From assembly GCA_029557535.1 (NCBI GenBank), contig JAKQII010000013.1:1-64000 (forward strand): a stretch of DNA of 64,000 nt, given 5' to 3'. This document shows, one piece after another, positions 1 to 64,000 of this stretch; position 1 is the first letter of the stretch, and every line of letters starts with the position of its first letter. The notes under the pieces are model-generated. The model was not told the DNA's origin. It made no database searches and saw only the letters and a list, made by a program, of their open reading frames with translations. Source of the stretch: Acidobacteriota bacterium. Lineage in GTDB: Bacteria > Acidobacteriota > Blastocatellia > Pyrinomonadales > Pyrinomonadaceae. The position numbers and the translations under genes are program-made.

Positions 1-1721
1 CCGCCATGCTCGCCCGCGCCCGGCCCAATGTCCACCAGATAGTCCGCGGCCAGCATCGTCTCATCATCGTGTTCCACGACTACGACCGTGTTGCCGATGT
101 CGCGCAGGTTCTGGAGGATCCTGATGAGCCGCGAGTTGTCGCGCGGATGAAGACCGATCGAAGGCTCGTCGAGCACGTAGAGCGTGCCGACGAGGAGGGA
201 CCCGAGATTTGTCGCGAGCTGGATCCGCTGCGCCTCGCCGCCCGAAAGTGTGGAAGCAAGCCGGTCGAGAGTGAGGTAGTCGAGTCCGACATCGACCATG
301 AACTTCAGTCGGCGCCGAATCTCGATCAGCAGCCTGTCGGCGATCTTTTCGCGTTCAGGCGTCAATTCGAGCTCCTCAAAAAATCTCGACGCGTCCCTGA
401 TCGACATCGCCACCGTTTCCGGCAGCGATTTTCCTCCGATCCTGACCGCGCGGGCTTCCTGCCGCAGACGGCCGCCGCGGCATTCGGGACAAACCGTGTA
501 GCCGCGGTATTTCGCAAGGAAAACCCGGACATGGAGTTTGTACTTCTTGGTTTCCAGCCATTCGAAAAAGCCGGCAACGCCGCGCCAGCTGTTTTCGCCT
601 TCAAAGATCGCCCGCTTTTGAGCTTCGGTCAGCTCACCGAATGGCACGGAAGTATCTATCTCCGCGCTTTTGCAATATGAAAGAAGCGCTTTGAATGCCC
701 AGGCGTATTGCGGGCGACTCAACGGTTCGACAGCGCCGTCCAAGATCGAGAGGTTCTCGTTCGGAACGACAAGCGAATAATCGACGCCGATCGAATTCCC
801 GAATCCCTGACAGGTCGGGCAGGCGCCGAACGGCGAGTTGAAGCTGAACAGTCGGGGTTCCGGTTCTTCATAGACCGATCCATCGTTCTTGCAGACAAAC
901 GCGTCCGAAAAGTTGAGTTCAACCGCGCCGTCGCCGGTCCGGATTGTTGCCGACGAGGTTTCGCGGAAACAAATCTCCAGCGAATCCACGAGCCGAACGC
1001 GGATCGACGGATCGGCTTTCAAACGATCGATCAGGACAAAGGTATTTTCGAAATTGTCGAAGTCGTAATCTTCCGGCGTCTGAAGATCGATCACCTTGTC
1101 CTCACGCATCAGTCGCGAAAATCCGTTCTGCATCAACTGAAGAATCGCCGCGCTGACCTTGATGCGCCGGGTTTTTTCCCTCGACGCTTCGCCCCTGACC
1201 TTCGCCTTCGAGTCTGCGGATAAATCCTCGCGGATCGGAAAAAGCACGTAGAATCGCTCGTTCGGCGGGAGTTTGGCGAGAATGTCATCCGCGGAAGACT
1301 CAGGCGAGTCCTTTTTGACCTCCGTTCCGCAGGCTTGGCAAAAGGTCTGTCCGACGCGGGCGAAGAGCAAGCGGAGATAGTCGTAGATCTCGGTCTGCGT
1401 CGCGACCGTCGAACGCGGATTCCGAGTCGAGTTCTTTTGCCGGATCGCGATCGCGGGTGCGATCCCGACGATCTCGTCGACGTCGGGCTTGTCCATCCGC
1501 TCAAGGAACTGCCGCGCATATGCCGAGAGCGATTCGACGTATCGGCGTTGGCCTTCGGCGTAGATCGTGTCGAACGCGAGGCTCGATTTTCCGGATCCCG
1601 AAACGCCGGTGACGATGGTCAGTTTATTGACAGGAATCGAAAACGAGATGTCCTTGAGGTTATGGACGCGAGCACCGCGGACCTCGATGCTTTCTTCCTT
1701 TATTTTGGCGCCGGACTGCAT
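1..1721 (-). CDS. uvrA: UvrA excinuclease ABC subunit A (N-terminal part, cut by window edge)
   Basis: The ATPase that scans DNA for lesions in nucleotide-excision repair and loads UvrB. About 573 codons of the usual ~950 are present; the C-terminal part lies beyond position 1. Translation from the ATG at 1721-1719 begins [20 protein letters not shown] and has the Walker [10 protein letters not shown] at residues 39-47. It is followed by the family block around [19 protein letters not shown] and the conserved [16 protein letters not shown] region. The gene is divergent from the DUF1223 lipoprotein, with a 100-bp gap for both promoters. No frame break is visible in the part shown. Confidence 0.96.
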
Positions 1722-1821
1722 AGACGAAAATTCTCTTGATTGCGAAAAACTTCATTCTAACAAATGCCTGCCGGACGGGAAAACAGGGAACAAAACTTGT
1801 AGCGTCTGATATATTTACGGT

Positions 1822-2613
1822 ATGCGCACGAAATCTTTCACCTTTCTGATCGTCGTCGCGATCGGGATCGCATCGTGCTCGATGCAGACCGTCGAAAGCC
1901 GAAAAATGACGGATGCTCCACTCGTCAATCCGTCGGACGAGCCGGTGCCCGTGATTGTCGAGCTTTTTACCTCCGAGGGCTGTTCGAGTTGTCCGTCGGC
2001 TGAACGCAATCTTGAATTCCTTGCGCGCGAACAGCCCGTCCCGGAGGTCGAGATCATTCCCCTTGAACTTCATGTCGATTACTGGGACCGGCTCGGTTGG
2101 AAAGACCCGTTTTCGTCGGCGATCTTCTCGTCGCGTCAGGAATACTACGGTGAACGATTCAAACTCGGTTCGGTGTACACGCCGCAATTCGTGATCGACG
2201 GGGCGTTTCAGGCGTCCGGTAACGATTCTGGCGCCGCGGCGAAATTCATCATGCAGGCTTCGAAAGGACCAAAGGCGTCGGTGACCACGGTTGTCGAAGG
2301 CGAAAGGCTGCGGATCGGGATCGAGAATATGCCGAAACACGAGACTTCGAGCGTATTCGTTGCCGTTTATGAAGACGGGTTGTCACGTGATGTCTCGGCC
2401 GGCGAGAATTCGGGACGTACCCTCCGGCACAATTCTGTCGTCCGCCGATTGACCGCGATCGGGTCGATTGCGGCAGACAAATCCGATTTTTCGGCGGAGT
2501 ACGTCCTTGCACTCGATCCCGAATGGAACGGGAGGACCTTGGGTTGTGTGGTGTTTATTCAGGAAAATGCCTCACGTCGGATCCTCGGCGCCGTGAAAGT
2601 CAAGATCGGATGA
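1822..2613 (+). CDS. DUF1223-family thioredoxin-like lipoprotein
   Basis: A 263-residue protein with an N-terminal signal ending in a lipobox (GIAS-C19), so probably an envelope lipoprotein. The thioredoxin-like redox motif is FTSEGCSSCPSAE with Cys54 and Cys57, as in the DUF1223 family. The family's reaction is not established; a thiol-disulfide or copper/redox role in the periplasm is an inference. The region around DYWDRLGWKDPF and VYTPQFVIDG matches what I know of the family. It is a single-gene unit: uvrA is divergent upstream, and a good promoter for the next gene lies downstream. No strong ribosome-binding site is seen before the ATG. Confidence 0.88.
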   Translation: MRTKSFTFLIVVAIGIASCSMQTVESRKMTDAPLVNPSDEPVPVIVELFTSEGCSSCPSAERNLEFLAREQPVPEVEIIPLELHVDYWDRLGWKDPFSSAIFSSRQEYYGERFKLGSVYTPQFVIDGAFQASGNDSGAAAKFIMQASKGPKASVTTVVEGERLRIGIENMPKHETSSVFVAVYEDGLSRDVSAGENSGRTLRHNSVVRRLTAIGSIAADKSDFSAEYVLALDPEWNGRTLGCVVFIQENASRRILGAVKVKIG

Positions 2614-2659
2614 GCGGCCGACTTGGTCGAGGGTTACAGGCGGCCGGCGAAGAATTCGG

Positions 2660-2688
2660 TTGACTTATTTGTGTGCGTTCACAATAAT
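2660..2688 (+). promoter_or_regulatory. Sigma-70-type promoter of the first PqqD-tail gene
   Basis: A TTGACT -35 box (2660-2665), exactly 17 bp of spacer and an AATAAT -10 box (2683-2688). The predicted start of transcription is near 2695, giving a leader of about 45 nt. The leader ends in a strong AAGGAGA ribosome-binding site (2727-2733), five bases before the ATG at 2739. Confidence 0.6.
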
Positions 2689-2738
2689 TAGAGGTGCCAG
2701 CTTCCGGCATCACTTTAATACCCCTTAAGGAGAGATCG

Positions 2739-3293
2739 ATGAGATCTGACGTTTTCGCAAAACGCCGAGATGATGAAGTTGTTGTGCAGGAACTCGATGG
2801 CGAGTTCTTGGTTTACGATCTGAGAACGGACAAGGCATTTTGCCTGAACGATACCTCGTCGGTCGTGTGGAACGCGTGTGACGGCAAACGGGACCACGAA
2901 CAGATTCGTTCCGTTGTCAGTGCACAGCTTGGTTCGGAGATCGGTCAGGACGTCGTCTGGCTCGCGCTGCAGCAGCTGTCGAAAAACGGTCTGATCGACG
3001 GCGGGGACGTCGAGGCTCCCGTGGAGTTTGCCGGATTGTCGAGACGTCAGCTGATGAAACGGATCGGGCTTGCAACAGCCGTCGCGTTGCCGGTCGTCGC
3101 ATCGTTGGTTGCGCCGACCGCCGCGCACGCTTCGTCGTTGTGTATGACGGGCACTTCATGTTCATGCCCTGGCGGAACCCCGATGGGTTCGAGTTGTCCG
3201 AATACGACGTGTCGAAACTCCCCGAGCGTTCCCACCGGAAGCTGTCTATGCAGCCCCAATCCGCCGGGACCTGCGGGCCGGACTTGCGTGTAA
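2739..3293 (+). CDS. PqqD-domain protein with internal Tat-like signal and eight-Cys tail (copy 1)
   Basis: A 184-residue protein in three parts. Residues ~8-90 form a PqqD-like domain (FLVYDL, AFCLND, VWNACDG, then a winged-helix-like half ending QQLSKNGLID); in RiPP pathways such domains bind leader peptides. Residues 101-110 read SRRQLMKRIG, close to the Tat motif S-R-R-x-F-L-K. A hydrophobic stretch and an AHA-type cleavage site near residue 131 follow. The last ~50 residues are a Gly/Ser/Pro-rich tail with eight cysteines, spaced C-x5-C-x-C-x9-C-x4-C-x10-C-x-C-x11-C. The start is set by the AAGGAGA site. A paralogue lies at 5928. I infer that the tail is an exported, possibly modified peptide carried by its own recognition domain; the function is not known. 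Confidence 0.85.
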   Translation: MRSDVFAKRRDDEVVVQELDGEFLVYDLRTDKAFCLNDTSSVVWNACDGKRDHEQIRSVVSAQLGSEIGQDVVWLALQQLSKNGLIDGGDVEAPVEFAGLSRRQLMKRIGLATAVALPVVASLVAPTAAHASSLCMTGTSCSCPGGTPMGSSCPNTTCRNSPSVPTGSCLCSPNPPGPAGRTCV

Positions 3294-3371
3294 CCAATGC
3301 CTTGTTTTGATCTTCCGGCCGTTTCTTGGATCCGCAGTCACTTAGTGAGGTCACGTTTCGATTAGGCTCAA

Positions 3372-4607
3372 GTGTTTGATTTCGCGTTTAACCCCTTGAT
3401 CGACATTCACGATGAGGGCGGTGAGGCTCTTCATCTGGTTGCGCCGAAACCCGGCGCGGGTCTTCAGTCATACGAACTGAGAAGATCGGCAAATGCCGGT
3501 CTTTTTGATTTTTTCGAAAGCGTCGCGCGGACCGGAATGCTTGACGACGGGCTTCTTGATGACCTTGATCCGGACGAATTCGAGCTTCTCCGCAGTCACG
3601 GATTCATTCTTCGGGCAAACGCGCTTCCGGAACAGCCGCTTTTCGCGGCGTTGCTGACTGATGTCGATGAATTTGCGGACGACATTGCAGAGCCTGACCT
3701 GATCATCAACCCGACGTTCCGATTCATTAACGTTGAACCGGCGCATATGCGGTCGTGGATGCACGACCGGCGCCACTCCGGACGGCCGTCAGCCTGGATC
3801 ACCAAACCCGTTACCGGGATCGAGCTTGGTTATTGGCTGAGTCACCGGGAAGCCGCACTCGTCTCTCAATTCGTCGCCGGAGATAGTCCCCAAGTAAGCC
3901 TTGATCCGGCGCTGAAACGCCGGTTGCTTTCGGCCGGGATCCTCACGAGCGTCGCCCTGTTGGAGTCCGATGCTGCCGCAGCTTCCGAATGGATTTCCGT
4001 GGCGAAATCGAATTATGAGCTGAACGGATATGCCGTTCTGCGCGATCTTGTCCCGCGAGCGCAGTCTGAGGCGATGAAGAGATACTATCGAAATTATGTT
4101 GCCGACGGGTTCATGCCCTTCGATGACGCTCAGAGCGAGCGTTATTACCAGCACAATGAGCCGCTCGCGAGGACCTTTCACGGGAATTTCACGAAGCTGA
4201 TGAGCCTTGTCGTCGGAAGCGGCGTGATCCCGTCATACGTTTACGCCGGGTCATACATTGCCGGATCAGCGCTGACCCCGCATGTTGATCGGGCGCAATG
4301 CGAATTCAGCATCTCGATGCAGGTCGATTTCTGCCCCGACATCGATCGAAATCCGTCGCCTTGGGGATTGTTCCTGAAACAAGGGGCAACCGTCGATGCC
4401 GCGCACTGCGCCGATCGGCACGAGGATTATCCCGCTGACTCGCAAGAGCGGGATTCAAACCCCGTGGTCTATCTCTCGAACGGCGACGCCGTGATTTATA
4501 AAGGATGCGAGCTCGTGCATTACCGGTATCCGTTGGCAGACGGCTGCGCATCGACCTCGTTGTTCATGCATTACGTGCCGGTCGATTTCGGCGGCGATCT
4601 GGATTAG
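3372..4607 (+). CDS. 2OG-Fe(II) oxygenase-like protein of the PqqD-tail locus
   Basis: A 411-residue protein with a GTG start. The C-terminal half looks like a double-stranded beta-helix dioxygenase. The HxD pair is H304-V-D306 in LTPHVDRAQCEFSISMQ, and the distal histidine is H383 in GCELVHYRYP. The usual Arg/Lys about ten residues after the distal His, which holds 2-oxoglutarate, is not obvious; R385 is the nearest. The N-terminal ~120 residues (for example FELLRSHGFIL) have a winged-helix flavour like a PqqD/RRE domain, which is a guess. It lies 78 bp after PqqD-tail copy 1 on the same strand, so it is probably co-transcribed. A likely role is hydroxylation of that protein's tail. The stop overlaps the convergent kinase gene's stop. 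Confidence 0.7.
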   Translation: MFDFAFNPLIDIHDEGGEALHLVAPKPGAGLQSYELRRSANAGLFDFFESVARTGMLDDGLLDDLDPDEFELLRSHGFILRANALPEQPLFAALLTDVDEFADDIAEPDLIINPTFRFINVEPAHMRSWMHDRRHSGRPSAWITKPVTGIELGYWLSHREAALVSQFVAGDSPQVSLDPALKRRLLSAGILTSVALLESDAAAASEWISVAKSNYELNGYAVLRDLVPRAQSEAMKRYYRNYVADGFMPFDDAQSERYYQHNEPLARTFHGNFTKLMSLVVGSGVIPSYVYAGSYIAGSALTPHVDRAQCEFSISMQVDFCPDIDRNPSPWGLFLKQGATVDAAHCADRHEDYPADSQERDSNPVVYLSNGDAVIYKGCELVHYRYPLADGCASTSLFMHYVPVDFGGDLD

Positions 4608-5512
4608 TCGTTCTGCTTCTCTGCCATCACCGAATCGAGAAGGGAAACGATCGCGGGAGCGCACTCGACCGCTTCGCCGCGCGTCGAACGGACAGTGATC
4701 GCGGTACGTGCAACTTTCGTGAGGACGTCGACGGCGAATTCCGGCACGCGCCGGATCGGTATTGTGTTTCGGAGCAGTTCGATCACGCAATTTGCCGGAG
4801 ACAGGCGGCGCGGCCGCCAATTGCCGCCTGATTTGTATTTTGCGAACACGATCAACGCGACGGGAATGCCGTTCTCTCCTGAAGTGCCTCCGATCTCGTC
4901 GATCGATTTGTCAGTTTGTCGGAATTTTCCGGCGGGACGGATCGAAAGCGGTTTCGGACATGGATGTACGAGACCGTCGCCATCGAAAATCGCGTACTCG
5001 TCCGAATAGTATACTGCGCCCAACTTGACCAATTCCGCAGTAAGCGTGGTCTTTCCCTGGAGGCTCCGGGCCGGGATCACGATCGCCTTCCCATTCCATG
5101 CCACAACACCCGCGTGGACAAAGAGCCGATCGACGGCGTGCTCGGCAATATGTAATCGAACGTGCGTCAAGAGAAACTTCCACACCATGCTTCGCGCCGT
5201 CCTGAACAGAATCACCTTTCGGTTCAATACCAAAGTGTCCTTTCGTCCGACGTATCTCACGAGCGCGTATTCAAAGTCAGGGACGTGCTTATCATTCGAG
5301 AAAGCTTGATTCGGGAACGTTTCGGTGACAAACCGCAAAAGCTCACCGATCGCGTCTTCGTCGTTGGTCACGAACGAGATCCCGACTCCGAAAATGCTGA
5401 ATGCATGTCGGAATTCAAGCTGATCGATGGTCCTTTGGAGTCGGGGATGCATTATCGTGACTTGGGTGAACGTCGCCTTCGCGCGAGGACTCAGTTTTGA
5501 CCGTTTCACCAA
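4604..5512 (-). CDS. HPr-kinase-like (HprK/SerK-type) protein, copy 1
   Basis: A 302-residue protein if read from the TTG at 5512; an ATG at 5452 (MHPRLQ) is the conservative alternative. It matches the C-terminal kinase domain of HPr kinase: FVHAGVVAWNGKAIVI, a P-loop region at 148-156 (ARSLQGKTT), and the acidic pair D171-E172 in YYSDEYAIFD. Small HprK-like kinases occur in RiPP clusters, such as the paeninodin-type lasso peptide kinases that phosphorylate a precursor serine. The first glycine of the P-loop is replaced by Ala, so ATP binding may be weakened. It is convergent with the oxygenase gene, and the two stop codons overlap in TTAG. By context I infer that it acts on the PqqD-fused tail. 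Confidence 0.75.
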   Translation of the reverse strand: MVKRSKLSPRAKATFTQVTIMHPRLQRTIDQLEFRHAFSIFGVGISFVTNDEDAIGELLRFVTETFPNQAFSNDKHVPDFEYALVRYVGRKDTLVLNRKVILFRTARSMVWKFLLTHVRLHIAEHAVDRLFVHAGVVAWNGKAIVIPARSLQGKTTLTAELVKLGAVYYSDEYAIFDGDGLVHPCPKPLSIRPAGKFRQTDKSIDEIGGTSGENGIPVALIVFAKYKSGGNWRPRRLSPANCVIELLRNTIPIRRVPEFAVDVLTKVARTAITVRSTRGEAVECAPAIVSLLDSVMAEKQND

Positions 5513-5772
5513 CGGACATCATATTTTACAAACGTTTCGCGCCACGTGCCTTCGCCGACCAGCGGCAACGATCCATCATAAGTGAGCGGCGTCTCCAACG
5601 AACAGGATTTCCTGTAAGTACGGCCGCTCGGCGAATATATCGTGAGGACGATCTTATCCTCCCTCGTGGCGGAGATCGCGCCTGATCTCCAGTCGAGCCT
5701 GCACCGTACCAAGACCCGGGCGCCTACAGGCAGGTCGCAAAGTCTCATGTTAGGGGAATGGGCTACCGACAT
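5506..5772 (-). CDS. Small hypothetical protein upstream of HprK-like copy 1
   Basis: An 88-residue reading frame from the ATG at 5772; it stays open further upstream to 5925. It overlaps the 5' end of the HprK-like gene by 7 bp, as expected for coupled translation. The sequence is protein-like: KIVLTIYSPSGRTY followed by PLTYDGSLPLVGEGTW resembles strands of a beta-sandwich domain. No signal peptide, membrane segment or catalytic motif is seen. The start at 5772 is chosen because it leaves about 155 bp for promoters before the divergent PqqD-tail copy 2. I do not recognise the family; it could also be the remnant of a longer gene. Confidence 0.4.
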   Translation of the reverse strand: MSVAHSPNMRLCDLPVGARVLVRCRLDWRSGAISATREDKIVLTIYSPSGRTYRKSCSLETPLTYDGSLPLVGEGTWRETFVKYDVRW

Positions 5773-5927
5773 TGCCTTGAGATTGATATCTTGAAGACCA
5801 CGTGTCAAGAGCACGAGGGCCGACGTGACCCGCCGACAATCGAAAGATTTGACATGATATTCGGCTGCATGGCATCCTTTTGAAGGTGATCGATGCCGAA
5901 TCCGCAGCAGAATCAGTATTTCCAAGA

Positions 5928-6476
5928 ATGAACATCACTCCACGAAGCAGATCCGAAGCGATCATTGTCCAGGAAGCCGGGAATGAACTCTTGGTCTATG
6001 ATCTGAACGAACACCGAGCCTATTGCTTGAACGAAGTCTCCGCCGCGGTTTGGAAGTCGTGCGACGGACGCCGCGACATCAAAGAAATCGCGAGGTCGGC
6101 AGGCAACGACTATGGAGCAACGCTCGACGAGGACTTGATCGTGCTGGCTCTCGATCAGCTAAGGCGCGCGGAATTGGTAGACGATGCGCCTAAACTGGCC
6201 GATCGGTTCCCGGCGGTCAGCCGGCGAGAGATAATCAGGCGCATCGGCAAGGCGTCATTGGTCGCGTTGCCGGTTCTCACTTCGCTCGTTGCGCCAACGG
6301 CAATTCACGCCAATTCGCTTTGCATGACCCTTGTGGGCGGGTGCACGTGCGGTCTTGGCGACAATCAACCGTCCGGTATGTTTTGCGTGCCGTCCGGTTT
6401 CGGGGCAATGGCTTGTGCCGACACCAACTGCAGGTGCCTCAGCATGGGGTTCGGCGCCGACGATTGTGTGCCGTAA
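5928..6476 (+). CDS. PqqD-domain protein with internal Tat-like signal and eight-Cys tail (copy 2)
   Basis: A 182-residue paralogue of the protein at 2739, with the same order: PqqD-like domain (LLVYDL, AYCLNE, VWKSCDG, residues ~8-85), Tat-like SRREIIRRIG at 98-107, a hydrophobic stretch, AIHAN cleavage-like site near 129, and an eight-Cys tail. The cysteine order with two CxC pairs is kept (C-x6-C-x-C-x11-C-x9-C-x4-C-x-C-x9-C), but the residues between them differ almost completely. The start at ATG 5928 aligns with copy 1; TTG/GTG codons at 5880-5888 would add 14-16 residues. No good ribosome-binding site is seen. A perfect TTGACA at 5849-5854 could be a -35 box but has no clear -10. It is convergent with the second HprK-like gene, with a gap of 6 bp. 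Confidence 0.82.
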   Translation: MNITPRSRSEAIIVQEAGNELLVYDLNEHRAYCLNEVSAAVWKSCDGRRDIKEIARSAGNDYGATLDEDLIVLALDQLRRAELVDDAPKLADRFPAVSRREIIRRIGKASLVALPVLTSLVAPTAIHANSLCMTLVGGCTCGLGDNQPSGMFCVPSGFGAMACADTNCRCLSMGFGADDCVP

Positions 6477-6482
6477 TTGCTT

Positions 6483-7313
6483 TCAGCGACCTGTGAGCTG
6501 CTCCAATAGTGCCTCCGCGGCTTCGGTCGCTTCGCCCCGTTTTCCTTTCAAAAAGACTGCACCGGCAACGGCCTTTCCGAGTACCTTGATCGCCCGTTCG
6601 GGAGACGCGCGTATTGGAACCGTGTTTGCGATCAGTGCCATCAGTCCGTCGCCCTTCGTGATTGCTCGCGGTCGAAAGTGGCTGCCCTGAACATATTCCG
6701 ACACCAGGACGGTTCCGACCGGCACCGGGTCGACGGCGACGGTCGCTCCGAGCGACTCCGCGGAGATTTCCACTTGGCGGTGGCCGTCCAATATTCCCCT
6801 CATCGACAAAGTCTTTGGGAACGGACAGGCCCGCCCGAGATTGTCAATGACCGCAAATTCGTCAGACAAGTACTCGGCTCCCCGCTTGACGAGTTCCGCC
6901 GTCAGGGTCGTTTTTCCGCTGTAGCTTTCGCCCGGAAGCAAGACCGCCCGACCGTTCCAAACCACCGCCCCCGAATGGACGAATATGAACTCCCGCGCGT
7001 TTTCGGCGACGGTAAGACGTGCGTGAGAACCAAGGTATGTCAGCGTTCTTTCAAGGTCGGCCCGGTCGATCAAGGTTTCGCCGTTCGAGTCGATCGAGTA
7101 ACCGTCTGTTCCCGACAGGATCGTGAAGCGGCGGTCGATCGCCGTTTCGACCACGATCTGGCGAGAACCCGGAAGCGACTCCGAAACCGCACGACCGATC
7201 CCTTCGCCTATATCGGCAGGTCCTGAAACCTCGACGACTATTCCGAATGCCTCGAATTTGAGTGATTGGAGATGAGCGGACATCCTTCGAAATTCGCAGA
7301 AATCAGGGTTCAT
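6483..7313 (-). CDS. HPr-kinase-like (HprK/SerK-type) protein, copy 2
   Basis: A 276-residue paralogue of the kinase at 4604, with a better P-loop: G128-ESYS-GKTT136 in [16 protein letters not shown], preceded by [11 protein letters not shown] and followed by D151-E152 in [10 protein letters not shown]. The start is taken at ATG 7313 (MNPDFCEF), which overlaps the end of lpxD by 11 bp; ATG 7283 is an alternative. It is convergent with PqqD-tail copy 2, so each tail protein has one kinase next to or near it. The expected activity is ATP-dependent phosphorylation of a serine in a peptide or small protein; the substrate is inferred from position only. Expression is probably tied to lpxD through the overlap. 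Confidence 0.78.
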
Positions 7314-8307
7314 TTTGGCCGATTCTTCGCCTGATCTCGCGCAGTTCCTCCCGAAGTCGTCCGATTCCTTTGACCATCGCGTTCTGGCGTTTGTATTCGT
7401 CGAGCGGCTGCACCGGCGTTCCGCACCAGACTCCGGGACGCACGATCTTTCCCGGGAACACGGCCGATTGCGCACCGATGGTCGTGCCGGGCAACAGACG
7501 GACGTGATCGGCGATTCCGACCTGACCTGCAAGGACGCAGTCGTCTCCGATCGACGCACTTCCGGAAATGCCGGTCTGCGAGGCGATGACGACCCGTTTG
7601 CCGATTTGCACGTTGTGCGCGACCTGCACGAGATTGTCGATCTTCGTGCCCTCGCCGATCCGGGTCTCGCCGAGCGCTCCGCGATCGACGCAGGTGTTCG
7701 CTCCGATCTCGACATTGTCCTCAATAACGACGGCCCCGATCTGTGGGAACTGCACGTAACCCTCCGGCCCGCGGACGTATCCGAATCCGTCGGCGCCGAT
7801 CACCGCTCCGGAATGGATGACGCAGTTGTCGCCGATCGCGACGTTGTCGTAGATGGCAACGTTCGCGTGAATGATCGTGCATTTGCCGATCGAAACCCCG
7901 CGTCCGATCCTCGATCCGTCGTGGATCTCGGTTCCTTCACCGACATTCGTGCCGGCGTCGATCGAGACAAACGCCCCAATGAACGACGCCCGGACATCGG
8001 CGTCCTCCGATATCACCGCCGATTCGTGCCTGCCGCTCCGCGAAAGATACGGGTGAAGCGACCTCGCCGCGACGGCAAATGCGAACTTCGGATCTTTCAC
8101 GCGGATGACGTCGCAACTAACATCCGAATCGAAGTCAGGCCGGACGAGCAGACAGCCGGCCGACGTTCCGTCAAATTTCCCGGCGTCGTCAACGAATGCC
8201 AGCTGATCTTCGCCGGCGGTTTCGGGTTTTGCGATCGAACGAATCTCCGCAGTGCCGTTACCGGACAATTCGCCGCCGACCAATTTCGCGATCTCGCGTG
8301 GATTCAT
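7303..8307 (-). CDS. lpxD: LpxD, UDP-3-O-acylglucosamine N-acyltransferase
   Basis: Third step of lipid A synthesis: transfers a hydroxyacyl chain from acyl-ACP to UDP-3-O-acylglucosamine in the cytoplasm. The 334-residue protein begins [16 protein letters not shown] (ATG 8307), with the N-terminal UDP-binding domain (residues ~1-100). A left-handed beta-helix of hexapeptide repeats follows (for example [20 protein letters not shown]) with the active-site block [15 protein letters not shown]. The C-terminal helix ([13 protein letters not shown]) is as in known LpxD. It is not next to lpxA or fabZ here; its downstream neighbour is an HprK-like kinase. A longer open frame upstream to 8550 is repeat-derived and not used. 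Confidence 0.95.
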
Positions 8308-8646
8308 AGATTTCTGATATTTGCCGAATTTCTCAAAATTCGCAACCGGTCGGTGGCAACGCCGGGTTGTGTCCCCGAAATACGCGAAAGACCGTCCAGT
8401 CCTGATCTTAGAGTTGGACATTTTTGCCCGCGAAATCCGCAAGAAACGCGAAAATCTCTTCGGTTGTCTGTCGGTTTGCCATATCGTTTCGGGTTGCCCG
8501 TCCGGATCACGAGTGTTGCGAAGAAGCGGCTTACTGTCGCGATTGATCAAACATCACACATCCGGACGAGATCTTGAAAGACGGACGTTTTCGCGTATTT
8601 GGCGTGTTTCGCGGGAAATAATTGCGCAGTCCCGTTTGAAGGCGAT
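8308..8646. repeat. Gene-free spacer with a dispersed inverted repeat
   Basis: No credible gene. Two opposite copies of a ~29-bp module rich in TTTTCGCG...TTTCGCGGG lie at 8427-8456 (minus) and 8587-8615 (plus). The stretch 8536-8625, from a GTCGCGATTGATCAAA box to the TTTCGCGGGAA box, recurs with about the same layout at 15808-15898. In both places it sits just 3' of a minus-strand gene, so it may be transcribed as a 3' hairpin. Confidence 0.6.
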
Positions 8647-8934
8647 TCAGGCGTGCTTCTTTTCGGCCTCGTTGACCATCGTTTGCAGGAAATACTCCAT
8701 TCCCTCGATCTCGAATCCATGATCGCGAACAAGTTTAATGAGGATCGGGGCGCCTTCGCTGTCGAGGAAATCGAGATCGGAAAGATCGAACGCGATCTTG
8801 CGGTCGCTGGTCCCGCGCAGGTCCAGTGCGATGCGTTCGAGCAGCGCCGCGTCTTCCGCGGTCATCGAACCCTCGACCCGCAGCACGGATTTTCCGCGGG
8901 TCTCGTCTTCGATTTCGGTGATCGTTGTTGGCAT
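8647..8934 (-). CDS. STAS-domain protein (anti-sigma-factor-antagonist-like)
   Basis: A 95-residue single STAS domain. The core IAFDLSDLDFLDSEGAPILI carries Ser59 in the place where SpoIIAA/RsbV-type proteins are phosphorylated by an anti-sigma kinase. N-terminal strands are SVLRVEGSMTAEDAALLERI. Known family members switch partners with a kinase or anti-sigma factor; no such partner is encoded nearby, so the role is open. It is a single gene flanked by repeat-rich spacers on both sides, and the start ATG at 8934 has no competing upstream start. Confidence 0.8.
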   Translation of the reverse strand: MPTTITEIEDETRGKSVLRVEGSMTAEDAALLERIALDLRGTSDRKIAFDLSDLDFLDSEGAPILIKLVRDHGFEIEGMEYFLQTMVNEAEKKHA

Positions 8935-9577
8935 TGCGTCTATCGTAATCCAAAGATTTCGTTTGTCAATACGATTTTGGTTCCAAATGGTTTAATAAAC
9001 ACGGACCGCAGCCTTGAATTGCCCGGCCGCGGATCACGCGGATCAACTCGGATTGCACGATACGAAGTATTCCCGGCGAAGAACTCGAAACTGTCAGTCC
9101 GTCAGTTGTTTTCGATGTTTGATCAATCGCGACGGTAATCGGCCTCTCGCAACAAATCTCGTACTCCTGATCTGGGATCAACACAGATGCGCTAGGGACT
9201 CTGGCCGCGATTGCGTAAAAGATCGCGAGATTTGCTCCGAATGTGTCCGGGCAGGAGAAATCACTTCGCAGCATTTTTCCAGAAACGCTCTGCGAAATAT
9301 CTGCTTCGAACCATTTGAACATTGAAACTTCGCGACCTTGCGTCTTGGCGGGAAAACCCGACCGCTGGCCTAAGGACCCAATGTTCCCGCAAAGGCGCGA
9401 AGGCGCAAAGATCCAGGGCAAACAATTCATCGCTTCGAATACTTCGTTCGGTATCAACAAGAAACGAATCCGGGCAATTCGCCCGGATCCCCGACCAAGA
9501 AAAGAACCGCGGACCCGCAATGCGAATCCGCAGTTTTTCTCCGTTTGACCCACCCCGTGTTCGTTCAGCCCAACTTA
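8935..9577. repeat. 643-bp gene-free spacer with dispersed repeats
   Basis: Open frames here are low-complexity and I do not accept them. Near 9120-9136 lies an inverted copy of the GATCAATCGCGAC box seen at 8536 and 15808. An imperfect 25-bp inverted repeat has arms at 9328-9352 (CTTCGCGACCTTGCGTCTTG...) and 9386-9410 (CCCGCAAAGGCGCGAAGGCG...). Its false translation SRKGAKAQR is, from memory, common in repeat-rich bacterial genomes. The rest shows nothing I can name. Confidence 0.55.
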
Positions 9578-10120
9578 TCAGTCCTCAAAGCCGCCGCCGA
9601 AACCCCTCGGGCCGTCGGGTCCGCCGAACGGACGACGTCCGCCCGGACCGGGCATACGATCCTTGAAGCGCTCTTCCATCTGCGTCTTGAATTCCGCTGC
9701 CTTCGTCCGCTGCTCCGGCGTCAGGACCGCAAAGATCGCGGCCTTCGTCTTTTCTTTCTCGACGATCAATTGCCTGGTCGTCTCGGCCTGCGCGGCGGCG
9801 ATCCGGTTGACTTCGGCTTCATTGAACGTGCCGTCCGTCCCGAGGTCCTTGATCGCGTCGTGGTTCGTCTTAAGCGACCCCATCAGCGGCTGAACGCGCG
9901 TCTTCGAGTCTTCGAGAATACCCTTGATCTGCGTCTTCTGCTCTTCGCTCAACCCGAGCTTTTCCGCCATGCGGAGAAGACCCGGTCCGCCCTGACCGAA
10001 TCCGCGACCAAATCCCTTACCGAACGGGCGTCCGTCACCGGCGCCCTTCTGCGCGAAAATGAACACGGCTCCCGTGGCCACGAGCGCGACTCCCAAAATT
10101 GCGATGATGATCTTTTTCAT
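9578..10120 (-). CDS. Spy/CpxP-family periplasmic protein
   Basis: A 180-residue exported protein: a signal peptide or N-terminal anchor (MKKIIIAILGVALVATGAVF), then a Gly/Phe-rich linker (residues ~27-48). A mostly helical region follows with LSEEQKTQIKGILED and the LTxxQ-type motif LTPEQRTK, typical of Spy and CpxP. These proteins act as periplasmic chaperones or as negative regulators of CpxA. The tail is Gly/Pro/Arg-rich. The start at ATG 10120 follows AAGGAGACGTT. It is divergent from the two-component genes at 10274, the same arrangement as cpxP/cpxRA in enterobacteria, and shares the GTAAA boxes in between. Confidence 0.82.
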   Translation of the reverse strand: MKKIIIAILGVALVATGAVFIFAQKGAGDGRPFGKGFGRGFGQGGPGLLRMAEKLGLSEEQKTQIKGILEDSKTRVQPLMGSLKTNHDAIKDLGTDGTFNEAEVNRIAAAQAETTRQLIVEKEKTKAAIFAVLTPEQRTKAAEFKTQMEERFKDRMPGPGGRRPFGGPDGPRGFGGGFED

Positions 10121-10217
10121 AACGTCTCCTTGATTGCTTCTGTATGGCTTTTTTTCAGCCTTCACTACATAAGACGATTTTCCGGGACGCCCGAACGTCA
10201 ATTTATCGCGACGTTGT

Positions 10218-10264
10218 GTAAAGAAATGTAAAACCTTGGACGCATCTTCGTAAACTGGCGTAAA
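10218..10264 (+). promoter_or_regulatory. Two CpxR-box-like GTAAA-N5-GTAAA direct repeats
   Basis: Box 1 is GTAAA GAAAT GTAAA (10218-10232) and box 2 is GTAAA CTGGC GTAAA (10250-10264). Each is a perfect match to the known enterobacterial CpxR consensus GTAAA-N5-GTAAA. Half-site starts are 10, 22 and 10 bp apart, so all four face the same side of the helix. They lie between the Spy/CpxP-like gene and the response-regulator start (10274), as expected for autoregulation of both. Confidence 0.65.
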
Positions 10265-10273
10265 ATCAAGGCG

Positions 10274-10966
10274 ATGGACAAGATCCTGATCATCGACGAC
10301 GACGAGGAATTGTGCGTTCTGGTTGCCGAGTATCTCTCCGTTGAAGGCTTCGAATCGGAAGCGGTCCACGACGGCGAGGCGGGACTGAAGGCCGCACTCA
10401 CCGGCGACTACGGGATCGTCATTCTCGATGTCATGCTGCCGAAAAAGAACGGATTCGATATCTTGCGGGATCTTCGCAAGGAATCGACCGTTCCGGTACT
10501 GATGCTCACCGCGCGAGGCGACGACATGGAACGCATCGTCGGACTTGAGATCGGCGCCGACGACTATCTCGGCAAACCGTTCAACCCGCGTGAGCTCGTC
10601 GCCCGCCTGCGCGCGATCCTGCGCCGGGTGCGGGCCGAAAGTGAGCCAAAGGCGGCGGCGCCGGAGACGCTCGCGGTCGATGATCTCGAGGTCTCGCTCG
10701 GGGCCCGCTCGGTCAGGATCAACGGCGAGGAAGTGAGCTTGACGTCGGTCGAATTCGATCTGCTGGCAGCGCTCGCGGAAGACGCGGGCAAGATCGTGAA
10801 GAAGGACGAACTCAGTGTAAAGGTCCTTGGGCGCACGCTTTCGCCGTTCGATCGCAGTCTCGACATGCACATCAGCAATCTGCGGAAAAAGCTCGGCGCC
10901 CGTTCCGACGGTGGCGAACGCATCAAAACCGTTCGGTCAGTCGGCTACATTTACACGGTCGGATAG
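10274..10966 (+). CDS. cpxR: OmpR-family response regulator, CpxR-like
   Basis: A 230-residue DNA-binding response regulator. The receiver domain (residues 1-~118) has the acidic pocket D8-D9-D10, phospho-acceptor D52 (ILDVMLP), T79 and K101 (LGKPF). The C-terminal winged helix (~130-228) has the usual SLTSVEFDLLAAL and the ending KTVRSVGYIYTVG. The name CpxR rests on the neighbours and on the GTAAA boxes just upstream, not on sequence alone. The kinase gene starts 3 bp after its stop codon, so the two form an operon. Box 2 ends 9 bp before the start codon, which suggests self-repression or a very short leader. Confidence 0.9.
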   Translation: MDKILIIDDDEELCVLVAEYLSVEGFESEAVHDGEAGLKAALTGDYGIVILDVMLPKKNGFDILRDLRKESTVPVLMLTARGDDMERIVGLEIGADDYLGKPFNPRELVARLRAILRRVRAESEPKAAAPETLAVDDLEVSLGARSVRINGEEVSLTSVEFDLLAALAEDAGKIVKKDELSVKVLGRTLSPFDRSLDMHISNLRKKLGARSDGGERIKTVRSVGYIYTVG

Positions 10967-10969
10967 GAG

Positions 10970-12346
10970 ATGAATCTCTTTTTCAAGATCTTTTTGTGGT
11001 TCCTTGCCGCGATGGCGATGATGGTCGGCGTCGCGCTCTTTTTCACGTGGACGCTGCAAAGCGATCCGTTCATATCGCGTTTTCAGGGGATCGCACGCAA
11101 TCAGGTCAGGAATCATGCCGGCACCGCGGCCCAGATCTATGAGTCTGACGGACTTCGGGGCGTTCAGGAGTTTCTCGACCGTATCGGCGGTTCGGAGCCG
11201 ATACGCGAGGTCGGCCTCGTCGATGAGAGCCGGGATCTTGTGGTCAACAACGGGATCACGAATCATCGTCACGACGATCTTGTCGAACGCGCTTTCGCGA
11301 GCGGTGAGACCGAAGCTTCGTTCACCGGTACGCCGGAAGTGGTTTTCGCGAAAAGCCTGCAACTGAAGGACGGGCGACGTTTCGTGCTGCTCGCCGTTTG
11401 GAACCGCGTGGTTCCGCCGCCTTTCCTTGGCGAACCGCGTCTCCGTTATCTGCGTCTGCTAGGTCTTTTCTTGACCGCGATGCTCGTTTGCTATGTCCTC
11501 GCGAAGTACCTCTCGTCGCCGATCGTCAAGCTGTCGCAAGCGACCCGCGAACTGGCGGCCGGAAACCTCTCGACGCGCGTCGCCGACAAGATCGGAAAAC
11601 GCCGGGACGAATTTGCCAAGCTTGCGGCCGATTTTGACGAGATGGCGGAACGGATCGAGACTCTCGTGACGAGCGAGAAGCGCCTGACGCGCGACATTTC
11701 GCATGAACTCCGCTCGCCGCTGGCCCGCATGAACGTTGCGCTTGAACTTGCGAAACAAAAAGCGACGCCAGAAAATCTGCCGAACCTCAACCGGATCGAG
11801 ACCGAATCTGAGAGGTTGAACGAGATGATCGGGCGCTTGCTGACGCTGTCGCAGCTTGAAAGCGGATCGATGAACGTCTCGATGGTCAAGCTCGACCTTT
11901 CGCGGCTCGTTCGAGACATCGTTGAAGACGCTGAATTCGAAGCGACGGCAAGAGGGAAGTCGGTGAAGGCCGAAACGATCGACGATTGCCGGATCGTCGG
12001 GAACGAGAATCTCTTGCGAAGCGCGATCGAGAACGTCGTCCGCAACTCTGTGCGCTATACGGCGGATGGGACGTGCGTGGATGTCAGCCTCGCCGTCGTC
12101 GGATCATTTGCCGAGATCGCCGTCGAGGATCACGGCGGCGGCGTCCCAGATGAGGAACTCGACAACCTTTTCCGACCGTTCTATCGTCTTGCGGAAGCGC
12201 GGGAACGCCGGTCCGGCGGCGCGGGGCTCGGACTCGCGATCGCCCGTCGCGCGGTGCTTGCGCACAACGGGACGATCTCCGCGTCAAACAAGAACAGTGG
12301 ATTAAGGGTTTCGATCAAACTGCCCCTGAGCGCCGCGCGTCAATGA
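10970..12346 (+). CDS. cpxA: Sensor histidine kinase, CpxA-like
   Basis: A 458-residue inner-membrane kinase: TM1 at residues ~5-27, a periplasmic sensor of ~120 residues, TM2 near 160-180, and a HAMP segment (SSPIVKLSQATRELAAGNLS). The H-box has H245 (DISHELRSPLARM), followed by N-box ENVVRNSVRY, G1 EDHGGGVPDEE and G2 GGAGLGLAIA. It should phosphorylate the regulator encoded directly upstream, in response to envelope damage sensed with the Spy/CpxP-like protein. The last 32 bp overlap the convergent membrane-protein gene. Confidence 0.92.
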   Translation: MNLFFKIFLWFLAAMAMMVGVALFFTWTLQSDPFISRFQGIARNQVRNHAGTAAQIYESDGLRGVQEFLDRIGGSEPIREVGLVDESRDLVVNNGITNHRHDDLVERAFASGETEASFTGTPEVVFAKSLQLKDGRRFVLLAVWNRVVPPPFLGEPRLRYLRLLGLFLTAMLVCYVLAKYLSSPIVKLSQATRELAAGNLSTRVADKIGKRRDEFAKLAADFDEMAERIETLVTSEKRLTRDISHELRSPLARMNVALELAKQKATPENLPNLNRIETESERLNEMIGRLLTLSQLESGSMNVSMVKLDLSRLVRDIVEDAEFEATARGKSVKAETIDDCRIVGNENLLRSAIENVVRNSVRYTADGTCVDVSLAVVGSFAEIAVEDHGGGVPDEELDNLFRPFYRLAEARERRSGGAGLGLAIARRAVLAHNGTISASNKNSGLRVSIKLPLSAARQ

Positions 12347-12713
12347 ACGACTTCACGCTCAATGCGACGAATGCGAGACAGATCAACGACGTGACGATCT
12401 GAGAGAATGTCGCGAGCGGGCGTTCCGCGGTTCCTCCGAGCAACGCTCCGATCTTCAGGAAACTCGAAACGGTTGCGACGAAGCCGAGCAGTCCCACGAG
12501 CACGGCGGCGTGCATCAGGTGTTTTCGCAGATTCTCCTTGCTCTTCGCGACAACTCCGAGCGCCAAGAGAATGACTCCGAGAACCGCCGGGATCAACGCG
12601 GTCACGACCTTCGCTACCGGCTCGCCGGCGGGAAGCGTCGACGCCGCGTACCCAAATCCGCCCAAACCCAAGAGGATCAGCAGGATCCCGAAAGTGATTG
12701 CTGTTGATGGCAT
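12315..12713 (-). CDS. Small four-TM membrane protein of unknown function
   Basis: 132 residues with four hydrophobic segments: AITFGILLILLGLGGFGYA, ALIPAVLGVILLALGVV, AAVLVGLLGFVATVSSF and a last one near IVTSLICLAFVALSVKSF. A short basic loop (KSKENLRKHLMH) lies between helices 2 and 3. I do not recognise a family with certainty. It is the last gene of a minus-strand run (CocE, TPR lipoprotein, this gene), 20 bp after the TPR gene, and its 3' end overlaps that of the histidine kinase by 32 bp. Confidence 0.75.
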   Translation of the reverse strand: MPSTAITFGILLILLGLGGFGYAASTLPAGEPVAKVVTALIPAVLGVILLALGVVAKSKENLRKHLMHAAVLVGLLGFVATVSSFLKIGALLGGTAERPLATFSQIVTSLICLAFVALSVKSFIDARRSGAV

Positions 12714-12733
12714 AAGATCTTCCCCAATTCGTA

Positions 12734-13318
12734 TTATTCGCCCATTTCGGACCGCAGCTTATCGGCAAAGTCCTTGTTGAGCGAATCCAGTTTCTTGAGT
12801 TGCTGACGGGCCGCGATCTTGTTGCCAAGCTTGACGTAAGTTCGACCCATGTTGAAATAGGCTTCGGCATTGTTCGGCTCGTAGCCCGGAATTTTGCCGT
12901 ATTCAACAATCGCATTGTCGAACCGGCCAAGATCGAAATAGACGTCGCCGAGCGCCTTCAGTTTCTCGACCGATTTGTAATCGAGCTTTGCGGCCTCCCG
13001 AAGCGGCGCCACCGCCGAAGCTTTGTCCTTTTTGGCGATATAGACCTTCCCGAGAAGGTACTGGGCTTCGGCGTTTTTGGGTTCTTTCGAGACGATCTCT
13101 TTGAGCGCCGATTCAGACTTGTCGAAGTTCTTCGCCTCGAAATCGCGACGTGCTTCCTCGACCGTCGACGTGCTGACCGTTTGTCCGGACGGCGATGAAA
13201 CCGTCGAAACCGTCGACGACGGGGAAGCCGACGTCGGTTTCCGTTCGGCTTGTTTCGCCGAGTAGCAGGCCACGGAACCGATCGCCGCGACTGTCAAAAC
13301 GAGATGAAGTTTTGTCAT
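12734..13318 (-). CDS. TPR-repeat lipoprotein
   Basis: 194 residues with a lipobox (GSVA-C18) and a Ser/Thr-rich linker to about residue 50. TPR-type helices follow: ARRDFEAKNFDKSESALKEI, AEAQYLLGKVYIAKKDKASA, LGDVYFDLGRFDNAIVEYGK and AEAYFNMGRTYVKLGNKIAA. It is probably an envelope lipoprotein that holds other proteins together; no catalytic motif is present. Its start is 1 bp from the stop of the CocE-type hydrolase gene, so the two are almost certainly translated from one message. Confidence 0.85.
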   Translation of the reverse strand: MTKLHLVLTVAAIGSVACYSAKQAERKPTSASPSSTVSTVSSPSGQTVSTSTVEEARRDFEAKNFDKSESALKEIVSKEPKNAEAQYLLGKVYIAKKDKASAVAPLREAAKLDYKSVEKLKALGDVYFDLGRFDNAIVEYGKIPGYEPNNAEAYFNMGRTYVKLGNKIAARQQLKKLDSLNKDFADKLRSEMGE

Positions 13319-13319
13319 T

Positions 13320-15248
13320 CTATTTTATGATCCTCAATCTGATTCCCGAAGGATAGTTCGACGACCGATATACGCGCTCGGTCGCCTTCTGATAATCCGC
13401 CGTGGTTCCAACCTTGTAGTTCGGCATGAACTTCTGCGGGCTTCGCGCCACGAGCGGAAACCAAGTGCTCTGGATCTGAACCATGATCCGGTGCCCTTTC
13501 TTGAACGTGTGCGTCACGCCGGGCATCACGAAATTAAGCGGGGTCGGCGTATTCGGCTTCAGCGCTTCGGGCTTTTCGAACGAATTCCGAAACCTTGCCG
13601 GCATCGGCTCGCCGCGCAGGAGCATTTGGTAGCCACCCGGCTGGAAGACGCTCCACGCCGAGTTTTGCGGCGGTCTGAGACCCTGCGGGTATCGGTAATC
13701 GTCAGGGAAAACATCGATTAGTTTGACGACGAAATCCGAGTCGGTTCCCGATGACGAAATGAAAAGGTTCGGCTCGATATCGCCTGCGACGGTAATGTCT
13801 TCTGTCAGGGGCTCGGTCTGATAAACGAGAACGTCCGGACGGGTCCCGGCGAACCGCTGGTCCTCGGTCATGAAATCGCGCGGATAGTTCTGCGTGATCT
13901 TCTGTGTGTACGGGACCGGGTTCATCGGGTCGGAAACGTATTCGTCGTACGCCACGGCGCGGCCGACCGGTTTCGTGAACGTCAGAGTCCCGGCCGCTCC
14001 GAGATAGATGGTCGTGGGGTTCGCATTCGGCGGATTGAAACCGTCGAACGAACGCCACTCATGGGAGCCGGTGTCGAACGCGTTGACTTCCTTGATCTTT
14101 GAAATGTCGCCCTCGCCTTTGAGGAAATGGTTGAAGAACGGGACTTCCAACTGCGTGCGGTAAAACTCTCCCGTCTTTTCTCCAAAATATGCGGTGCCGA
14201 GCCAATCGCCGTCGTTTCGCGACCAGCCCCCGTGGTCCCACGGGCCGACGACGAGCACATTGAACAGGATGTTCGGATTCTGGCGTTCGATGTGCCGGTA
14301 AGTATTTAGCGCGCCGTAGAGATCCTCGTTGTCGTACCAACCGCCGACCGTCATCGTCGCACACCCGACATTTTTGAGTTTCGGGAGGATGTTGCGGTCT
14401 TTCCAGAACTGATCGTAGTTCGGATGGGCCATCATCTGGTCCCAGAAATCGATCCGTTGTCCGATCGCCGTTTGGTAGTAGTCGGCGACCTCTTTGAGTC
14501 CGCCGAGCTGCATAAATATGTCGTAGCCGTCCGGGGAGTTGCGCCCCTTCCACGGCTTGAGGTAGCTTTGGCCGCTGCTCGTCGGCGTCGGCCGGAATTG
14601 GCCGAAACCGCTGAAGAACGAAAAGTTCTGGGTAAGGAAAAGCGCGCCGTTGTGATGCATGTCATCGCCGTGGAACCAGTCCGAGACTGGCGCCTGCGGC
14701 GAGCATGCCTTGAGCGCGGGATGCGAATCGATCGATCCCGCCGAGGTGTAAAATCCCGGATAGGAAATGCCGTAGGTTCCGACGTTTCCGTTGTTGTTGT
14801 CGACGTTTTTGACGAGCCAGTCGATCGTGTCGTAGGTGTCGGTCGACTCGTCGATCTTTGAATTGTCTGTATTGTCGATGTCCGGCCGGACATCCGCGAA
14901 CGTGCCTTCTGACATCCATTTTCCGCGCACGTCCTGGTAAACGAAGATATAGCCTTCCTTGGCGAACAGCGCGTCCGGACCGAGGCTCGGTTTGAACCTG
15001 TCCGCTCCGTACGGCGCGACGGTGTATGGAGTCCGGTTCAGCAGGATCGGGTATTTGCGCGATTTGTCCTTCGGCTCGTAGATCGACGTGAACAGCCTGA
15101 CGCCGTCCCGCACCGTAATGTAAACCTCGCGCTTGGTGTAGTTTTCCCTGATATAGGCGGAAAGTGCCGATTGCGGTTGGGCCTGGACCTGGAAATACGA
15201 AAAGACGATGGCAAGAACGAAAAGCGGAATGAACCTTTGGAACTTCAT
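13320..15248 (-). CDS. CocE/NonD-family (S15-type) hydrolase, secreted
   Basis: A 642-residue alpha/beta hydrolase with a cleavable signal (ending near VQAQ, residue 24). The catalytic serine is S162 in GTYGISYPGF, the acid is likely D306 in GGWYDNEDLYG, and the histidine is H339 in VVGPWDHGGW. The C-terminal beta-sandwich (from ~residue 400, PSDFVVKLIDVFPDD-like block, ending near MVQIQSTWFPLVARSP) is the X-Pro dipeptidyl-peptidase C domain. Known relatives cleave esters or amides such as acyl-peptides, glutaryl-7-ACA or cocaine; the substrate here cannot be read. First gene of a three-gene minus-strand run. Confidence 0.92.
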   Translation of the reverse strand: MKFQRFIPLFVLAIVFSYFQVQAQPQSALSAYIRENYTKREVYITVRDGVRLFTSIYEPKDKSRKYPILLNRTPYTVAPYGADRFKPSLGPDALFAKEGYIFVYQDVRGKWMSEGTFADVRPDIDNTDNSKIDESTDTYDTIDWLVKNVDNNNGNVGTYGISYPGFYTSAGSIDSHPALKACSPQAPVSDWFHGDDMHHNGALFLTQNFSFFSGFGQFRPTPTSSGQSYLKPWKGRNSPDGYDIFMQLGGLKEVADYYQTAIGQRIDFWDQMMAHPNYDQFWKDRNILPKLKNVGCATMTVGGWYDNEDLYGALNTYRHIERQNPNILFNVLVVGPWDHGGWSRNDGDWLGTAYFGEKTGEFYRTQLEVPFFNHFLKGEGDISKIKEVNAFDTGSHEWRSFDGFNPPNANPTTIYLGAAGTLTFTKPVGRAVAYDEYVSDPMNPVPYTQKITQNYPRDFMTEDQRFAGTRPDVLVYQTEPLTEDITVAGDIEPNLFISSSGTDSDFVVKLIDVFPDDYRYPQGLRPPQNSAWSVFQPGGYQMLLRGEPMPARFRNSFEKPEALKPNTPTPLNFVMPGVTHTFKKGHRIMVQIQSTWFPLVARSPQKFMPNYKVGTTADYQKATERVYRSSNYPSGIRLRIIK

Positions 15249-15905
15249 AATGTTGACTCTCGGAAGGGATTTGTACAGTTATTTTCACCTAATCGGATGG
15301 CAAAGACAAAGCCGAAGCATGAATCCGCGGAATCAGATGTTCCGGCTTCGCCTTTGGATAGCCCTCATCGTGCCGCAACGGAGTTGGCCGCGAAGGATAG
15401 ATGTTTCACGCAAAAGGACACCATCGCCAGTGCCGTTCGTGGATAAACGCGCCTTCGAGGGATCAGCTTTCGAACGAGATCGCGAGTTACGGATCGAAAG
15501 ACGCCAAAAGCGCAAAAACTCTTGAGTTGCTTAAACCCGGATAACGGATTAGCCGCTGATGAACGCGGATGACGCGGACAACCCATTAAGCCGGATGATG
15601 GCGAATTGCGATTTTGTCGCAATCGACGGCCTAAGTTCAATCAGGTCTACACTTTCTGCGCATATCCGCGTTATCTGCGTAATCCGCGGCGAGATCGATC
15701 AACGGCGTTGTGGAGCCGAAGTGTCTATTGCGCAATCTCGGTTAAAGTATGGGAAGTCGTATCCGGTTGCCGGTTTGATCATCAGCATTTCAAAGATGCG
15801 GCATCGTGTCGCAATTGATCAAAACCTCAAACATCCGGATAAGGCATTTCGAGAACATTGATTTTCGCGTGTTTGCCGCATTTCGCGGGAATAATTCCTT
15901 TTGAG
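15249..15905. repeat. 657-bp gene-free spacer with dispersed repeats
   Basis: No credible gene. Two opposite copies of a CCGCGGATNAACGCGGATNACGCGGA-like module lie at 15551-15580 (plus) and 15655-15690 (minus). At 15808-15898 lies the second copy of the repeat found at 8536-8625, again ending a few bases before the stop codon of a minus-strand gene. The remainder shows no promoter or RNA that I can support. Confidence 0.55.
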
Positions 15906-18710
15906 CTATTTGCGAAGTTCGCCGATCATCCGGGCGATCTCGGATTTCAGATGTTTCGTGACGGCGGCGTATCGTTCCTCGTCCGGCATTTCGCCCGGCG
16001 CGACGTCCTTCGCATAAAACGGCTCGCCGATCATGATCCTGACCTTTGCCGGCCTGATCCGCATCGAGTTTCGCGGCCAGACCTTGTAGACGCCGTCGAG
16101 CGCGACCGGGACGATCGGAAGATCGAGCTCGCTCGCAAGGATCGCCGCGCCTTTCTTGAATTCATGAAGTTCGCCGTCGAAGGCGCGTTCGCCTTCCGGA
16201 TAAATGTTGAGAATACGTCCGTGACGCAGGCCGATCGCGCCGGCCTTCATCGCCTTCATCAAATGCGTGTCGGGATTAACGGGCACGATCTGGATCATCC
16301 GCGCGACCCATTTCATAAAGCGGCTCTCGAAGAACTCGCTCGCGCCGACATGGAAGATCCGGCTGAACACCGAATACGGATAGACCGAACAAAGGACGAA
16401 CGGATCGATGAAGCTCTGATGGTTCGGACAGATCAAGAAAGCGTTTGGAACCATTTGCGATTTGCGATTTGCGATTTGCGATTTTCCGTCGAAAAGCGCC
16501 GTCAGGTTCTCCTTTCCGATCACTTCAAGCCGCGTGAAAAGCTTCCAGAACAGATACCAGCTCTTGACCACTACGAACGCGAACGGCTTGAAGAACGGCC
16601 GTTCACGCAGAACCGGACGAAGCTCGGGGATGTCGTCGTCTGACGTCCGCAGGATCTTGCCCCAGTTGAGGAGCTCGGTCGATACCGCGCCGACCCCGGC
16701 GAATTTCGAACAAAGTTCGATAACGTCGCGTACGCGCAGCGCCTGCGACGCCTGCTCCGCCTCGAACTCGCACGACAGCGCCTGTTCAAGCGCGGCGAAG
16801 ACCTCGGCCCGAGCAAGCGAATCGAGCCCGAGGTCGATCTCGAGGTTCATTTCCGGATGGATCGACTCAATCTCAGGTTTGTTTCGCCGGATCGCCGCCT
16901 GAACGATCGTTCCGGCGGGCGATTCGAGCATCGCCGCGTCCGCCGGCTGGATCTTCCATTCCTTTTCCTGTTTGCGTTCCTTGATCTCGCCGATCGTTCC
17001 GGCCTTGATCTCCTTGAGAAGTTCGAATCGCTTGATCTTGCGCGTCGCGGTGCGCGGCAGCGGTTCGGCGCGGACAATGTATTCGCGGACGCGTTGGTAT
17101 TCAGGAAGATCGCGACCGAGATTGTCGAGGTCAAACCGGATGGCCGTTTGCGAATTCGCGATCTTCTCGCGTTTCAGGTATTCGAAATCCGGGACGACGA
17201 TCGCGACGAGCTTTTCGGCGCCGGCACGGCCGATCGACGGGTCCTCGACGCCGACTACCGCCAATTCCTCGACGAGCGGCGACTTCAGATAGTGGACCTC
17301 GAGATCCTCCGGATGGACGTTCTTGCCGTTCGGGAGGACGATAACATCCTTTTTGCGGCCGACGATGAACAGATGCCCGTCGCGGTCGAACTTGCCGAGG
17401 TCGCCTGACCTGAACCAACCGTCTTTGGTGAAAGCCTCGGCATTCGCGTCCGCGTTGTGATAATAGCCGCTGAAGACCATCGTCCCGCGGATCAGCACCT
17501 CGCCGACGCCCTCCGCGTCCGGCGCGTCGATCTTCACCTCGGCCCCGTGAAGCGGCTTTCCGACGGATCCGACGCGATTGTCATTCGGGTACGTGCCGGT
17601 CGCCGCGCCGGAAGTCTCGGTCAATCCGTAGCCTTGCAGGATCGTGAATCCGAGTTTGTGAAAATCGATCGCGACTGCGGCGTCGAAGCGCGAACCGGCG
17701 GAGATCGCGAGCCGCAGGTCGCCGCCGAAACCGTCGTGGATCGTGCCGAAGAGCCTCGGTCCAAGGTTGACGCCGACGCTGTCGCGCATGAATCCGTTGA
17801 TCCCGAGCATCGCCGAGAAGAGCGCCCGGACCGGCGCGGGTTTCGCCGCGACGGCGTCAAAGATCTTTTTATGGAAGAGATACCACAGGCGCGGAACCGT
17901 CGTCAGGATCGTCGGTCTGAACGCCTTCATCGCCTTTCCGAGTTCATCCGGCGAAAGTTCCTTCAGGTATCCGACCTCGCAGCCAAGCGTCGTCGCGATC
18001 CACATGTTGACGATCTGCAGATACGCGTGGAAAAGCGGCAAAAGACTGAGGATCTTTTCCTCGGGGCCGAGGTTGATCATCTCGTTGATCGCGTCGAGTT
18101 CCGCGACGATGTTGCCATGAGTGAGCGGAACGCCTTTCGGTGTGCCGGTCGTGCCCGAGGTGTACATCAGCAGCGCGATGTCGTCGCCCTTTGCCTTCGG
18201 CGCGAACGACGCAAAATCGGCGGGAACTTCGGTCGCAAGCCAGTCTTCGAGGTGTTCGATTGTGCCGTTCGTCCCATTTCCGTTGACGCGCCACGCGACC
18301 GCCGGGATCGAGCGGCCGAGCCGTTCGCCGATCTCACGGTATCGCTCGATCTGGTTCGGCCCGAGAAAGATCAGTTTCGCTTCGGAATTTTCGATGAAGT
18401 TTGAGACCGTCTCGATCTCACCATTCGGGTCGATCGGCACGACGACCGCGCCGTGATAAAGCGAGCCGAGGTACGCGGACGCCCAGCAAGGATGGTTCTC
18501 TCCGATCAGCGCGACGCGTTCGCCGAATCCGACGCCGCGATCGCCAAGATTGAACGCGACCGCGCGGATCTGCGCCAGGAGGTCAGCGTATGTGTAAACC
18601 TCGTCATCGACGCCGACGATGCGCATCGCGACGCGATCGCCGTGCCGCTCGCAGGAATCGATGAGACGCTCGCAATAAGATTCGGGTTTTACGCTGAAGT
18701 TATAGTCCAT
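15906..18710 (-). CDS. Acyl-CoA/ACP synthetase - acyl carrier - PlsC acyltransferase fusion (Aas-like)
   Basis: 934 residues in three domains. Residues ~1-590 are an AMP-forming acyl-CoA synthetase (P-loop YTSGTTGTPKG at 183-193, GYGLTETSG, RSGDLGKFDRDGHLFIVGR). About 630-690 is a phosphopantetheine carrier with DLGLDSLARAEV. The C-terminal part from ~725 is a PlsC-type acyltransferase with NHQSFIDPF (HX4D) and YPEGERAFDGE. The order resembles bacterial Aas but with an added carrier domain and the synthetase first, so it probably activates a fatty acid and passes it to a lysophospholipid at the membrane. A heptanucleotide repeat adds about 11 residues (743-754) inside the acyltransferase half. 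Confidence 0.9.
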   Translation of the reverse strand: MDYNFSVKPESYCERLIDSCERHGDRVAMRIVGVDDEVYTYADLLAQIRAVAFNLGDRGVGFGERVALIGENHPCWASAYLGSLYHGAVVVPIDPNGEIETVSNFIENSEAKLIFLGPNQIERYREIGERLGRSIPAVAWRVNGNGTNGTIEHLEDWLATEVPADFASFAPKAKGDDIALLMYTSGTTGTPKGVPLTHGNIVAELDAINEMINLGPEEKILSLLPLFHAYLQIVNMWIATTLGCEVGYLKELSPDELGKAMKAFRPTILTTVPRLWYLFHKKIFDAVAAKPAPVRALFSAMLGINGFMRDSVGVNLGPRLFGTIHDGFGGDLRLAISAGSRFDAAVAIDFHKLGFTILQGYGLTETSGAATGTYPNDNRVGSVGKPLHGAEVKIDAPDAEGVGEVLIRGTMVFSGYYHNADANAEAFTKDGWFRSGDLGKFDRDGHLFIVGRKKDVIVLPNGKNVHPEDLEVHYLKSPLVEELAVVGVEDPSIGRAGAEKLVAIVVPDFEYLKREKIANSQTAIRFDLDNLGRDLPEYQRVREYIVRAEPLPRTATRKIKRFELLKEIKAGTIGEIKERKQEKEWKIQPADAAMLESPAGTIVQAAIRRNKPEIESIHPEMNLEIDLGLDSLARAEVFAALEQALSCEFEAEQASQALRVRDVIELCSKFAGVGAVSTELLNWGKILRTSDDDIPELRPVLRERPFFKPFAFVVVKSWYLFWKLFTRLEVIGKENLTALFDGKSQIANRKSQMVPNAFLICPNHQSFIDPFVLCSVYPYSVFSRIFHVGASEFFESRFMKWVARMIQIVPVNPDTHLMKAMKAGAIGLRHGRILNIYPEGERAFDGELHEFKKGAAILASELDLPIVPVALDGVYKVWPRNSMRIRPAKVRIMIGEPFYAKDVAPGEMPDEERYAAVTKHLKSEIARMIGELRK
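16453..16480. repeat. Four tandem ATTTGCG heptamers inside the Aas-like gene
   Basis: Four perfect copies of a 7-bp unit, read on the coding strand as KSQIANRKSQ. They lie just before the HX4D motif of the acyltransferase domain. Because the unit is 7 bp, gain or loss of one copy shifts the frame and removes the last ~180 residues. Confidence 0.85.
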
Positions 18711-18720
18711 CCGCTTTCCC

Positions 18721-18808
18721 AGATTTCAGGCTGCGCATTTCAAGATTTCAAGCTGCGCATTTCAGGATTTCAAACTGCGCATTTCAGGATTCCAGGCTGC
18801 GCATTCCT
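18721..18808. repeat. Tandem array, four 22-bp units
   Basis: Units 18721-18742, 18743-18764, 18765-18786 and 18787-18808 follow the pattern RGATTTCARGCTGCGCATTTCA with few changes. They begin 10 bp upstream of the start codon of the Aas-like gene, so they occupy its promoter and leader region. Confidence 0.85.
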
Positions 18809-18890
18809 GGAATGCCCCGCTTGGAATGCCCCGCCTGGAATGCTCCGCGTGGAATGTTCCGCCTGGAATGCTCAGCTTGGAATCTTGGAA
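18807..18890. repeat. Tandem array, five to six 14-bp units
   Basis: Units of the form CTGGAATGCCCCGC start at 18807, 18821, 18835, 18849 and 18863; a degenerate sixth unit starts at 18877. The array abuts the 22-bp array and runs to the stop codon of the lipid-kinase gene, so the whole 182-bp spacer is repeats. Confidence 0.85.
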
Positions 18891-18892
18891 TT

Positions 18893-19876
18893 TCATTTCT
18901 TCTTCGGTACCCTCATTTTCAAGGCTTTCGGAATGATCTCGAACGTCGCCGGAAGTTTTCCCGGCAGTTCGCCGTCAACCTCGATATTCACGTCCTCGGA
19001 GGCCGTCACGACGACCTTTTTCGCGTGCGACGCCTTAACTTCCGGCAAAGTCAGATGAGTGCCGCCGTAAAGTTTCCATGCGTTCAATAAAATCTTTCCG
19101 GTTTTGATGTCACCGATATTCACGACGTCGAAAACGCCGTCGGTGAGGCTCGCATTCGGCGCGATCATCATGCCGCCGCCGAAAAACCGTGCGTTGCAGA
19201 CGCAGAAATTCACCGTGCTCAACGGTTTTTCCTCGCCGTCGTCAAGACTGACGCGGACCGTTGTCGGGCCGAGATCGAGAACTTCCTGAAGCGTCGAAAC
19301 CGCGAAGTTTGTTTTGCCGCGAAGAAAGCTCTTCGGGAGCCAGTCGAGGAACCGCGTTTTCTTCACCCGCTCGATGATCGCCGCGGAAAGCCCGAACGAC
19401 GATACGTTCACGAAATACCGGCTAACGGTCTCGCCGTCGAAGTTCTGAAAAGTAACGCGGCCGACGTCGATCGTTTTCGTTTCGCCGGTGCGCAGTTCGC
19501 GCGCGGCTTCCCGTTCGGTGTTCGAGATTCCGACCGCGCGTCGGAAGTCGCCGCCCGTTCCCGAAGGTAAAATTCCGAGTTCGCAACAGCCACCACTTTC
19601 GAGAATGCCGTTCGCGACCTCGTTTATCGTGCCGTCGCCGCCGCACGCGATGATCAGCTTTCGGCCCTGCTCGGCTCCACGTTTGGCGATCTCGGTCGCG
19701 TCTCCCGCGTGCTTGGTGAACGCGACCTGGAAAGGTCCGAAATGAACGCGGAAATCGGCCGCCATCTCGGCCCAGCGATCCTTTGTCGAACCGCTTGCCG
19801 ACTTCGGATTCACGATCAAGAGCGGCAACGCGGCGTTGTCGCCCGACGGCAAGATTGTCTTGTGTCTTTTCAGCAA
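18893..19876 (-). CDS. Diacylglycerol/lipid kinase family protein (DagK/YegS type)
   Basis: 327 residues with the DAGK catalytic fold: LLIVNPKSASGS near the N-terminus, the nucleotide-binding GGDGTINEV at 79-87 and LGILPSGTGGDFRRAVGI. The C-terminal beta-rich domain includes FFGGGMMIAPNASLTDGVFDVV. The enzyme should phosphorylate a lipid with an exposed hydroxyl (diacylglycerol, or a related sphingoid or isoprenoid lipid). It lies upstream of the Aas-like gene on the same strand, both acting on membrane lipids, but the two are separated by the tandem-repeat spacer. Start ATG at 19876. Confidence 0.92.
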   Translation of the reverse strand: MLKRHKTILPSGDNAALPLLIVNPKSASGSTKDRWAEMAADFRVHFGPFQVAFTKHAGDATEIAKRGAEQGRKLIIACGGDGTINEVANGILESGGCCELGILPSGTGGDFRRAVGISNTEREAARELRTGETKTIDVGRVTFQNFDGETVSRYFVNVSSFGLSAAIIERVKKTRFLDWLPKSFLRGKTNFAVSTLQEVLDLGPTTVRVSLDDGEEKPLSTVNFCVCNARFFGGGMMIAPNASLTDGVFDVVNIGDIKTGKILLNAWKLYGGTHLTLPEVKASHAKKVVVTASEDVNIEVDGELPGKLPATFEIIPKALKMRVPKKK

Positions 19877-19961
19877 GATCGGAAGCCGCGAGTTCAGATT
19901 CCCGGAAAGCGATTGCGGATTTTTCGCGGCATCTTCTGTTTAGCGTTTTTCGCGGGTTTAG

Positions 19962-21032
19962 TCAATCGCGATCCGAGGTGCGCGATCGTTTGCGAGCTGC
20001 CGGCCCGGGCGCCTCATTGAGTTGTTTTCGTGTCCGTACCGTTCGATGGGGTGCCGTCGCAACGGCCATCTTAAGCCGCGCACCGGCGAGCGCCGGCGAA
20101 TAGGTCGCGGGCGGGATCGTGTTGTCGTTCGCGACCCGTACCGTCCAAACCGAACCCTTGTCGTTCATCCGCAGGCCGAATGACAGTCTGCCGGCCCCAT
20201 CCTTGTCGATCTCGGCGATCGGGTAAACAATCGTTCCCCAGCTTTGGGATTCGAAATTCTCCATCAGGACACCGTCGTCGAACGTCGACTTGTCGAATGT
20301 CGCAAACGCATTCACCCGTCGGATTTCGCCGACATCGAACTCAACTTCGATACCATCAAACGCCGGCGACGATTCGACCGAGCGGAAATCCAGTTCGGAG
20401 AGAAGCTTTGGATCTGCCAACAATTCGATCTGTTCGCGATCCCTCAGCGCGACGTTTACCGCGAAATTGCGCCCGATGGAGCGGACATATTCCGTCGATA
20501 TCGGAACACCGGACGGGACGGCACGGCCGAGCATGCCGAAATGAACAGGAGCCGCGAAAAGCGATAGCTTCTGTGGTATCAGAACGCCACCCGGGGCGAG
20601 GAATCGTTTTCGCAGATCAACGAAGGAATCGACAGTTTCCTTGCCGTATGCGCTTGAGCCGAAAAGTTCGCTGACGATCACGTCGAATCTTCCGCGCAAC
20701 CGAACGTCGTCGGAACGGCCGTGAATGATCTCGATGCGGTCCGCGACGCCGTTCTCTTGCGCATGTTTGAATATCAGGGGGATCAAAGCCTCCTGCATCT
20801 CGATCGCAACGACTCGCCGTGCACCGAGTTTCGCGGCGAGGATCGCCCAAGTGCCGGCTCCCGAACCGACGTCGAGAAACCTGGTCCCTGCCGAGACGCG
20901 GTTTGTTATCGCACGTGTCAGCAACGCGTTGCGGACTCCGTCGGCAAGCATCGTTTCGTGGAAACCGATTACGCTTGGGAGCGTCGCCGTGAAATGCTCA
21001 TCAGCAAGTTCCTTTTTCGATTTTTTTCTCAT
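19962..21032 (-). CDS. PRMT-like class I SAM-dependent methyltransferase
   Basis: 356 residues. SAM motif I is FLDVGSGAGTWAI (residues 52-64), motif II region VVAIEMQ, and the block IVSELFGSSAYGKE places two glutamates (E122, E132) like the double-E loop of protein arginine methyltransferases. A beta-barrel-like C-terminal half follows, as in PRMTs, ending in a basic tail (RKRSRTSDRD). It could instead methylate a small molecule; bacterial PRMT-like enzymes of several kinds exist. It starts at ATG 21032. The 85-bp gap to the lipid-kinase start contains a TTTTTCGCGG-type repeat similar to those at 8.6 and 15.9 kb. Confidence 0.75.
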   Translation of the reverse strand: MRKKSKKELADEHFTATLPSVIGFHETMLADGVRNALLTRAITNRVSAGTRFLDVGSGAGTWAILAAKLGARRVVAIEMQEALIPLIFKHAQENGVADRIEIIHGRSDDVRLRGRFDVIVSELFGSSAYGKETVDSFVDLRKRFLAPGGVLIPQKLSLFAAPVHFGMLGRAVPSGVPISTEYVRSIGRNFAVNVALRDREQIELLADPKLLSELDFRSVESSPAFDGIEVEFDVGEIRRVNAFATFDKSTFDDGVLMENFESQSWGTIVYPIAEIDKDGAGRLSFGLRMNDKGSVWTVRVANDNTIPPATYSPALAGARLKMAVATAPHRTVRTRKQLNEAPGPAARKRSRTSDRD

Positions 21033-21340
21033 TGGATCGATCGGCGTGAATCTCTCCGGGCGCAGCGCTGACCCGCGCGTCGGCCTGGCTGAGCAGGCCG
21101 CGGTGAGTCATTCGTCCACGGCCGGATTCCAGACAATTCTGAGTGATTTTCCGCGAATCTCAAAATCCTCAAGACTGGCGACGCCGTGAGGACAGCATGA
21201 GGGCTTCAAAGCGATCCGATCTGAATCGGTCGGAGGGCGACAACATATCGCGAAACTTACGTCCGGACAACATGGACGAATCAGCGCACCAGTTGTTAGA
21301 ATTTACTACGGCTTAACAACTCATCCGAAGGAAAAATAAC
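21033..21340. other. 308-bp intergenic region, nothing assigned
   Basis: Divergent spacer between the PRMT-like gene and glgA. Its 3' end holds the ribosome-binding site AAGGA (21329-21333) for glgA. I see no other gene, terminator or repeat that I can support. Confidence 0.5.
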
Positions 21341-22762
21341 TTGCGAATTGCCGTTCTTTCCGCGGAAGCGGTTCCATATTCGAAGACCGGAGGCTTGGCT
21401 GACGTCGCGGGCGCATTGCCGAAAGCGTTGCGCCAGGTCGGCGAGGACGCCTTTTTGATCACGCCGTGTTACTGGCAGACGAAAGGCGAGTACCTCTGGC
21501 ACACTGCCGTCCACGATCTCAACGTCCCGTGGCGCGGCGGGATCTATCCGGCCAAGGCGTTCTATTCAGAAGCCAACGGCTCGCCGACGTTTCTGATCGA
21601 CGCGCCGTCGTATTTCCACCGTGATTCGATCTATGGCTACCGTGAGGACTATGAGCGCTTTGCGTTCTTCAATCACGCGGCGCTCGCATTGATGAAGCGG
21701 ATCGGCGTCGCGCCCGACATCGTTCACCTCAACGACTGGCATTGCGGATTCGCCGCGGTCGAGATCGCGCATCTCCGATTTTGGGATCCTTACTGGCGGA
21801 ATGCCCGGACCGTTTTTTCGATCCACAATCTTGCATACCAGGGCGGATTCGATCTCGGCGAACTCTGGAAGTTCGGTTTCTCGTCCGATTTCGAGCGTAA
21901 CGCGTTCGCTTTCAACGGTTACGCTTCGGCGATGAAGGCCGGGCTTTCGGCGTCGGACATGCTTTCGACAGTATCGCGGCGCTACGGTTACGAAATGCAG
22001 ACTGCGGAGAACGGCTACGGTTTGGATTGGCTGCTCAGGCAGCGTTCGAACCGCCTCGTCGGCATCGTCAACGGAGTCGACTTCGATGTCTGGAATCCTG
22101 AGACGGATCCGGCGCTTGCCGCCCACTACAGCAAAGACGACCTCGCGGGCAAGCAAGCGTGCAAACGGGCGTTGCTTGAGGAGTTTTCGCTCCCGGTCAA
22201 TCTCGAACGGCCGATCTTCGCCTCGATCACCAGACTGACGTCGCAGAAGGGGATCGAGCTGATCCAGCAGGTCGCCGGCGAGATCCTCGCGACCGGATCG
22301 TACATCATTTCGCTCGGATCGGGAGATTCTTCATATGAGAACTTCTTCCAGCGTCTGCGCGATCACGCCCCGCGCCAGGTCGGCGTTTTCCGCGGCTACA
22401 ACGAGGATCTTTCGCACAAGATCGAGGCCGGCGCCGATATCTTCATGATGCCGTCGCGGTTCGAGCCGTGCGGCCTCAATCAAATGTACTCGCTGCGCTA
22501 TGGCACCGTGCCGGTCGTCCGCGCCGTCGGCGGGCTCGACGATACCGTCCGCGATTTCGACGCGGTTTCGGGTTTGGGCAACGGGTTCAAGTTCCGCGCC
22601 TTTCGTGCGGACCGTTTCCTCGAAAAGATCTACGAGGCGTTGTTCGCCTACTACGACAAGGACGCTTGGCGGAAGATGCAGCGAAATGGCATGAGCGAAG
22701 ACAATTCGTGGCAGAACGCGGCACGGAAATACGTCGAGCTTTATCGAATGGCTCGCAGCTGA
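21341..22762 (+). CDS. glgA: Glycogen synthase GlgA (ADP-glucose, GT5)
   Basis: Extends alpha-1,4-glucan chains from ADP-glucose. 473 residues, normal for the family. The N-terminal KTGGL motif is in VPYSKTGGLADVAGALP (K15), and the C-terminal domain has FASITRLTSQKGIELI and the acidic block MMPSRFEPCGLNQMYSLRYG. The start is a TTG at 21341, chosen because AAGGA lies 7 bp upstream and the first residues MRIAVLSAEAVP match other GlgA proteins. gmd starts 2 bp after its stop, so the two are co-transcribed. Confidence 0.95.
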   Translation: MRIAVLSAEAVPYSKTGGLADVAGALPKALRQVGEDAFLITPCYWQTKGEYLWHTAVHDLNVPWRGGIYPAKAFYSEANGSPTFLIDAPSYFHRDSIYGYREDYERFAFFNHAALALMKRIGVAPDIVHLNDWHCGFAAVEIAHLRFWDPYWRNARTVFSIHNLAYQGGFDLGELWKFGFSSDFERNAFAFNGYASAMKAGLSASDMLSTVSRRYGYEMQTAENGYGLDWLLRQRSNRLVGIVNGVDFDVWNPETDPALAAHYSKDDLAGKQACKRALLEEFSLPVNLERPIFASITRLTSQKGIELIQQVAGEILATGSYIISLGSGDSSYENFFQRLRDHAPRQVGVFRGYNEDLSHKIEAGADIFMMPSRFEPCGLNQMYSLRYGTVPVVRAVGGLDDTVRDFDAVSGLGNGFKFRAFRADRFLEKIYEALFAYYDKDAWRKMQRNGMSEDNSWQNAARKYVELYRMARS

Positions 22763-22764
22763 CG

Positions 22765-23754
22765 ATGACAAGAAAGGCGCTTATCACGGGAATCACGGGA
22801 CAGGACGGGAGCTATCTCGCCGAGGATCTGCTGGCGCGCGGCTATGAGGTCCACGGGCTCGTGCGGCGCGTGGCGCTTGAGGACCCGAAACGCCGGTTCA
22901 CGCGGATCGCGCATATCCTCGACGACATCGTCCTTCACCCGGCGAGCCTCGAGAATTATCCGAGCATTTTTCACGTCGTCAGCAAGACCGATTTCGACGA
23001 GTGCTACCACCTTGCCGCGCAGAGTTTTGTGGCCGAGAGCTTCGCCGACGGATTCTCGACGATGAACACGAACATCAACGGGACCCATTACATGCTCGCG
23101 GCGCTGCGCGAACTGCGTCCCGAATGCCGTTTCTATTTCGCCGGTTCGAGCGAAATGTTCGGAAAGGTACATGAAACGCCGCAGCGCGAAACGACCGTTT
23201 TTCATCCGCGGAGTCCATACGGCATCAGCAAGGTCGCCGGTTTCGATCTGACGCGCAACTACCGCGAGGCGTACCGAATGTATTGCTGCAGCGGAATCCT
23301 TTTCAATCATGAGGGTCCGCGGCGCGGATTCGAGTTCGTCACGCGGAAGATCACGAGCGGAGTCGCGGCGATCAAGTTCGGGCTCGCGAAAGAACTGCGG
23401 CTCGGCAATCTCGATGCGATGCGGGATTGGGGCCACGCAGCCGACTACGTCAAGGCGATTTACACGATGCTCCAGCAGGACGAGCCGGACGATTTCGTTA
23501 TCGCGACGGGCGAAACGCATTCGGTTCGCGAATTCTGCGAGATCGCATTCGAACTTGTCGGTCTCAATTACCGCGATTTTGTCGTCATGGACGAGAAGTT
23601 CTATCGTCCCGCGGAGGTCGAACTGCTGATGGGCGACGCGTCAAAGGCGCGGGAGAAACTTGGTTGGAAACCGCGGTACACATTTCGCGAGATGATCGCG
23701 GAGATGGTCGATGCGGACATTGAACTGATGTCGAGGTCGCTTCGTGAAAAGTAG
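22765..23754 (+). CDS. gmd: GDP-mannose 4,6-dehydratase
   Basis: First step of GDP-fucose/GDP-rhamnose and related deoxysugar synthesis: converts GDP-mannose to GDP-4-keto-6-deoxymannose. 329 residues, extended SDR fold with TGITGQDGSYLAE for NAD(P) and the catalytic YGISK tyrosine-lysine pair in PRSPYGISKVAG. The mid-region NHEGPRRGFEFVTRKI is the family's typical GDP-mannose block. ATG at 22765 is 2 bp after the glgA stop. The 3' end overlaps the next glycosyltransferase by 11 bp. No GDP-fucose synthase (wcaG) follows, so the final sugar is not clear. Confidence 0.93.
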   Translation: MTRKALITGITGQDGSYLAEDLLARGYEVHGLVRRVALEDPKRRFTRIAHILDDIVLHPASLENYPSIFHVVSKTDFDECYHLAAQSFVAESFADGFSTMNTNINGTHYMLAALRELRPECRFYFAGSSEMFGKVHETPQRETTVFHPRSPYGISKVAGFDLTRNYREAYRMYCCSGILFNHEGPRRGFEFVTRKITSGVAAIKFGLAKELRLGNLDAMRDWGHAADYVKAIYTMLQQDEPDDFVIATGETHSVREFCEIAFELVGLNYRDFVVMDEKFYRPAEVELLMGDASKAREKLGWKPRYTFREMIAEMVDADIELMSRSLREK

Positions 23755-24775
23755 TCCGGCGACTGCATCGGAAAAGATCAAAGTTCTTTTCATCGAGCGG
23801 AAATTCAATGAGTTTTTCAGTCTCGAGAAGGTTTTTCGCCAGGTCGCGAAGAGCATTCCCGAATCGGTCTTTGAAACCTCGTTCTCGCAACTCCGGTTCC
23901 TGAGCAACACGTCGGGTGTGTTCCGTAACCTCCTCGATTACCGTCCGGAACCGGCGGACATTTACCACGTCACAGGGCATGTGACGTTCATCGCGCTTGT
24001 TCTGCCGCCCGAGAAGACGGTTCTGACGGTTCCCGATCTGGGCGTTCTGCGCGTGCGGCACGGACTGCGGCGGCTGATGGTCAAGAAGATCTTCTTCGAT
24101 TGGCCCGTCCGGCGCGCCGGTTACGTGACGGCGATCTCGCAGGCGACCGCCGACGACATTGTCAAAATGACGGGCTGCCCGCCCGAAAAGGTTCGGGTCA
24201 TCGAGATCCCGATCGACGAAGGCCTTATCAGACTGCCGAAGCCTGTGTTCAACGCCGCGAGGCCGCTGATCCTGCAGGTCGGCGCCGCGCCGCACAAGAA
24301 CCTTCCGAACCTGATCCGCGCGATCGATGGCCTGAAATGCCGGCTGATGATCCTCGGTCGCATCGACGACGAAACGGCGGCGATGCTGAAAGAGAAGGCG
24401 ATCGATTTTGAAAACGAGTTTGAGGTCGGCGAAGACCGGATCCGGGAGCTCTACGCCACGGCCGATATCGTCGCGTTCTGCTCGACCTTCGAGGGATTCG
24501 GGCTGCCGATCATCGAAGCGCAGGCGATGGGGACTCCGGTCGTGACGAGCAATATCGATCCGATGAAGGAGGTCGCCGGCGACGGAGCGCTGCTCGTCGA
24601 TCCGCACTCGCCGGAAGAGATCCGCGCCGCGATCGACCGACTGATCGAAGATTCAAGTCTTCGCGAGAAATTGGTGCTCGCGGGAACCGATAACGTGAAA
24701 CGCTATGAGCCGGCGACGATCGCCGCAAAATATGCGGAGCTCTACCGCGAAGTCTACGGGAATAACCAGCTATGA
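23744..24775 (+). CDS. GT4-family glycosyltransferase
   Basis: 343 residues, GT-B fold, GTG start at 23744 overlapping gmd. The C-terminal nucleotide-sugar domain is clear: LILQVGAAPHKNLPNLIRAI, FCSTFEGFGLPIIEAQAMG (E-x7-E) and VVTSNIDPMKEVAGDGALLVDP. The acceptor and sugar are unknown; the position after gmd suggests a GDP-linked mannose-derived donor. It overlaps purA by the ATGA motif, giving a four-gene coupled run glgA-gmd-GT-purA. Confidence 0.9.
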   Translation: MKSSPATASEKIKVLFIERKFNEFFSLEKVFRQVAKSIPESVFETSFSQLRFLSNTSGVFRNLLDYRPEPADIYHVTGHVTFIALVLPPEKTVLTVPDLGVLRVRHGLRRLMVKKIFFDWPVRRAGYVTAISQATADDIVKMTGCPPEKVRVIEIPIDEGLIRLPKPVFNAARPLILQVGAAPHKNLPNLIRAIDGLKCRLMILGRIDDETAAMLKEKAIDFENEFEVGEDRIRELYATADIVAFCSTFEGFGLPIIEAQAMGTPVVTSNIDPMKEVAGDGALLVDPHSPEEIRAAIDRLIEDSSLREKLVLAGTDNVKRYEPATIAAKYAELYREVYGNNQL

Positions 24776-26082
24776 TTATCGTGATTATTGGCGCCCAATG
24801 GGGCGACGAAGGAAAGGGAAAGGTTGTCGATCTCTTGGCTGATCGGTTTGACGTGGTCGCGCGCTATCAGGGCGGGCACAATGCCGGGCATTCGGTATAT
24901 GTCGGCGACAAAGCCTTTGTTTTGAGACTCTTACCGTCGGGGATCATCCACGAGGGAAAGACCTGTGTGCTTGGGAACGGCATGGTGATCGATCCGAAGG
25001 CGTTCTTCGAAGAGGTCGATCAAATGACGTCGCAGGGGATTTCGATCACGCCCGAACGACTCAAGGTCTCGTCGAGGGCGCACCTGATCATGCCGTATCA
25101 CCGCGCCCTCGACCATACGTCGGAGGAACGGCTCGGAAACGAAAAGATCGGAACCACGCTGCGCGGCATCGGACCGGCTTATGAGGACAAGGCGGGACGC
25201 CGGGGGATCCGTGTCGCCGACGCGCTTGTCCCCGAACTTCTCAAACTCCGCATCGAGCGCAATCTTGAAGAAGCTAACCGCATTATCGTGCTTTATGGAC
25301 GCGAGCCGCTGCGGTCGGACGAGATCTACGACGAGATCTCCGCGCTCGTCGAGCGTTTGCGTCCTTTCGTTGCGGAAACGTCGCATTTTTTTGCGGAAGC
25401 CCGCAAGACCGACAAGAAGATCCTGCTCGAAGGCGCGCAGGCGACGCTTCTCGACGTCGATCACGGAACGTATCCGTACGTCACCTCGTCGAACCCGACG
25501 GCGGGCGGCGCGGCCGTCGGCGCGGGGATTCCGCCGCACCACATCACGGGCGTGCTCGGGATCGTGCGGACCTACGCGACGCGCGTCGGCGAGGGACCGT
25601 TCCCGACCGAAATGCTCGACTCGGAGGAGCCGATCGCGAATCTGATCAGGCAGCGCGGCAACGAGTACGGGTCGGTGACGAAACGCCCGCGCAGATGCGG
25701 ATGGTTCGACGCCGTCGCGACGCGCTACGCGGCCGAACTCAACGGATTTAGCTCGGTGGCGCTGACGAAGCTCGACGTCCTGGACGCGCTCGACGAGATC
25801 AAGGTCTGTGTCGGGTACGAGATCGACGGTCGCCGGATCGACACGTTCCCGGCCGTCTCGCACGACTTGAAGCGCATCATCCCGATCTATGAAACGCTTT
25901 CGGGCTGGAAGTCCGACACGCTCGGCGTGACCGATGTCAACGATCTTCCGGCAAAGGCCCGCGAGTATGTCGAGTTTCTGTCGAAGTCGATCGGCGTCGA
26001 GATCGGTCTTATCTCAACCGGCCCGGAGCGCGATCAGACGATCATTCTCAGGGACAGCGTCATGGAAAGCTGGTTTGATTGA
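24772..26082 (+). CDS. purA: Adenylosuccinate synthetase
   Basis: Makes adenylosuccinate from IMP, aspartate and GTP in AMP synthesis. 436 residues, full length, with GAQWGDEGKGKVVDLLA at the N-terminus, the HNAGHS block, GIGPAYEDKAGRRGIR, and the C-terminal GTP-binding region TKLDVLDALDEIKVCVGYE. The ATG at 24772 overlaps the stop of the glycosyltransferase gene (ATGA). A housekeeping gene embedded behind sugar genes, probably by operon drift. Confidence 0.96.
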   Translation: MIIVIIGAQWGDEGKGKVVDLLADRFDVVARYQGGHNAGHSVYVGDKAFVLRLLPSGIIHEGKTCVLGNGMVIDPKAFFEEVDQMTSQGISITPERLKVSSRAHLIMPYHRALDHTSEERLGNEKIGTTLRGIGPAYEDKAGRRGIRVADALVPELLKLRIERNLEEANRIIVLYGREPLRSDEIYDEISALVERLRPFVAETSHFFAEARKTDKKILLEGAQATLLDVDHGTYPYVTSSNPTAGGAAVGAGIPPHHITGVLGIVRTYATRVGEGPFPTEMLDSEEPIANLIRQRGNEYGSVTKRPRRCGWFDAVATRYAAELNGFSSVALTKLDVLDALDEIKVCVGYEIDGRRIDTFPAVSHDLKRIIPIYETLSGWKSDTLGVTDVNDLPAKAREYVEFLSKSIGVEIGLISTGPERDQTIILRDSVMESWFD

Positions 26083-26120
26083 TTTTAGATTTTTGGACTT
26101 TCGACTTTGGATTGGGCGGC
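26083..26120. repeat. Short dispersed TTTAGATTTTTGG-type repeat
   Basis: Directly after purA the sequence runs through three related 9-11-bp blocks (TTTAGATTTTTGG, ACTTTCGACTT, TGGATT). Its false translation FRFLDFRLW is, from memory, typical of a dispersed simple repeat in repeat-rich genomes. It is not a hairpin, so not called a terminator. Confidence 0.4.
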
Positions 26121-26295
26121 TTCCGTGGCCGTCCTTCTCATATCAGCAAGAAATCACGGGGGAAATGCCCCTCGCATCCGTGTAATAACCCGCGACCGTT
26201 CGACCCCGATCCCTGCATTTTCGTTCGTCCGCATCAGGAACGGCGTTTGCACCGCTATTCTTCGACCCCCGATCACTCAAATCAAGGAGAAGAAG

Positions 26296-27219
26296 ATGTT
26301 GCAAAAAATCGTTCGATTTACGATCGTTCTGATCCTGTCGGCGACGGCGATCGCGGCCAATCAGAAATATCCGCCGGGCATCATGTACAGCACGCTGCTC
26401 AACAACGTGAACGTCAACGCCCGCGGCGGGTGGTTCAAACTCGGAAACCAGATGCAGAACGTCTTCGTCCCGGACGGTGCGACCGGAAAGGCGGTGCTTC
26501 GTCAGGGAATGAGGGAGTTCTGTCACTGGAACTGGGATCTCGATTCGTTTGGTTTGCGCGCCCCGTACAAATTGTTCGGATTCAAACAGCCGCTGAAGCC
26601 TGACGGATCGAACTTTGACGTCAAATCGCTGAAGCTGACCGAGCCGGGCGACTACACGATGGACTTTTATATCGGCGAGAAAAAGTTCTATACCTTCCCG
26701 TTTCGGCTGACCGTGCTTGAACCCGCGAACCCGTTCGACGGTGATCCGCTGTTTTTCACGGAAGGCGCCTGGAATGACTGGGGATACCTCTATTACTACG
26801 ACCTGAACCCCGAGCAAAACCTGATCTGGAAGATATGGCTGCGCGAGAAGGGCTTCAAGAACCCCGATCACAAGGTCGGTGTCCGCGTCACACGTGACGC
26901 CGGCGGCAAGGTCATTTGCCAGAGTCGCGAGAATGTAACGCACAATTTCCAGCATGACTGGGTCCGTTACGAATTCGATATGGTCAACCCGCCGGTTACG
27001 ACCAGCGAGGGCGCACATTTCAAGGCAAAGGACCTGCTCGCGGTCGACGGCGCGTACACGCTGCGGATGACGATCGACGGAAAGGAATACGGCATCTGGA
27101 AATTCGAGGTCGCCGGTGGAAAGCTCAACTACACCGGCCGGACCGAACGCGGCGTCGCGGATACTTTGACGTTCGTTGAAGGCGGCGTCGATGCGTTTTG
27201 GTACGAACGCGTGAAGTGA
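26296..27219 (+). CDS. Secreted protein of unknown function
   Basis: 307 residues with a clear signal peptide (MLQKIVRFTIVLILSATAIA, cleavage near residue 21). The mature part is rich in aromatic residues and beta-strand pattern (EFCHWNWDLDSFGLRAPYKL, GDYTMDFYIGEKKFYTF, AWNDWGYLYYYDLNPEQN, YTLRMTIDGKEYGIWKFEV), like two Ig-like sandwiches. No catalytic motif is recognised. The start at ATG 26296 is set by AAGGAGA (26284-26290); an upstream in-frame extension to 26107 lacks support. It stands alone between two spacers. Confidence 0.8.
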   Translation: MLQKIVRFTIVLILSATAIAANQKYPPGIMYSTLLNNVNVNARGGWFKLGNQMQNVFVPDGATGKAVLRQGMREFCHWNWDLDSFGLRAPYKLFGFKQPLKPDGSNFDVKSLKLTEPGDYTMDFYIGEKKFYTFPFRLTVLEPANPFDGDPLFFTEGAWNDWGYLYYYDLNPEQNLIWKIWLREKGFKNPDHKVGVRVTRDAGGKVICQSRENVTHNFQHDWVRYEFDMVNPPVTTSEGAHFKAKDLLAVDGAYTLRMTIDGKEYGIWKFEVAGGKLNYTGRTERGVADTLTFVEGGVDAFWYERVK

Positions 27220-27735
27220 GCGGGGCGGCCGGCGAATCGGGACTGTGCCTTCGACGACGCGCATAATACGGAGTTTGCGGGTCATCGCAGATCTTCCTGG
27301 TTTGATTGATAGCAGAGTTTGTCCAGCGAAAACCGGTGTCATCCCGTCGATCGGTGTCGCACGAAACAGAGTCGGACGACGGGTAACCGTGAAGGAAATT
27401 CTGGATATCGATCTCATCCCGGCGGTGTCGATCGACGGTTCGCCGCGGCCGTGGCCATGTTCACCAGACCGAACAGAAGTCTGATCCAATATGGTCGTTT
27501 TATCCGATGTAATTCCGGACCTTAACCGATATATTGCTGAGAGTCAGTCAGAATTGTGCCGTTTCGGTTTCCCTCGCGGGTATCCAGCTATCAAGATCCT
27601 TGGTCGCTCCGGGCGGAGTGCGGGCCGGGCGTTGCCGGCTCCGGGTCACTTCAAAACTCAATACGTCGGATTCCTTGGCATTCGAGGTTGCAAGGGTTGA
27701 TGTCCGTTGTGCCGATCCCATAACATTCAAGAACT
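27220..27735. other. 516-bp intergenic region before the first glycan cluster
   Basis: No gene that I accept; short open frames here have no recognisable sequence. It probably holds the promoter of the plus-strand cluster. TTGATG at 27697-27702 and TAACAT at 27721-27726, 18 bp apart, are a weak candidate that would give an almost leaderless message. Confidence 0.35.
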
Positions 27736-28632
27736 ATGTCAGTACCAAAGCTCTCAGTAGTGATCGCATCGTGCGTCGGCGCTCCGTACATCTCGACCTG
27801 TCTAAGATCGCTGGAATCCCAAATTCAGGGTGACGATATCGAGGTTCTGGTGGTTGACCGCGCCGGGGGTGAGATCCCGGACATGATCGAGCGGGATTTC
27901 CCTTGGGCCAAAGTGTTTCGCCGGTTGCCCGGAAACAGCGTTTCCGATTTGCGGTCGTTCGGAATTGAACGGGCAAAAGCCGAATGGGTAGCCATCATCG
28001 AAGAACACAAGGTCGCCAGTGAAGATTGGGTCAGGACGATCCTGCGGTCTACCAACGAAAAGGTGGCGGCGATCGGCGGGGTCGTGGCCGACGCGAATTA
28101 TGAACGACTGACCGACTGGGCGGTCTACTTCACCGAGTACAATTCTTACATGCCGCCTGCGATCCGCAGCCGCACGCAGGATGTTTGCCTGGCCAACTGC
28201 GTTTACCGCAGGGATCTGTTGAGGAAATATTTGCCCGATGCCGGGAGCGGTTACTGGGAAGCGGGCCTCAATCACACTCTTAGCAAAGCCGGCGAGAGCT
28301 TCGTCTGCGAACCCGAGCTTGTCGTTCATCATACCGGACCGTTTAAGTTGGGTTCCTACCTGCATCAGCGATTCCTGATCAGCCGCGCCTTTGCCGGCAC
28401 ACGACGGCAGCACGTCTCAATCGCGTTTCGCGCGGCCTATTTGTTGCTTTCACCGTTCTTGATCCCGCTCTTGTGGGCGAGAACGGCATCGCGGATCTTG
28501 GCAAAACGCCGGCATATCGGCAAATTCCTGCAGGTTACCCCGCTCCTGGTTCCGATAACCGTGACGTATGTTCTCGGGGAATTCGTGGGTTTCATCGCCG
28601 GAGAAGGGGATAGCCTGACAAAGATCGAGTAA
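27736..28632 (+). CDS. GT2-family glycosyltransferase
   Basis: 298 residues, GT-A fold at the N-terminus (KLSVVIASCVGAPYISTCLR, IEVLVVDRAGG), then two hydrophobic segments near residues 235-255 and 275-292. The place of the usual DXD is taken by an acidic-acidic-His motif, WVAIIEEHKVASEDW. It is closely related to the next gene (similar layout, C-terminal block LGEFVGFIAG versus LGEFVGYLTG), so the pair arose by duplication. First gene of the plus-strand cluster; probably adds a sugar to a lipid-linked glycan at the inner membrane. Confidence 0.85.
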   Translation: MSVPKLSVVIASCVGAPYISTCLRSLESQIQGDDIEVLVVDRAGGEIPDMIERDFPWAKVFRRLPGNSVSDLRSFGIERAKAEWVAIIEEHKVASEDWVRTILRSTNEKVAAIGGVVADANYERLTDWAVYFTEYNSYMPPAIRSRTQDVCLANCVYRRDLLRKYLPDAGSGYWEAGLNHTLSKAGESFVCEPELVVHHTGPFKLGSYLHQRFLISRAFAGTRRQHVSIAFRAAYLLLSPFLIPLLWARTASRILAKRRHIGKFLQVTPLLVPITVTYVLGEFVGFIAGEGDSLTKIE

Positions 28633-28636
28633 AGCG

Positions 28637-29620
28637 GTGTCTACCAAAAATATAAATAAGAATATTGACGAGCCGCAAATTTCCGTCGTCGTCGCCGTGA
28701 TCGAGGGCGGTCGCTCAGCGCTTGAAAGTTGTCTCGACGCACTCGCGCCGGAGGTTGCGAACACAAAGATCGAATGCATCGTTCCGTTTGACGCGCGTCT
28801 CGACGGCGTTGACGAACTTCAGGCAGAATATTCTTGGGTCAATTTTCTGGATGCCCGCGACTATGTCGACGCCGGGGAATTCGGACAGACGAGCCGCGAG
28901 CATCACGATATCCTGCGGGCGGTCGGTTTGCGGGAAGCAAGTGCGCCGATCGTCGCGCTTGTCGAGGACCACGCTACTCCGACGCCGGGCTGGTGCGCCG
29001 AGGTTCTGGAAGCGCATCGCCGTTCGACGGCGGCCGGAATCGGCGGCGCCGTTGAGAACGGGGTCGACCGGCTATTGAATTGGGCCGTGTATTACTGTGA
29101 TTTCGGGCGGTATCAGAATCCGGTGCCTGAAGGCGCGGTCGAGTTCTTGAGCGACAGCAACGTGTCCTATAAACGTGAAGCATTGTGGAGCGTAAAAGAC
29201 CAGTGGTTCGATGCCTTTCACGAAACTTCGGTCAACTGGGAACTGGCCAGGCGGGGCGCGATTCTGGAACTGAATCCGAAAATGGTCGTGTTCCAGACCA
29301 GGCGGACGCTGAAACCGGCGTTCGCGTTTCGCGAAAGGTATGTTTGGGGACGATCGTTCGCGGGCACCCGTGCGGTCGAAATTTCCACCGCAAGGCGCCT
29401 TTTTTATGGTATGTTTTCCTTCATCCTGCCGTTCTTGCTTACATCGCGGATACTGGTCCGGGGAATTCGCAAAAAACGCCACCTGCGCGAGTTGTTTATG
29501 GCGTTGCCAGTCATTGTTCTGCTCGAATCGTTTTGGGCGCTTGGCGAATTCGTCGGCTATTTGACCGGGCGCGCGGCCGCCACCGCCCACTATGGCGTGC
29601 AAGCGGGTTTCAGGAATTGA
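28637..29620 (+). CDS. GT2-family glycosyltransferase, tandem paralogue
   Basis: 327 residues from a GTG start (28637), 4 bp after the previous gene. Same plan as its neighbour: QISVVVAVIEGGRSALESCL at the N-terminus, VALVEDHATPTPGW at the DXD position, a donor/acceptor region EFLSDSNVSYKREALW, and two C-terminal membrane segments (MFSFILPFLLTSRIL, ALPVIVLLESFWALGEFVGY). The sugar is unknown. Confidence 0.83.
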   Translation: MSTKNINKNIDEPQISVVVAVIEGGRSALESCLDALAPEVANTKIECIVPFDARLDGVDELQAEYSWVNFLDARDYVDAGEFGQTSREHHDILRAVGLREASAPIVALVEDHATPTPGWCAEVLEAHRRSTAAGIGGAVENGVDRLLNWAVYYCDFGRYQNPVPEGAVEFLSDSNVSYKREALWSVKDQWFDAFHETSVNWELARRGAILELNPKMVVFQTRRTLKPAFAFRERYVWGRSFAGTRAVEISTARRLFYGMFSFILPFLLTSRILVRGIRKKRHLRELFMALPVIVLLESFWALGEFVGYLTGRAAATAHYGVQAGFRN

Positions 29621-29632
29621 TCGTTTCACGGA

Positions 29633-30919
29633 TTGCGGGTGTTGCTTTCGTTGTTCAAAAATTTTCTCTCGCTGGCCGGCGCTGAGGTCTTCACGAAAGC
29701 GATAACCTTTGCGGCGTTCGCATACTTGGCGAGGATCCTGGGCGCCGCGGGTTTCGGCTATGTCGAATGGTCGGCGGCGGTCCTGATGTGCACGAGCTTG
29801 ATCGTCGATCAGGGGTTCAGCTCGTATGGTGCGCGGGAGATCGCAAGAATGCCGTCCGCGACACCGAAACTTACCTCCGAGATCGTGACCGCGCGATTCG
29901 GGATGGCGTTGTTCGCCTACGCGGTTGTTGCGTCGTTCGCATTCCTGTTCGTTGGCGACCCGACGATCCGACTGCTGCTTCTGATCTACGGGTTGAGCTT
30001 GTGGGCTTTGCCCCTGTTGTTGCAGTGGGTCTTTCAGGGCCACGACCGGATGAACCTCGTCGCACTCATCGGAATCATCCGCCAAACCGTTTTCGTTGGA
30101 GTCATCTTCGCCTTCGTGCGGAGTGCCGACGATCTGTTGCTGGTCGGGATCGCCGAGACGGCGGCCGTCGCTGCCGCCGCGATTGTCAGCGTCTGGATGT
30201 ACCGCCGGCATTTTCCGGGAACCAAGCGCTTGCGGCCGACGGTCTCGATCAAACTGTTTCGCGAAGGCGCTCCGATCGGGCTCAGCCAGATGTTCTGGAC
30301 TATCAAGATGTTCGGCGCGACCTTGATCCTCGGATTGGTCGCAACCGCCGAAGACACCGGTTATTTCGCAGGTGCGATGCGGATTCTGATCGCGGTCCAC
30401 ACGTTTGTCTGGCTCTATCATTTCAATTTGTTGCCGTCGCTGTCGCGGGCGTGGATTGAAGGCCGCGAAAAGTTCGGCTTGATCGTACGCAATTCAATGC
30501 GGATCGTTGTTCCGATCGGAATTGCCTTTGGAATTGCCTGGATATGGCTGGCGCCGTTTGTGATGAAAACCGCGTACGGACAGGAATTTGCGGCAGCGGG
30601 CGGCGCGCTGCAATGGATGGCGGGCGCGTGTGTCGCCGCGGCGGTGAGCGGACATTACCGATTCGGATTGATCGCGGCGGGATTGCAAACAAAGGAGATG
30701 GTCGTTTCGGCGATCGGTGCGGTCTTTGCGGCCGTTCTCATTCCCGCAGGATATTTTCAGGCGGGAACAAGCGGCGCGGCGGCGGCCTTATGCTTTGCCG
30801 AGATGGTCGTCCTGCTGACTTCGTGGCTGATCGCCCGAAGGGGCCTTTTCGGCCCGAACAACGCGAAAATGCAGCCGAACGACAGCTCCTTCAGAGACTT
30901 GCCGGAGGTGACGCGATGA
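29633..30919 (+). CDS. Wzx-type polysaccharide flippase
   Basis: 428 residues with 12 or more hydrophobic segments and the MATE/MVF-like N-terminal block FTKAITFAAFAYLARILGAA followed by GFGYVEWSAAV, typical of PST/Wzx O-unit flippases. It should move an undecaprenyl-linked repeat unit across the inner membrane. The start is TTG 29633 or GTG 29639. Its stop overlaps the ATG of the next membrane protein (ATGA). Its presence points to a Wzx-style export route for the glycan made by this cluster. Confidence 0.9.
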   Translation: MRVLLSLFKNFLSLAGAEVFTKAITFAAFAYLARILGAAGFGYVEWSAAVLMCTSLIVDQGFSSYGAREIARMPSATPKLTSEIVTARFGMALFAYAVVASFAFLFVGDPTIRLLLLIYGLSLWALPLLLQWVFQGHDRMNLVALIGIIRQTVFVGVIFAFVRSADDLLLVGIAETAAVAAAAIVSVWMYRRHFPGTKRLRPTVSIKLFREGAPIGLSQMFWTIKMFGATLILGLVATAEDTGYFAGAMRILIAVHTFVWLYHFNLLPSLSRAWIEGREKFGLIVRNSMRIVVPIGIAFGIAWIWLAPFVMKTAYGQEFAAAGGALQWMAGACVAAAVSGHYRFGLIAAGLQTKEMVVSAIGAVFAAVLIPAGYFQAGTSGAAAALCFAEMVVLLTSWLIARRGLFGPNNAKMQPNDSSFRDLPEVTR

Positions 30920-32523
30920 GTACGTTCGATCACCCCAAAAATGAAGGGGTCTCCGATCCGGGAGCGGACATTCTGGAAGACACGGACCTGGGTTTCAAGA
31001 ATCGGCAAAGAAAACAGAATTCACAAGAGCCGGCGGCCTGGCGATTCGGGGAGCGGGGGATCGCCGTGCGCCTCTTTCTGACTTGCTGGCTGATCTTCAC
31101 GCTCCACTTCGCAACTAATACGGTGCGCGAGATCTATCCGGCACTGAGCCTTGGAGATCACTTGAGCTTCGACGTTTCGGAATACGCGGGGATGCATCCG
31201 GATATTTTTTCGATCGAGGAACGCGGCACTTTCATCAACAACAACCCGGGCGCTTCGATGATGGGTGCGATACCGTATGCTTTGGCGCGTCCCATAACGG
31301 ATCGGATAATCGCGCGAGTCCAGCAGGAGCGGATGGCAAACCCGCAGGCTCAAGAAGCCGAATACGACACGATTTACCCGATGGCGCGCGAGTTCTTGAG
31401 GGAATCGCGCGCCAGGGGTTTCGACATAAAGTTCGGGCTGGCTGCGGGACTGGCGCAGGCGTTTGTGATGGCCCCGGTATCGGCATTGAGCGTACTCGTG
31501 ATGTTCTGGATTTTGCTGAGGCTTACCGGGAGCACGCGGACGTCCGTATGGCTCGCGTTGCTGTTCGCTTTCGCGACGCCGGTGTTTTACCGGACCGCGC
31601 AGCTCAATCAGAACGTCTTGTTGGCGAGTTTCGCGTTGTTTTCGTTCGCCTTGCTTTGGCGGCCCTGGAAGGCCGATGGCAAGCCGCACTATTTTCTTGC
31701 CGGCGTTCTTGCGGGCTGGACCGTCGTGCTCGATTACAGCGGTCTTGTGGCGGTTCTAGCGCTTTCCGGCTACGCGCTGTCGAAGTGGTTGTCGTTCGCC
31801 GCCGAAGAGCGCCAGGTTCGGGACCTTGGAAGATACGCAGCCGGGGTAACCGTTTGCGCTTTGACCCTGATGGCTTACCAGTTGGTCTGTTTCGGAAATC
31901 CGATCTTGCCGGCGCAAAGCTATATGCCGCCCGCGAATTTCACAGATCAGGGATATCGGGGCTTTTCGGTGCCGAATCTTGACCTTCTGGTGCAGACCGC
32001 CTTCTCGATGCGCTACGGACTGTTTGTTTCTTCGCCGATCTTGCTCCTTTCATTTTTTGCGCCCGCTTGGTTGAACCGAAAGAGCCGGTTGCTTCAAAAC
32101 CGTGAACTGATGTTCATTGTCGCCTTTATCGGTTTGTTCTTTGTATTTTGTTCTGCCAATCAGTACGGCAGAATGCAGTTCAACACGGGCGTCCGGCATA
32201 TCGTTCCGGTCGTGCCGTTCGTCTTTCTGCTCACGGCCAACGCGATCTTGGGGCTACCGAGGATCGTTGCGGTGCTGTTCGGCATCATTGCGACGTATTG
32301 GTCGTGGTGCCTGGTGATGTACCGCGACGTCGAACAAGGGCTGGGCGTCGTTGAATCGATCAAGCGTATTACGCTCGAAGGATTTCAATTGCCTTGGCTG
32401 ACGACGCTGGAACGTATGGGGCTTGTCCAGCACGCTTCCCCGATACCATTGCTCCTTCTCTGCGCGCTGTTGATCTGGGCGCTTTGGACCGTCGGCTCGA
32501 ACCGGCGAAGCATCGAGGCGTGA
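30916..32523 (+). CDS. Large multi-TM membrane protein (GT-C-like, unassigned)
   Basis: 535 residues from the ATG at 30916, which overlaps the flippase stop. After a ~45-residue cytoplasmic head there are about ten membrane segments. A first extracytoplasmic loop has FDVSEYAGMHPDIFSIEERG and NNNPGASMMGAIPYALARP. The layout (TM1, long acidic loop, then many TMs) resembles GT-C glycosyltransferases or Wzy polymerases, but the standard DE/ED motif of GT39 is not evident. It could be the polymerase partner of the flippase. Confidence is high for the gene and low for the role. Confidence 0.72.
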   Translation: MSTFDHPKNEGVSDPGADILEDTDLGFKNRQRKQNSQEPAAWRFGERGIAVRLFLTCWLIFTLHFATNTVREIYPALSLGDHLSFDVSEYAGMHPDIFSIEERGTFINNNPGASMMGAIPYALARPITDRIIARVQQERMANPQAQEAEYDTIYPMAREFLRESRARGFDIKFGLAAGLAQAFVMAPVSALSVLVMFWILLRLTGSTRTSVWLALLFAFATPVFYRTAQLNQNVLLASFALFSFALLWRPWKADGKPHYFLAGVLAGWTVVLDYSGLVAVLALSGYALSKWLSFAAEERQVRDLGRYAAGVTVCALTLMAYQLVCFGNPILPAQSYMPPANFTDQGYRGFSVPNLDLLVQTAFSMRYGLFVSSPILLLSFFAPAWLNRKSRLLQNRELMFIVAFIGLFFVFCSANQYGRMQFNTGVRHIVPVVPFVFLLTANAILGLPRIVAVLFGIIATYWSWCLVMYRDVEQGLGVVESIKRITLEGFQLPWLTTLERMGLVQHASPIPLLLLCALLIWALWTVGSNRRSIEA

Positions 32524-32530
32524 TTTTCAG

Positions 32531-34261
32531 ATGATTCCTTCGGACCGACTTAATAGAATTCTTCTTCCGGTGCTCGGGATCGGGCTGATCTCGCTCGCGC
32601 TCGCGATTCCGAATACCGCCTATGTACGTCTCCTGGCAGGTGATGGCGCTAAAGACCTGAGTTGGGGCGCGCCCTTGTTTCGCGCGTTGTTGTCTTATCA
32701 CGGGTGCCTGCTCGTCGCAATCGGGCTGTACCTGGGAAAGTTTCGTAAAAAGGCCCTGCGGGCCGGCGAAACCAATCGCCCGAACGAGCAAAGAACCTCG
32801 ACCGTTGTCCTCATCTCCCTGTCGGCATTGACGGTTGTCGCGGTCGGACTTCGATTGCCCAACTTGAATTCGGACCTTTGGGTGGATGAGGTACTGACGC
32901 TCGTCGACTACGCCCGGAAACCGCTGGGCGAGATCTTGACGAGTTTCCCGAATCAAAATCAGCATATGCTGTATTCGATCCTCGCACGCGGCGCATTCGG
33001 CATCTTCGGTGAGAGTCCCTGGGCGTTGCGATTGCCGGCGTTGATCTTTGGCACGGGCAGCATTTGGGCGCTCTTCGCCTTGGGCCGCAGGATCATCGGG
33101 ATCAAGCAAGCGCTTTTTGCAAGTGCCCTGATGACGGTCTCTTATCATCATATTTGGTTCTCGCAGAATGCGCGCGGATATACGGGCCTGTTGTTTTTTG
33201 CGCTGCTCGCGACGTGGCTTTGGTTTGAGGCGCTCGAGAAAAACGAATGGCGTTGGTGGCTCGCTTATTCGGCGGCGCTTACTTTCGGTTTGTATGTCCA
33301 TATGACGATGGCGTTTGTCGTCGCCGCGCACGTTTCGGTTTATTTGATCCTCAGGCAATTTCCAAAATTCGGCGGCGACGACGTCGGCGAGATCCCGCCT
33401 GAACGTCGGGCGGGAATCAAACCCATCGCCGCCTGGTTTTTGAGCCTGACTGCGATCGTGCAGTTGTATTCGCTGGCATTGCCCGAATTTTTTCGAACGG
33501 CGCTTCACGAGGAATCGAGAAACTCCGAGTGGACGAATCCTCTCTGGGTCATTACCGAGACATTGCAGAACCTGAGCATCGGATTCGCCGGTATCGCGGT
33601 TGTCCTTGCCGGCATTGGATTCGTATTTTTCGGTTGGATCCGCATATTCAGTAAAAATCGCCGCGCGGCTCTGCTGATGGTGTTGCCGGCGATCTTCGCC
33701 GGCTCGTCGATGCTCGTTCTCGGACATAACCTGTTCCCGCGCTTCTTCTTCTTTTCGATGGGGTTCGGATTGCTGATCGTGATTCACGGATTGTTCGAAG
33801 TGCCGAAGGTCGCTTTGTCGGTTCTTCGAGTACCGCGAAACCGGGATTTTGCGGCCGATCTCGCCGGGGTTGCGCTTTCGGTGCTGATCATTATTGCGTC
33901 GATCACGACGGTGCCGCGCAATTACGCACTGCCCAAACAGGATTTCCAGGGCGCTCGCAAATTCGTGGAAGCGCACCGGCAGCCCGACGAGGCGATTGTC
34001 GCCGTAAGTATCGCCGGCACTATGTACGAAAGGTATTTCGCACCGCATTGGCCGGTTGCAAAAACCGGTGCCGATCTGAAAGAATTTCAGGCGAAAAACG
34101 AGAAATCGTGGCTCGTTTACACTTTATCTCCAGAAATACGTGCATTTCATCCGGATATGTGGCAGATGATCGAAAGCGACTACGAAGTAGTGAAAGTGTT
34201 TCCCGGAACCCTTAACGGCGGAGAGATAGTCGTTTGTCGCAAACGGGTTCCCGGTAAATAG
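32531..34261 (+). CDS. GT-C (GT39/ArnT-like) glycosyltransferase
   Basis: 576 residues with about 11-13 TM segments. The first periplasmic loop has NLNSDLWVDEVLTLVDYA, the acidic pair typical of GT39/GT83 enzymes that use polyprenyl-phosphate sugars, and WFSQNARGYTGLLFF follows as in that group. An ~80-residue soluble C-terminal end lies outside the membrane. It probably uses a sugar loaded on polyprenyl phosphate by the DPM1-like GT2 encoded next (34263). Confidence 0.88.
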   Translation: MIPSDRLNRILLPVLGIGLISLALAIPNTAYVRLLAGDGAKDLSWGAPLFRALLSYHGCLLVAIGLYLGKFRKKALRAGETNRPNEQRTSTVVLISLSALTVVAVGLRLPNLNSDLWVDEVLTLVDYARKPLGEILTSFPNQNQHMLYSILARGAFGIFGESPWALRLPALIFGTGSIWALFALGRRIIGIKQALFASALMTVSYHHIWFSQNARGYTGLLFFALLATWLWFEALEKNEWRWWLAYSAALTFGLYVHMTMAFVVAAHVSVYLILRQFPKFGGDDVGEIPPERRAGIKPIAAWFLSLTAIVQLYSLALPEFFRTALHEESRNSEWTNPLWVITETLQNLSIGFAGIAVVLAGIGFVFFGWIRIFSKNRRAALLMVLPAIFAGSSMLVLGHNLFPRFFFFSMGFGLLIVIHGLFEVPKVALSVLRVPRNRDFAADLAGVALSVLIIIASITTVPRNYALPKQDFQGARKFVEAHRQPDEAIVAVSIAGTMYERYFAPHWPVAKTGADLKEFQAKNEKSWLVYTLSPEIRAFHPDMWQMIESDYEVVKVFPGTLNGGEIVVCRKRVPGK

Positions 34262-34262
34262 A

Positions 34263-35321
34263 ATGAGACAAGCAAAAGGTACCGGCAGATCGAAGACGCA
34301 CCCGTTTGACGAAACACGGGAAAGGAATAATGGATCTCTCAAGAAGAAGATGAACGACGATCATACAATCACGCAGATCAGCGTCATCATCCCGGCCTTC
34401 AACGAAGAACTGGCGGTGCGCGAAGGGATTATCGAGCTGCGCGAAGTTCTCAGATCGTCCGGAATCGAATCGGAGATCATCGTTGTTGATGACGGCTCCA
34501 CCGACAGGACCGCCGCGGAAGCAAAAGCCGCCGGCGCGCGGGTGATTCAGCACCGGAGCAACCGAGGATACGGCGCATCTCTGAAAACAGGGATCATCGC
34601 GGCAACGCATGAAGTGATCGCCATCACGGACGCGGACGGAACGTATCCGGGGAAATATCTTCCCGAGATGCTGAACGAACTGGAGCACGCCGATATGGTC
34701 GTCGGCGCGCGAACCGGTGCGGATGTGAACATCCCGTTGACCCGCCGGCCCGCGAAATGGTTGCTGCGCGTAATGGCAAATTATGTGTCCAACAAGAAGA
34801 TCCCGGATCTGAACAGCGGGTTGCGCGTCTTCCGCCGTGACGTCGCGATCCAGTATTTCGCGATCCTCTCAGACCAGTTCAGTTTCACGACCACGATCAC
34901 GCTGGCGATGCTGTGCGACAACTACGCGGTCACTTATCTTCCGATCGATTACCGCAAGCGGCACGGGAAATCCAAGATCATGCCTTGGGACGCGGGCAGT
35001 TTCGCCGTGCTCATCATGCGCGTGGCGATGCTCTTTCGACCGCTCCGCGTATTCATTCCGATCGCGTTGATCTGCGTTGCCTACGGAATCATCAAGGCGT
35101 CGCTCGATATCACACGCGATCCGAACATTTCGGCGTCGGCGATCCTGGCTTTTATCAGCGCATTGATGATGACGCTGGTAGGAATGCTCGGCGACGCCGT
35201 GGCCACTCGTCTCGGAAGATTCAACCAGCAGTCGGCGATGGGCGTGCGACCGAAGGAATTCGAAATGCCTGATGAACCTGTCGCCGGCGGGGTCGCGTTT
35301 GAAACGCGAGCGCGGAAGTAA
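34263..35321 (+). CDS. DPM1-like GT2 (polyprenyl-phosphate sugar synthase type)
   Basis: 352 residues from ATG 34263 (an ATG at 34350 is an alternative). The GT2 core is textbook: VIIPAFNEELAVREGI, IIVVDDGSTDRTAAEA, HRSNRGYGASLKTGII, ITDADGTYPGKYLPEM (DXD), and DLNSGLRVFRRDVA. Two C-terminal membrane segments (RVFIPIALICVAYGII, ILAFISALMMTLVGML) anchor it. Such enzymes load a sugar from a nucleotide onto polyprenyl phosphate, supplying GT-C proteins like the one just upstream. It starts 1 bp after that gene's stop. Confidence 0.9.
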   Translation: MRQAKGTGRSKTHPFDETRERNNGSLKKKMNDDHTITQISVIIPAFNEELAVREGIIELREVLRSSGIESEIIVVDDGSTDRTAAEAKAAGARVIQHRSNRGYGASLKTGIIAATHEVIAITDADGTYPGKYLPEMLNELEHADMVVGARTGADVNIPLTRRPAKWLLRVMANYVSNKKIPDLNSGLRVFRRDVAIQYFAILSDQFSFTTTITLAMLCDNYAVTYLPIDYRKRHGKSKIMPWDAGSFAVLIMRVAMLFRPLRVFIPIALICVAYGIIKASLDITRDPNISASAILAFISALMMTLVGMLGDAVATRLGRFNQQSAMGVRPKEFEMPDEPVAGGVAFETRARK

Positions 35322-35326
35322 AAGTG

Positions 35327-35893
35327 ATGCTTTACCTGCAATTATATCTTTTGGCCGGCTTGGTTCTTCACAAGGCAATCTGGGAAGCGTTGCGGATAAA
35401 AGCCGTTGCGAAGCCGAGAGAACGCCGCTCATTGGGTCTCTCGGCCGTCAAAGCTGCGAAAGTCGCGATCCTCGCAGGGATTATCGTGCAGACGCTTTTG
35501 CCATTCGATCTGTTTTCGATCATCGAGAATTCACTGTACCTGCGCGTTGCCGGAACGGTCATTTACACGATCGGCCTGATCACGGCGATCGCCGCGCGGT
35601 TTCAACTGGGCAATAACTGGGCGAATATCGAAAGCGGTCAGGTCGTCCAGGGTCAGGAAGTTGTCGCACGCGGAATCTACGCGCTCATTCGTCATCCGAT
35701 TTACACGGGTGATCTGTTGTTGCTCTTGGGGCTCGAGCTCGCTTTGAATTCGTGGTTGTTCGTGGGCGTGCTGGCGCTTTCGCCGATCGTTATGCTCAAG
35801 GCCGTCAAGGAAGAAGAGATGCTTGTGCGGGAACTTGCCGGCTACGAAGCCTACCGGACGCGGACGAAACGATTCATCCCGTTTCTGATATAA
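35327..35893 (+). CDS. ICMT-like membrane methyltransferase
   Basis: 188 residues with about five TM segments and the ICMT/PEMT signature: YALIRHPIYTGDLLLLLGLE followed by EEEMLVRELAGYEAYRTRTK near the C-terminus. Bacterial members methylate lipids or sugars using SAM at the membrane, and many are uncharacterised. The start is ATG 35327 with GTG 35324 as an alternative; GGAAG lies 9 bp upstream. It is placed between a DPM1-like GT2 and an FAD oxidoreductase, so methylation of a lipid-linked sugar is plausible. Confidence 0.82.
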   Translation: MLYLQLYLLAGLVLHKAIWEALRIKAVAKPRERRSLGLSAVKAAKVAILAGIIVQTLLPFDLFSIIENSLYLRVAGTVIYTIGLITAIAARFQLGNNWANIESGQVVQGQEVVARGIYALIRHPIYTGDLLLLLGLELALNSWLFVGVLALSPIVMLKAVKEEEMLVRELAGYEAYRTRTKRFIPFLI

Positions 35894-35896
35894 CCG

Positions 35897-37309
35897 ATGA
35901 AAAAACCTCACGTCGCAATTTTGGGTGCTGGACCGGCCGGCTTGGGCGCCGCCTGGCAGCTCCGCAAGCAGGGTAAGGCACGCGTGACGGTTTTGGAGCA
36001 AAAGGAAGCGGTCGGCGGGAATGCCGGAAGCTTTGAACTTGCCGGGCTGAACGTCGACTACGGCAGCCACCGCCTGCATCCGGCGACAGAACCGAACATA
36101 TTACGGGACCTGCAAGGCCTATTGAAGAATGACCTGCTCGACCGCCCGCGCCATGGCCGTATTCGCCTTAAGGGACGCTGGATCCACTTTCCCTTGAAGC
36201 CGCTTGACCTGATCTTTCGACTGCCCGTCTCGTTTGCCGCCGGAGTGGCGATTGACACGGCGAAAAAGTTGGTTCCGAGCAAAAACGGCAACGCGGACAC
36301 GTTCACGAGCGTTTTGCAGAGGGGCTTGGGTGCGACCATCTGCCGCGATTTCTATTTTCCCTACGCGGAAAAAATCTGGGGCCTGCCTGCCAACCAGCTT
36401 TCGGCGATCCAGGCCAGGCGCCGCGTTGCCGCCGGAAGCCTCGGCAAACTCGCCAGGAAGGCGCTTTCTCTGGTGCCTGGCTTGAAATCGCCCGGAGCGG
36501 GAAGGTTCTTTTATCCGAAACACGGCTTCGGTCAGATCAGCCGGGCGATTGCTGACGAAGCGCTGAGACTAGGGGCGGATATCAGACTGGACAGTCCGGT
36601 TAGCCGGATCAAGTTGGGTGAAAAACAAGCAGTGACCTTCGAATCGGGCGGAACCCCGGAAACGCTCGAAGCCGACTTCGTTTGGTCGACGATTCCATTG
36701 ACCGCTCTCGCAAGAGCGATCGAACCGGCCGCTCCGCCGGAAGTTGTCGAAGCGAGCCGGAGTTTATCGTATCGCGCGATGGTCCTGATCTATCTGGTAT
36801 TGAATCAACCGCGATGGACCGAGTTCGATGCACATTATTTTCCGGAAACGGAGATCAAGCTGACCAGGCTTTCCGAACCGAAGAATTACGGTGCGAGCCG
36901 AGATCCCAAGCACTTGACGGTGCTGTGCGGAGAACTTCCGTGCGCGATCGACGACGCTGTTTGGACGGCCTCGGACAATGACTTGGGTGAGCTTGTGCGC
37001 GAATCCGTGGAAAAATGCGGTTTGCCGATCCGGTCCGAGATTCTGAATGTCACTACAAGACGGCTTCCGTACGCATACCCGATCTATGCCCAAGGCTACG
37101 AGCGATATTTCGAGATTCAGGACGAATGGGCGAACGGACTGGATAATGTCCTGACCTTCGGTCGTCAGGGGCTTTTCGCCCACGACAACACGCATCATGC
37201 GCTGGCGATGGCGTACGGGGCGGTCGATTGCCTCGACAACGGAACCTTTGACCGGAGTCGGTGGGAGCAATATCGCAAAGAATTTGCCGAACATATCGTA
37301 GAAGACTAG
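35897..37309 (+). CDS. FAD-dependent oxidoreductase (amine-oxidase/UGM-like)
   Basis: 470 residues. The FAD/NAD-binding start is [18 protein letters not shown] with the acidic residue of [19 protein letters not shown], followed by [14 protein letters not shown] substrate region includes [19 protein letters not shown], and the C-terminal FAD block is [20 protein letters not shown]. This type is common in exopolysaccharide clusters, related to UDP-galactopyranose mutase and protoporphyrinogen oxidase, but its reaction is generally unknown. The start lies 3 bp after the ICMT-like gene. Confidence 0.85.
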
Positions 37310-37316
37310 AGAGATC

Positions 37317-38708
37317 ATGAAAGGACTCCGGGAGAATTGTGTGTTATTGATCGTTGCCGCTTTTTCGATGTTGATGGTCAATTGCGATCGTTTCTCCCCG
37401 CAGGAGGCATTGATAACCGTCGATCCGAAACTGAAATTCCAGACGATGACCGGATGGGAGGCAACGGCGCAGTCGGGTGAAGCGACGTCTCCGGCCTTTG
37501 AAAAATACAGGAACCAGTTGTTCGATTACGCGGTCGACGGTCTCGGCATCAACCGGCTTCGACTGGAGGTCAGAAGCGGAGAGGAAAATCCAAACAAGTA
37601 TTTTTCAAAACTGAAATCAGGCCAGCTCACGGAGAAAGAATTCAAGAAGAAGCGTTACGAGATCATCAACGACAACGACGATCCCTTTACAACGGAGCTG
37701 AACGGCTTCGATTTCAGCGAGATCGATCTGACCCTTGAGAGGGTCGTCGTGCCGATCAGACAACGACTTGCCAAGCGCGGCGAGTCCTTATTCTTGAACC
37801 TGACGTACGTCGATTTCGGTGAAGGTCGGGGCAATTCGGACATCCGTCACAACACCAACCCCGAGGAGTATGCGGAGTTCATACTCACCGTTTTTCTCCA
37901 TATTCAGAAGAAGTTCGGTTTTGTCCCGGATGCCGTCGAGATCATTCTCGAGCCGGATAGCGGGACAGGCTGGACCGGCAAGGAAATCGGGAACGTTATG
38001 GTCGCGACGGCCAACAGACTGCAAAAACATAACTTCAGGCCGGGTTTCGTCGTCCCGTCCACAAAAAGAATGGACGCGGCGACAGTTTTCTTTGATCAAA
38101 TCGCTGAGGTGCCGGGCGCGTTGGAACACGTGAAGGAGATCTCGTATCACCGTTACGGGGGCGTTTCGACTCAGGCATTGGAGGAAATCGCGGATCGTGC
38201 GCTGAAGTACGAAAAGCAAACCTCGATGTTGGAGAAGATCGGCGCGGATTACGAAGCACTCCACGCGGACCTGAAGATCGGGCGCAACTCGGCGTGGCAA
38301 CAGTATACGATCGGTTTTCCGAACGAACCCGACAACGGGGCCCAGTATTTCCTGATCGACGACAAGGATGTTGAACGCCCAAAGGTTGCCGTCGGCAACC
38401 GTACGGGATTCCTGGGACAGTATTTCCTATATGTCCGGGCGGGCGCGCGGCGAATCGGCGCAGCGACGACGAATCCAAGGCTTGACCCGCTGGCCTTTGT
38501 GAATGCGGACGGCAAGTATGTTGTGGTCGTCAAGGCGGACACCGCCGGTAAGATCGGCATCAATGGAGTTCCGGGCGGGAGTTATGGCATCAGTTACACG
38601 ACAAGCTCTGAGGCAAGAGCAAACATCCCCGAAATCACCATCGCAAACGGGGAAGTGCTTTCAGCGGTGATTCCCGCGGCGGGCGTGATGACTTTGTTTC
38701 AACGATAA
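37317..38708 (+). CDS. GH30-like glycoside hydrolase, exported (possible lipoprotein)
   Basis: 463 residues with an N-terminal hydrophobic signal and Cys23 (MLMVNC), a poor but possible lipobox. The catalytic part resembles clan GH-A/GH30. It opens with KFQTMTGWEATAQSGE, has INRLRLEV, the likely acid/base E212 in VEIILEPDSGTG, and a possible nucleophile E306 in TSMLEKIGADY, with EISYHRYGG between. It ends in a small beta domain (residues ~380-463). A paralogue with the same blocks is encoded at 47947-50331. It probably trims or turns over the glycan produced by this cluster. It starts 7 bp after the FAD gene. Confidence 0.78.
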   Translation: MKGLRENCVLLIVAAFSMLMVNCDRFSPQEALITVDPKLKFQTMTGWEATAQSGEATSPAFEKYRNQLFDYAVDGLGINRLRLEVRSGEENPNKYFSKLKSGQLTEKEFKKKRYEIINDNDDPFTTELNGFDFSEIDLTLERVVVPIRQRLAKRGESLFLNLTYVDFGEGRGNSDIRHNTNPEEYAEFILTVFLHIQKKFGFVPDAVEIILEPDSGTGWTGKEIGNVMVATANRLQKHNFRPGFVVPSTKRMDAATVFFDQIAEVPGALEHVKEISYHRYGGVSTQALEEIADRALKYEKQTSMLEKIGADYEALHADLKIGRNSAWQQYTIGFPNEPDNGAQYFLIDDKDVERPKVAVGNRTGFLGQYFLYVRAGARRIGAATTNPRLDPLAFVNADGKYVVVVKADTAGKIGINGVPGGSYGISYTTSSEARANIPEITIANGEVLSAVIPAAGVMTLFQR

Positions 38709-38837
38709 GGTTGGTCCGGACGCCGTGACGCGGCTTCGCATGTCGGTCGATCATCTGTGGCGCGGCCGGAAAGGGCCAGATCGAAATTCGGATTTAATCG
38801 GATTGTACGAATTTATCGTTTGTCGCGCAGGTTTTTT

Positions 38838-38858
38838 GAGGAATGAGGAATGAGGGAT
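38838..38858 (+). repeat. Three GAGGAAT-type heptamers at the epimerase ribosome-binding site
   Basis: GAGGAAT (38838-38844), GAGGAAT (38845-38851) and GAGGGAT (38852-38858). The third unit contains the GAGGG that lies 6 bp before the GTG start at 38863, so the repeat is also the Shine-Dalgarno region. Confidence 0.6.
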
Positions 38859-38862
38859 TTGG

Positions 38863-39861
38863 GTGAATAGTCTCGATGCTTACGCCGAGCCATACAAGGG
38901 GGTCAGGGTCCTCGTTCTGGGCGCGGCCGGGTTTGTCGGACGATGGACCGCCCGCAGACTCTGCGCTGCGGGCGCCGACCTCTTTCTGCCGGTGCGTGAC
39001 ATTTCAGCCGCCAGGTTGGTTTTTGACGAGTTCGGTATCTCGGGCAATGTTCACAGATTGGATTTGTTGGAAACAGCCCGAGTCGCTGAGTTTGTCGGTG
39101 ACATACGGCCGGCGGTAATTTTTGACTTGGCGGGTTATGGGGTTGATCGGACCGAGGATTCGGAAGCCATCGCCTTTCGGATCAACGCTCAACTTCCCGA
39201 GATATTATGCTCCGCAATGATGAAATCAGCCGCGGACAACTGGTCGGGGCAAAAAATCGTGCGTACGGGTACAGCGCTGGAATACGGCGCTGCAACCGGT
39301 GATCTTGAGGAAAACTCGACACCAGATCCTACTACAGTCTACGGAAGATCAAACCTCGCAGGTACGCTAAGTCTGAGACATTGGTCCCGAAAGTTCGGTC
39401 AAAAGTGCGTAACCGCGCGTTTGTTCTCGGTCTACGGCGCCGGAGAACACCCGGCACGCCTATTGCCGACCCTGATCAGGTCAAGAGCGACCGGCGAAGC
39501 GGTCGAACTGACGAGCGGTACCCAAGAACGGGATTTTGTTTATGTAGAAGACGTAGCGGAAGGACTTCTACGGCTAGGGCTGATGTCAATTGGGAACTGC
39601 GATATTGTCAATCTGGCAACCGGCGTGCTTACGACTGTCAGGAATTTTACCGAATCGGCCGCCGATGAACTGGGTATTAGCAGAAAACGCCTCAAATTCG
39701 GGGCGTTGCCAACACGACCGGAAGAAATGCGGCACGGCACGGTGTCCGTCAAACGCTTGAAGGACCTGGTCGGTTGGTTACCGCAAACGACGATTGCGGA
39801 AGGAGTGCGCAAAACTTTGGAGTTTGCGCTGAACTCGAACTTTAGTCAATCAGGGACATAA
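38863..39861 (+). CDS. NAD-dependent epimerase/dehydratase (extended SDR) with altered active site
   Basis: 332 residues from a GTG start. The nucleotide-binding motif is VLVLGAAGFVGRWTARRL, and the active-site tyrosine is Y160 in TTVYGRSNLAGTLS. The lysine that normally follows four residues later (YxxxK) is N164. The C-terminal half has ARLFSVYGAGEHPARLLPTL and RDFVYVEDVAEGLLRLG, typical of sugar epimerases and reductases. In a cluster with rfbF, rfbG and a sugar methyltransferase it would be the expected 4-ketoreductase or epimerase of a CDP-deoxysugar. The Lys-to-Asn change raises doubt about normal catalysis. Confidence 0.83.
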   Translation: MNSLDAYAEPYKGVRVLVLGAAGFVGRWTARRLCAAGADLFLPVRDISAARLVFDEFGISGNVHRLDLLETARVAEFVGDIRPAVIFDLAGYGVDRTEDSEAIAFRINAQLPEILCSAMMKSAADNWSGQKIVRTGTALEYGAATGDLEENSTPDPTTVYGRSNLAGTLSLRHWSRKFGQKCVTARLFSVYGAGEHPARLLPTLIRSRATGEAVELTSGTQERDFVYVEDVAEGLLRLGLMSIGNCDIVNLATGVLTTVRNFTESAADELGISRKRLKFGALPTRPEEMRHGTVSVKRLKDLVGWLPQTTIAEGVRKTLEFALNSNFSQSGT

Positions 39862-40018
39862 TTCGGGTATTATCTGATCGAGGACAAACGCGGTTCGATG
39901 CACGAAGCGGACCGTCCTACCGAAGAACTTTTCAGGTAAGAACCCGGAGGCTTGGCTCCGCGACGTTACCGGCGTGCGCAACGGGACGCTTGCGGTGACC
40001 TGAGAGAGATATATAAAT

Positions 40019-42082
40019 ATGCAAATTGTGTTGGCCGATCTGGGACATAATGCGGTGACCGTTTCGTCGGATGTCTATCCGTTTGGCGTCGCCAATCTGG
40101 CGGCCTACGCTCAGGCATATGTGAGTTCCGCGGAATCGTTGGATTTCACAATCGTTCGGGAACCTCAGGATCTGAAGAAACGTCTCGATAAGAACCCGCC
40201 GGATGTTCTTGGACTGAGCAGTTACGCGTGGAATCACGAATTGGCGTATCATTTTGCGGAATACGCCAAGAACCGGAATCCCAATACCTTGACGCTGATG
40301 GGCGGTCCGAACTTCCCGTTGACGGAGGCGGAAGCGGAAACGTACCTCAGAACGCTTCCTGCGATCGATATTGCCGTGCGCGGTCCGACGTACGAGGGCG
40401 AAAGGGCGTTCAGAAATATCATCCAGCGTTTTATCGACAACGGAAGGACGATCGACGGCGTCCGGGAAGCGCCGGTTCCGGGCAATATGTGGATCGACCA
40501 TCGGACTGGCCGGTTCGTTAACGGCGGCGAGATCGAACGCATTCTCGATCTGGACGAGATTCCCTCGCCATATCTGGCCGGCTTTCTCGATCCATTCATC
40601 GCAACGGGCTATTTTCCGATGATGCAGATCGCACGCGGATGCCCGTTCAGTTGTCAATTCTGCAATTCAAGTGTCGTGTCCAACAACAAGGTTTACGCCC
40701 ATTCTCCGGAGAACGTAAAGGCCGATCTCTTGTACGTCGCCGAACGCGTCAAGCCGGAAATTCCGCTTTGTTTCGCTGACGACAACTTCGGAATGTACGC
40801 CCTCGACGAAGAGATCGCCGACTTCATCGCTTATCTTCAGCGTCGGTACAATTTCCCGCAGTATATCCGAACGACGACGGGAAAAAACAAGCACGAACGC
40901 ATCATCCGCGTGATGCGCAAAACCAACGGTGTATTGCCGATGACCTCAGCCGTGCAGTCGCTAAACCCCGAGGTTCTAAAGAACATCAAGCGTTCGAATA
41001 TCAAACTCGAAGCTTATGCCGAGATACAGAAAGAGCTGATTTCGCAAGGGATGCAGTCATACGGTGAACTGATTCTTTGCATGCCAGGGGAAACGAAGGC
41101 CTCGTTTATGAAGTCGGTCGAACAACTCCTCGATTCGGGCGTCAGGCGGATCTCGGCACATCAACTGATGTTGCTCCATGGCGCGCCGCTGAATGATCCC
41201 GAAAGCCGTGAGAAATGGCAGTTCAAAACACGGTTCCGCGTCGTCGCCCGCAATATCGGCGATTATGAGACGGGAGAACCGATTGTCGAGGTCGAGGAAA
41301 TTGTCGTTGAAACACCTACTTTTTCATTTGAGGAGTATTTGGAATCGAGGGTGTTTCACTTGCTATTGACAATCTTCTATTACGAAGGCAACTATGAAGA
41401 GTTCTTCGAACTTGCCGCGCAGCAGGGCATCAAACCATTCGATCTGGTCGTCGGATTGACGAAACGGCTGGGTGACGCTCCGGTTGCTTTTCGCGAGGTG
41501 ATCGACCGGTTTCTTGCAGAAAGCAAGGAAGAACTCTTCGAATCAAAAGAGGATTGCATCGAATGGTCGAAGCAGAATTTCGAAGCCTTGATCGATGGTA
41601 GTCTCGGCGGCAATTTGCTCAGCAAGTACTCGATGATCGGCCGCTTTTACGTTTTTAGCGAAGGGCTGGATTTCCTCGAAACGGCTTTGCGGGAAATGCT
41701 CGCCGGTTCACCGTTTCTTGAGGAACAAACGAAACTGCTCGAATCGGTCATCGGCTATCTGAGGGCAATTCAGCTCTGCGTTCCGTTTGCCGAGTCACTT
41801 ATGGAGACGCCTGAATTGCGAACGCAGTTCGACGTCGAGAGGTGGCGCACTGAGGGGTACCGACAATCCCTGCAGTCTTACCGCTTCGCGAAAACCGAGA
41901 GTTTTGTTACCTCGGTTTCGCCCGAAATCCAGGCAGTGATAACCAACCGGGTCGCGACTTTCGGCGAACATCCTGCGGGTCTTGGGAAATTCACGCGGAC
42001 GATGTTCGCTAAGGACTTGCGTCGCTCGCTCGGCAATCCGAGCGACGGGCTTGAATTTGGAGGTTCGCAATATGAAACCTAA
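40019..42082 (+). CDS. B12-binding-type radical SAM enzyme
   Basis: 687 residues. Residues ~1-150 form a Rossmann domain of the cobalamin-binding type seen in class B radical SAM proteins (MQIVLADLGHNAV, DVLGLSSYAWNHEL, LMGGPNFPLTEAEAETYL). The radical SAM core from ~195 has the cluster motif C208-PFS-C212-QF-C215 and GELILCMPGETKASF. A long helical C-terminal part (residues ~450-687) has no motif I know. Such enzymes methylate or rearrange inert carbons. In this cluster a C-methylation or skeleton change on a sugar or lipid carrier is possible, but unproven. The stop overlaps the next GT2 gene by 11 bp. Confidence 0.87.
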   Translation: MQIVLADLGHNAVTVSSDVYPFGVANLAAYAQAYVSSAESLDFTIVREPQDLKKRLDKNPPDVLGLSSYAWNHELAYHFAEYAKNRNPNTLTLMGGPNFPLTEAEAETYLRTLPAIDIAVRGPTYEGERAFRNIIQRFIDNGRTIDGVREAPVPGNMWIDHRTGRFVNGGEIERILDLDEIPSPYLAGFLDPFIATGYFPMMQIARGCPFSCQFCNSSVVSNNKVYAHSPENVKADLLYVAERVKPEIPLCFADDNFGMYALDEEIADFIAYLQRRYNFPQYIRTTTGKNKHERIIRVMRKTNGVLPMTSAVQSLNPEVLKNIKRSNIKLEAYAEIQKELISQGMQSYGELILCMPGETKASFMKSVEQLLDSGVRRISAHQLMLLHGAPLNDPESREKWQFKTRFRVVARNIGDYETGEPIVEVEEIVVETPTFSFEEYLESRVFHLLLTIFYYEGNYEEFFELAAQQGIKPFDLVVGLTKRLGDAPVAFREVIDRFLAESKEELFESKEDCIEWSKQNFEALIDGSLGGNLLSKYSMIGRFYVFSEGLDFLETALREMLAGSPFLEEQTKLLESVIGYLRAIQLCVPFAESLMETPELRTQFDVERWRTEGYRQSLQSYRFAKTESFVTSVSPEIQAVITNRVATFGEHPAGLGKFTRTMFAKDLRRSLGNPSDGLEFGGSQYET

Positions 42083-42884
42083 CCGTGATGATCCCAAACC
42101 CGACGTTTCGTTCATCGTTCCTTGTTACAACGAGGAGGAAATGGTCGGCTATACGCTGCCGCGTCTTCATTCTGCGTTCGAGAAGGCCGGCTACACGCTC
42201 GAGTTGCTCGCGGTCGATAACGGTTCGATCGACCGGACGGGCGAGATCATCAAGGAACTTGCCAGCCAGCATAGATCGATCGTTCATCATCGCGTTGAGG
42301 TCAATCAGGGCTACGGCTTCGGGGTCATCTCCGCGATCCCGCTCTGTACGGCGCCGTGGATTGGGATAATACCGGCCGACGGACAAGTCGACGCTGAAGA
42401 CGTCGTCCGGCTTTACGAAGCCGTAATTACGACGAACGGTAATGTGTTGGGCAAGGTAAGGCGACGTTTCAGAATGGACGGTCTTTATCGGAAGGTGATC
42501 TCGACCTCGTACAACGCTTTTGTCCGCGCCCTGTATCCCTATCTCGAATCGATCGACGTTAACGGCAGCCCCAAGCTTCTTCCGGCGCCGGTGATCAAAG
42601 CGATGAATCTCGAGTCAAAGGGCTGGCTTCTTGATCCGGAAATCATGATCAAAGCCTATCATATGGGCGTTCACGTGATGGAATTGAATGTTTTCGCGCG
42701 GATGCGCGGCAACGGTGTATCGCACGTCAAACCGGCGACTTGTTGGGAGTTTCTGCAGAACCTGCTGCGATTTCGCTTTTCACGAAGTTGGCGGAAAAGT
42801 TTCAAAATGGTGTCCGGTCAGAATGTCGTTCAAGAGAAGCGGCGTATTGAGCCGTCCGTCACGGGCGAAACCGCGCACCGTTAA
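42072..42884 (+). CDS. DPM1-like GT2 glycosyltransferase
   Basis: 270 residues from the ATG at 42072, preceded by GGAGG (42058-42062) inside the end of the radical SAM gene. GT2 motifs are [63 protein letters not shown] (DXD) and [14 protein letters not shown]. There is no C-terminal membrane anchor. It probably transfers a sugar from a nucleotide to a polyprenyl carrier or a glycan lipid. The 11-bp overlap suggests coupled production with the radical SAM enzyme. Confidence 0.88.
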
Positions 42885-42916
42885 CCTTGCGACGGTCCGA
42901 ACGCAAACTGAAAATC

Positions 42917-44173
42917 ATGAAAGCAGATAACGGGTTTTCTCACACAAGAATGAACTGCCGGGCGTGCGGCGCGGGGGGCCTGCGCCGATTCATCGACCTG
43001 GGTCCGACACCATTGGCAAACTCATTTCTCAATTCAGAGGCGGAGTCGGCGTCGGAAGCATGGTTTCCGCTCGAGGTCCATTTCTGCGAATCGTGCTCCC
43101 TGGTGCAATTGACCGAAGTTGTTGATCCGGAGGTTCTTTTTCGCAACTACATCTACGTGACCGGGACCGCGGACAGTGCCATGGCACACAACCAAGAGTA
43201 TGCGCGGACGCTGATCGATCTCTTGAAGTTACGGCCTGAGGACCTGGTGGTCGAGGTTGCGAGCAACAACGGAAAGCTCTTGCAATGTTTTCAAGCGCAC
43301 GGCGTAAGAGTTCTTGGCGTTGAACCGGCAGAGAATATTGCGACAACGGCAAACAACGCAGGCATTGAGACCGTTAATCAGTTTTTTGATCTCGAAACAG
43401 CTCAGGCAATTCGCGCAAAATACGGAACCGCGCGAGCGGTAATCGGCAATAATGTGTTGGCGCACGTCGATGAAACGGTAGATTTTCTGCGCGGTTGTTG
43501 CTCTCTGATTGCAAGCGACGGGCTGGTCGTGATTGAAGTTCCGTACCTCAAAGAACTTGTCGAACGATTGGAATACGATACGGTCTATCACGAACATCTC
43601 TGCTATTTCTCATTGACGTCCTTGATGCGCTTGTTTGATTCTGCCGCGCTATCGATCATTCGGGTTGACCAAGTCGCGATTCACGGCGGTTCGGTTCGGA
43701 TTTACGCCGGGAAACGGGAACGATTCCGCGAACATTCGGCTGCGGTCCGACAAATGGCGGAAGACGAGCGCAATTCCGGTCTTAGCGATTTTGCGACATA
43801 CCAAAAATTTGCTGAAAAGGTGGTGGCCGCCCGCACGAAGCTGGTTTCATTGCTTAACGACCTGAAAGCGAATGGGAAGTCAGTCGCGGCGTACGGAGCG
43901 CCCGCAAAAGGCAATACGCTTCTTAATTATTGCGGAATCAAAACAGACCTTGTGGCTTTTACAGTTGACAAGAATCCGCTGAAGGTCGGGATGTTTACGC
44001 CTGGATCACATCTGCCGGTGCTGGCTGTCGATAGCCTTTTGAAATACCAGCCCGATTACGTCCTGATCCTCGCATGGAATTTTGCCGATGAGATTATCGT
44101 TCAGCAGGACGAGTATCGGGCCCGTGGCGGCAAGTTTATCATTCCGATACCCGAACCGAGGATAGTAGAGTAA
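42917..44173 (+). CDS. NDP-sugar C-methyltransferase-type SAM enzyme
   Basis: 418 residues from ATG 42917 (a TTG at 42887 would add ten). Three parts in order: a zinc-type N-terminal module ([11 protein letters not shown] ... [10 protein letters not shown]; four Cys), a SAM-binding domain ([28 protein letters not shown]), and a C-terminal Rossmann-like domain ([19 protein letters not shown]). This is the architecture of sugar 3-C-methyltransferases such as TylC3 and NovU-type enzymes. With rfbF directly downstream (its ATG shares bases with this stop), the likely substrate is a CDP-4-keto-6-deoxysugar. Confidence 0.9.
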
Positions 44174-44955
44174 TGAAGGTAGTGATCCTGGCAGGCGGGT
44201 TGGGAACCCGACTTTCCGAAGAGACGGCCGCGCGCCCCAAGCCGATGGTCGAGATCGGCGGCAAGCCGATGCTCTGGCATATCATGAGCCTTTACGCAAG
44301 TCACGGATTCAAGGACTTTCTTGTGGCGTGCGGTTATCGGGGCGATATCATCAAGGAGTATTTTCACGGCTTCGCTTATCGCTCCAACGACTATTTCATC
44401 GACCTGCAGCACGGCACATGTGACATCGTTCAGCGCAACGGTGCAGATTGGCGCGTCGGACTGATCGACACGGGACTCAATACGATGACCGGCGGAAGGA
44501 TTCTGCGGTTGCGAAACTGGCTCGATGACGGGCCTTTCATGCTGACGTACGGCGATGGAGTTGGCGATGTCGACATCCGGGGGCTGCTCGAATTCCACCG
44601 CAGCCACGGCAAGATCGCCACCGTCACCGCGGTACGTCCGCCGGCTCGCTTTGGCGGCCTGGTGCTGGATGGGGACGCGGTCCGCTGTTTTTCGGAGAAA
44701 TCGCAGACCGATGAGGGTTGGATCAATGGTGGTTTTTTTGTGTTTGAGCCCGGCGTGTTCGAGTATTTGAGCAATGATCACTCGATCTTGGAGCGCGAAC
44801 CGTTGGAAGGGTTGGCGGCGGATGATCAACTGCGGGCGTACCGGCACGACGGATTCTGGCAGCCGATGGACACCTTGCGTGAGAAACATGTCTTGGAGAA
44901 CCTTTGGGAGAGCGGAAACGCGCCCTGGGCGACCTGGACCCGGAACAAGATTTGA
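44173..44955 (+). CDS. rfbF: Glucose-1-phosphate cytidylyltransferase
   Basis: Makes CDP-glucose from CTP and glucose-1-phosphate. 260 residues, full length, with the nucleotidyltransferase signature VILAGGLGTRLSEETAARPK, PMVEIGGKPMLWHIM, metal-binding LTYGDGVGDVDI, and the closing block FWQPMDTLREKHVLENLW typical of RfbF. The start codon overlaps the methyltransferase stop (TAATG). rfbG follows after 52 bp, giving the two first steps of a CDP-deoxysugar pathway. Confidence 0.95.
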   Translation: MKVVILAGGLGTRLSEETAARPKPMVEIGGKPMLWHIMSLYASHGFKDFLVACGYRGDIIKEYFHGFAYRSNDYFIDLQHGTCDIVQRNGADWRVGLIDTGLNTMTGGRILRLRNWLDDGPFMLTYGDGVGDVDIRGLLEFHRSHGKIATVTAVRPPARFGGLVLDGDAVRCFSEKSQTDEGWINGGFFVFEPGVFEYLSNDHSILEREPLEGLAADDQLRAYRHDGFWQPMDTLREKHVLENLWESGNAPWATWTRNKI

Positions 44956-45007
44956 AGGTCGGTCATAAAACTGTTGGTAAAGAGGCTGTTCTTGCGGAGA
45001 ATCACTA

Positions 45008-46003
45008 ATGGGCTTTTGGCAAAACCGAAACGTTTTTGTAACTGGGGCGACCGGACTGCTCGGTTCGTGGATGGTTGAGGATTTGTTGAAAAATGGGGCG
45101 AATGTCACCTGTTTGATCCGCGATTGGGTACCCGGCAGTAAATTGATTTCGCAGGGCCTGGTCAACCGCGCAAATATCGTTCACGGGCAGTTGGAAGATT
45201 ACGATCTGATGGTGCGCGCGCTGAACGAATACGAAATCAATACGGTTTTTCATCTCGCCGCGCAAACGATAGTCGGAACCGCGTCCCGGTCGGCGGTTTC
45301 GACATTTGAAGCCAACATTCGCGGAACATGGAGTCTGTTGGAGGCGTGCCGCATCAACAGTAAATTGATTGAAAGAATCCTCTTCGCGTCCAGCGATAAG
45401 GCATACGGTCCGCACGACAACTTACCATATACCGAAGATATGGCTCTGCAGGGGCGTTATCCGTATGACGTGTCGAAATCCTGTGCCGACCTGATCGCTC
45501 AGTCATATTTTCATACATATCAACTGCCGATCACGATTACGCGCTGCGTAAATCTGTTCGGCGGCGGCGATCTTAGTTTCAACCGGCTTGTGCCGGGCAC
45601 GATCGCGTCCGCCTTGCGCAACGAACGGCCGGTGATTCGCAGTAACGGCCAGTTTATCCGCGACTATTTTTACGTCCTCAACGCCGTCGACGGTTACCTT
45701 AAACTGGCGGAAAGGATGCCGGATGCTTCCGTCAAGGGCGAGGCGTTCAATTTTGGCTTCGGCGAGCCGCTTTCGGTTCTGGAACTGGTCGAAGAGATAC
45801 TGAGAATTATGGGAAAGGAATCGCTCGAACCGATAATCTTGAATGAAGCGAGCAACGAGATAGTCAACCAATTTCTGGACTGCACGAAGGCTCAAAGGTT
45901 ATTGGGGTGGGAACCGAAGTACGACCGCGAAGCAGGGCTTCGTCAAACGATCAAATGGTACGAGCAATATTTTGGATTGGATTCAGAAATCAGAACTGTT
46001 TGA
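45008..46003 (+). CDS. rfbG: CDP-glucose 4,6-dehydratase
   Basis: Converts CDP-glucose to CDP-4-keto-6-deoxyglucose. 331 residues, extended SDR: VFVTGATGLLGSWMVEDLL for NAD, HLAAQTIVG, and the catalytic tyrosine-lysine pair in YPYDVSKSCADLIAQSYF. The region ITRCVNLFGGGDLSFNRLVP and EAFNFGFGEPLSVLELV match RfbG. It works directly after RfbF. The product would be available to the C-methyltransferase and the SDR protein upstream. No rfbH-type dehydrase for 3-deoxygenation is present in the window. Confidence 0.94.
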   Translation: MGFWQNRNVFVTGATGLLGSWMVEDLLKNGANVTCLIRDWVPGSKLISQGLVNRANIVHGQLEDYDLMVRALNEYEINTVFHLAAQTIVGTASRSAVSTFEANIRGTWSLLEACRINSKLIERILFASSDKAYGPHDNLPYTEDMALQGRYPYDVSKSCADLIAQSYFHTYQLPITITRCVNLFGGGDLSFNRLVPGTIASALRNERPVIRSNGQFIRDYFYVLNAVDGYLKLAERMPDASVKGEAFNFGFGEPLSVLELVEEILRIMGKESLEPIILNEASNEIVNQFLDCTKAQRLLGWEPKYDREAGLRQTIKWYEQYFGLDSEIRTV

Positions 46004-46276
46004 GAATTCGTTCGGGCGATGACTCGTTCGGCGGTTGGCCCCGTCGTGAATCGGGCGTGGAGAAGTCCGCGGAGTTTCAGGCAAATCGCTTTTTCTTCAA
46101 CTGTTCCCGTTCGTCTGTTTCGGTCCGAAGACTGTCGGGTGCGCGAAACCTGACCGATTCGCGACCCGTATTTTCGGCAGACCGCACGGTTCCGCGTTCG
46201 AACCCGTTCAGATCAATACCGTAGGCGTCAGCGCAAGGTAGAGTTCCAATTACTCAATTGTTCATTCAGGAACATT

Positions 46277-47236
46277 ATGGCCCAACAACAGTCGACATTA
46301 TCAAATTGCGAAGCGGAATTGCCTGCCAAACATCGCAGGCTGGCACGTTTGCTGTTGACCGCCATGCGTCCTCATCAATGGAGCAAGAATGCATTCGTTT
46401 TCGCTCCGTTGCTGTTCGGCAAGAAGGTGACCGATCTTTCGGCCATCGGCTATGCTTTCTTGGCTTTCGCGGTTTTTTGCCTCCTTTCCAGCAGTCTCTA
46501 TTTATTCAACGATTGGCTTGATTCGGACGAAGACCGAACGCATCCTGAAAAGCGTTTGCGTCCCATAAGTTCGGGCGACCTTCCTGTTTCGGTCGCGCTA
46601 TGCTGTGCCGGAATTCTGTTTGTTGCCGGATTCGGCATTGCGGCAGCGATCGGGGCGAAGTTCTTCTTTCTCGCGGCGTCCTATATTGTCCTGATTCTAG
46701 CCTATTGTCTGCTGCTGAAGCATTTATTGGTACTCGACTGCATGACAATTGCCGCGGGCTTTGTAATGCGCGTCGTTGGTGGCGCTATCGCGGTTCAGGT
46801 AATGCCGACGCATTGGCTGATCGTTTGCGCTTTCCTGCTCGCGCTCTTTCTCGCCTTTACGAAACGACGCCAAGAGCTGTTGACGCTCTCGGGCAATGCG
46901 GCCGCGCACCGGTACGTTCTGGGTCAGTATTCCGTTGAATATGTTGACCGCGTCAATACCATACTCATCGGAGCGGCGATCGTCTGTTACGCGCTCTATA
47001 CGGTGGCCCCGGAAACGGTTGCGAGGTTCGGCACCGATGCCCTGATCTACGGAACGGTTTTTGTAATATACGGAATGTTCCGCTATTTGGCATTACTTGG
47101 AGACTCGGCAAACGGCGGAGATCCCAGCAAAATGCTTCTTCGGGACAAGCCCCTTCTCCTGACGGTGATAGGCTGGGCGGCCTACAACGCGATTCTGATC
47201 TATGGAACTACATTAAGAGGAATGCTGGATAAATGA
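46277..47236 (+). CDS. UbiA-family prenyltransferase, decaprenyl-phosphate phosphoribosyltransferase-like
   Basis: 319 residues, about nine TM segments. The first Asp-rich motif is NDWLDSDEDRTHPEKRLRPI, in which DRTHPEKRLRPI is typical of DPPR synthases (Rv3806c type). The start block is RPHQWSKNAFVFAPLLFG, and the second half has YSVEYVDRVNTILIG. Known members transfer ribose-5-phosphate from PRPP to polyprenyl phosphate, the first step to lipid-linked pentofuranose donors. No DprE1/DprE2 epimerase pair is visible nearby. Last gene of the plus-strand cluster, 273 bp after rfbG with a featureless spacer between. Confidence 0.9.
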   Translation: MAQQQSTLSNCEAELPAKHRRLARLLLTAMRPHQWSKNAFVFAPLLFGKKVTDLSAIGYAFLAFAVFCLLSSSLYLFNDWLDSDEDRTHPEKRLRPISSGDLPVSVALCCAGILFVAGFGIAAAIGAKFFFLAASYIVLILAYCLLLKHLLVLDCMTIAAGFVMRVVGGAIAVQVMPTHWLIVCAFLLALFLAFTKRRQELLTLSGNAAAHRYVLGQYSVEYVDRVNTILIGAAIVCYALYTVAPETVARFGTDALIYGTVFVIYGMFRYLALLGDSANGGDPSKMLLRDKPLLLTVIGWAAYNAILIYGTTLRGMLDK

Positions 47237-47738
47237 CGACATTGAGTAGTGTCTGAGATAAAGCAACATCCTTTCCGTGATTTCATCAGGCTCTTCTCGT
47301 CCGCCTCACCGAGCCCGTCCCATGCCACCAGCGTCGCTCAGCTTCACCCCAGCGGTTCTCCCGGTCCAACTCCGTCTCGAAGGTCGTCTCAAACCCCTAT
47401 AGCCTGGGTTGCTTCTCATCCCTGAAACGTATCACAAGTGCAAGCCTTTTCCGCCCATTTTCTCTTTTTCCTAACACTATGATCCTGAACTTCTCCGACT
47501 AACCCTCATACCATCAGACAGTTATGGTTTTTTGAAGGGGCTCTAGCGACGTTTTATCCCAGATTACGCGTTGGAAGAAAATCTCTGCCCGCGAATCTGC
47601 GCGAATGATCGCGAATAAAGCAGACAACTTGCCCGTTCCGGGCAAAAATCCCTAACGTAATCTGGGTTTATTCCCCAAAACTGCACACGTCCAGATTGGG
47701 GATTCTCTGAAATCATGACAGACGGTGGAGGAGAAGAA
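47237..47738. other. Intergenic junction with a MITE-like element
   Basis: No gene that I accept. Composition is less GC-rich than the flanks. The only structured part is the short element at 47558-47666. The first 230 bp (C-rich on the plus strand) may be decayed coding DNA, but no protein match can be made by eye. Confidence 0.5.
47558..47666. mobile_element. 109-bp MITE-like element with 11-bp terminal inverted repeats
   Basis: Terminal repeats CCCAGATTACG (47558-47568) and CGTAATCTGGG (47656-47666) are perfect inverted copies. The element is flanked on both sides by TTTAT (47553-47557 and 47667-47671), as expected for a 5-bp target duplication. Inside is a 7-bp hairpin TTGCCCG-TTC-CGGGCAA. 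No transposase is encoded, so any movement would need an enzyme supplied elsewhere. Confidence 0.6.
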
Positions 47739-47945
47739 ATGAAACGATCAAGGTTTTACGGAATCGCAGATCGCTGCAATTTTGAGGGGGGGGAGTCAGG
47801 ACGGTACGTGTCAGATATTGCCGCAAGCCCGGGATTTCAAACTCGACCTCTCATATCAACCGCGCCTTGGGTGAACGATGATGGAGTCTCGCGATCTCAC
47901 AACCTCAAAGCCGTTTGTTTCGGAAGTCTGCCGCAGATAGCCTGA
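47739..47945 (+). CDS. Small uncertain ORF with a G8 tract
   Basis: A 68-residue frame from an ATG that has a good GGAGGAG site 6 bp upstream. It starts MKRSRFYGIADRCNFEGG and runs across eight consecutive G bases (47786-47793). No family is recognised, and the other frames after the G tract also give nothing known. It ends 1 bp before the stop codon of the convergent glycosidase gene. It may be a decayed gene. Confidence 0.22.
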   Translation: MKRSRFYGIADRCNFEGGESGRYVSDIAASPGFQTRPLISTAPWVNDDGVSRSHNLKAVCFGSLPQIA

Positions 47946-47946
47946 C

Positions 47947-50331
47947 TTAGGGATTAGGCGGAGCCAGATAATTGAGATCATAAACCGTAGCCACTCCCGC
48001 GTCAGGCATGTGAAAGGTCACCAACCCTCCTCCGCCAATTGTTTGATTGGCCAGGTCAACATTATAACTCGCCGCGGTCGTGTACTTAATACCATAGGTT
48101 CCGGGTGGCAGGCCTTCAACGACCACCGTTCCACTAGTCGTCGCTTTTATGGGAACAACAAATGTTCCGTTAGCATTCTAAAAAGGCAATCCATCAAATG
48201 AAGCTGAAGAGTTCGTAACGCCTTTCATAACTGCGCCGGGACGAATAAACTTCATATACTGTCGTAAATATTTTGTGCGGCTTCCAATGTTTACTGTGTA
48301 GCTAGGATTCGAGCCGTTGACGTAAAAATACTGGAATCCGTTGTCGGCCTCAGGAAAGCCCAATGCAAATTGTTCCCATGCCGAGACTTTGCCAATTTTC
48401 AGGTCACTGTGCAAATCGAAATATGTCCCGCCGCCGTATTCCGACATTGCGGTCCTTTTGCCGTCGGCTTCTGCCGTATTTCTTAAAAGCTGAAGGTCAG
48501 GATCCGTAATGTCAACGTATCTGTGATAACCGATTTCATCAATATACCCCGCCGCTGCGGCATTGGCCGACTTCAAACTAAGATAAAAGGTCCGGGCTGA
48601 AGGTCCTGAAACAGTTGCGGGGGCCATTATGTATGGTTTCGCGTAACCCGCTGCGACCAGTCTGTTCCTCGCGGCGACAATCATCGCGGCCATCTCGCTC
48701 GGAGATACGTTTGCGGCGTCGTTGTCCGGTTCAAGAAAAATCTCAAGCGCATTCGGTACAAACCCGTATCTGAGATTGAGATGATTCCAGGTCGCTAGGA
48801 TCAGTTCACCATATTCGGCGGGGTTATCAACGTGAAGTTGATTAAGGGTTGAAAAATGGACATACGTGAGTACAAGGAAAAGGGTTTCTCCCCGTGCCTG
48901 CAGTTTTTGCCGCATCGGAAGAACGACTTTGTCGATCTGTCGATCAAGCATCGCCCACTTGAACCCAGAGGGATTAATCGAATTCGGGTCCGCATTGTCA
49001 TTGATCGGAACCCTCCAATTGTCACGAACAGCCTGCCACGTCGGATTGGGCGCATTCTGACCGACCGCAAGAAAAGACCCATAATAGTCCGCTGAATTTT
49101 CCGCAATTCCCGAATGCAAGCCAACACGAACACGGTTGATTCCCAACTCCACATTCGCGTCGAGTACCGTGTTATTCCAATAGTCAACGGACCCGATCAG
49201 CTCGATGATGCCGGTATCACCCGATGCTTGCCAACCCGACATAGTTTGATAGCTGACGTTCGGAACGATGGTAATTCGATTGCCCGTTGTTGGAGAAGCG
49301 GGGGAGTTAAGAGTAACAACTGCCAAGGACGCCGTCCGCGAATTGCCAGATGAATCAAACGATCTAGCCTGAAGCAGATGTTTCCCATTGGAAAGCGTCG
49401 TTGTATTCCAGTTGAATGTGATCAAGGCGTCCGGGATGTTAGGTACTACGTTGCGAGTGCTCAACAACGAACCGTCGACATAGAGTTCAACTCTGTCAAT
49501 TCCAAGATTGTCGCTCGACTGTACGGTCACAGGCACTTGATTGGAAACCCGGACATAGTGTTTTAATCCTTGGATGTTCACCGTCGGTGCAATGTTATCC
49601 GCCGGTGTGGCGTTGACCAATGAAGCGGCTTGCAGAGTGACATTGCCCCAGATATTGTGGGCTGTTTGGACGGTCCATTTGACGGTCAGAGTCTGCCCGC
49701 TTGTCCCGGCTTGATAATTCAGTGTGTAAACCGCAACGCTCGTTGCGCTCGTATTGACCAAGCTCGTATCAACATATGTCGGTGCGCTTCCATCACTTAT
49801 TGAGGCTTCCAACTTGCCGGTTGCTGCAGACACTCCAACATAAAGCTTTAGACTCCTTTGAGTCGTATCGGCCGGGACCGTGATTTGAAAGCCATTGTTT
49901 GGTCCGATTGTGTAAACACCCGTGTCAGTAGTGCTGGCTGCCACGGTCGGTGTCCCGTCACTCCAGCTATAAGTACTTGGATTTTCAGTGAATTGCTGAA
50001 TTGTTCCAGTACCGAGCGGCACAAAGTTACTGATTTGTTGAGTGACGCCGCTTCTGTGATTGAAACTATTGGCTCCCGTGAGTCCCCAATGAGCCCAATC
50101 TGCATTTCCTACCGCGGAAAGATCGACCGTGGTTTGCGGGTTTGTTCTACTGCCAATGAGTACCCCAGTAACAGCAGACGCTTTGGATGCACGCACCGGA
50201 AACAAGTTCTGATCATTTACCAAGAAACCAAATCGATTTCCGTCTTGCGCAAGAACCGGAAAAAGCGCAGCCAAAGAAGCGACACATCCGATCAGGCAAG
50301 ACGAGACTAAAGATCGTCTTAAGTAGAACAT
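47947..50331 (-). pseudogene. Secreted GH30-like glycosidase gene with an in-frame amber codon
   Basis: From ATG 50331 (signal peptide ending ALFPVLAQ) the frame runs to TAG at 48178-48180. In the same frame it goes on for 76 more codons (NANGTFVVPIKATTS ... DLNYLAPPNP) to TAA at 47947. Those codons match the C-terminal domain of the paralogue at 37317-38708: PF*NANGTFVV against AFVNADGKYVV, and LPPGTYGIKYTT against VPGGSYGISYTT. Domains in order are: a carbohydrate-binding-like beta region (~25-235), an Ig-like domain with APTVNIQGL and SVELYVDG-like strands (~240-340), then the GH30-like barrel with ALEIFLEPDND (acid/base) and TAMSEYGGG (nucleophile). A product ending at the amber keeps the barrel but lacks most of the last beta domain. 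Confidence 0.8.
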
Positions 50332-50882
50332 AAAGCAGACAGGCACTATTACTTTGTGATTGACTGAAAACACCACACCACCAACTTCCGGACGAGAAAT
50401 TTGTGAGCAATCTCGGAAAGTGATCCGTTTTCAATGACAGGCTGGGAGAGAACCTCCAGATTTCATTGGAACTTATGGCGATATGAAAAGTCAAGACAAA
50501 AAGCGGCACAGGAACAGAGGCCCCCTTTGAAGCAATAGACCAACACTTCAAAAACAGGTCTTGAATATGCGGATGAATCAAACTGCAAGAACCCTGGTCT
50601 TCAAAGAGAAGCCCGGCCTGAAAAGAGGTAGAGTCCGGTTCGGAGTCCCGGTTTAGGCAAGAAAATCAGTACGGATTTTACCGGTGGTGGTGATAAGGAT
50701 TTTCGTTCTTTTCGTAAGTAAGTTTTCGGTTTTCGAATTTGTTTCTTGGTAGCAGTTGCTTTGGAAATGGTGGAAAATGCTCTCAAGTTTGCACGGTTTC
50801 AATAGCCTTCTTTCGTCAAATTCTGAGCGGCAATCGGTCCGCGTAGACGCAGCCTAAGATTGACTGTAACCCAATTCGGCGA
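50332..50882. other. 551-bp intergenic region, nothing assigned
   Basis: Spacer upstream of the GH30-like gene (minus strand) and downstream of the minus-strand glycan operon. No gene is accepted; the short frames are basic and low-complexity. It should hold the promoter of the glycosidase gene and the end of the operon, but I see no clear -35/-10 pair or hairpin with a T run. Confidence 0.4.
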
Positions 50883-51614
50883 TCACCCGTTGCGGTATCG
50901 ATAGAAAGTCTTGATGGCGACGAACCAGTCTCGGAGGCCGATCTTCTTGCCCTCGCCCTTACTTCGCGGAAAGTAACTGATCGGAACCTCCTTTATCGAG
51001 CAGCCTTGCGCCAGGATCTTCGCGGAGATTTCGTGATCCAACTCGAAGCCGTTTGTTTGAAGTTCAAGCGGCTCTATGACCTCTCGCCGGAAGAGCTTGA
51101 GCGCGGTCACGGTATCGGTCAGATACCGCCCGGTGAAGACGACGCCCGCGAAACTCAAAGTCTGACCGCCAATGTAGGCCCGCCACGATTGGCCGCGGTG
51201 CTTTCCGCCAAACAGATTGATCAACTTGCCCCGACCGGGGTATTTGAGATAACGACTGCCGTAAACTGCGCCGCACTCTTCCGTCAGGAGCGCCCTGATC
51301 ATCTGTACATAATCATTCGGGTCATATTCAAGGTCAGCGTCCTGGATGATGAGATAGTCGCCGGTAGCGTGTTTGACCCCCGTTTTGACCGCCCCGCCTT
51401 TTCCCGTATTGCGCCGATGCCGGTGAAGGACGACATTCTCGAATGCACGGACCACATCCGCCGTACAATCGGTTGAACGATCGTCGATAACGATCACTTC
51501 CTTGTCCAAGTCGAACTGAGAAAGTTCCACCGCGAGCACCTTCTCCAGTAATCGCCCGATGAACTTCGATTCGTTATACGCCGGAATAACTATTGTCAGC
51601 TTGCGTCTTTCCAT
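50883..51614 (-). CDS. DPM1-like GT2 glycosyltransferase
   Basis: 243 residues, soluble GT-A fold: LTIVIPAYNESKFIGRLL, EVIVIDDRSTDCTADVV, RRNTGKGGAVKTGVKHA, LIIQDADLEYDPNDY (DXD), VYGSRYL and LTDTVTALKLFRREVI. It probably charges polyprenyl phosphate with a sugar for the GT-C proteins of this operon. Its 5' end overlaps the nucleotidyltransferase gene by 41 bp, an unusually long overlap. Last gene of the minus-strand operon. Its C-terminal half is recognisably related to the C-terminal domain of the fusion protein at 53007. Confidence 0.9.
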   Translation of the reverse strand: MERRKLTIVIPAYNESKFIGRLLEKVLAVELSQFDLDKEVIVIDDRSTDCTADVVRAFENVVLHRHRRNTGKGGAVKTGVKHATGDYLIIQDADLEYDPNDYVQMIRALLTEECGAVYGSRYLKYPGRGKLINLFGGKHRGQSWRAYIGGQTLSFAGVVFTGRYLTDTVTALKLFRREVIEPLELQTNGFELDHEISAKILAQGCSIKEVPISYFPRSKGEGKKIGLRDWFVAIKTFYRYRNG

Positions 51615-52350
51615 TCAGATAACTCTCGATCAAAGCGACGTCGGCCCGATCATTGATACCAACCGATTCGATTTCGGTCCTGACCGAAAACGTCATCACA
51701 TCGGCTTTCCCGGAAAGCCAGACGATGAAGGGAAGAAAATTTCGTTCCTCTGTCCTGTTCCCGACACCCGCCTCCGAAGCGAATCGGGGAAGCAAGTCAA
51801 AATAGGCCTTCCTCGAAAGCGAAAACAGACCGACATCGCCTTCGCCCCGTTCGGGCATTGCGTCGCCCTCACGTCGCTGGAGCAGCCCGACGATCTCGTT
51901 GCTTCGGTTGCGAACCCAGTGGATGTATGGCCGCCCCTTAACGACCGTCGGCATTACGACCCCGCTACTGTCCTCCGACAAAACCGACAATCGTTGAACC
52001 GTTTGCGTTTGAACCGCAATCTGATCGCACCAAGTGATCCAGACCTGGTCGGCTTCCTCATTCAAGAACTCGCCCAGACGGGTTTGCGGAATCAGGATCG
52101 CGTCAAGCATTCCGGTCGGCGTTTCCTGGATTTCAAACTCGATCGGCAGATCAAACTTCTCACAATGGCTTCTCACGGCTGCGACATGGGCCGGGTTCAG
52201 CACCAACACGAAGCGGTCAACGAACGGCGCATAAAGGCGAAACAGGTAATCGATCATTGCCGTCCCGTTGATCGGGAATAGTAGCTTCGGGATCTCCGTC
52301 TGCAGTCTCGAACCTAAACCCGCCGCCGGAACCAAGAGCACTCGCTTCAT
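51574..52350 (-). CDS. Sugar-phosphate nucleotidyltransferase-like protein
   Basis: 258 residues with the N-terminal signature VLLVPAAGLGSRLQTEIPKL then LFPINGTAMIDYLF, and the metal-site region VWITWCDQIAV, as in GlmU-like or GT-A nucleotidyltransferases. The closing part (SVRTEIESVGINDRADV) resembles IspD/GlmU-type enzymes. It should make an NDP-sugar or similar activated alcohol; the substrate cannot be read. It overlaps the HAD phosphatase gene upstream by 4 bp (ATGA) and the GT2 downstream by 41 bp, so the three are coupled. Confidence 0.82.
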   Translation of the reverse strand: MKRVLLVPAAGLGSRLQTEIPKLLFPINGTAMIDYLFRLYAPFVDRFVLVLNPAHVAAVRSHCEKFDLPIEFEIQETPTGMLDAILIPQTRLGEFLNEEADQVWITWCDQIAVQTQTVQRLSVLSEDSSGVVMPTVVKGRPYIHWVRNRSNEIVGLLQRREGDAMPERGEGDVGLFSLSRKAYFDLLPRFASEAGVGNRTEERNFLPFIVWLSGKADVMTFSVRTEIESVGINDRADVALIESYLNGKTQADNSYSGV

Positions 52351-53006
52351 AACTCGCCCTTTTCCAACGCTGCCAGCATGGTGCTAATGTCAGGAAAAGC
52401 GCCGATAAACCGCCGGTGATCGATCCTTGCTCCGCTTCGGACCGAAACCGAATACGCCTCTGCCGCAACCGCTGCTTCAAGTCCGGCGTCGCTGTCCTCG
52501 ACAATCAACGTTCGTTCCGCTGACGCGCCTGATCGCTCGATCGCAACGCTGTAAATGTCGGGCGCCGGCTTTCCGGTCATTACGTCGTCGCCGGTCACGA
52601 CAACTGAAAACACCGCGTCCCAGCCAAAACGGCGCAACACCATCTCGGCTGTCTTTCGGGAAGCTCCGGTACCGAGCGCCAGGAGTTGGCCGGCACCCGT
52701 CAGGCGCTGCAGGCACTCGGCACTATCATCAAAGGCGATTTGAGCACTGTTCAAGTGCGTCCGCGCAAGCTCTTGTTTGAATTGCACCCATTCGCCAAAG
52801 CGAGCCGGGTCGACATTGATCCTGGCCCCGTATTCCTCTACCACCTCTCGGGTTTTCCGTCCGGCGATCGACTCATAGCGCGGCCCTGCAATGTCCATCA
52901 ACTTCCACAACTCATTGTAGGCGAGTTCGTGGCAAGGCGACGTGTCCACCAAAACGCCGTCCAAATCGAAGATCACAAGTTCGAAATCCATCACCGGTCG
53001 CCGCAT
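52347..53006 (-). CDS. HAD-superfamily phosphatase/mutase (PGM/Gph-like)
   Basis: 219 residues with motif I LVIFDLDGVLVDTS (D14, D16), a helical cap, motif II region LLALGTGASRKTAEM, motif III lysine in TGDDVMTGKPAPDIY, and motif IV VEDSDAGLEAAVAA. This is the beta-phosphoglucomutase/phosphoglycolate phosphatase subfamily. It may supply or remove a sugar phosphate for the nucleotidyltransferase gene that overlaps its end. Its ATG follows the stop of the YvcK-GT fusion gene with no gap. Confidence 0.9.
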   Translation of the reverse strand: MRRPVMDFELVIFDLDGVLVDTSPCHELAYNELWKLMDIAGPRYESIAGRKTREVVEEYGARINVDPARFGEWVQFKQELARTHLNSAQIAFDDSAECLQRLTGAGQLLALGTGASRKTAEMVLRRFGWDAVFSVVVTGDDVMTGKPAPDIYSVAIERSGASAERTLIVEDSDAGLEAAVAAEAYSVSVRSGARIDHRRFIGAFPDISTMLAALEKGEL

Positions 53007-55106
53007 TCAATGTCTGGCTGCCAGACTGTCGGACCTTGAGTCAGACGAACGATCCGTAGAAGTCTCCGAACTGAGTTCACGTCGTCGTTTCCTTGGTCGA
53101 CCGCCAAATGCCGTAAGCAAGGACTGAAGCCCGCCGAGAATCGTCGTCCGCTTAACTTTGGCTGGCGACAGCGGGAAGAACTGAACCGGGGTCTCGAGCA
53201 GGTCTGCCTTATCTTCCAACAGCGCGCACAGTAGTTTCTGATTGAAGTTCGCGGCATCCAGTTCCGTCTCGTCGCTGAGCAGGTATTCCGTTCTAACCGC
53301 CCTGACCGCCGACAGAGTGTCCGAAACATAACGGCCATAGCGTAGCAGGTACAACAAACTCAGGAGGTGGCTGCCGACAAAGCTGACGGCTCCTAGCAGG
53401 AGGTTGTTACGATACCGGAACTTGTACGATTCGAGGATGTCCTTGACCGACAGGCGGCGGCTTCCCCAGACCGCATCCAGCCTCGGGTTTGTCAGCAATG
53501 AAGCAACATTGACGATTTCCTCTCCCTTGTACATTGCTGACGAATCGAACAGAACGACATAATCGAAGCCTTGCCCCGACACTGAATACCGAAGGGCCTC
53601 GGTCACTGATTTTCCATCGGTTCTGACATTGCGAACTTTGAACGGCAAGAGATCTGCAAACGTCGAATCAAGAGAATTCTCGCTGGAATAATAGACCTCG
53701 ATCGAGAGCGGAAGTTCGGAGATGCCGCCCCGGACCGCTTCCAGCATCGTTTGCGTGATCTTGTCGAGCGAATCGGTGTCAAGCAGCCAAACCGCGATTT
53801 TCAGGCCTTTGCCCCGACTTAGGATCGCATTTATGAAAGGAAGGACGATCTTCTCAGCGTCGTGGGTTCCGGTCGTACCTTCTTCGTAATTGCCGATCCG
53901 AACAAGCCGCGGGTCTTCAAGGCTCTCCAGTCTGCCGAGCGGTACGTAAGGTTTGTCGTCACTGGTTTGATGATGATCGTTGAGGAGATAATGGGTGATC
54001 AGACACGGCGTCGGGATCGTTTTCGTGTTTCGATCTTTCAAGTAGTAGACGGCCCGCTCGATAATGTCGACCGCGCTGCTGTCGGGTATTTCGGCGTCCT
54101 CTTGCAAGTTCGTGACAAGGAGTTTCACGGCCCTCAGATTCTTTGCGATCGCCTCCCCCAAACCCGGCGTCAGATACGACGGGAAAAGGCTCGAATGCTG
54201 CGTTCCGGGCGAATAGATAATCAGATCCGCCTCCGCGATTCGATCGAGCAGTCTCGGGTTTACCAGCGGCACGCGGGTGCGTTGTGCGATCAGGCGGCGA
54301 ATTTCCTCGTTCGTGGCGGTGACGGCCCGGGATTCTTCCTCGGGCGTCAGGATCCGGTCAAACAGGTAAATGTCCTTGATGTGGTTGCGCCGTGTGGAGT
54401 CGACAATATCTGCTTCTGTTGAGAGTAGTTGGTTCTCTTGACTCAGGGCCACAAGGCACGCATTCTCGCCATCGGTAACGTTTTCAATAAGACCTTCAGG
54501 CAAACCCAACAGCGAGCAGTAGTCTGTGATGGCATCATTGAAGTTACGCTTTGTTTCCAGGAAACACCCGGCAAAGACGATGTTTCCAAGCGCGCAATCG
54601 CCGAACGAAAATGCCCGGTCCTTGGCTAAAAATTCGCTCTCAAAACGACTGAGACGCGCACCCACGTTCCGTTTCGCCCGTTCGTCAAGGCGTTCCAGTT
54701 TTTCCTGCAGTTTGATCTGCCAATCAGCTTCCGGCGCTTCCGGTCGGCCGGACAGGAGCCGCAGAACGGCAAGCCCTTCGTCACTCGAGCATTTGTCGGG
54801 CAAGCGAATATCAAGCAGATCGATTAATTCGCTCTGGCAGGTTGCGAGTTCGCGCGCCATCCGGGACGCGTTCTTCCGAAAATCCGAAGGGCCAAGGCTG
54901 TCGCCGAGGAACCGACGAATCTCGCCCGTCGATTTGCCGTCATCATAGCCGTTGACTGCAAGCGTCAGTTTGACTTGAGGGTGATTGATGAGTTGCCGCG
55001 ACAACACGCGGGAGCCTCTTCCGCCCGAAAACAGGACGACCTTTACGACAGTCTGCCCTTGATTCGGCGCTCCTGCAAGCGATGGTTTTGGTACTGGACT
55101 TTTCAC
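53007..55106 (-). CDS. YvcK/CofD-like domain fused to a degenerate GT2-like domain
   Basis: 699 residues from a GTG at 55106, placed by AAAGGAG about 8 bp upstream; a GTG at 55148 would overlap the previous gene. Residues ~20-400 match the YvcK/CofD fold: LFSGGRGSRVLSRQL, VNGYDDGKSTGEIRRFLG, FSFGDCALGNIVFAG, YSPGTQHSSLFPSYLTPGL. YvcK proteins bind UDP-sugars; CofD transfers a phospholactyl group. Residues ~425-660 parallel the GT2 encoded at 50883: RYVSDTLSAVRAVRTEYL against RYLTDTVTALKLFRREVI, and a shared late block ETPVQFFPLS against EVPISYFPRS. The DXD site is LFDSSAMY instead of IQDADLEY, so catalysis as a glycosyltransferase is doubtful. A UDP-sugar sensor controlling the operon's enzymes is one possibility. 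Confidence 0.82.
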   Translation of the reverse strand: MKSPVPKPSLAGAPNQGQTVVKVVLFSGGRGSRVLSRQLINHPQVKLTLAVNGYDDGKSTGEIRRFLGDSLGPSDFRKNASRMARELATCQSELIDLLDIRLPDKCSSDEGLAVLRLLSGRPEAPEADWQIKLQEKLERLDERAKRNVGARLSRFESEFLAKDRAFSFGDCALGNIVFAGCFLETKRNFNDAITDYCSLLGLPEGLIENVTDGENACLVALSQENQLLSTEADIVDSTRRNHIKDIYLFDRILTPEEESRAVTATNEEIRRLIAQRTRVPLVNPRLLDRIAEADLIIYSPGTQHSSLFPSYLTPGLGEAIAKNLRAVKLLVTNLQEDAEIPDSSAVDIIERAVYYLKDRNTKTIPTPCLITHYLLNDHHQTSDDKPYVPLGRLESLEDPRLVRIGNYEEGTTGTHDAEKIVLPFINAILSRGKGLKIAVWLLDTDSLDKITQTMLEAVRGGISELPLSIEVYYSSENSLDSTFADLLPFKVRNVRTDGKSVTEALRYSVSGQGFDYVVLFDSSAMYKGEEIVNVASLLTNPRLDAVWGSRRLSVKDILESYKFRYRNNLLLGAVSFVGSHLLSLLYLLRYGRYVSDTLSAVRAVRTEYLLSDETELDAANFNQKLLCALLEDKADLLETPVQFFPLSPAKVKRTTILGGLQSLLTAFGGRPRKRRRELSSETSTDRSSDSRSDSLAARH

Positions 55107-55110
55107 ATCA

Positions 55111-56403
55111 TCAACTCCTTTCCGCCGGGCGCGCCCAGTGCGGGCCACGAAAGCTTCGAAAGAACTCGCGCCGGTAGATCAACAGGAACATAAGCATCAG
55201 CCACAGCGGACTGCTCTTGAGCAATCCGACGGCAATCAATTCGGGTACCGTATCGAAGCTCAAATGGGCGTTGACGAAGGAAATCAGAACCGTATTCTGA
55301 CCGACGGACGCCGCAAAGATCGACGCTAAGAGAAAACGGGCTCCGGTCGATAGTGTAAGACTAATTGCCAAAAGATACGCAAGCGGGAGGAACAATAGCG
55401 CAAGGTAGTGTTCCCACACCGTCTGGGAGATCATCAGGCAGAACGTGACGGACATCAGGATATCGAACTGGCGCCGGGCCGCCGTCGTCCAGTTCTCTGA
55501 GCGGCTCAGCCTAAACATTACACCGAACAGGAAAACAAACAGGACCTTCAAGACGATCACCGATGCCCCGACAATCGGCCCGCCGATCGGCGGATCCGCC
55601 AGGAGCTTGAGATTCTCTCCGGTGACAAATAGCGAGCTGTTATAAAGCCAAGGATAGCCTTTTGTCATACCTTGAGACATCAAGACAAGAAACTTCACGT
55701 GGACGTCCCATCCAAGTATCAGAAGGGAAGCTACGGCAAATGCCGCAAAAACTGCAACTGCCTCGCGAACGAACTTCCATCCCGAAACCAAGCAGAGTGG
55801 AAACAGCACGAAGACAAATGCCGGCTTGATCAGCACGGCAAGGGCGATACATACCGCCGACAACCGGAATCGTTCTTTCGAGTGGCAAAACAACGCGATC
55901 GTAAAAAGCAGAAAAACCGTTGGGGTGGTCTGGCCGCCGATTCGATAGATCGCCCAAAACGGCTGATAAAGCAAGACGGCTCCGGTGAAGAGCGCGGCGA
56001 ACCTCCAAGGATCCGGGATTTCGTTCCCGGAAAAGAACCAGCGGTAATTACGGAAAAGCAGCCAAAGAGCGATCAAACACGCCGCCGCGTTCTGAACCTT
56101 GAAAACAAGCAGCGCTCTGTCCGGAGAAAAAAGGCTCAGAGGGGCATAAAGCAGCGCAGATATCGGAGCTCCCCAAAAAGACAGCTTCCCCTGCGGCGGC
56201 TCTCCGGCGATCAGGCTTTCGGACTCGTACAGATCAGCAATCTGCCAAACCGCGACCCGCCGGCCCGTGTCGTAGAAGTTGGCGAAATCCCATCCCAGGC
56301 CCGCCGGAACCACTGTCCCCACGAGTGTGGCGAATCCGATCAGGATCAGGAAAACGATCGTTATCGGGCGATATCGGGATGCGTTGTCTCGGCTTTGTGT
56401 CAT
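55111..56403 (-). CDS. GT87-family (DUF2029) mannosyltransferase-like membrane protein
   Basis: 430 residues, about ten TM segments. The first loop holds GWDFANFYDTGRRVAVW, with the Asp expected for GT87 polyprenyl-phosphate-mannose transferases such as PimE. Later blocks are IYRIGGQTTPTVFLLF, VLIKPAFVFVLFPLCL and SQTVWEHYLALLFLPLAY. It likely adds a hexose from a polyprenyl-phosphate donor on the periplasmic side. It lies 4 bp before the YvcK-fusion start and 55 bp after the GT-C gene upstream. Confidence 0.87.
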   Translation of the reverse strand: MTQSRDNASRYRPITIVFLILIGFATLVGTVVPAGLGWDFANFYDTGRRVAVWQIADLYESESLIAGEPPQGKLSFWGAPISALLYAPLSLFSPDRALLVFKVQNAAACLIALWLLFRNYRWFFSGNEIPDPWRFAALFTGAVLLYQPFWAIYRIGGQTTPTVFLLFTIALFCHSKERFRLSAVCIALAVLIKPAFVFVLFPLCLVSGWKFVREAVAVFAAFAVASLLILGWDVHVKFLVLMSQGMTKGYPWLYNSSLFVTGENLKLLADPPIGGPIVGASVIVLKVLFVFLFGVMFRLSRSENWTTAARRQFDILMSVTFCLMISQTVWEHYLALLFLPLAYLLAISLTLSTGARFLLASIFAASVGQNTVLISFVNAHLSFDTVPELIAVGLLKSSPLWLMLMFLLIYRREFFRSFRGPHWARPAERS

Positions 56404-56458
56404 ATTGCCTTCGCGGCGTTTGATGAGATCGGATTACTCGCTCGAATCGAACGGTTGT

Positions 56459-58720
56459 TTATCGGCCGCCCGGCGGCTCGCGTTCGAGCAGGACGTCCGC
56501 TGACACCGGCCCTTCGGCGATTTCGAAACCGGCATTTGTCCTTGACGGGCCGTCGACGATCCAAACGGGACGATCGCGGTAGACTTTCAGTACTTGGTGT
56601 CGCAAGTCAGGATTCTCATCAAATGCGAAGACCGGCGAACCGGCCTGAAGATCGATCGGATTGTAGATCGCAGCCGAAGCAAAGTCCGGAAACCGTTTGC
56701 CCCGAATCAGCACAAGACTCCTGCCGAAATTGTACGTTTTCGCGAGGTCAATGATATCAGGCCTCATCCTCAGGTACCGATGATACTTGTCAATTGCACG
56801 CCACGGAAGGAAATTGACAAGCGCCATCAGAGAGAGCAGCGCGACAGCAATCAAAACTCTCGAACCGGCAAGCGACACGCCTGGTTCGTTCTTTAACCGA
56901 TCAATAAGACATTCCGCGCCACGTACGCTCAAAACGACTAAGGGGACTATCATCAAAAACCAATAGCGGGCCGCAAAATCCGGACCACCGCTAAACCAGT
57001 AGAAGCAGTGCGCAATGAAAACACCGATCAAAAGCGCGGCCATCAGGAGGTCACTGCGACGCAGCCTCTCTGAGAAGCATAGAAAAATGACGAGAATCAA
57101 CGATCCTGTCGCCCAACCGAAAAGTTCGGTATTGATCGCCGCCGTGTTCAGGTTGGCGTTGATTAACGCTTCAAACGGACTGTGGCCCGGATACGGATCG
57201 ATCGGCCAGCCGGCACCGCGTTCGGGTCCAAAACCCATTGCGTTGCTGTTGACGCCCATATACTTGTCGGCCCAGACCATTATCGGAAACTTGGTCGGAC
57301 TTCCGGTCAGCACATAGTTGTAGCAGAAGATGATCGCACCGACGGTTCCGCAACCCGCGATCCAGGCAGCGATTCCGGGCAACTTCAGTCGGTTGCCTCC
57401 CAGACCGACGACCCAAAGTCCGATCAACACCCCGATGATCGCGCCTTCCAATGGACGAATCAATCCAACCATTCCAACCGCCGCTCCGCTGGCCAACGCC
57501 CAAGAGATGCTGTCGTTCCTTCGGGCCCGGAGCATCGCAACCGCGGCGGCCAACCCAAACGCCAACGACGAGGTATGGGTCATAAAGCTCATTCCAACCA
57601 GAATGAACCACGGCGACGCGGTCAAGAGGATGGCCGTCAACAGCGCGGTCCGGCGATCGTACAGTTCCTGAACCAATACGTAAGCCAATATCACGGAAAT
57701 TCCGGTCAAGACAGGGTTCACAAGCCAGTCAGCGTTGAGGAACACTCCGATCGCCAGCACAAGCGGCCAGCCGACCGGCGGAGTGGCGTACCAACGCGTG
57801 GCGTCGAAATCGAACAGATCCAGATTGAATGCGGGAAGTACCGAAGGGGTCGGCATCCAAAGAGCACCGGTTGCCAGGTAGCGGGCATGGTAAAGATAAG
57901 CGACTTCATCCCCAAGGTGCGGGTGGCGTTCGTATGAAACAAAACTCAGAAGCGCCGACAGCGCCGCTGCCAGTATTCCAAGCAGGATGACGAGTAACTT
58001 GGTCCGGCTGATTCCGAAAGTTCCCGTACCGTTCAGCCTGGCCGCGAAGCTTCTCAAAGAGGCGAGTACGGAATTCGGAAGGCTCCAGGCGACGAGCAGG
58101 ATATTGATCAAATTCAAGGTTTGGACGAAAGTTGCGAAAATGACCTCTTGGACGTAGTAGCCGGTGTCGCGCGAAACCGTCGTGCCGGTCAGAACAAAAG
58201 CCAACGCGATCGCGCTTAACTGCCAGAACCTGAAATTTCGGGTAAGCCATTTGAACACCAACGCAAATCGGTTCCGGAACCCGACTGATACGGCAATCGT
58301 CTGAAATGCCAGGGTCGCCAGCAACCACGGCGAATCCGAAATCAAAGTACCGACGAGCCGATAATGCGCGTATCGAATCTCAATCCCGGCAACGATCATC
58401 TGCAATGCCACTGCCTGTCCAACCACGCCCAATGCCAACCAAGCGGCGGCAGTCTTCCATTTTGTGGAAACGCCGAATCCAAGAACGCCCAACGCGACAG
58501 CAATCGCGATAGGAAGACAGACCGTGCCGCGAAGGGCCCCTTCGGCATCGCGAAAATACGGTGCCAATAATCCCCAAGCGGCACTGCCCGCTGCGGCAGA
58601 CCAAAGCAACAACCGAAACGGGCCAACTGAAAACGAAACGTCGAGCGCCCCATCGAGGGTTCCGAGTTCCGACGATGACTCGTCGCCGACTCGACTGTTC
58701 CGATCCGTGTTACTTCTCAT
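56459..58720 (-). CDS. Large GT-C (GT39-like) glycosyltransferase
   Basis: 753 residues from ATG 58720 (AAGG upstream; a GTG at 58747 has no site). More than a dozen TM segments. After five or six helices comes the loop ERHPHLGDEVAYLYHARYLA, where D-E is the GT39 catalytic-type pair, then WYATPPVGWPLVLAIGVF. A ~90-residue soluble C-terminal end follows. The extra N-terminal helices make it longer than ordinary GT39 members. Probably uses a polyprenyl-phosphate sugar. Confidence 0.87.
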   Translation of the reverse strand: MRSNTDRNSRVGDESSSELGTLDGALDVSFSVGPFRLLLWSAAAGSAAWGLLAPYFRDAEGALRGTVCLPIAIAVALGVLGFGVSTKWKTAAAWLALGVVGQAVALQMIVAGIEIRYAHYRLVGTLISDSPWLLATLAFQTIAVSVGFRNRFALVFKWLTRNFRFWQLSAIALAFVLTGTTVSRDTGYYVQEVIFATFVQTLNLINILLVAWSLPNSVLASLRSFAARLNGTGTFGISRTKLLVILLGILAAALSALLSFVSYERHPHLGDEVAYLYHARYLATGALWMPTPSVLPAFNLDLFDFDATRWYATPPVGWPLVLAIGVFLNADWLVNPVLTGISVILAYVLVQELYDRRTALLTAILLTASPWFILVGMSFMTHTSSLAFGLAAAVAMLRARRNDSISWALASGAAVGMVGLIRPLEGAIIGVLIGLWVVGLGGNRLKLPGIAAWIAGCGTVGAIIFCYNYVLTGSPTKFPIMVWADKYMGVNSNAMGFGPERGAGWPIDPYPGHSPFEALINANLNTAAINTELFGWATGSLILVIFLCFSERLRRSDLLMAALLIGVFIAHCFYWFSGGPDFAARYWFLMIVPLVVLSVRGAECLIDRLKNEPGVSLAGSRVLIAVALLSLMALVNFLPWRAIDKYHRYLRMRPDIIDLAKTYNFGRSLVLIRGKRFPDFASAAIYNPIDLQAGSPVFAFDENPDLRHQVLKVYRDRPVWIVDGPSRTNAGFEIAEGPVSADVLLEREPPGGR

Positions 58721-58750
58721 TCGAACCTTGGCTCGCCTCCGGGGCACAAA

Positions 58751-60460
58751 TCAATGGGCTACTTGATAGACGAGGATCTTGAAGCCGGACACCGGCTCGT
58801 CCCGGTAGACAAGCCGGAATTCCGGCGGCAGACCGCTCTCGTCCGGCGGAAAGGCGTTGGGCGTCAGCTTCAATCGCCGCTGGCTGAATATCAGATAATC
58901 TACTTTCTTCCGTTTGGCATAATCGAGCACCGTCTGGAGATCTTCATTGGGCAAGAAAAGGTGTCTGCCGCCTGCATAAAACGCTGGTGTCGCGGACACC
59001 GACATTACAACCGGAGGGTCGGCAGCGGTGTCTTTTATCCACAATCCTGCCTGTTTTTCCTCAGTCGGCGAATCCCCAAAAGTCCCGCGTTCATTCAAGC
59101 TGAATACCGATGGCGCAACAAGCGCGATAAGCACGACGACGAGGCAAACCTGGATCGACAACGGTCGGATGCGACGGCTCGTCCTCAGGACCTTAAACAA
59201 CGATTCTGAGGTCCAATCGCCAAACTCAACGATTCCTTTGACGGTCCAGGCGATCAGGATCGGAACCAGCGGATAAACATAACGCAATTCGACGACGGTC
59301 AGGGCATAACCGAGCAGCATGAAGAGAAAAAAAGAAATCAAATACAATTCCCTCGCAGCGCGAAATCGGGTCCACGTTCTGTAGAAGAATCCAAAGATGG
59401 CGAGGAATATGAACGGGTAGGGCAATAATGCGGGCAAATAGTCCCTTAACTGTTTTCGAAACAACGATATTACCCAAGGTATAGTTTCGCTCAGGTCAGT
59501 ACGGAGTTTCGACAAAGTGAACGCGCGCGGAGAAGTTGAATCGGAAACGGGCGTTGGCGGACTTGACTGCGTCGGCGATTCAATTTCATACATATCGCCC
59601 CAGATCCTGTCCTGCATTGTCAATTGCCTGTCGTTGTCGATTTTGAGGAACCCTTCATCAATATCGTCCATTCCGGGAAGGTGCGAATTGACCATGATCT
59701 TTTGGCTAATGGTCAATTGCCCCGTCTTCTTATAGAGGAAAACAACATAGGGCAAAAAGAAGATCGAAAATCCCAAAAGCAGGGTCAAGAGGCCTGCGGC
59801 ATATCGCCGGCCTCCAACTTTTTTCCGAAAGAACCTTGCGACGGATGTTAGAACAAGAAACAACCCGAAAAGGCCAATTGCTTCTGGTTTCGTCAAGTAG
59901 GCGGCTCCCCAGAGAATCCCGGTGATGAAAAACGCCTTTGCCGTTCCATCGCGCAAGGCGATCCAGCCGGTCAGGATCGCGGTGATGAAGATCAGCGAGT
60001 AAACGGATTCGCTCATTACCCAGTTTGACGCTCGCAGCAGCGCCGGATGGATGACGATCAACACAGTTCCCAGCAAAGCCGGTGTTCGACCGTAAAAAGT
60101 GCGGATCAGATAGTACGAAGGCAGAACCAAGAGTGTCCCGGCGACGACCGAGACGAATCTTGCCGCAAACTCGAGGTCGTTAAAGAACAGAGAGGAAATT
60201 CCGACGAGCACCGAATACAGGGGGGACCAGTATCCGCTGATCCCGCCCGCAAGATCGCCCGAGGCCAGCCTCTTGCCGAGAGTGGCATAGTAAACTCCGT
60301 CTCCGTTGATGACCTGATCGGTCGGGAGCGAAACAAATCGAATGACAAAGGCAGCGACGACAGAAGCGAAAAGGACAAGACCTTCGTGCGCATGCGTACG
60401 CCGGAAAGTCCGACTTCGACCCTCATTGAGCGGGTTGCTAGTGGATGGGCCCCGATCCAT
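58751..60460 (-). CDS. GT-C (GT39-like) glycosyltransferase
   Basis: 569 residues from ATG 60460 (GGGGA site upstream; longer frames to 60505 are less likely). About ten TM segments; first loop has LPTDQVINGDGVYYATLGKR, then GISGYWSPLYSVLVGI, where the acidic residue is that of GT39-type enzymes. Other blocks are NWVMSESVYSLIFITAIL, AAYLTKPEAIGLFGLFL, and a soluble C-terminal part from ~430. It starts 23 bp inside the end of the GT2 gene upstream. Confidence 0.87.
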   Translation of the reverse strand: MDRGPSTSNPLNEGRSRTFRRTHAHEGLVLFASVVAAFVIRFVSLPTDQVINGDGVYYATLGKRLASGDLAGGISGYWSPLYSVLVGISSLFFNDLEFAARFVSVVAGTLLVLPSYYLIRTFYGRTPALLGTVLIVIHPALLRASNWVMSESVYSLIFITAILTGWIALRDGTAKAFFITGILWGAAYLTKPEAIGLFGLFLVLTSVARFFRKKVGGRRYAAGLLTLLLGFSIFFLPYVVFLYKKTGQLTISQKIMVNSHLPGMDDIDEGFLKIDNDRQLTMQDRIWGDMYEIESPTQSSPPTPVSDSTSPRAFTLSKLRTDLSETIPWVISLFRKQLRDYLPALLPYPFIFLAIFGFFYRTWTRFRAARELYLISFFLFMLLGYALTVVELRYVYPLVPILIAWTVKGIVEFGDWTSESLFKVLRTSRRIRPLSIQVCLVVVLIALVAPSVFSLNERGTFGDSPTEEKQAGLWIKDTAADPPVVMSVSATPAFYAGGRHLFLPNEDLQTVLDYAKRKKVDYLIFSQRRLKLTPNAFPPDESGLPPEFRLVYRDEPVSGFKILVYQVAH

Positions 60461-61487
60461 TAATTTCTTCCCCTTTGTTGAACATGAGAATTCGCGGAAG
60501 TGCATACCGGAACCAGCTCATGACGAATGTAACCCCGCTGTAAAAAAAGTAGAAAATCAACCATGGAAAGGTCATTAGGGCGAAGAGCATTCCGTTTCTC
60601 GCGGCAAAAAAACGCAATATCTTCCGGTTGAGAATAGCGATTGCGAGCAGGTTGAGGATAGGCACGAACAATAACCAAGGCTTCCACAAGACAAATGGCA
60701 GAATCAACAGCGACAAAGCGACGAAAACCGAGCTCCATCGGTCGCCGGTCTTCAGGTTCATATCGTTTATCATCCCTTGGCTCGTCAGGATCAGCTTTGA
60801 CCAGGGAGCGGCTCGGCAGAAGATCTCCGTTTTCACCAGCGATGTCGCCGTCCATTTCTTCAAGTGCTTCGCTTGAATGTTCCGATCGAGCAGTATGCGG
60901 TATCCGGCGGACTTTAGTCTTAGGCCGAGTTCAATGTCTTCGATCGAGGGAACGGCAAATTTTTCACTATCGAATCCTCCGATCGACGCAAAGACCTCGC
61001 GACGAACCGCACCCAATCCCGCCCAGAACGTAGACGCCTCCGGATTTGAAATCTGATGAACGAAATGATGCTGGAGGTTCTTGTATTGTGAAAGAAAGTT
61101 CTTTTCGGCCGGCGAATCGTCATACGAACCGAACACTGCCGCGATCTTCGGATCACGACGAAACGCATCCACCGCCTTCGATATCGTATCGCTTTTGACA
61201 ACAACATCGGCATCCACGAATAGCAGTATCTCGCCGTTAGCCTTCTTGGCCGCCAGATTCCGTGCCGCGGCCGGGCCCGATTGGCGACGGTCGGACCCGA
61301 TCAACGTCGCACCCTTTCGGCGACTGATTTCCGCGCTGTCGTCCGTTGATCCATCGTCAACGACGATGACCTCGAAGTTTGGGTGATCAGAGTTGAACAG
61401 CGCGTCAAGAGACAGTTCCAGAAACCTGCCTCCGTTAAAGACAGGGACGATCACCGAAACCTCAGGTTGCTTAATTGGATTCGACAC
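60438..61487 (-). CDS. GT2-family glycosyltransferase with C-terminal membrane segments
   Basis: 349 residues: VSVIVPVFNGGRFLELSL, FEVIVVDDGSTDDSAEIS, LFVDADVVVKSDTISKA (DXD), FWAGLGAVRREVFASIGGFD, and PSIEDIELGLRLKSAGYRI (ED motif). About three membrane helices at 260-340. The likely role is sugar addition to a lipid-linked chain. It starts 7 bp after the radical SAM gene and overlaps the GT-C gene that follows by 23 bp. Confidence 0.92.
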   Translation of the reverse strand: MSNPIKQPEVSVIVPVFNGGRFLELSLDALFNSDHPNFEVIVVDDGSTDDSAEISRRKGATLIGSDRRQSGPAAARNLAAKKANGEILLFVDADVVVKSDTISKAVDAFRRDPKIAAVFGSYDDSPAEKNFLSQYKNLQHHFVHQISNPEASTFWAGLGAVRREVFASIGGFDSEKFAVPSIEDIELGLRLKSAGYRILLDRNIQAKHLKKWTATSLVKTEIFCRAAPWSKLILTSQGMINDMNLKTGDRWSSVFVALSLLILPFVLWKPWLLFVPILNLLAIAILNRKILRFFAARNGMLFALMTFPWLIFYFFYSGVTFVMSWFRYALPRILMFNKGEEINGSGPIH

Positions 61488-61493
61488 AACGAC

Positions 61494-62612
61494 TCAGGAG
61501 TTCTCAACGCGACGGTCGGCCGCAAGCGGGTCTCGCGAATTTGCTTTTGATCTTCTTGACCCGATCAGCGCGCGGGTCAATTGAATCGGCTGAAAAACGA
61601 TGCTCGACCACATAAAAATCTCATTGGTGCAGTAACAAGCTTTCGCCTTGATCTGAGCCCGCAGCTTTTGCGCTTCTTCGGAATCCCAAATCTCAAAGAA
61701 ACCGGCCTTTCGAAGATTCCCGATTGGAAAATGCTCTTCGCAAACGCTGACATCGCCGTTCGCGTAAACCACGCCCGTTAAGATTCCGGCTTTACAGGGA
61801 ATGAACTGCGTCTCCGATTCTATGGTTTTCACTTTTGCCCATTGCAGCATCGGTTCCACGCTCGAGCCAAATCGGCTCGTTTCTCGGTCCTGCCAAACTT
61901 CCGCAACGTGTTGGTAGAGTTGCTTGTACTTCTCGAGCTGCGGTCCCTGGAGTGAAGGGTTCTTCCGATCGCCGCGAATGATCGCAAGATTGTGATGCTC
62001 CATCGCCGGACAGTTGTCGTGCAGGTATTCCGTCAGCTTCCACGCCTCATCCATGTTCTCGCTCATCGCAACGGTGTTGGCGTGGATCCGAAGGCGCCGA
62101 TCTTCCTTTTGAAGCTCGGCGAGCATTTCGTACGTTTCCATCGCTTTTTCGAAGGAACGGGGATTGCCGCGAAAAGTATTGTGATATTCCGGCATTCCGT
62201 CGAGTGACAACTCGCAAACGAAGAGATCAAACGAGTTGTTTGACAGGACTTTTCGCAACGCTTTTTCCGTTCGTTCCGTGAAATAGCCGTTGGTCGGAAC
62301 GTAGATATTCTTAACGTTGTTGTTCTTGATGAAGAGGGTGCATATTTCTCCGAATTCCTGATTGATGAACGGTTCACCGCCCGAAAGATTGAGATTTTCG
62401 AAATCGCCAAGCTCGAGCGACAACTTCTCGAATTCATTGAACTTCAAATCGTCGCGTTTGTTGAGTTCCTTCCAGTAAAAACAATGTTCGCACGTCAGAT
62501 TGCAGATCGAATTGATGAAAATGATCATGAACGGCGGCGTTTGTCGATCACGATATCGGACCGCCTCCATCGACAACCTTGCGTGTCGGCTGATTCTTGA
62601 TACTACGGACAT
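61494..62612 (-). CDS. Radical SAM protein with SPASM/twitch-like C-terminus
   Basis: 372 residues from ATG 62612 (GGAGG upstream; a TTG at 62630 is possible). The iron-sulfur motif is C37-NLT-C41-EH-C44 in [19 protein letters not shown], with the glycine-rich LNLSGGEPF. The C-terminal part has [20 protein letters not shown], then [19 protein letters not shown] and CYC, matching extra cluster ligands of the SPASM/twitch type. Such enzymes modify peptides or oxidise sugars and alcohols. Its place among glycosyltransferases suggests a sugar or lipid-carrier substrate, but this is not shown. Confidence 0.88.
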
Positions 62613-62640
62613 AAAACGGTAATCCTCCAAAAAAACGCCG

Positions 62641-63408
62641 TCATAGCGAAAATGCTGCCTTAAGATCGCGGAGCCTTTGCCGAAATGCCAGGTAACGATC
62701 GAACCCCTTTGTCGGAAGCCTGTCGAACGTTCCGGGCTTGGATAGATAGTAGGCGTCGATCCGTTCCAAGTCGAGGCGATCGCTTTTGGGTCCGACCTTC
62801 CCGAGATCCGTTGAACACCCCGTCTCGTGACCGGTCGCGGCGATCTCTCTTATCCTCGCGTTTGATCTTCCAAACGGATACGCGAAGCTCGTGACGTCAC
62901 GGCCGAGGGAATTCTCGATGGTCGACTTAGAATCGTTGATTTCGCGTTCAGCCTGATCCAAGGGAATTCGTGTCAAGTCGGGATGCGTGCACGTGTGGTT
63001 TCCGAACTCCACGCCGAGTCCTGAAAGCTCCTTGATCTTGCTCCACGACAGAACTTTACTTCTCGGAAAACTCTTCGGGTTGCCGCTCCAATCATTGTGT
63101 CGTCCGCAAAAATCAGTTACCAGGAAGACCGTTGCCCGAAAGCCGTTCTCCTCCAAAACCGGAAACGCCGCGGTATAAAAGTTCTCGAATCCGTCATCGA
63201 ATGTCAGTGAAACCGTCCTCGCAGTTAACGGTTTGCCCTCCTGCAGGGCCGCGGCCAACTCACGGATCGTGATCACTGTGAAGCCGGCGCGGCGCAACGA
63301 TTTCATCTGTTCACGAAAGGACTTCAGCGGTGTGGAAATGACCGAACCGCTATCGTCGATTGAATGGTACGTCAGAATCGCGCATCCGACGGAATCGTTT
63401 GATCTCAT
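62641..63408 (-). CDS. Polysaccharide deacetylase (NodB/CE4 family)
   Basis: 255 residues: [12 protein letters not shown], then the catalytic [10 protein letters not shown] (motif 1 D-D), [13 protein letters not shown] (metal-binding H-x3-H), and [16 protein letters not shown]. Removes acetyl groups from N-acetylhexosamines in the glycan or its lipid-linked precursor. No signal peptide, so it is probably cytoplasmic and acts on the precursor. It overlaps the GT4 gene upstream (ATGA), and the radical SAM gene starts 29 bp after its stop. Confidence 0.92.
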
Positions 63409-64000
63409 ACAAATGGATGCGTGTGTTTCGTCGTGGCCCCTTGCCCTTCCGGAGTCTTCTCCTTTTTCTGAATCCGGAGACGATCGATCAAGCCCAGGTA
63501 TTTTTCGAGATGTGCTTCCTCGTTCCAGAGCCTTGAGTAAGCGTCATAACCCTTTTCGCCAAGCTGATCCCTCAATTCCGGATCGGCCGCTAATCTTTGA
63601 ATCGCCGCGATCAGTTCATCCTCATTTTCGTAAATGATTCCGCCGCCGCTGTCTTCGACGACTTCGGGCAAAGCGCCCAGTTTGTTGGTGATCACCGGCG
63701 TCCGAAAAGAAAAAGCCTCGATGATGATAATTCCGAAGGTCTCGTAGCAAATTGACGGAACGATAACCGCGGTTGCGGCGGTGTACAGTTCCTTCAGTCG
63801 TTCTTGGTCGACGGGACCAAGAAATTCAATATTCGGGATCCCCGCGGCTTGCTCCCGAAGCGTCTCTTCGTACCCGCCGCCGCCGGCAATAACGAGCCTA
63901 TGTTCGGGATGGTCTTTGAAAACGGGAATCAAATTCTGAACTCCCTTGATATATTCAAGACGTCCGACAAACAGAAAATACGGCGAAGTGGCTCGCGCCG
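63405..64000 (-). CDS. GT4-family glycosyltransferase (5' end beyond window)
   Basis: The C-terminal ~198 residues of a GT-B enzyme; the start lies past position 64000. Visible blocks: SPYFLFVGRLEYIKGVQNLI, HRLVIAGGGGYEETLREQA, NIEFLGPVDQERLKELYTAA, and YETFGIIIIEAFSFRTPVIT (E-x7-E). First visible gene of the minus-strand glycan operon; its stop overlaps the deacetylase start. Confidence 0.92.
   Translation of the reverse strand, partial: ARATSPYFLFVGRLEYIKGVQNLIPVFKDHPEHRLVIAGGGGYEETLREQAAGIPNIEFLGPVDQERLKELYTAATAVIVPSICYETFGIIIIEAFSFRTPVITNKLGALPEVVEDSGGGIIYENEDELIAAIQRLAADPELRDQLGEKGYDAYSRLWNEEAHLEKYLGLIDRLRIQKKEKTPEGQGATTKHTHPFV

Follow-up and report, generated by a model that had tools for sequence, protein, structure and literature searches.

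Whether the YvcK/CofD fold serves as a sensor or as an enzyme is still disputed. Its YvcK/GlmR members (UPF0052) bind UDP-sugars. Residues Y265 and R301 of Bacillus subtilis YvcK are required for UDP-GlcNAc binding (PMC5482804), and Listeria GlmR has been reported to convert UTP and GlcNAc-1-P into UDP-GlcNAc, with a D40A/D41A/N198A mutant being impaired (PMC10128056). Members of the CofD/FbiA type are 2-phospho-L-lactate or PEP transferases, and the metal ligands of FbiA are D45 and D57 (PMC7253369). In Mycoplasma fermentans, a split CofD-family pseudogene adjoins an NDP nucleotidyltransferase gene and a glucofuranan synthase candidate (PMC11658790).

Here we analyze a gene that joins a CofD/YvcK domain to a GT2-like domain, encoded in a 64,000-nucleotide stretch of an Acidobacteriota genome (the window). 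Both parts are of known kinds; what is new is their conserved combination, in which the GT2 part of one clade has become a pseudo-GT2. A literature search returned no paper describing a YvcK/CofD-GT2 fusion. The nearest report, that of the M. fermentans locus, is likened to ours by description, a CofD-family gene standing by a nucleotidyltransferase and a glycan synthase, but a GT2 fusion is not reported there (PMC11658790). The fusion probably acts in a lipid-linked glycan pathway, as a hitherto undescribed component. If the reading developed below is true, the fusion offers a clear-cut example of how a GT2 enzyme can become a non-catalytic module, and proteins that bear the motifs survive alongside degenerate ones. 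It also places the YvcK/CofD fold in a short, self-contained cassette, where ligand and partner are directly testable.

The fusion gene and its CofD/YvcK domain

The longest open frame around the fusion (53007-55148, minus strand) comprises 713 codons. The GTG at 55106 is the better start, rather than the frame end at 55148, because an AAGGAG motif stands 8 nt before it (55120-55115); judged by this signal, the protein has 699 residues, and residue numbers refer to this form (713-frame numbers minus 14) unless stated otherwise. The two-domain anatomy is firm, residues ~23-430 forming a complete CofD/YvcK domain and residues ~434-680 a polyprenyl-phosphate-type GT2 fold (Table 1). An AlphaFold2 model of the fusion has moderate confidence (mean pLDDT 69.8, pTM 0.58), with pLDDT values mostly of 80-94 in the CofD core, about 70-88 in the GT2 core, and low values in the linker that make the inter-domain geometry unusable.

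Table 1. The fusion gene, its domains and key residues, and neighboring operon genes in the window
Feature	Coordinates	Strand	Basis or remark
DPM/AglJ-like GT2, paralogue of the fusion C-terminal domain	50883-51614	-	Intact motifs; PF00535 E 9.7e-32
MobA/GlmU-like nucleotidyltransferase	51574-52350	-	PF12804 E 2.9e-15; GlmU models
HAD hydrolase, beta-phosphoglucomutase-like subfamily	52347-53006	-	HAD_2; TIGR02009 E 1.5e-29, below cut-off
CofD/YvcK-pseudoGT2 fusion gene	53007-55106	-	699 aa; Pfam CofD and full-length relatives
Pseudo-GT2 domain	53067-53810	-	Polyprenyl-phosphate GT2 fold without PxxNE, DxGSxD, GKG, DXD
DSS replacing the GT2 DXD, D521-S522-S523	53538-53546	-	Codons 53546-53538
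CofD/YvcK domain	53811-55040	-	Residues 37-446 of the 713 frame; end-to-end YvcK alignment, Foldseek 2hzb
Asp of LGPSD, D75	54882-54884	-	PGD Asp of YvcK; 24/24 fusions, 6/6 YvcKs
DD of NGYDDG, D55-D56	54939-54944	-	Catalytic D40/D41 of Listeria GlmR; 24/24 fusions
GT87 (GT-C type) membrane glycosyltransferase	55111-56403	-	Directly upstream; PF09594 E 2.7e-14
PMT_2-type GT-C membrane protein	56459-58747	-	Pfam PMT_2
PMT_2-type GT-C membrane protein	58751-60505	-	Pfam PMT_2

A Pfam scan of the fusion protein returned CofD (PF01933) as its only match (65.9 bits against a cut-off of 30, E 4.4e-18, residues 37-392 of the 713 frame), and apart from this generic model no curated Pfam or NCBIfam family scored above its cut-off. 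The protein reaches 58.3 bits on the YvcK/GlmR subfamily model TIGR01826, whose threshold is 196. Its N-terminal domain finds its best NCBIfam score, 79 bits, with the GAK-system CofD-like model TIGR04357, but this too lies far under the cut-off of 340, and the GT2 part of the fusion is extra. When the AlphaFold2 model was compared with the PDB by Foldseek, the N-terminal half matched the YvcK crystal structure 2hzb (E 4e-11), and the domain shares its fold with YvcK end to end, being alignable from the N-terminal GG.G down to the C-terminal RH.

The DDG, PxD and GN motifs of YvcK/GlmR, the Asn of its CN motif and the C-terminal His are all kept, and the residues concerned (D40/D41 of GlmR, the PxD Asp, GN, N218 and the His) are present in 24 of 24 fusions. 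The Y265 position is Tyr in 22 of 24 and the R301 position is Arg in 13 of 24, with Thr in the window protein, the alignment being less sure at both places. When FbiA is matched to the fusions by motif through YvcK only, D45 falls on the leading Asp of DDG and D57 on the PxD Asp, and both positions are Asp in every one of the 24. With its putative metal- and diphosphate-binding residues and most of its candidate UDP-sugar-binding positions kept, the CofD domain looks functional, and it is quite probably the functional nucleotide site of the fusion.

The fusions also depart from YvcK/GlmR. They contain an insertion of ~100 aa in addition to the GT2-like domain, carry PGTQxSSLxPSYxT instead of PGSLYTSxxPNL, and their genes belong to a glycan operon instead of neighboring housekeeping genes. 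The position of GlmR T14 holds Arg or Ser, and that of N198 holds Ser in 24 of 24, which leaves the catalytic set D40, D41 and N198 incomplete. Together with the Thr at R301 in the window protein, these substitutions suggest that the ligand may be something other than a UDP-sugar. The window's genome carries a separate housekeeping YvcK beside its glmU gene, and the fusion is therefore not the housekeeping YvcK. The same residues bear on whether the CofD domain might be a dedicated uridyltransferase that, like Listeria GlmR, makes and channels an NDP-sugar, while the GT2-like part serves as a scaffold. The reported UDP-GlcNAc synthesis by GlmR, the impaired triple mutant (PMC10128056) and the invariance of D40/D41 in the fusions would favor such a role, but the uniform Ser at N198 and the nucleotidyltransferase already present in the operon make it improbable.

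The GT2-like domain and its two clades

No Pfam model matched the C-terminal ~250 residues of the window fusion, and NCBIfam gave AglJ only, at E 0.0025. The fusion protein nevertheless finds the operon GT2 by tblastn (E 5.9e-9, 25% identity), and profiles of the window-clade C-terminal part align by hhalign with the operon GT2s at 99.1% probability (E 1.5e-18, 220 columns) and with the GT domains of more divergent fusions at 99.2%. Foldseek matched the C-terminal half of the model to the GT2 enzymes ArnC, DPMS and GpgS (E 1e-6 to 1e-5, ArnC at the top with 1.2e-6), the best fold matches being the lipid-phosphate glycosyltransferases ArnC, DPMS and GtrB. A model of a Pelagibacteraceae relative gave the same two sets of matches, to YvcK and to GT2, more strongly, and in the divergent members each domain passes its Pfam cut-off alone (CofD 97-112 bits, Glycos_transf_2 63-82 bits). 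By profile and by predicted structure, the C-terminal half is a GT-A fold related to GT2.

The preliminary description of this gene had placed a YvcK/CofD domain in the N-terminal half, likened the C-terminal half to the GT2 of the same operon, read DSS at the metal site and regarded the combination, inside a glycan operon, as unfamiliar. Sequence, profiles and fold agree with it on each of these points. It had also considered that the C-terminal region might adopt another fold, or that the fusion might belong to a well-known family; both models show a GT2 fold, and we found no curated family or paper that assigns the fusion a function.

Among 26 fusion loci, 14 are divergent from the window protein, 11 form its own clade, and one, L063, is an outlier excluded from clade statistics owing to its very long branch. 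All GT2 motifs are intact in the operon GT2s. The 14 divergent fusions keep PxLNE/PxLDE, VDGGSxD and GRG/GKG, and have P[S/A/G]D at the DXD, its first Asp replaced by Pro. All 11 window-clade fusions lack PxxNE, VDGGSxD, GKG and DXD, the last being replaced by DSS in six and ESS in five, and retain the acceptor-side GSR, SDT/SDV and ExP. The C-terminal domain thus shares with ArnC, DPM synthase, GtrB and AglJ the fold and the acceptor-half motifs, but in the window clade the donor and metal motifs are gone, and in the divergent clade, too, the DXD is without its first Asp. The loss of DXD given in the preliminary description holds for the 11 window-clade members and not for the family as a whole; the loss of the other donor-side motifs, and the conserved family and cassette, had escaped it. 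The outlier protein (L063:7750-9708, minus strand) combines a CofD domain with a more degenerate GT2-like part in which SGD stands at the DXD site and only SGDGEY, GSR and SDP are recognizable, and its gene still adjoins HAD and nucleotidyltransferase genes.

Sequence divergence follows the same division. The CofD parts of the two clades are 31.5% identical, the GT parts 20.1% (donor half 15.4%, acceptor half 24.0%). Within the clades, the GT part is 52.9% identical in the window clade, where the acceptor half reaches 57% versus 49% for the donor half, and 50.7% identical in the divergent clade. For close window-clade pairs, dN/dS is 0.13-0.19 in the GT part, 0.09-0.18 in the CofD part and 0.06-0.10 in the operon GT2, which implies that the GT part is maintained and not decaying. 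A functionless leftover of gene duplication would account for the lost catalytic motifs; these dN/dS values and 53% identity across phyla contradict such decay, and we regard it as the least credible of the explanations. Taken with the conservation, the ratios suggest that the GT part is kept, under somewhat weaker constraint, and we infer that its task is something other than transferring sugar from a conventional donor site.

Alternatively, the GT part might still transfer sugar, using a donor site that is unusual or works without metal. Purifying selection, the Asp or Glu retained as first residue of the DXD-site triplet and the survival of most GT2 motifs in the divergent clade are consistent with activity. 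Set against them are the joint loss of four donor-side motifs in 11 of 11 window-clade members and the lower identity of the donor half (15%) than of the acceptor half (24%) to the divergent clade, and we consider an active enzyme very unlikely. In a GT2 tree, the window-clade domains form one clade (support 100/99) on a long stem; the tree is unrooted, so duplication of the operon GT2 and an older split both fit the GT2 part of the fusion.

The gene cassette and a proposed role

The GT87, fusion, HAD, nucleotidyltransferase and GT2 genes are consecutive, adjoining genes being separated or overlapping by between a few bases and 41 nt; the HAD gene starts directly after the fusion stop codon and overlaps the nucleotidyltransferase gene by 4 nt. 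Across the 26 loci, the operon GT2 accompanies the fusion in 21 and the nucleotidyltransferase in 22, and the upstream GT87 is kept in L001-L005, L064 and L066. Most loci lacking partners lie at contig ends (L002, L061 and L062 stop at contig borders); at L059, the partners are absent within the stretch examined. Operon GT2s scoring at least 350 bits occur in exactly the seven of 396 sampled acidobacterial genomes that have the full fusion, a score gap inflated by the inclusion of sequences from the tested genomes in the profile, and the next two genomes by score (240 bits) lack cassette genes nearby. The architecture defines a conserved family, accompanied by a cassette of genes that is likewise conserved, and is not a one-off fusion.

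Cassettes of Pseudomonadota, including Pelagibacteraceae, carry an additional SAM methyltransferase and a B12-type radical SAM enzyme. The latter (L008:2845-4332, plus strand; also L053-L058 and L062) scores best with the Sden_1168 P-methyltransferase family, at 152 bits against a cut-off of 575, a weak hint at a phosphorus-containing product. A DUF3095 gene lies divergently next to the fusion in two genomes (L054:622-1797, minus strand; L055:9275-10450, plus strand). In the window, a gene at 48178-50376 (minus strand) stands between two oppositely oriented groups of glycan genes and encodes a secreted-looking protein of 732 aa with a Big_7 bacterial Ig domain and a C-terminal part without assignment.

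What is known of these families suggests a route from the HAD protein and the nucleotidyltransferase to an NDP-sugar, from there to a polyprenyl-phosphate sugar, and on to a glycan built by GT-C enzymes. The HAD protein, as phosphomutase or phosphatase, and the nucleotidyltransferase would make the putative NDP-sugar, the intact operon GT2 would load its sugar onto polyprenyl phosphate, and the GT-C membrane enzymes (GT87, PMT_2) would use the lipid-linked sugar for a glycan. That the pathway is of this polyprenyl-phosphate-sugar type is likely. Within it, the CofD domain would bind the NDP-sugar and a metal and perform chemistry or sensing. The pseudo-GT2, no longer transferring sugar, would hold the lipid acceptor or pair with its active paralogue, with the result that the sugar nucleotide is gated or channeled. 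Our overall reading, to which we give a probability of roughly 0.45, is that the fusion is an NDP-sugar-handling accessory or control component of such a pathway, its pseudo-GT2 docking the GT2 or the lipid. More tentative is the specific proposal that the pseudo-GT2 docks or gates the operon GT2. The cassette would then mark an unrecognized glycan pathway, predicted in soil Acidobacteriota and marine Pelagibacteraceae.

The main rival to an accessory role is phosphotransfer of the CofC/CofD type. The nucleotidyltransferase would make an NDP-activated phospho-compound; the CofD domain would then pass the phospho-compound, with release of NMP, to an acceptor bound by the GT2 part, yielding a phosphodiester-decorated lipid or glycan. 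The fusion belongs to the same Pfam CofD superfamily as CofD/FbiA; a MobA-type nucleotidyltransferase beside a CofD domain resembles the CofC/CofD pair (PMC8764529), the Asp residues matched by motif to the two FbiA metal ligands are invariant, and the HAD, methyltransferase and B12 radical-SAM genes of the Pseudomonadota cassettes point to a small molecule of an unusual kind. However, the domain stands nearer to YvcK than to genuine CofD proteins: it is matched by YvcK structures, and CofD/FbiA are absent among the sequence and PDB matches listed. The NCBIfam model for F420-type CofD gave no match to the fusion, no F420 context was seen around it, CofD itself has no GT2 part, and the nucleotidyltransferase is closer to GlmU and MobA than to CofC. 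Phosphotransfer is, on balance, unlikely. A slightly lower chance still attaches to the proposal that the CofD domain is a new enzyme moving a phospho-linked group from a nucleotide diphosphate to a polyprenyl- or glycan-bound acceptor on the GT2-derived module; if true, CofD chemistry would have been recruited to glycan assembly, in a cassette common to Acidobacteriota, Myxococcota and Pseudomonadota including Pelagibacteraceae.

Distribution and other extended CofD proteins

The first full-length relatives came from Acidobacteriota, one Myxococcota metagenome-assembled genome and Pelagibacteraceae, and the 26 loci span Acidobacteriota, Myxococcota and Pseudomonadota, including Pelagibacteraceae. 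Chance or mis-assembly as the origin of the fusion is ruled out by this number of loci in several phyla. Sampled genomes carry the full fusion in 7 of 396 cases for Acidobacteriota, 11 of 399 for the phylum of the Pelagibacteraceae genome and 2 of 284 for that of the Myxococcota genome (one being the outlier L063), as well as in 2 of 4 for a small phylum; of the genomes sampled from its own family, the window's genome alone carries it. So patchy a distribution suggests horizontal transfer.

Searches of mobile elements returned 62 pattern matches on viral contigs, none confirmed as a fusion relative, and one CofD-only match without the fusion in phages. No plasmid in the search carried the full fusion; the matches there were confined to ordinary GT2s and CofD proteins standing alone. 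YvcK/CofD proteins extended in another way, ~750 aa long, occur at L022, L024 and L029 (acidobacterial genomes G250, G196 and G113); they are lengthened at the N terminus and carry ~290 aa at the C terminus for which the one protein scanned gave no Pfam match. On a Sinorhizobium plasmid (L086:257-7117), a stand-alone YvcK/CofD gene is accompanied by genes for an inositol monophosphatase, two other phosphatases and a Na/Pi cotransporter.
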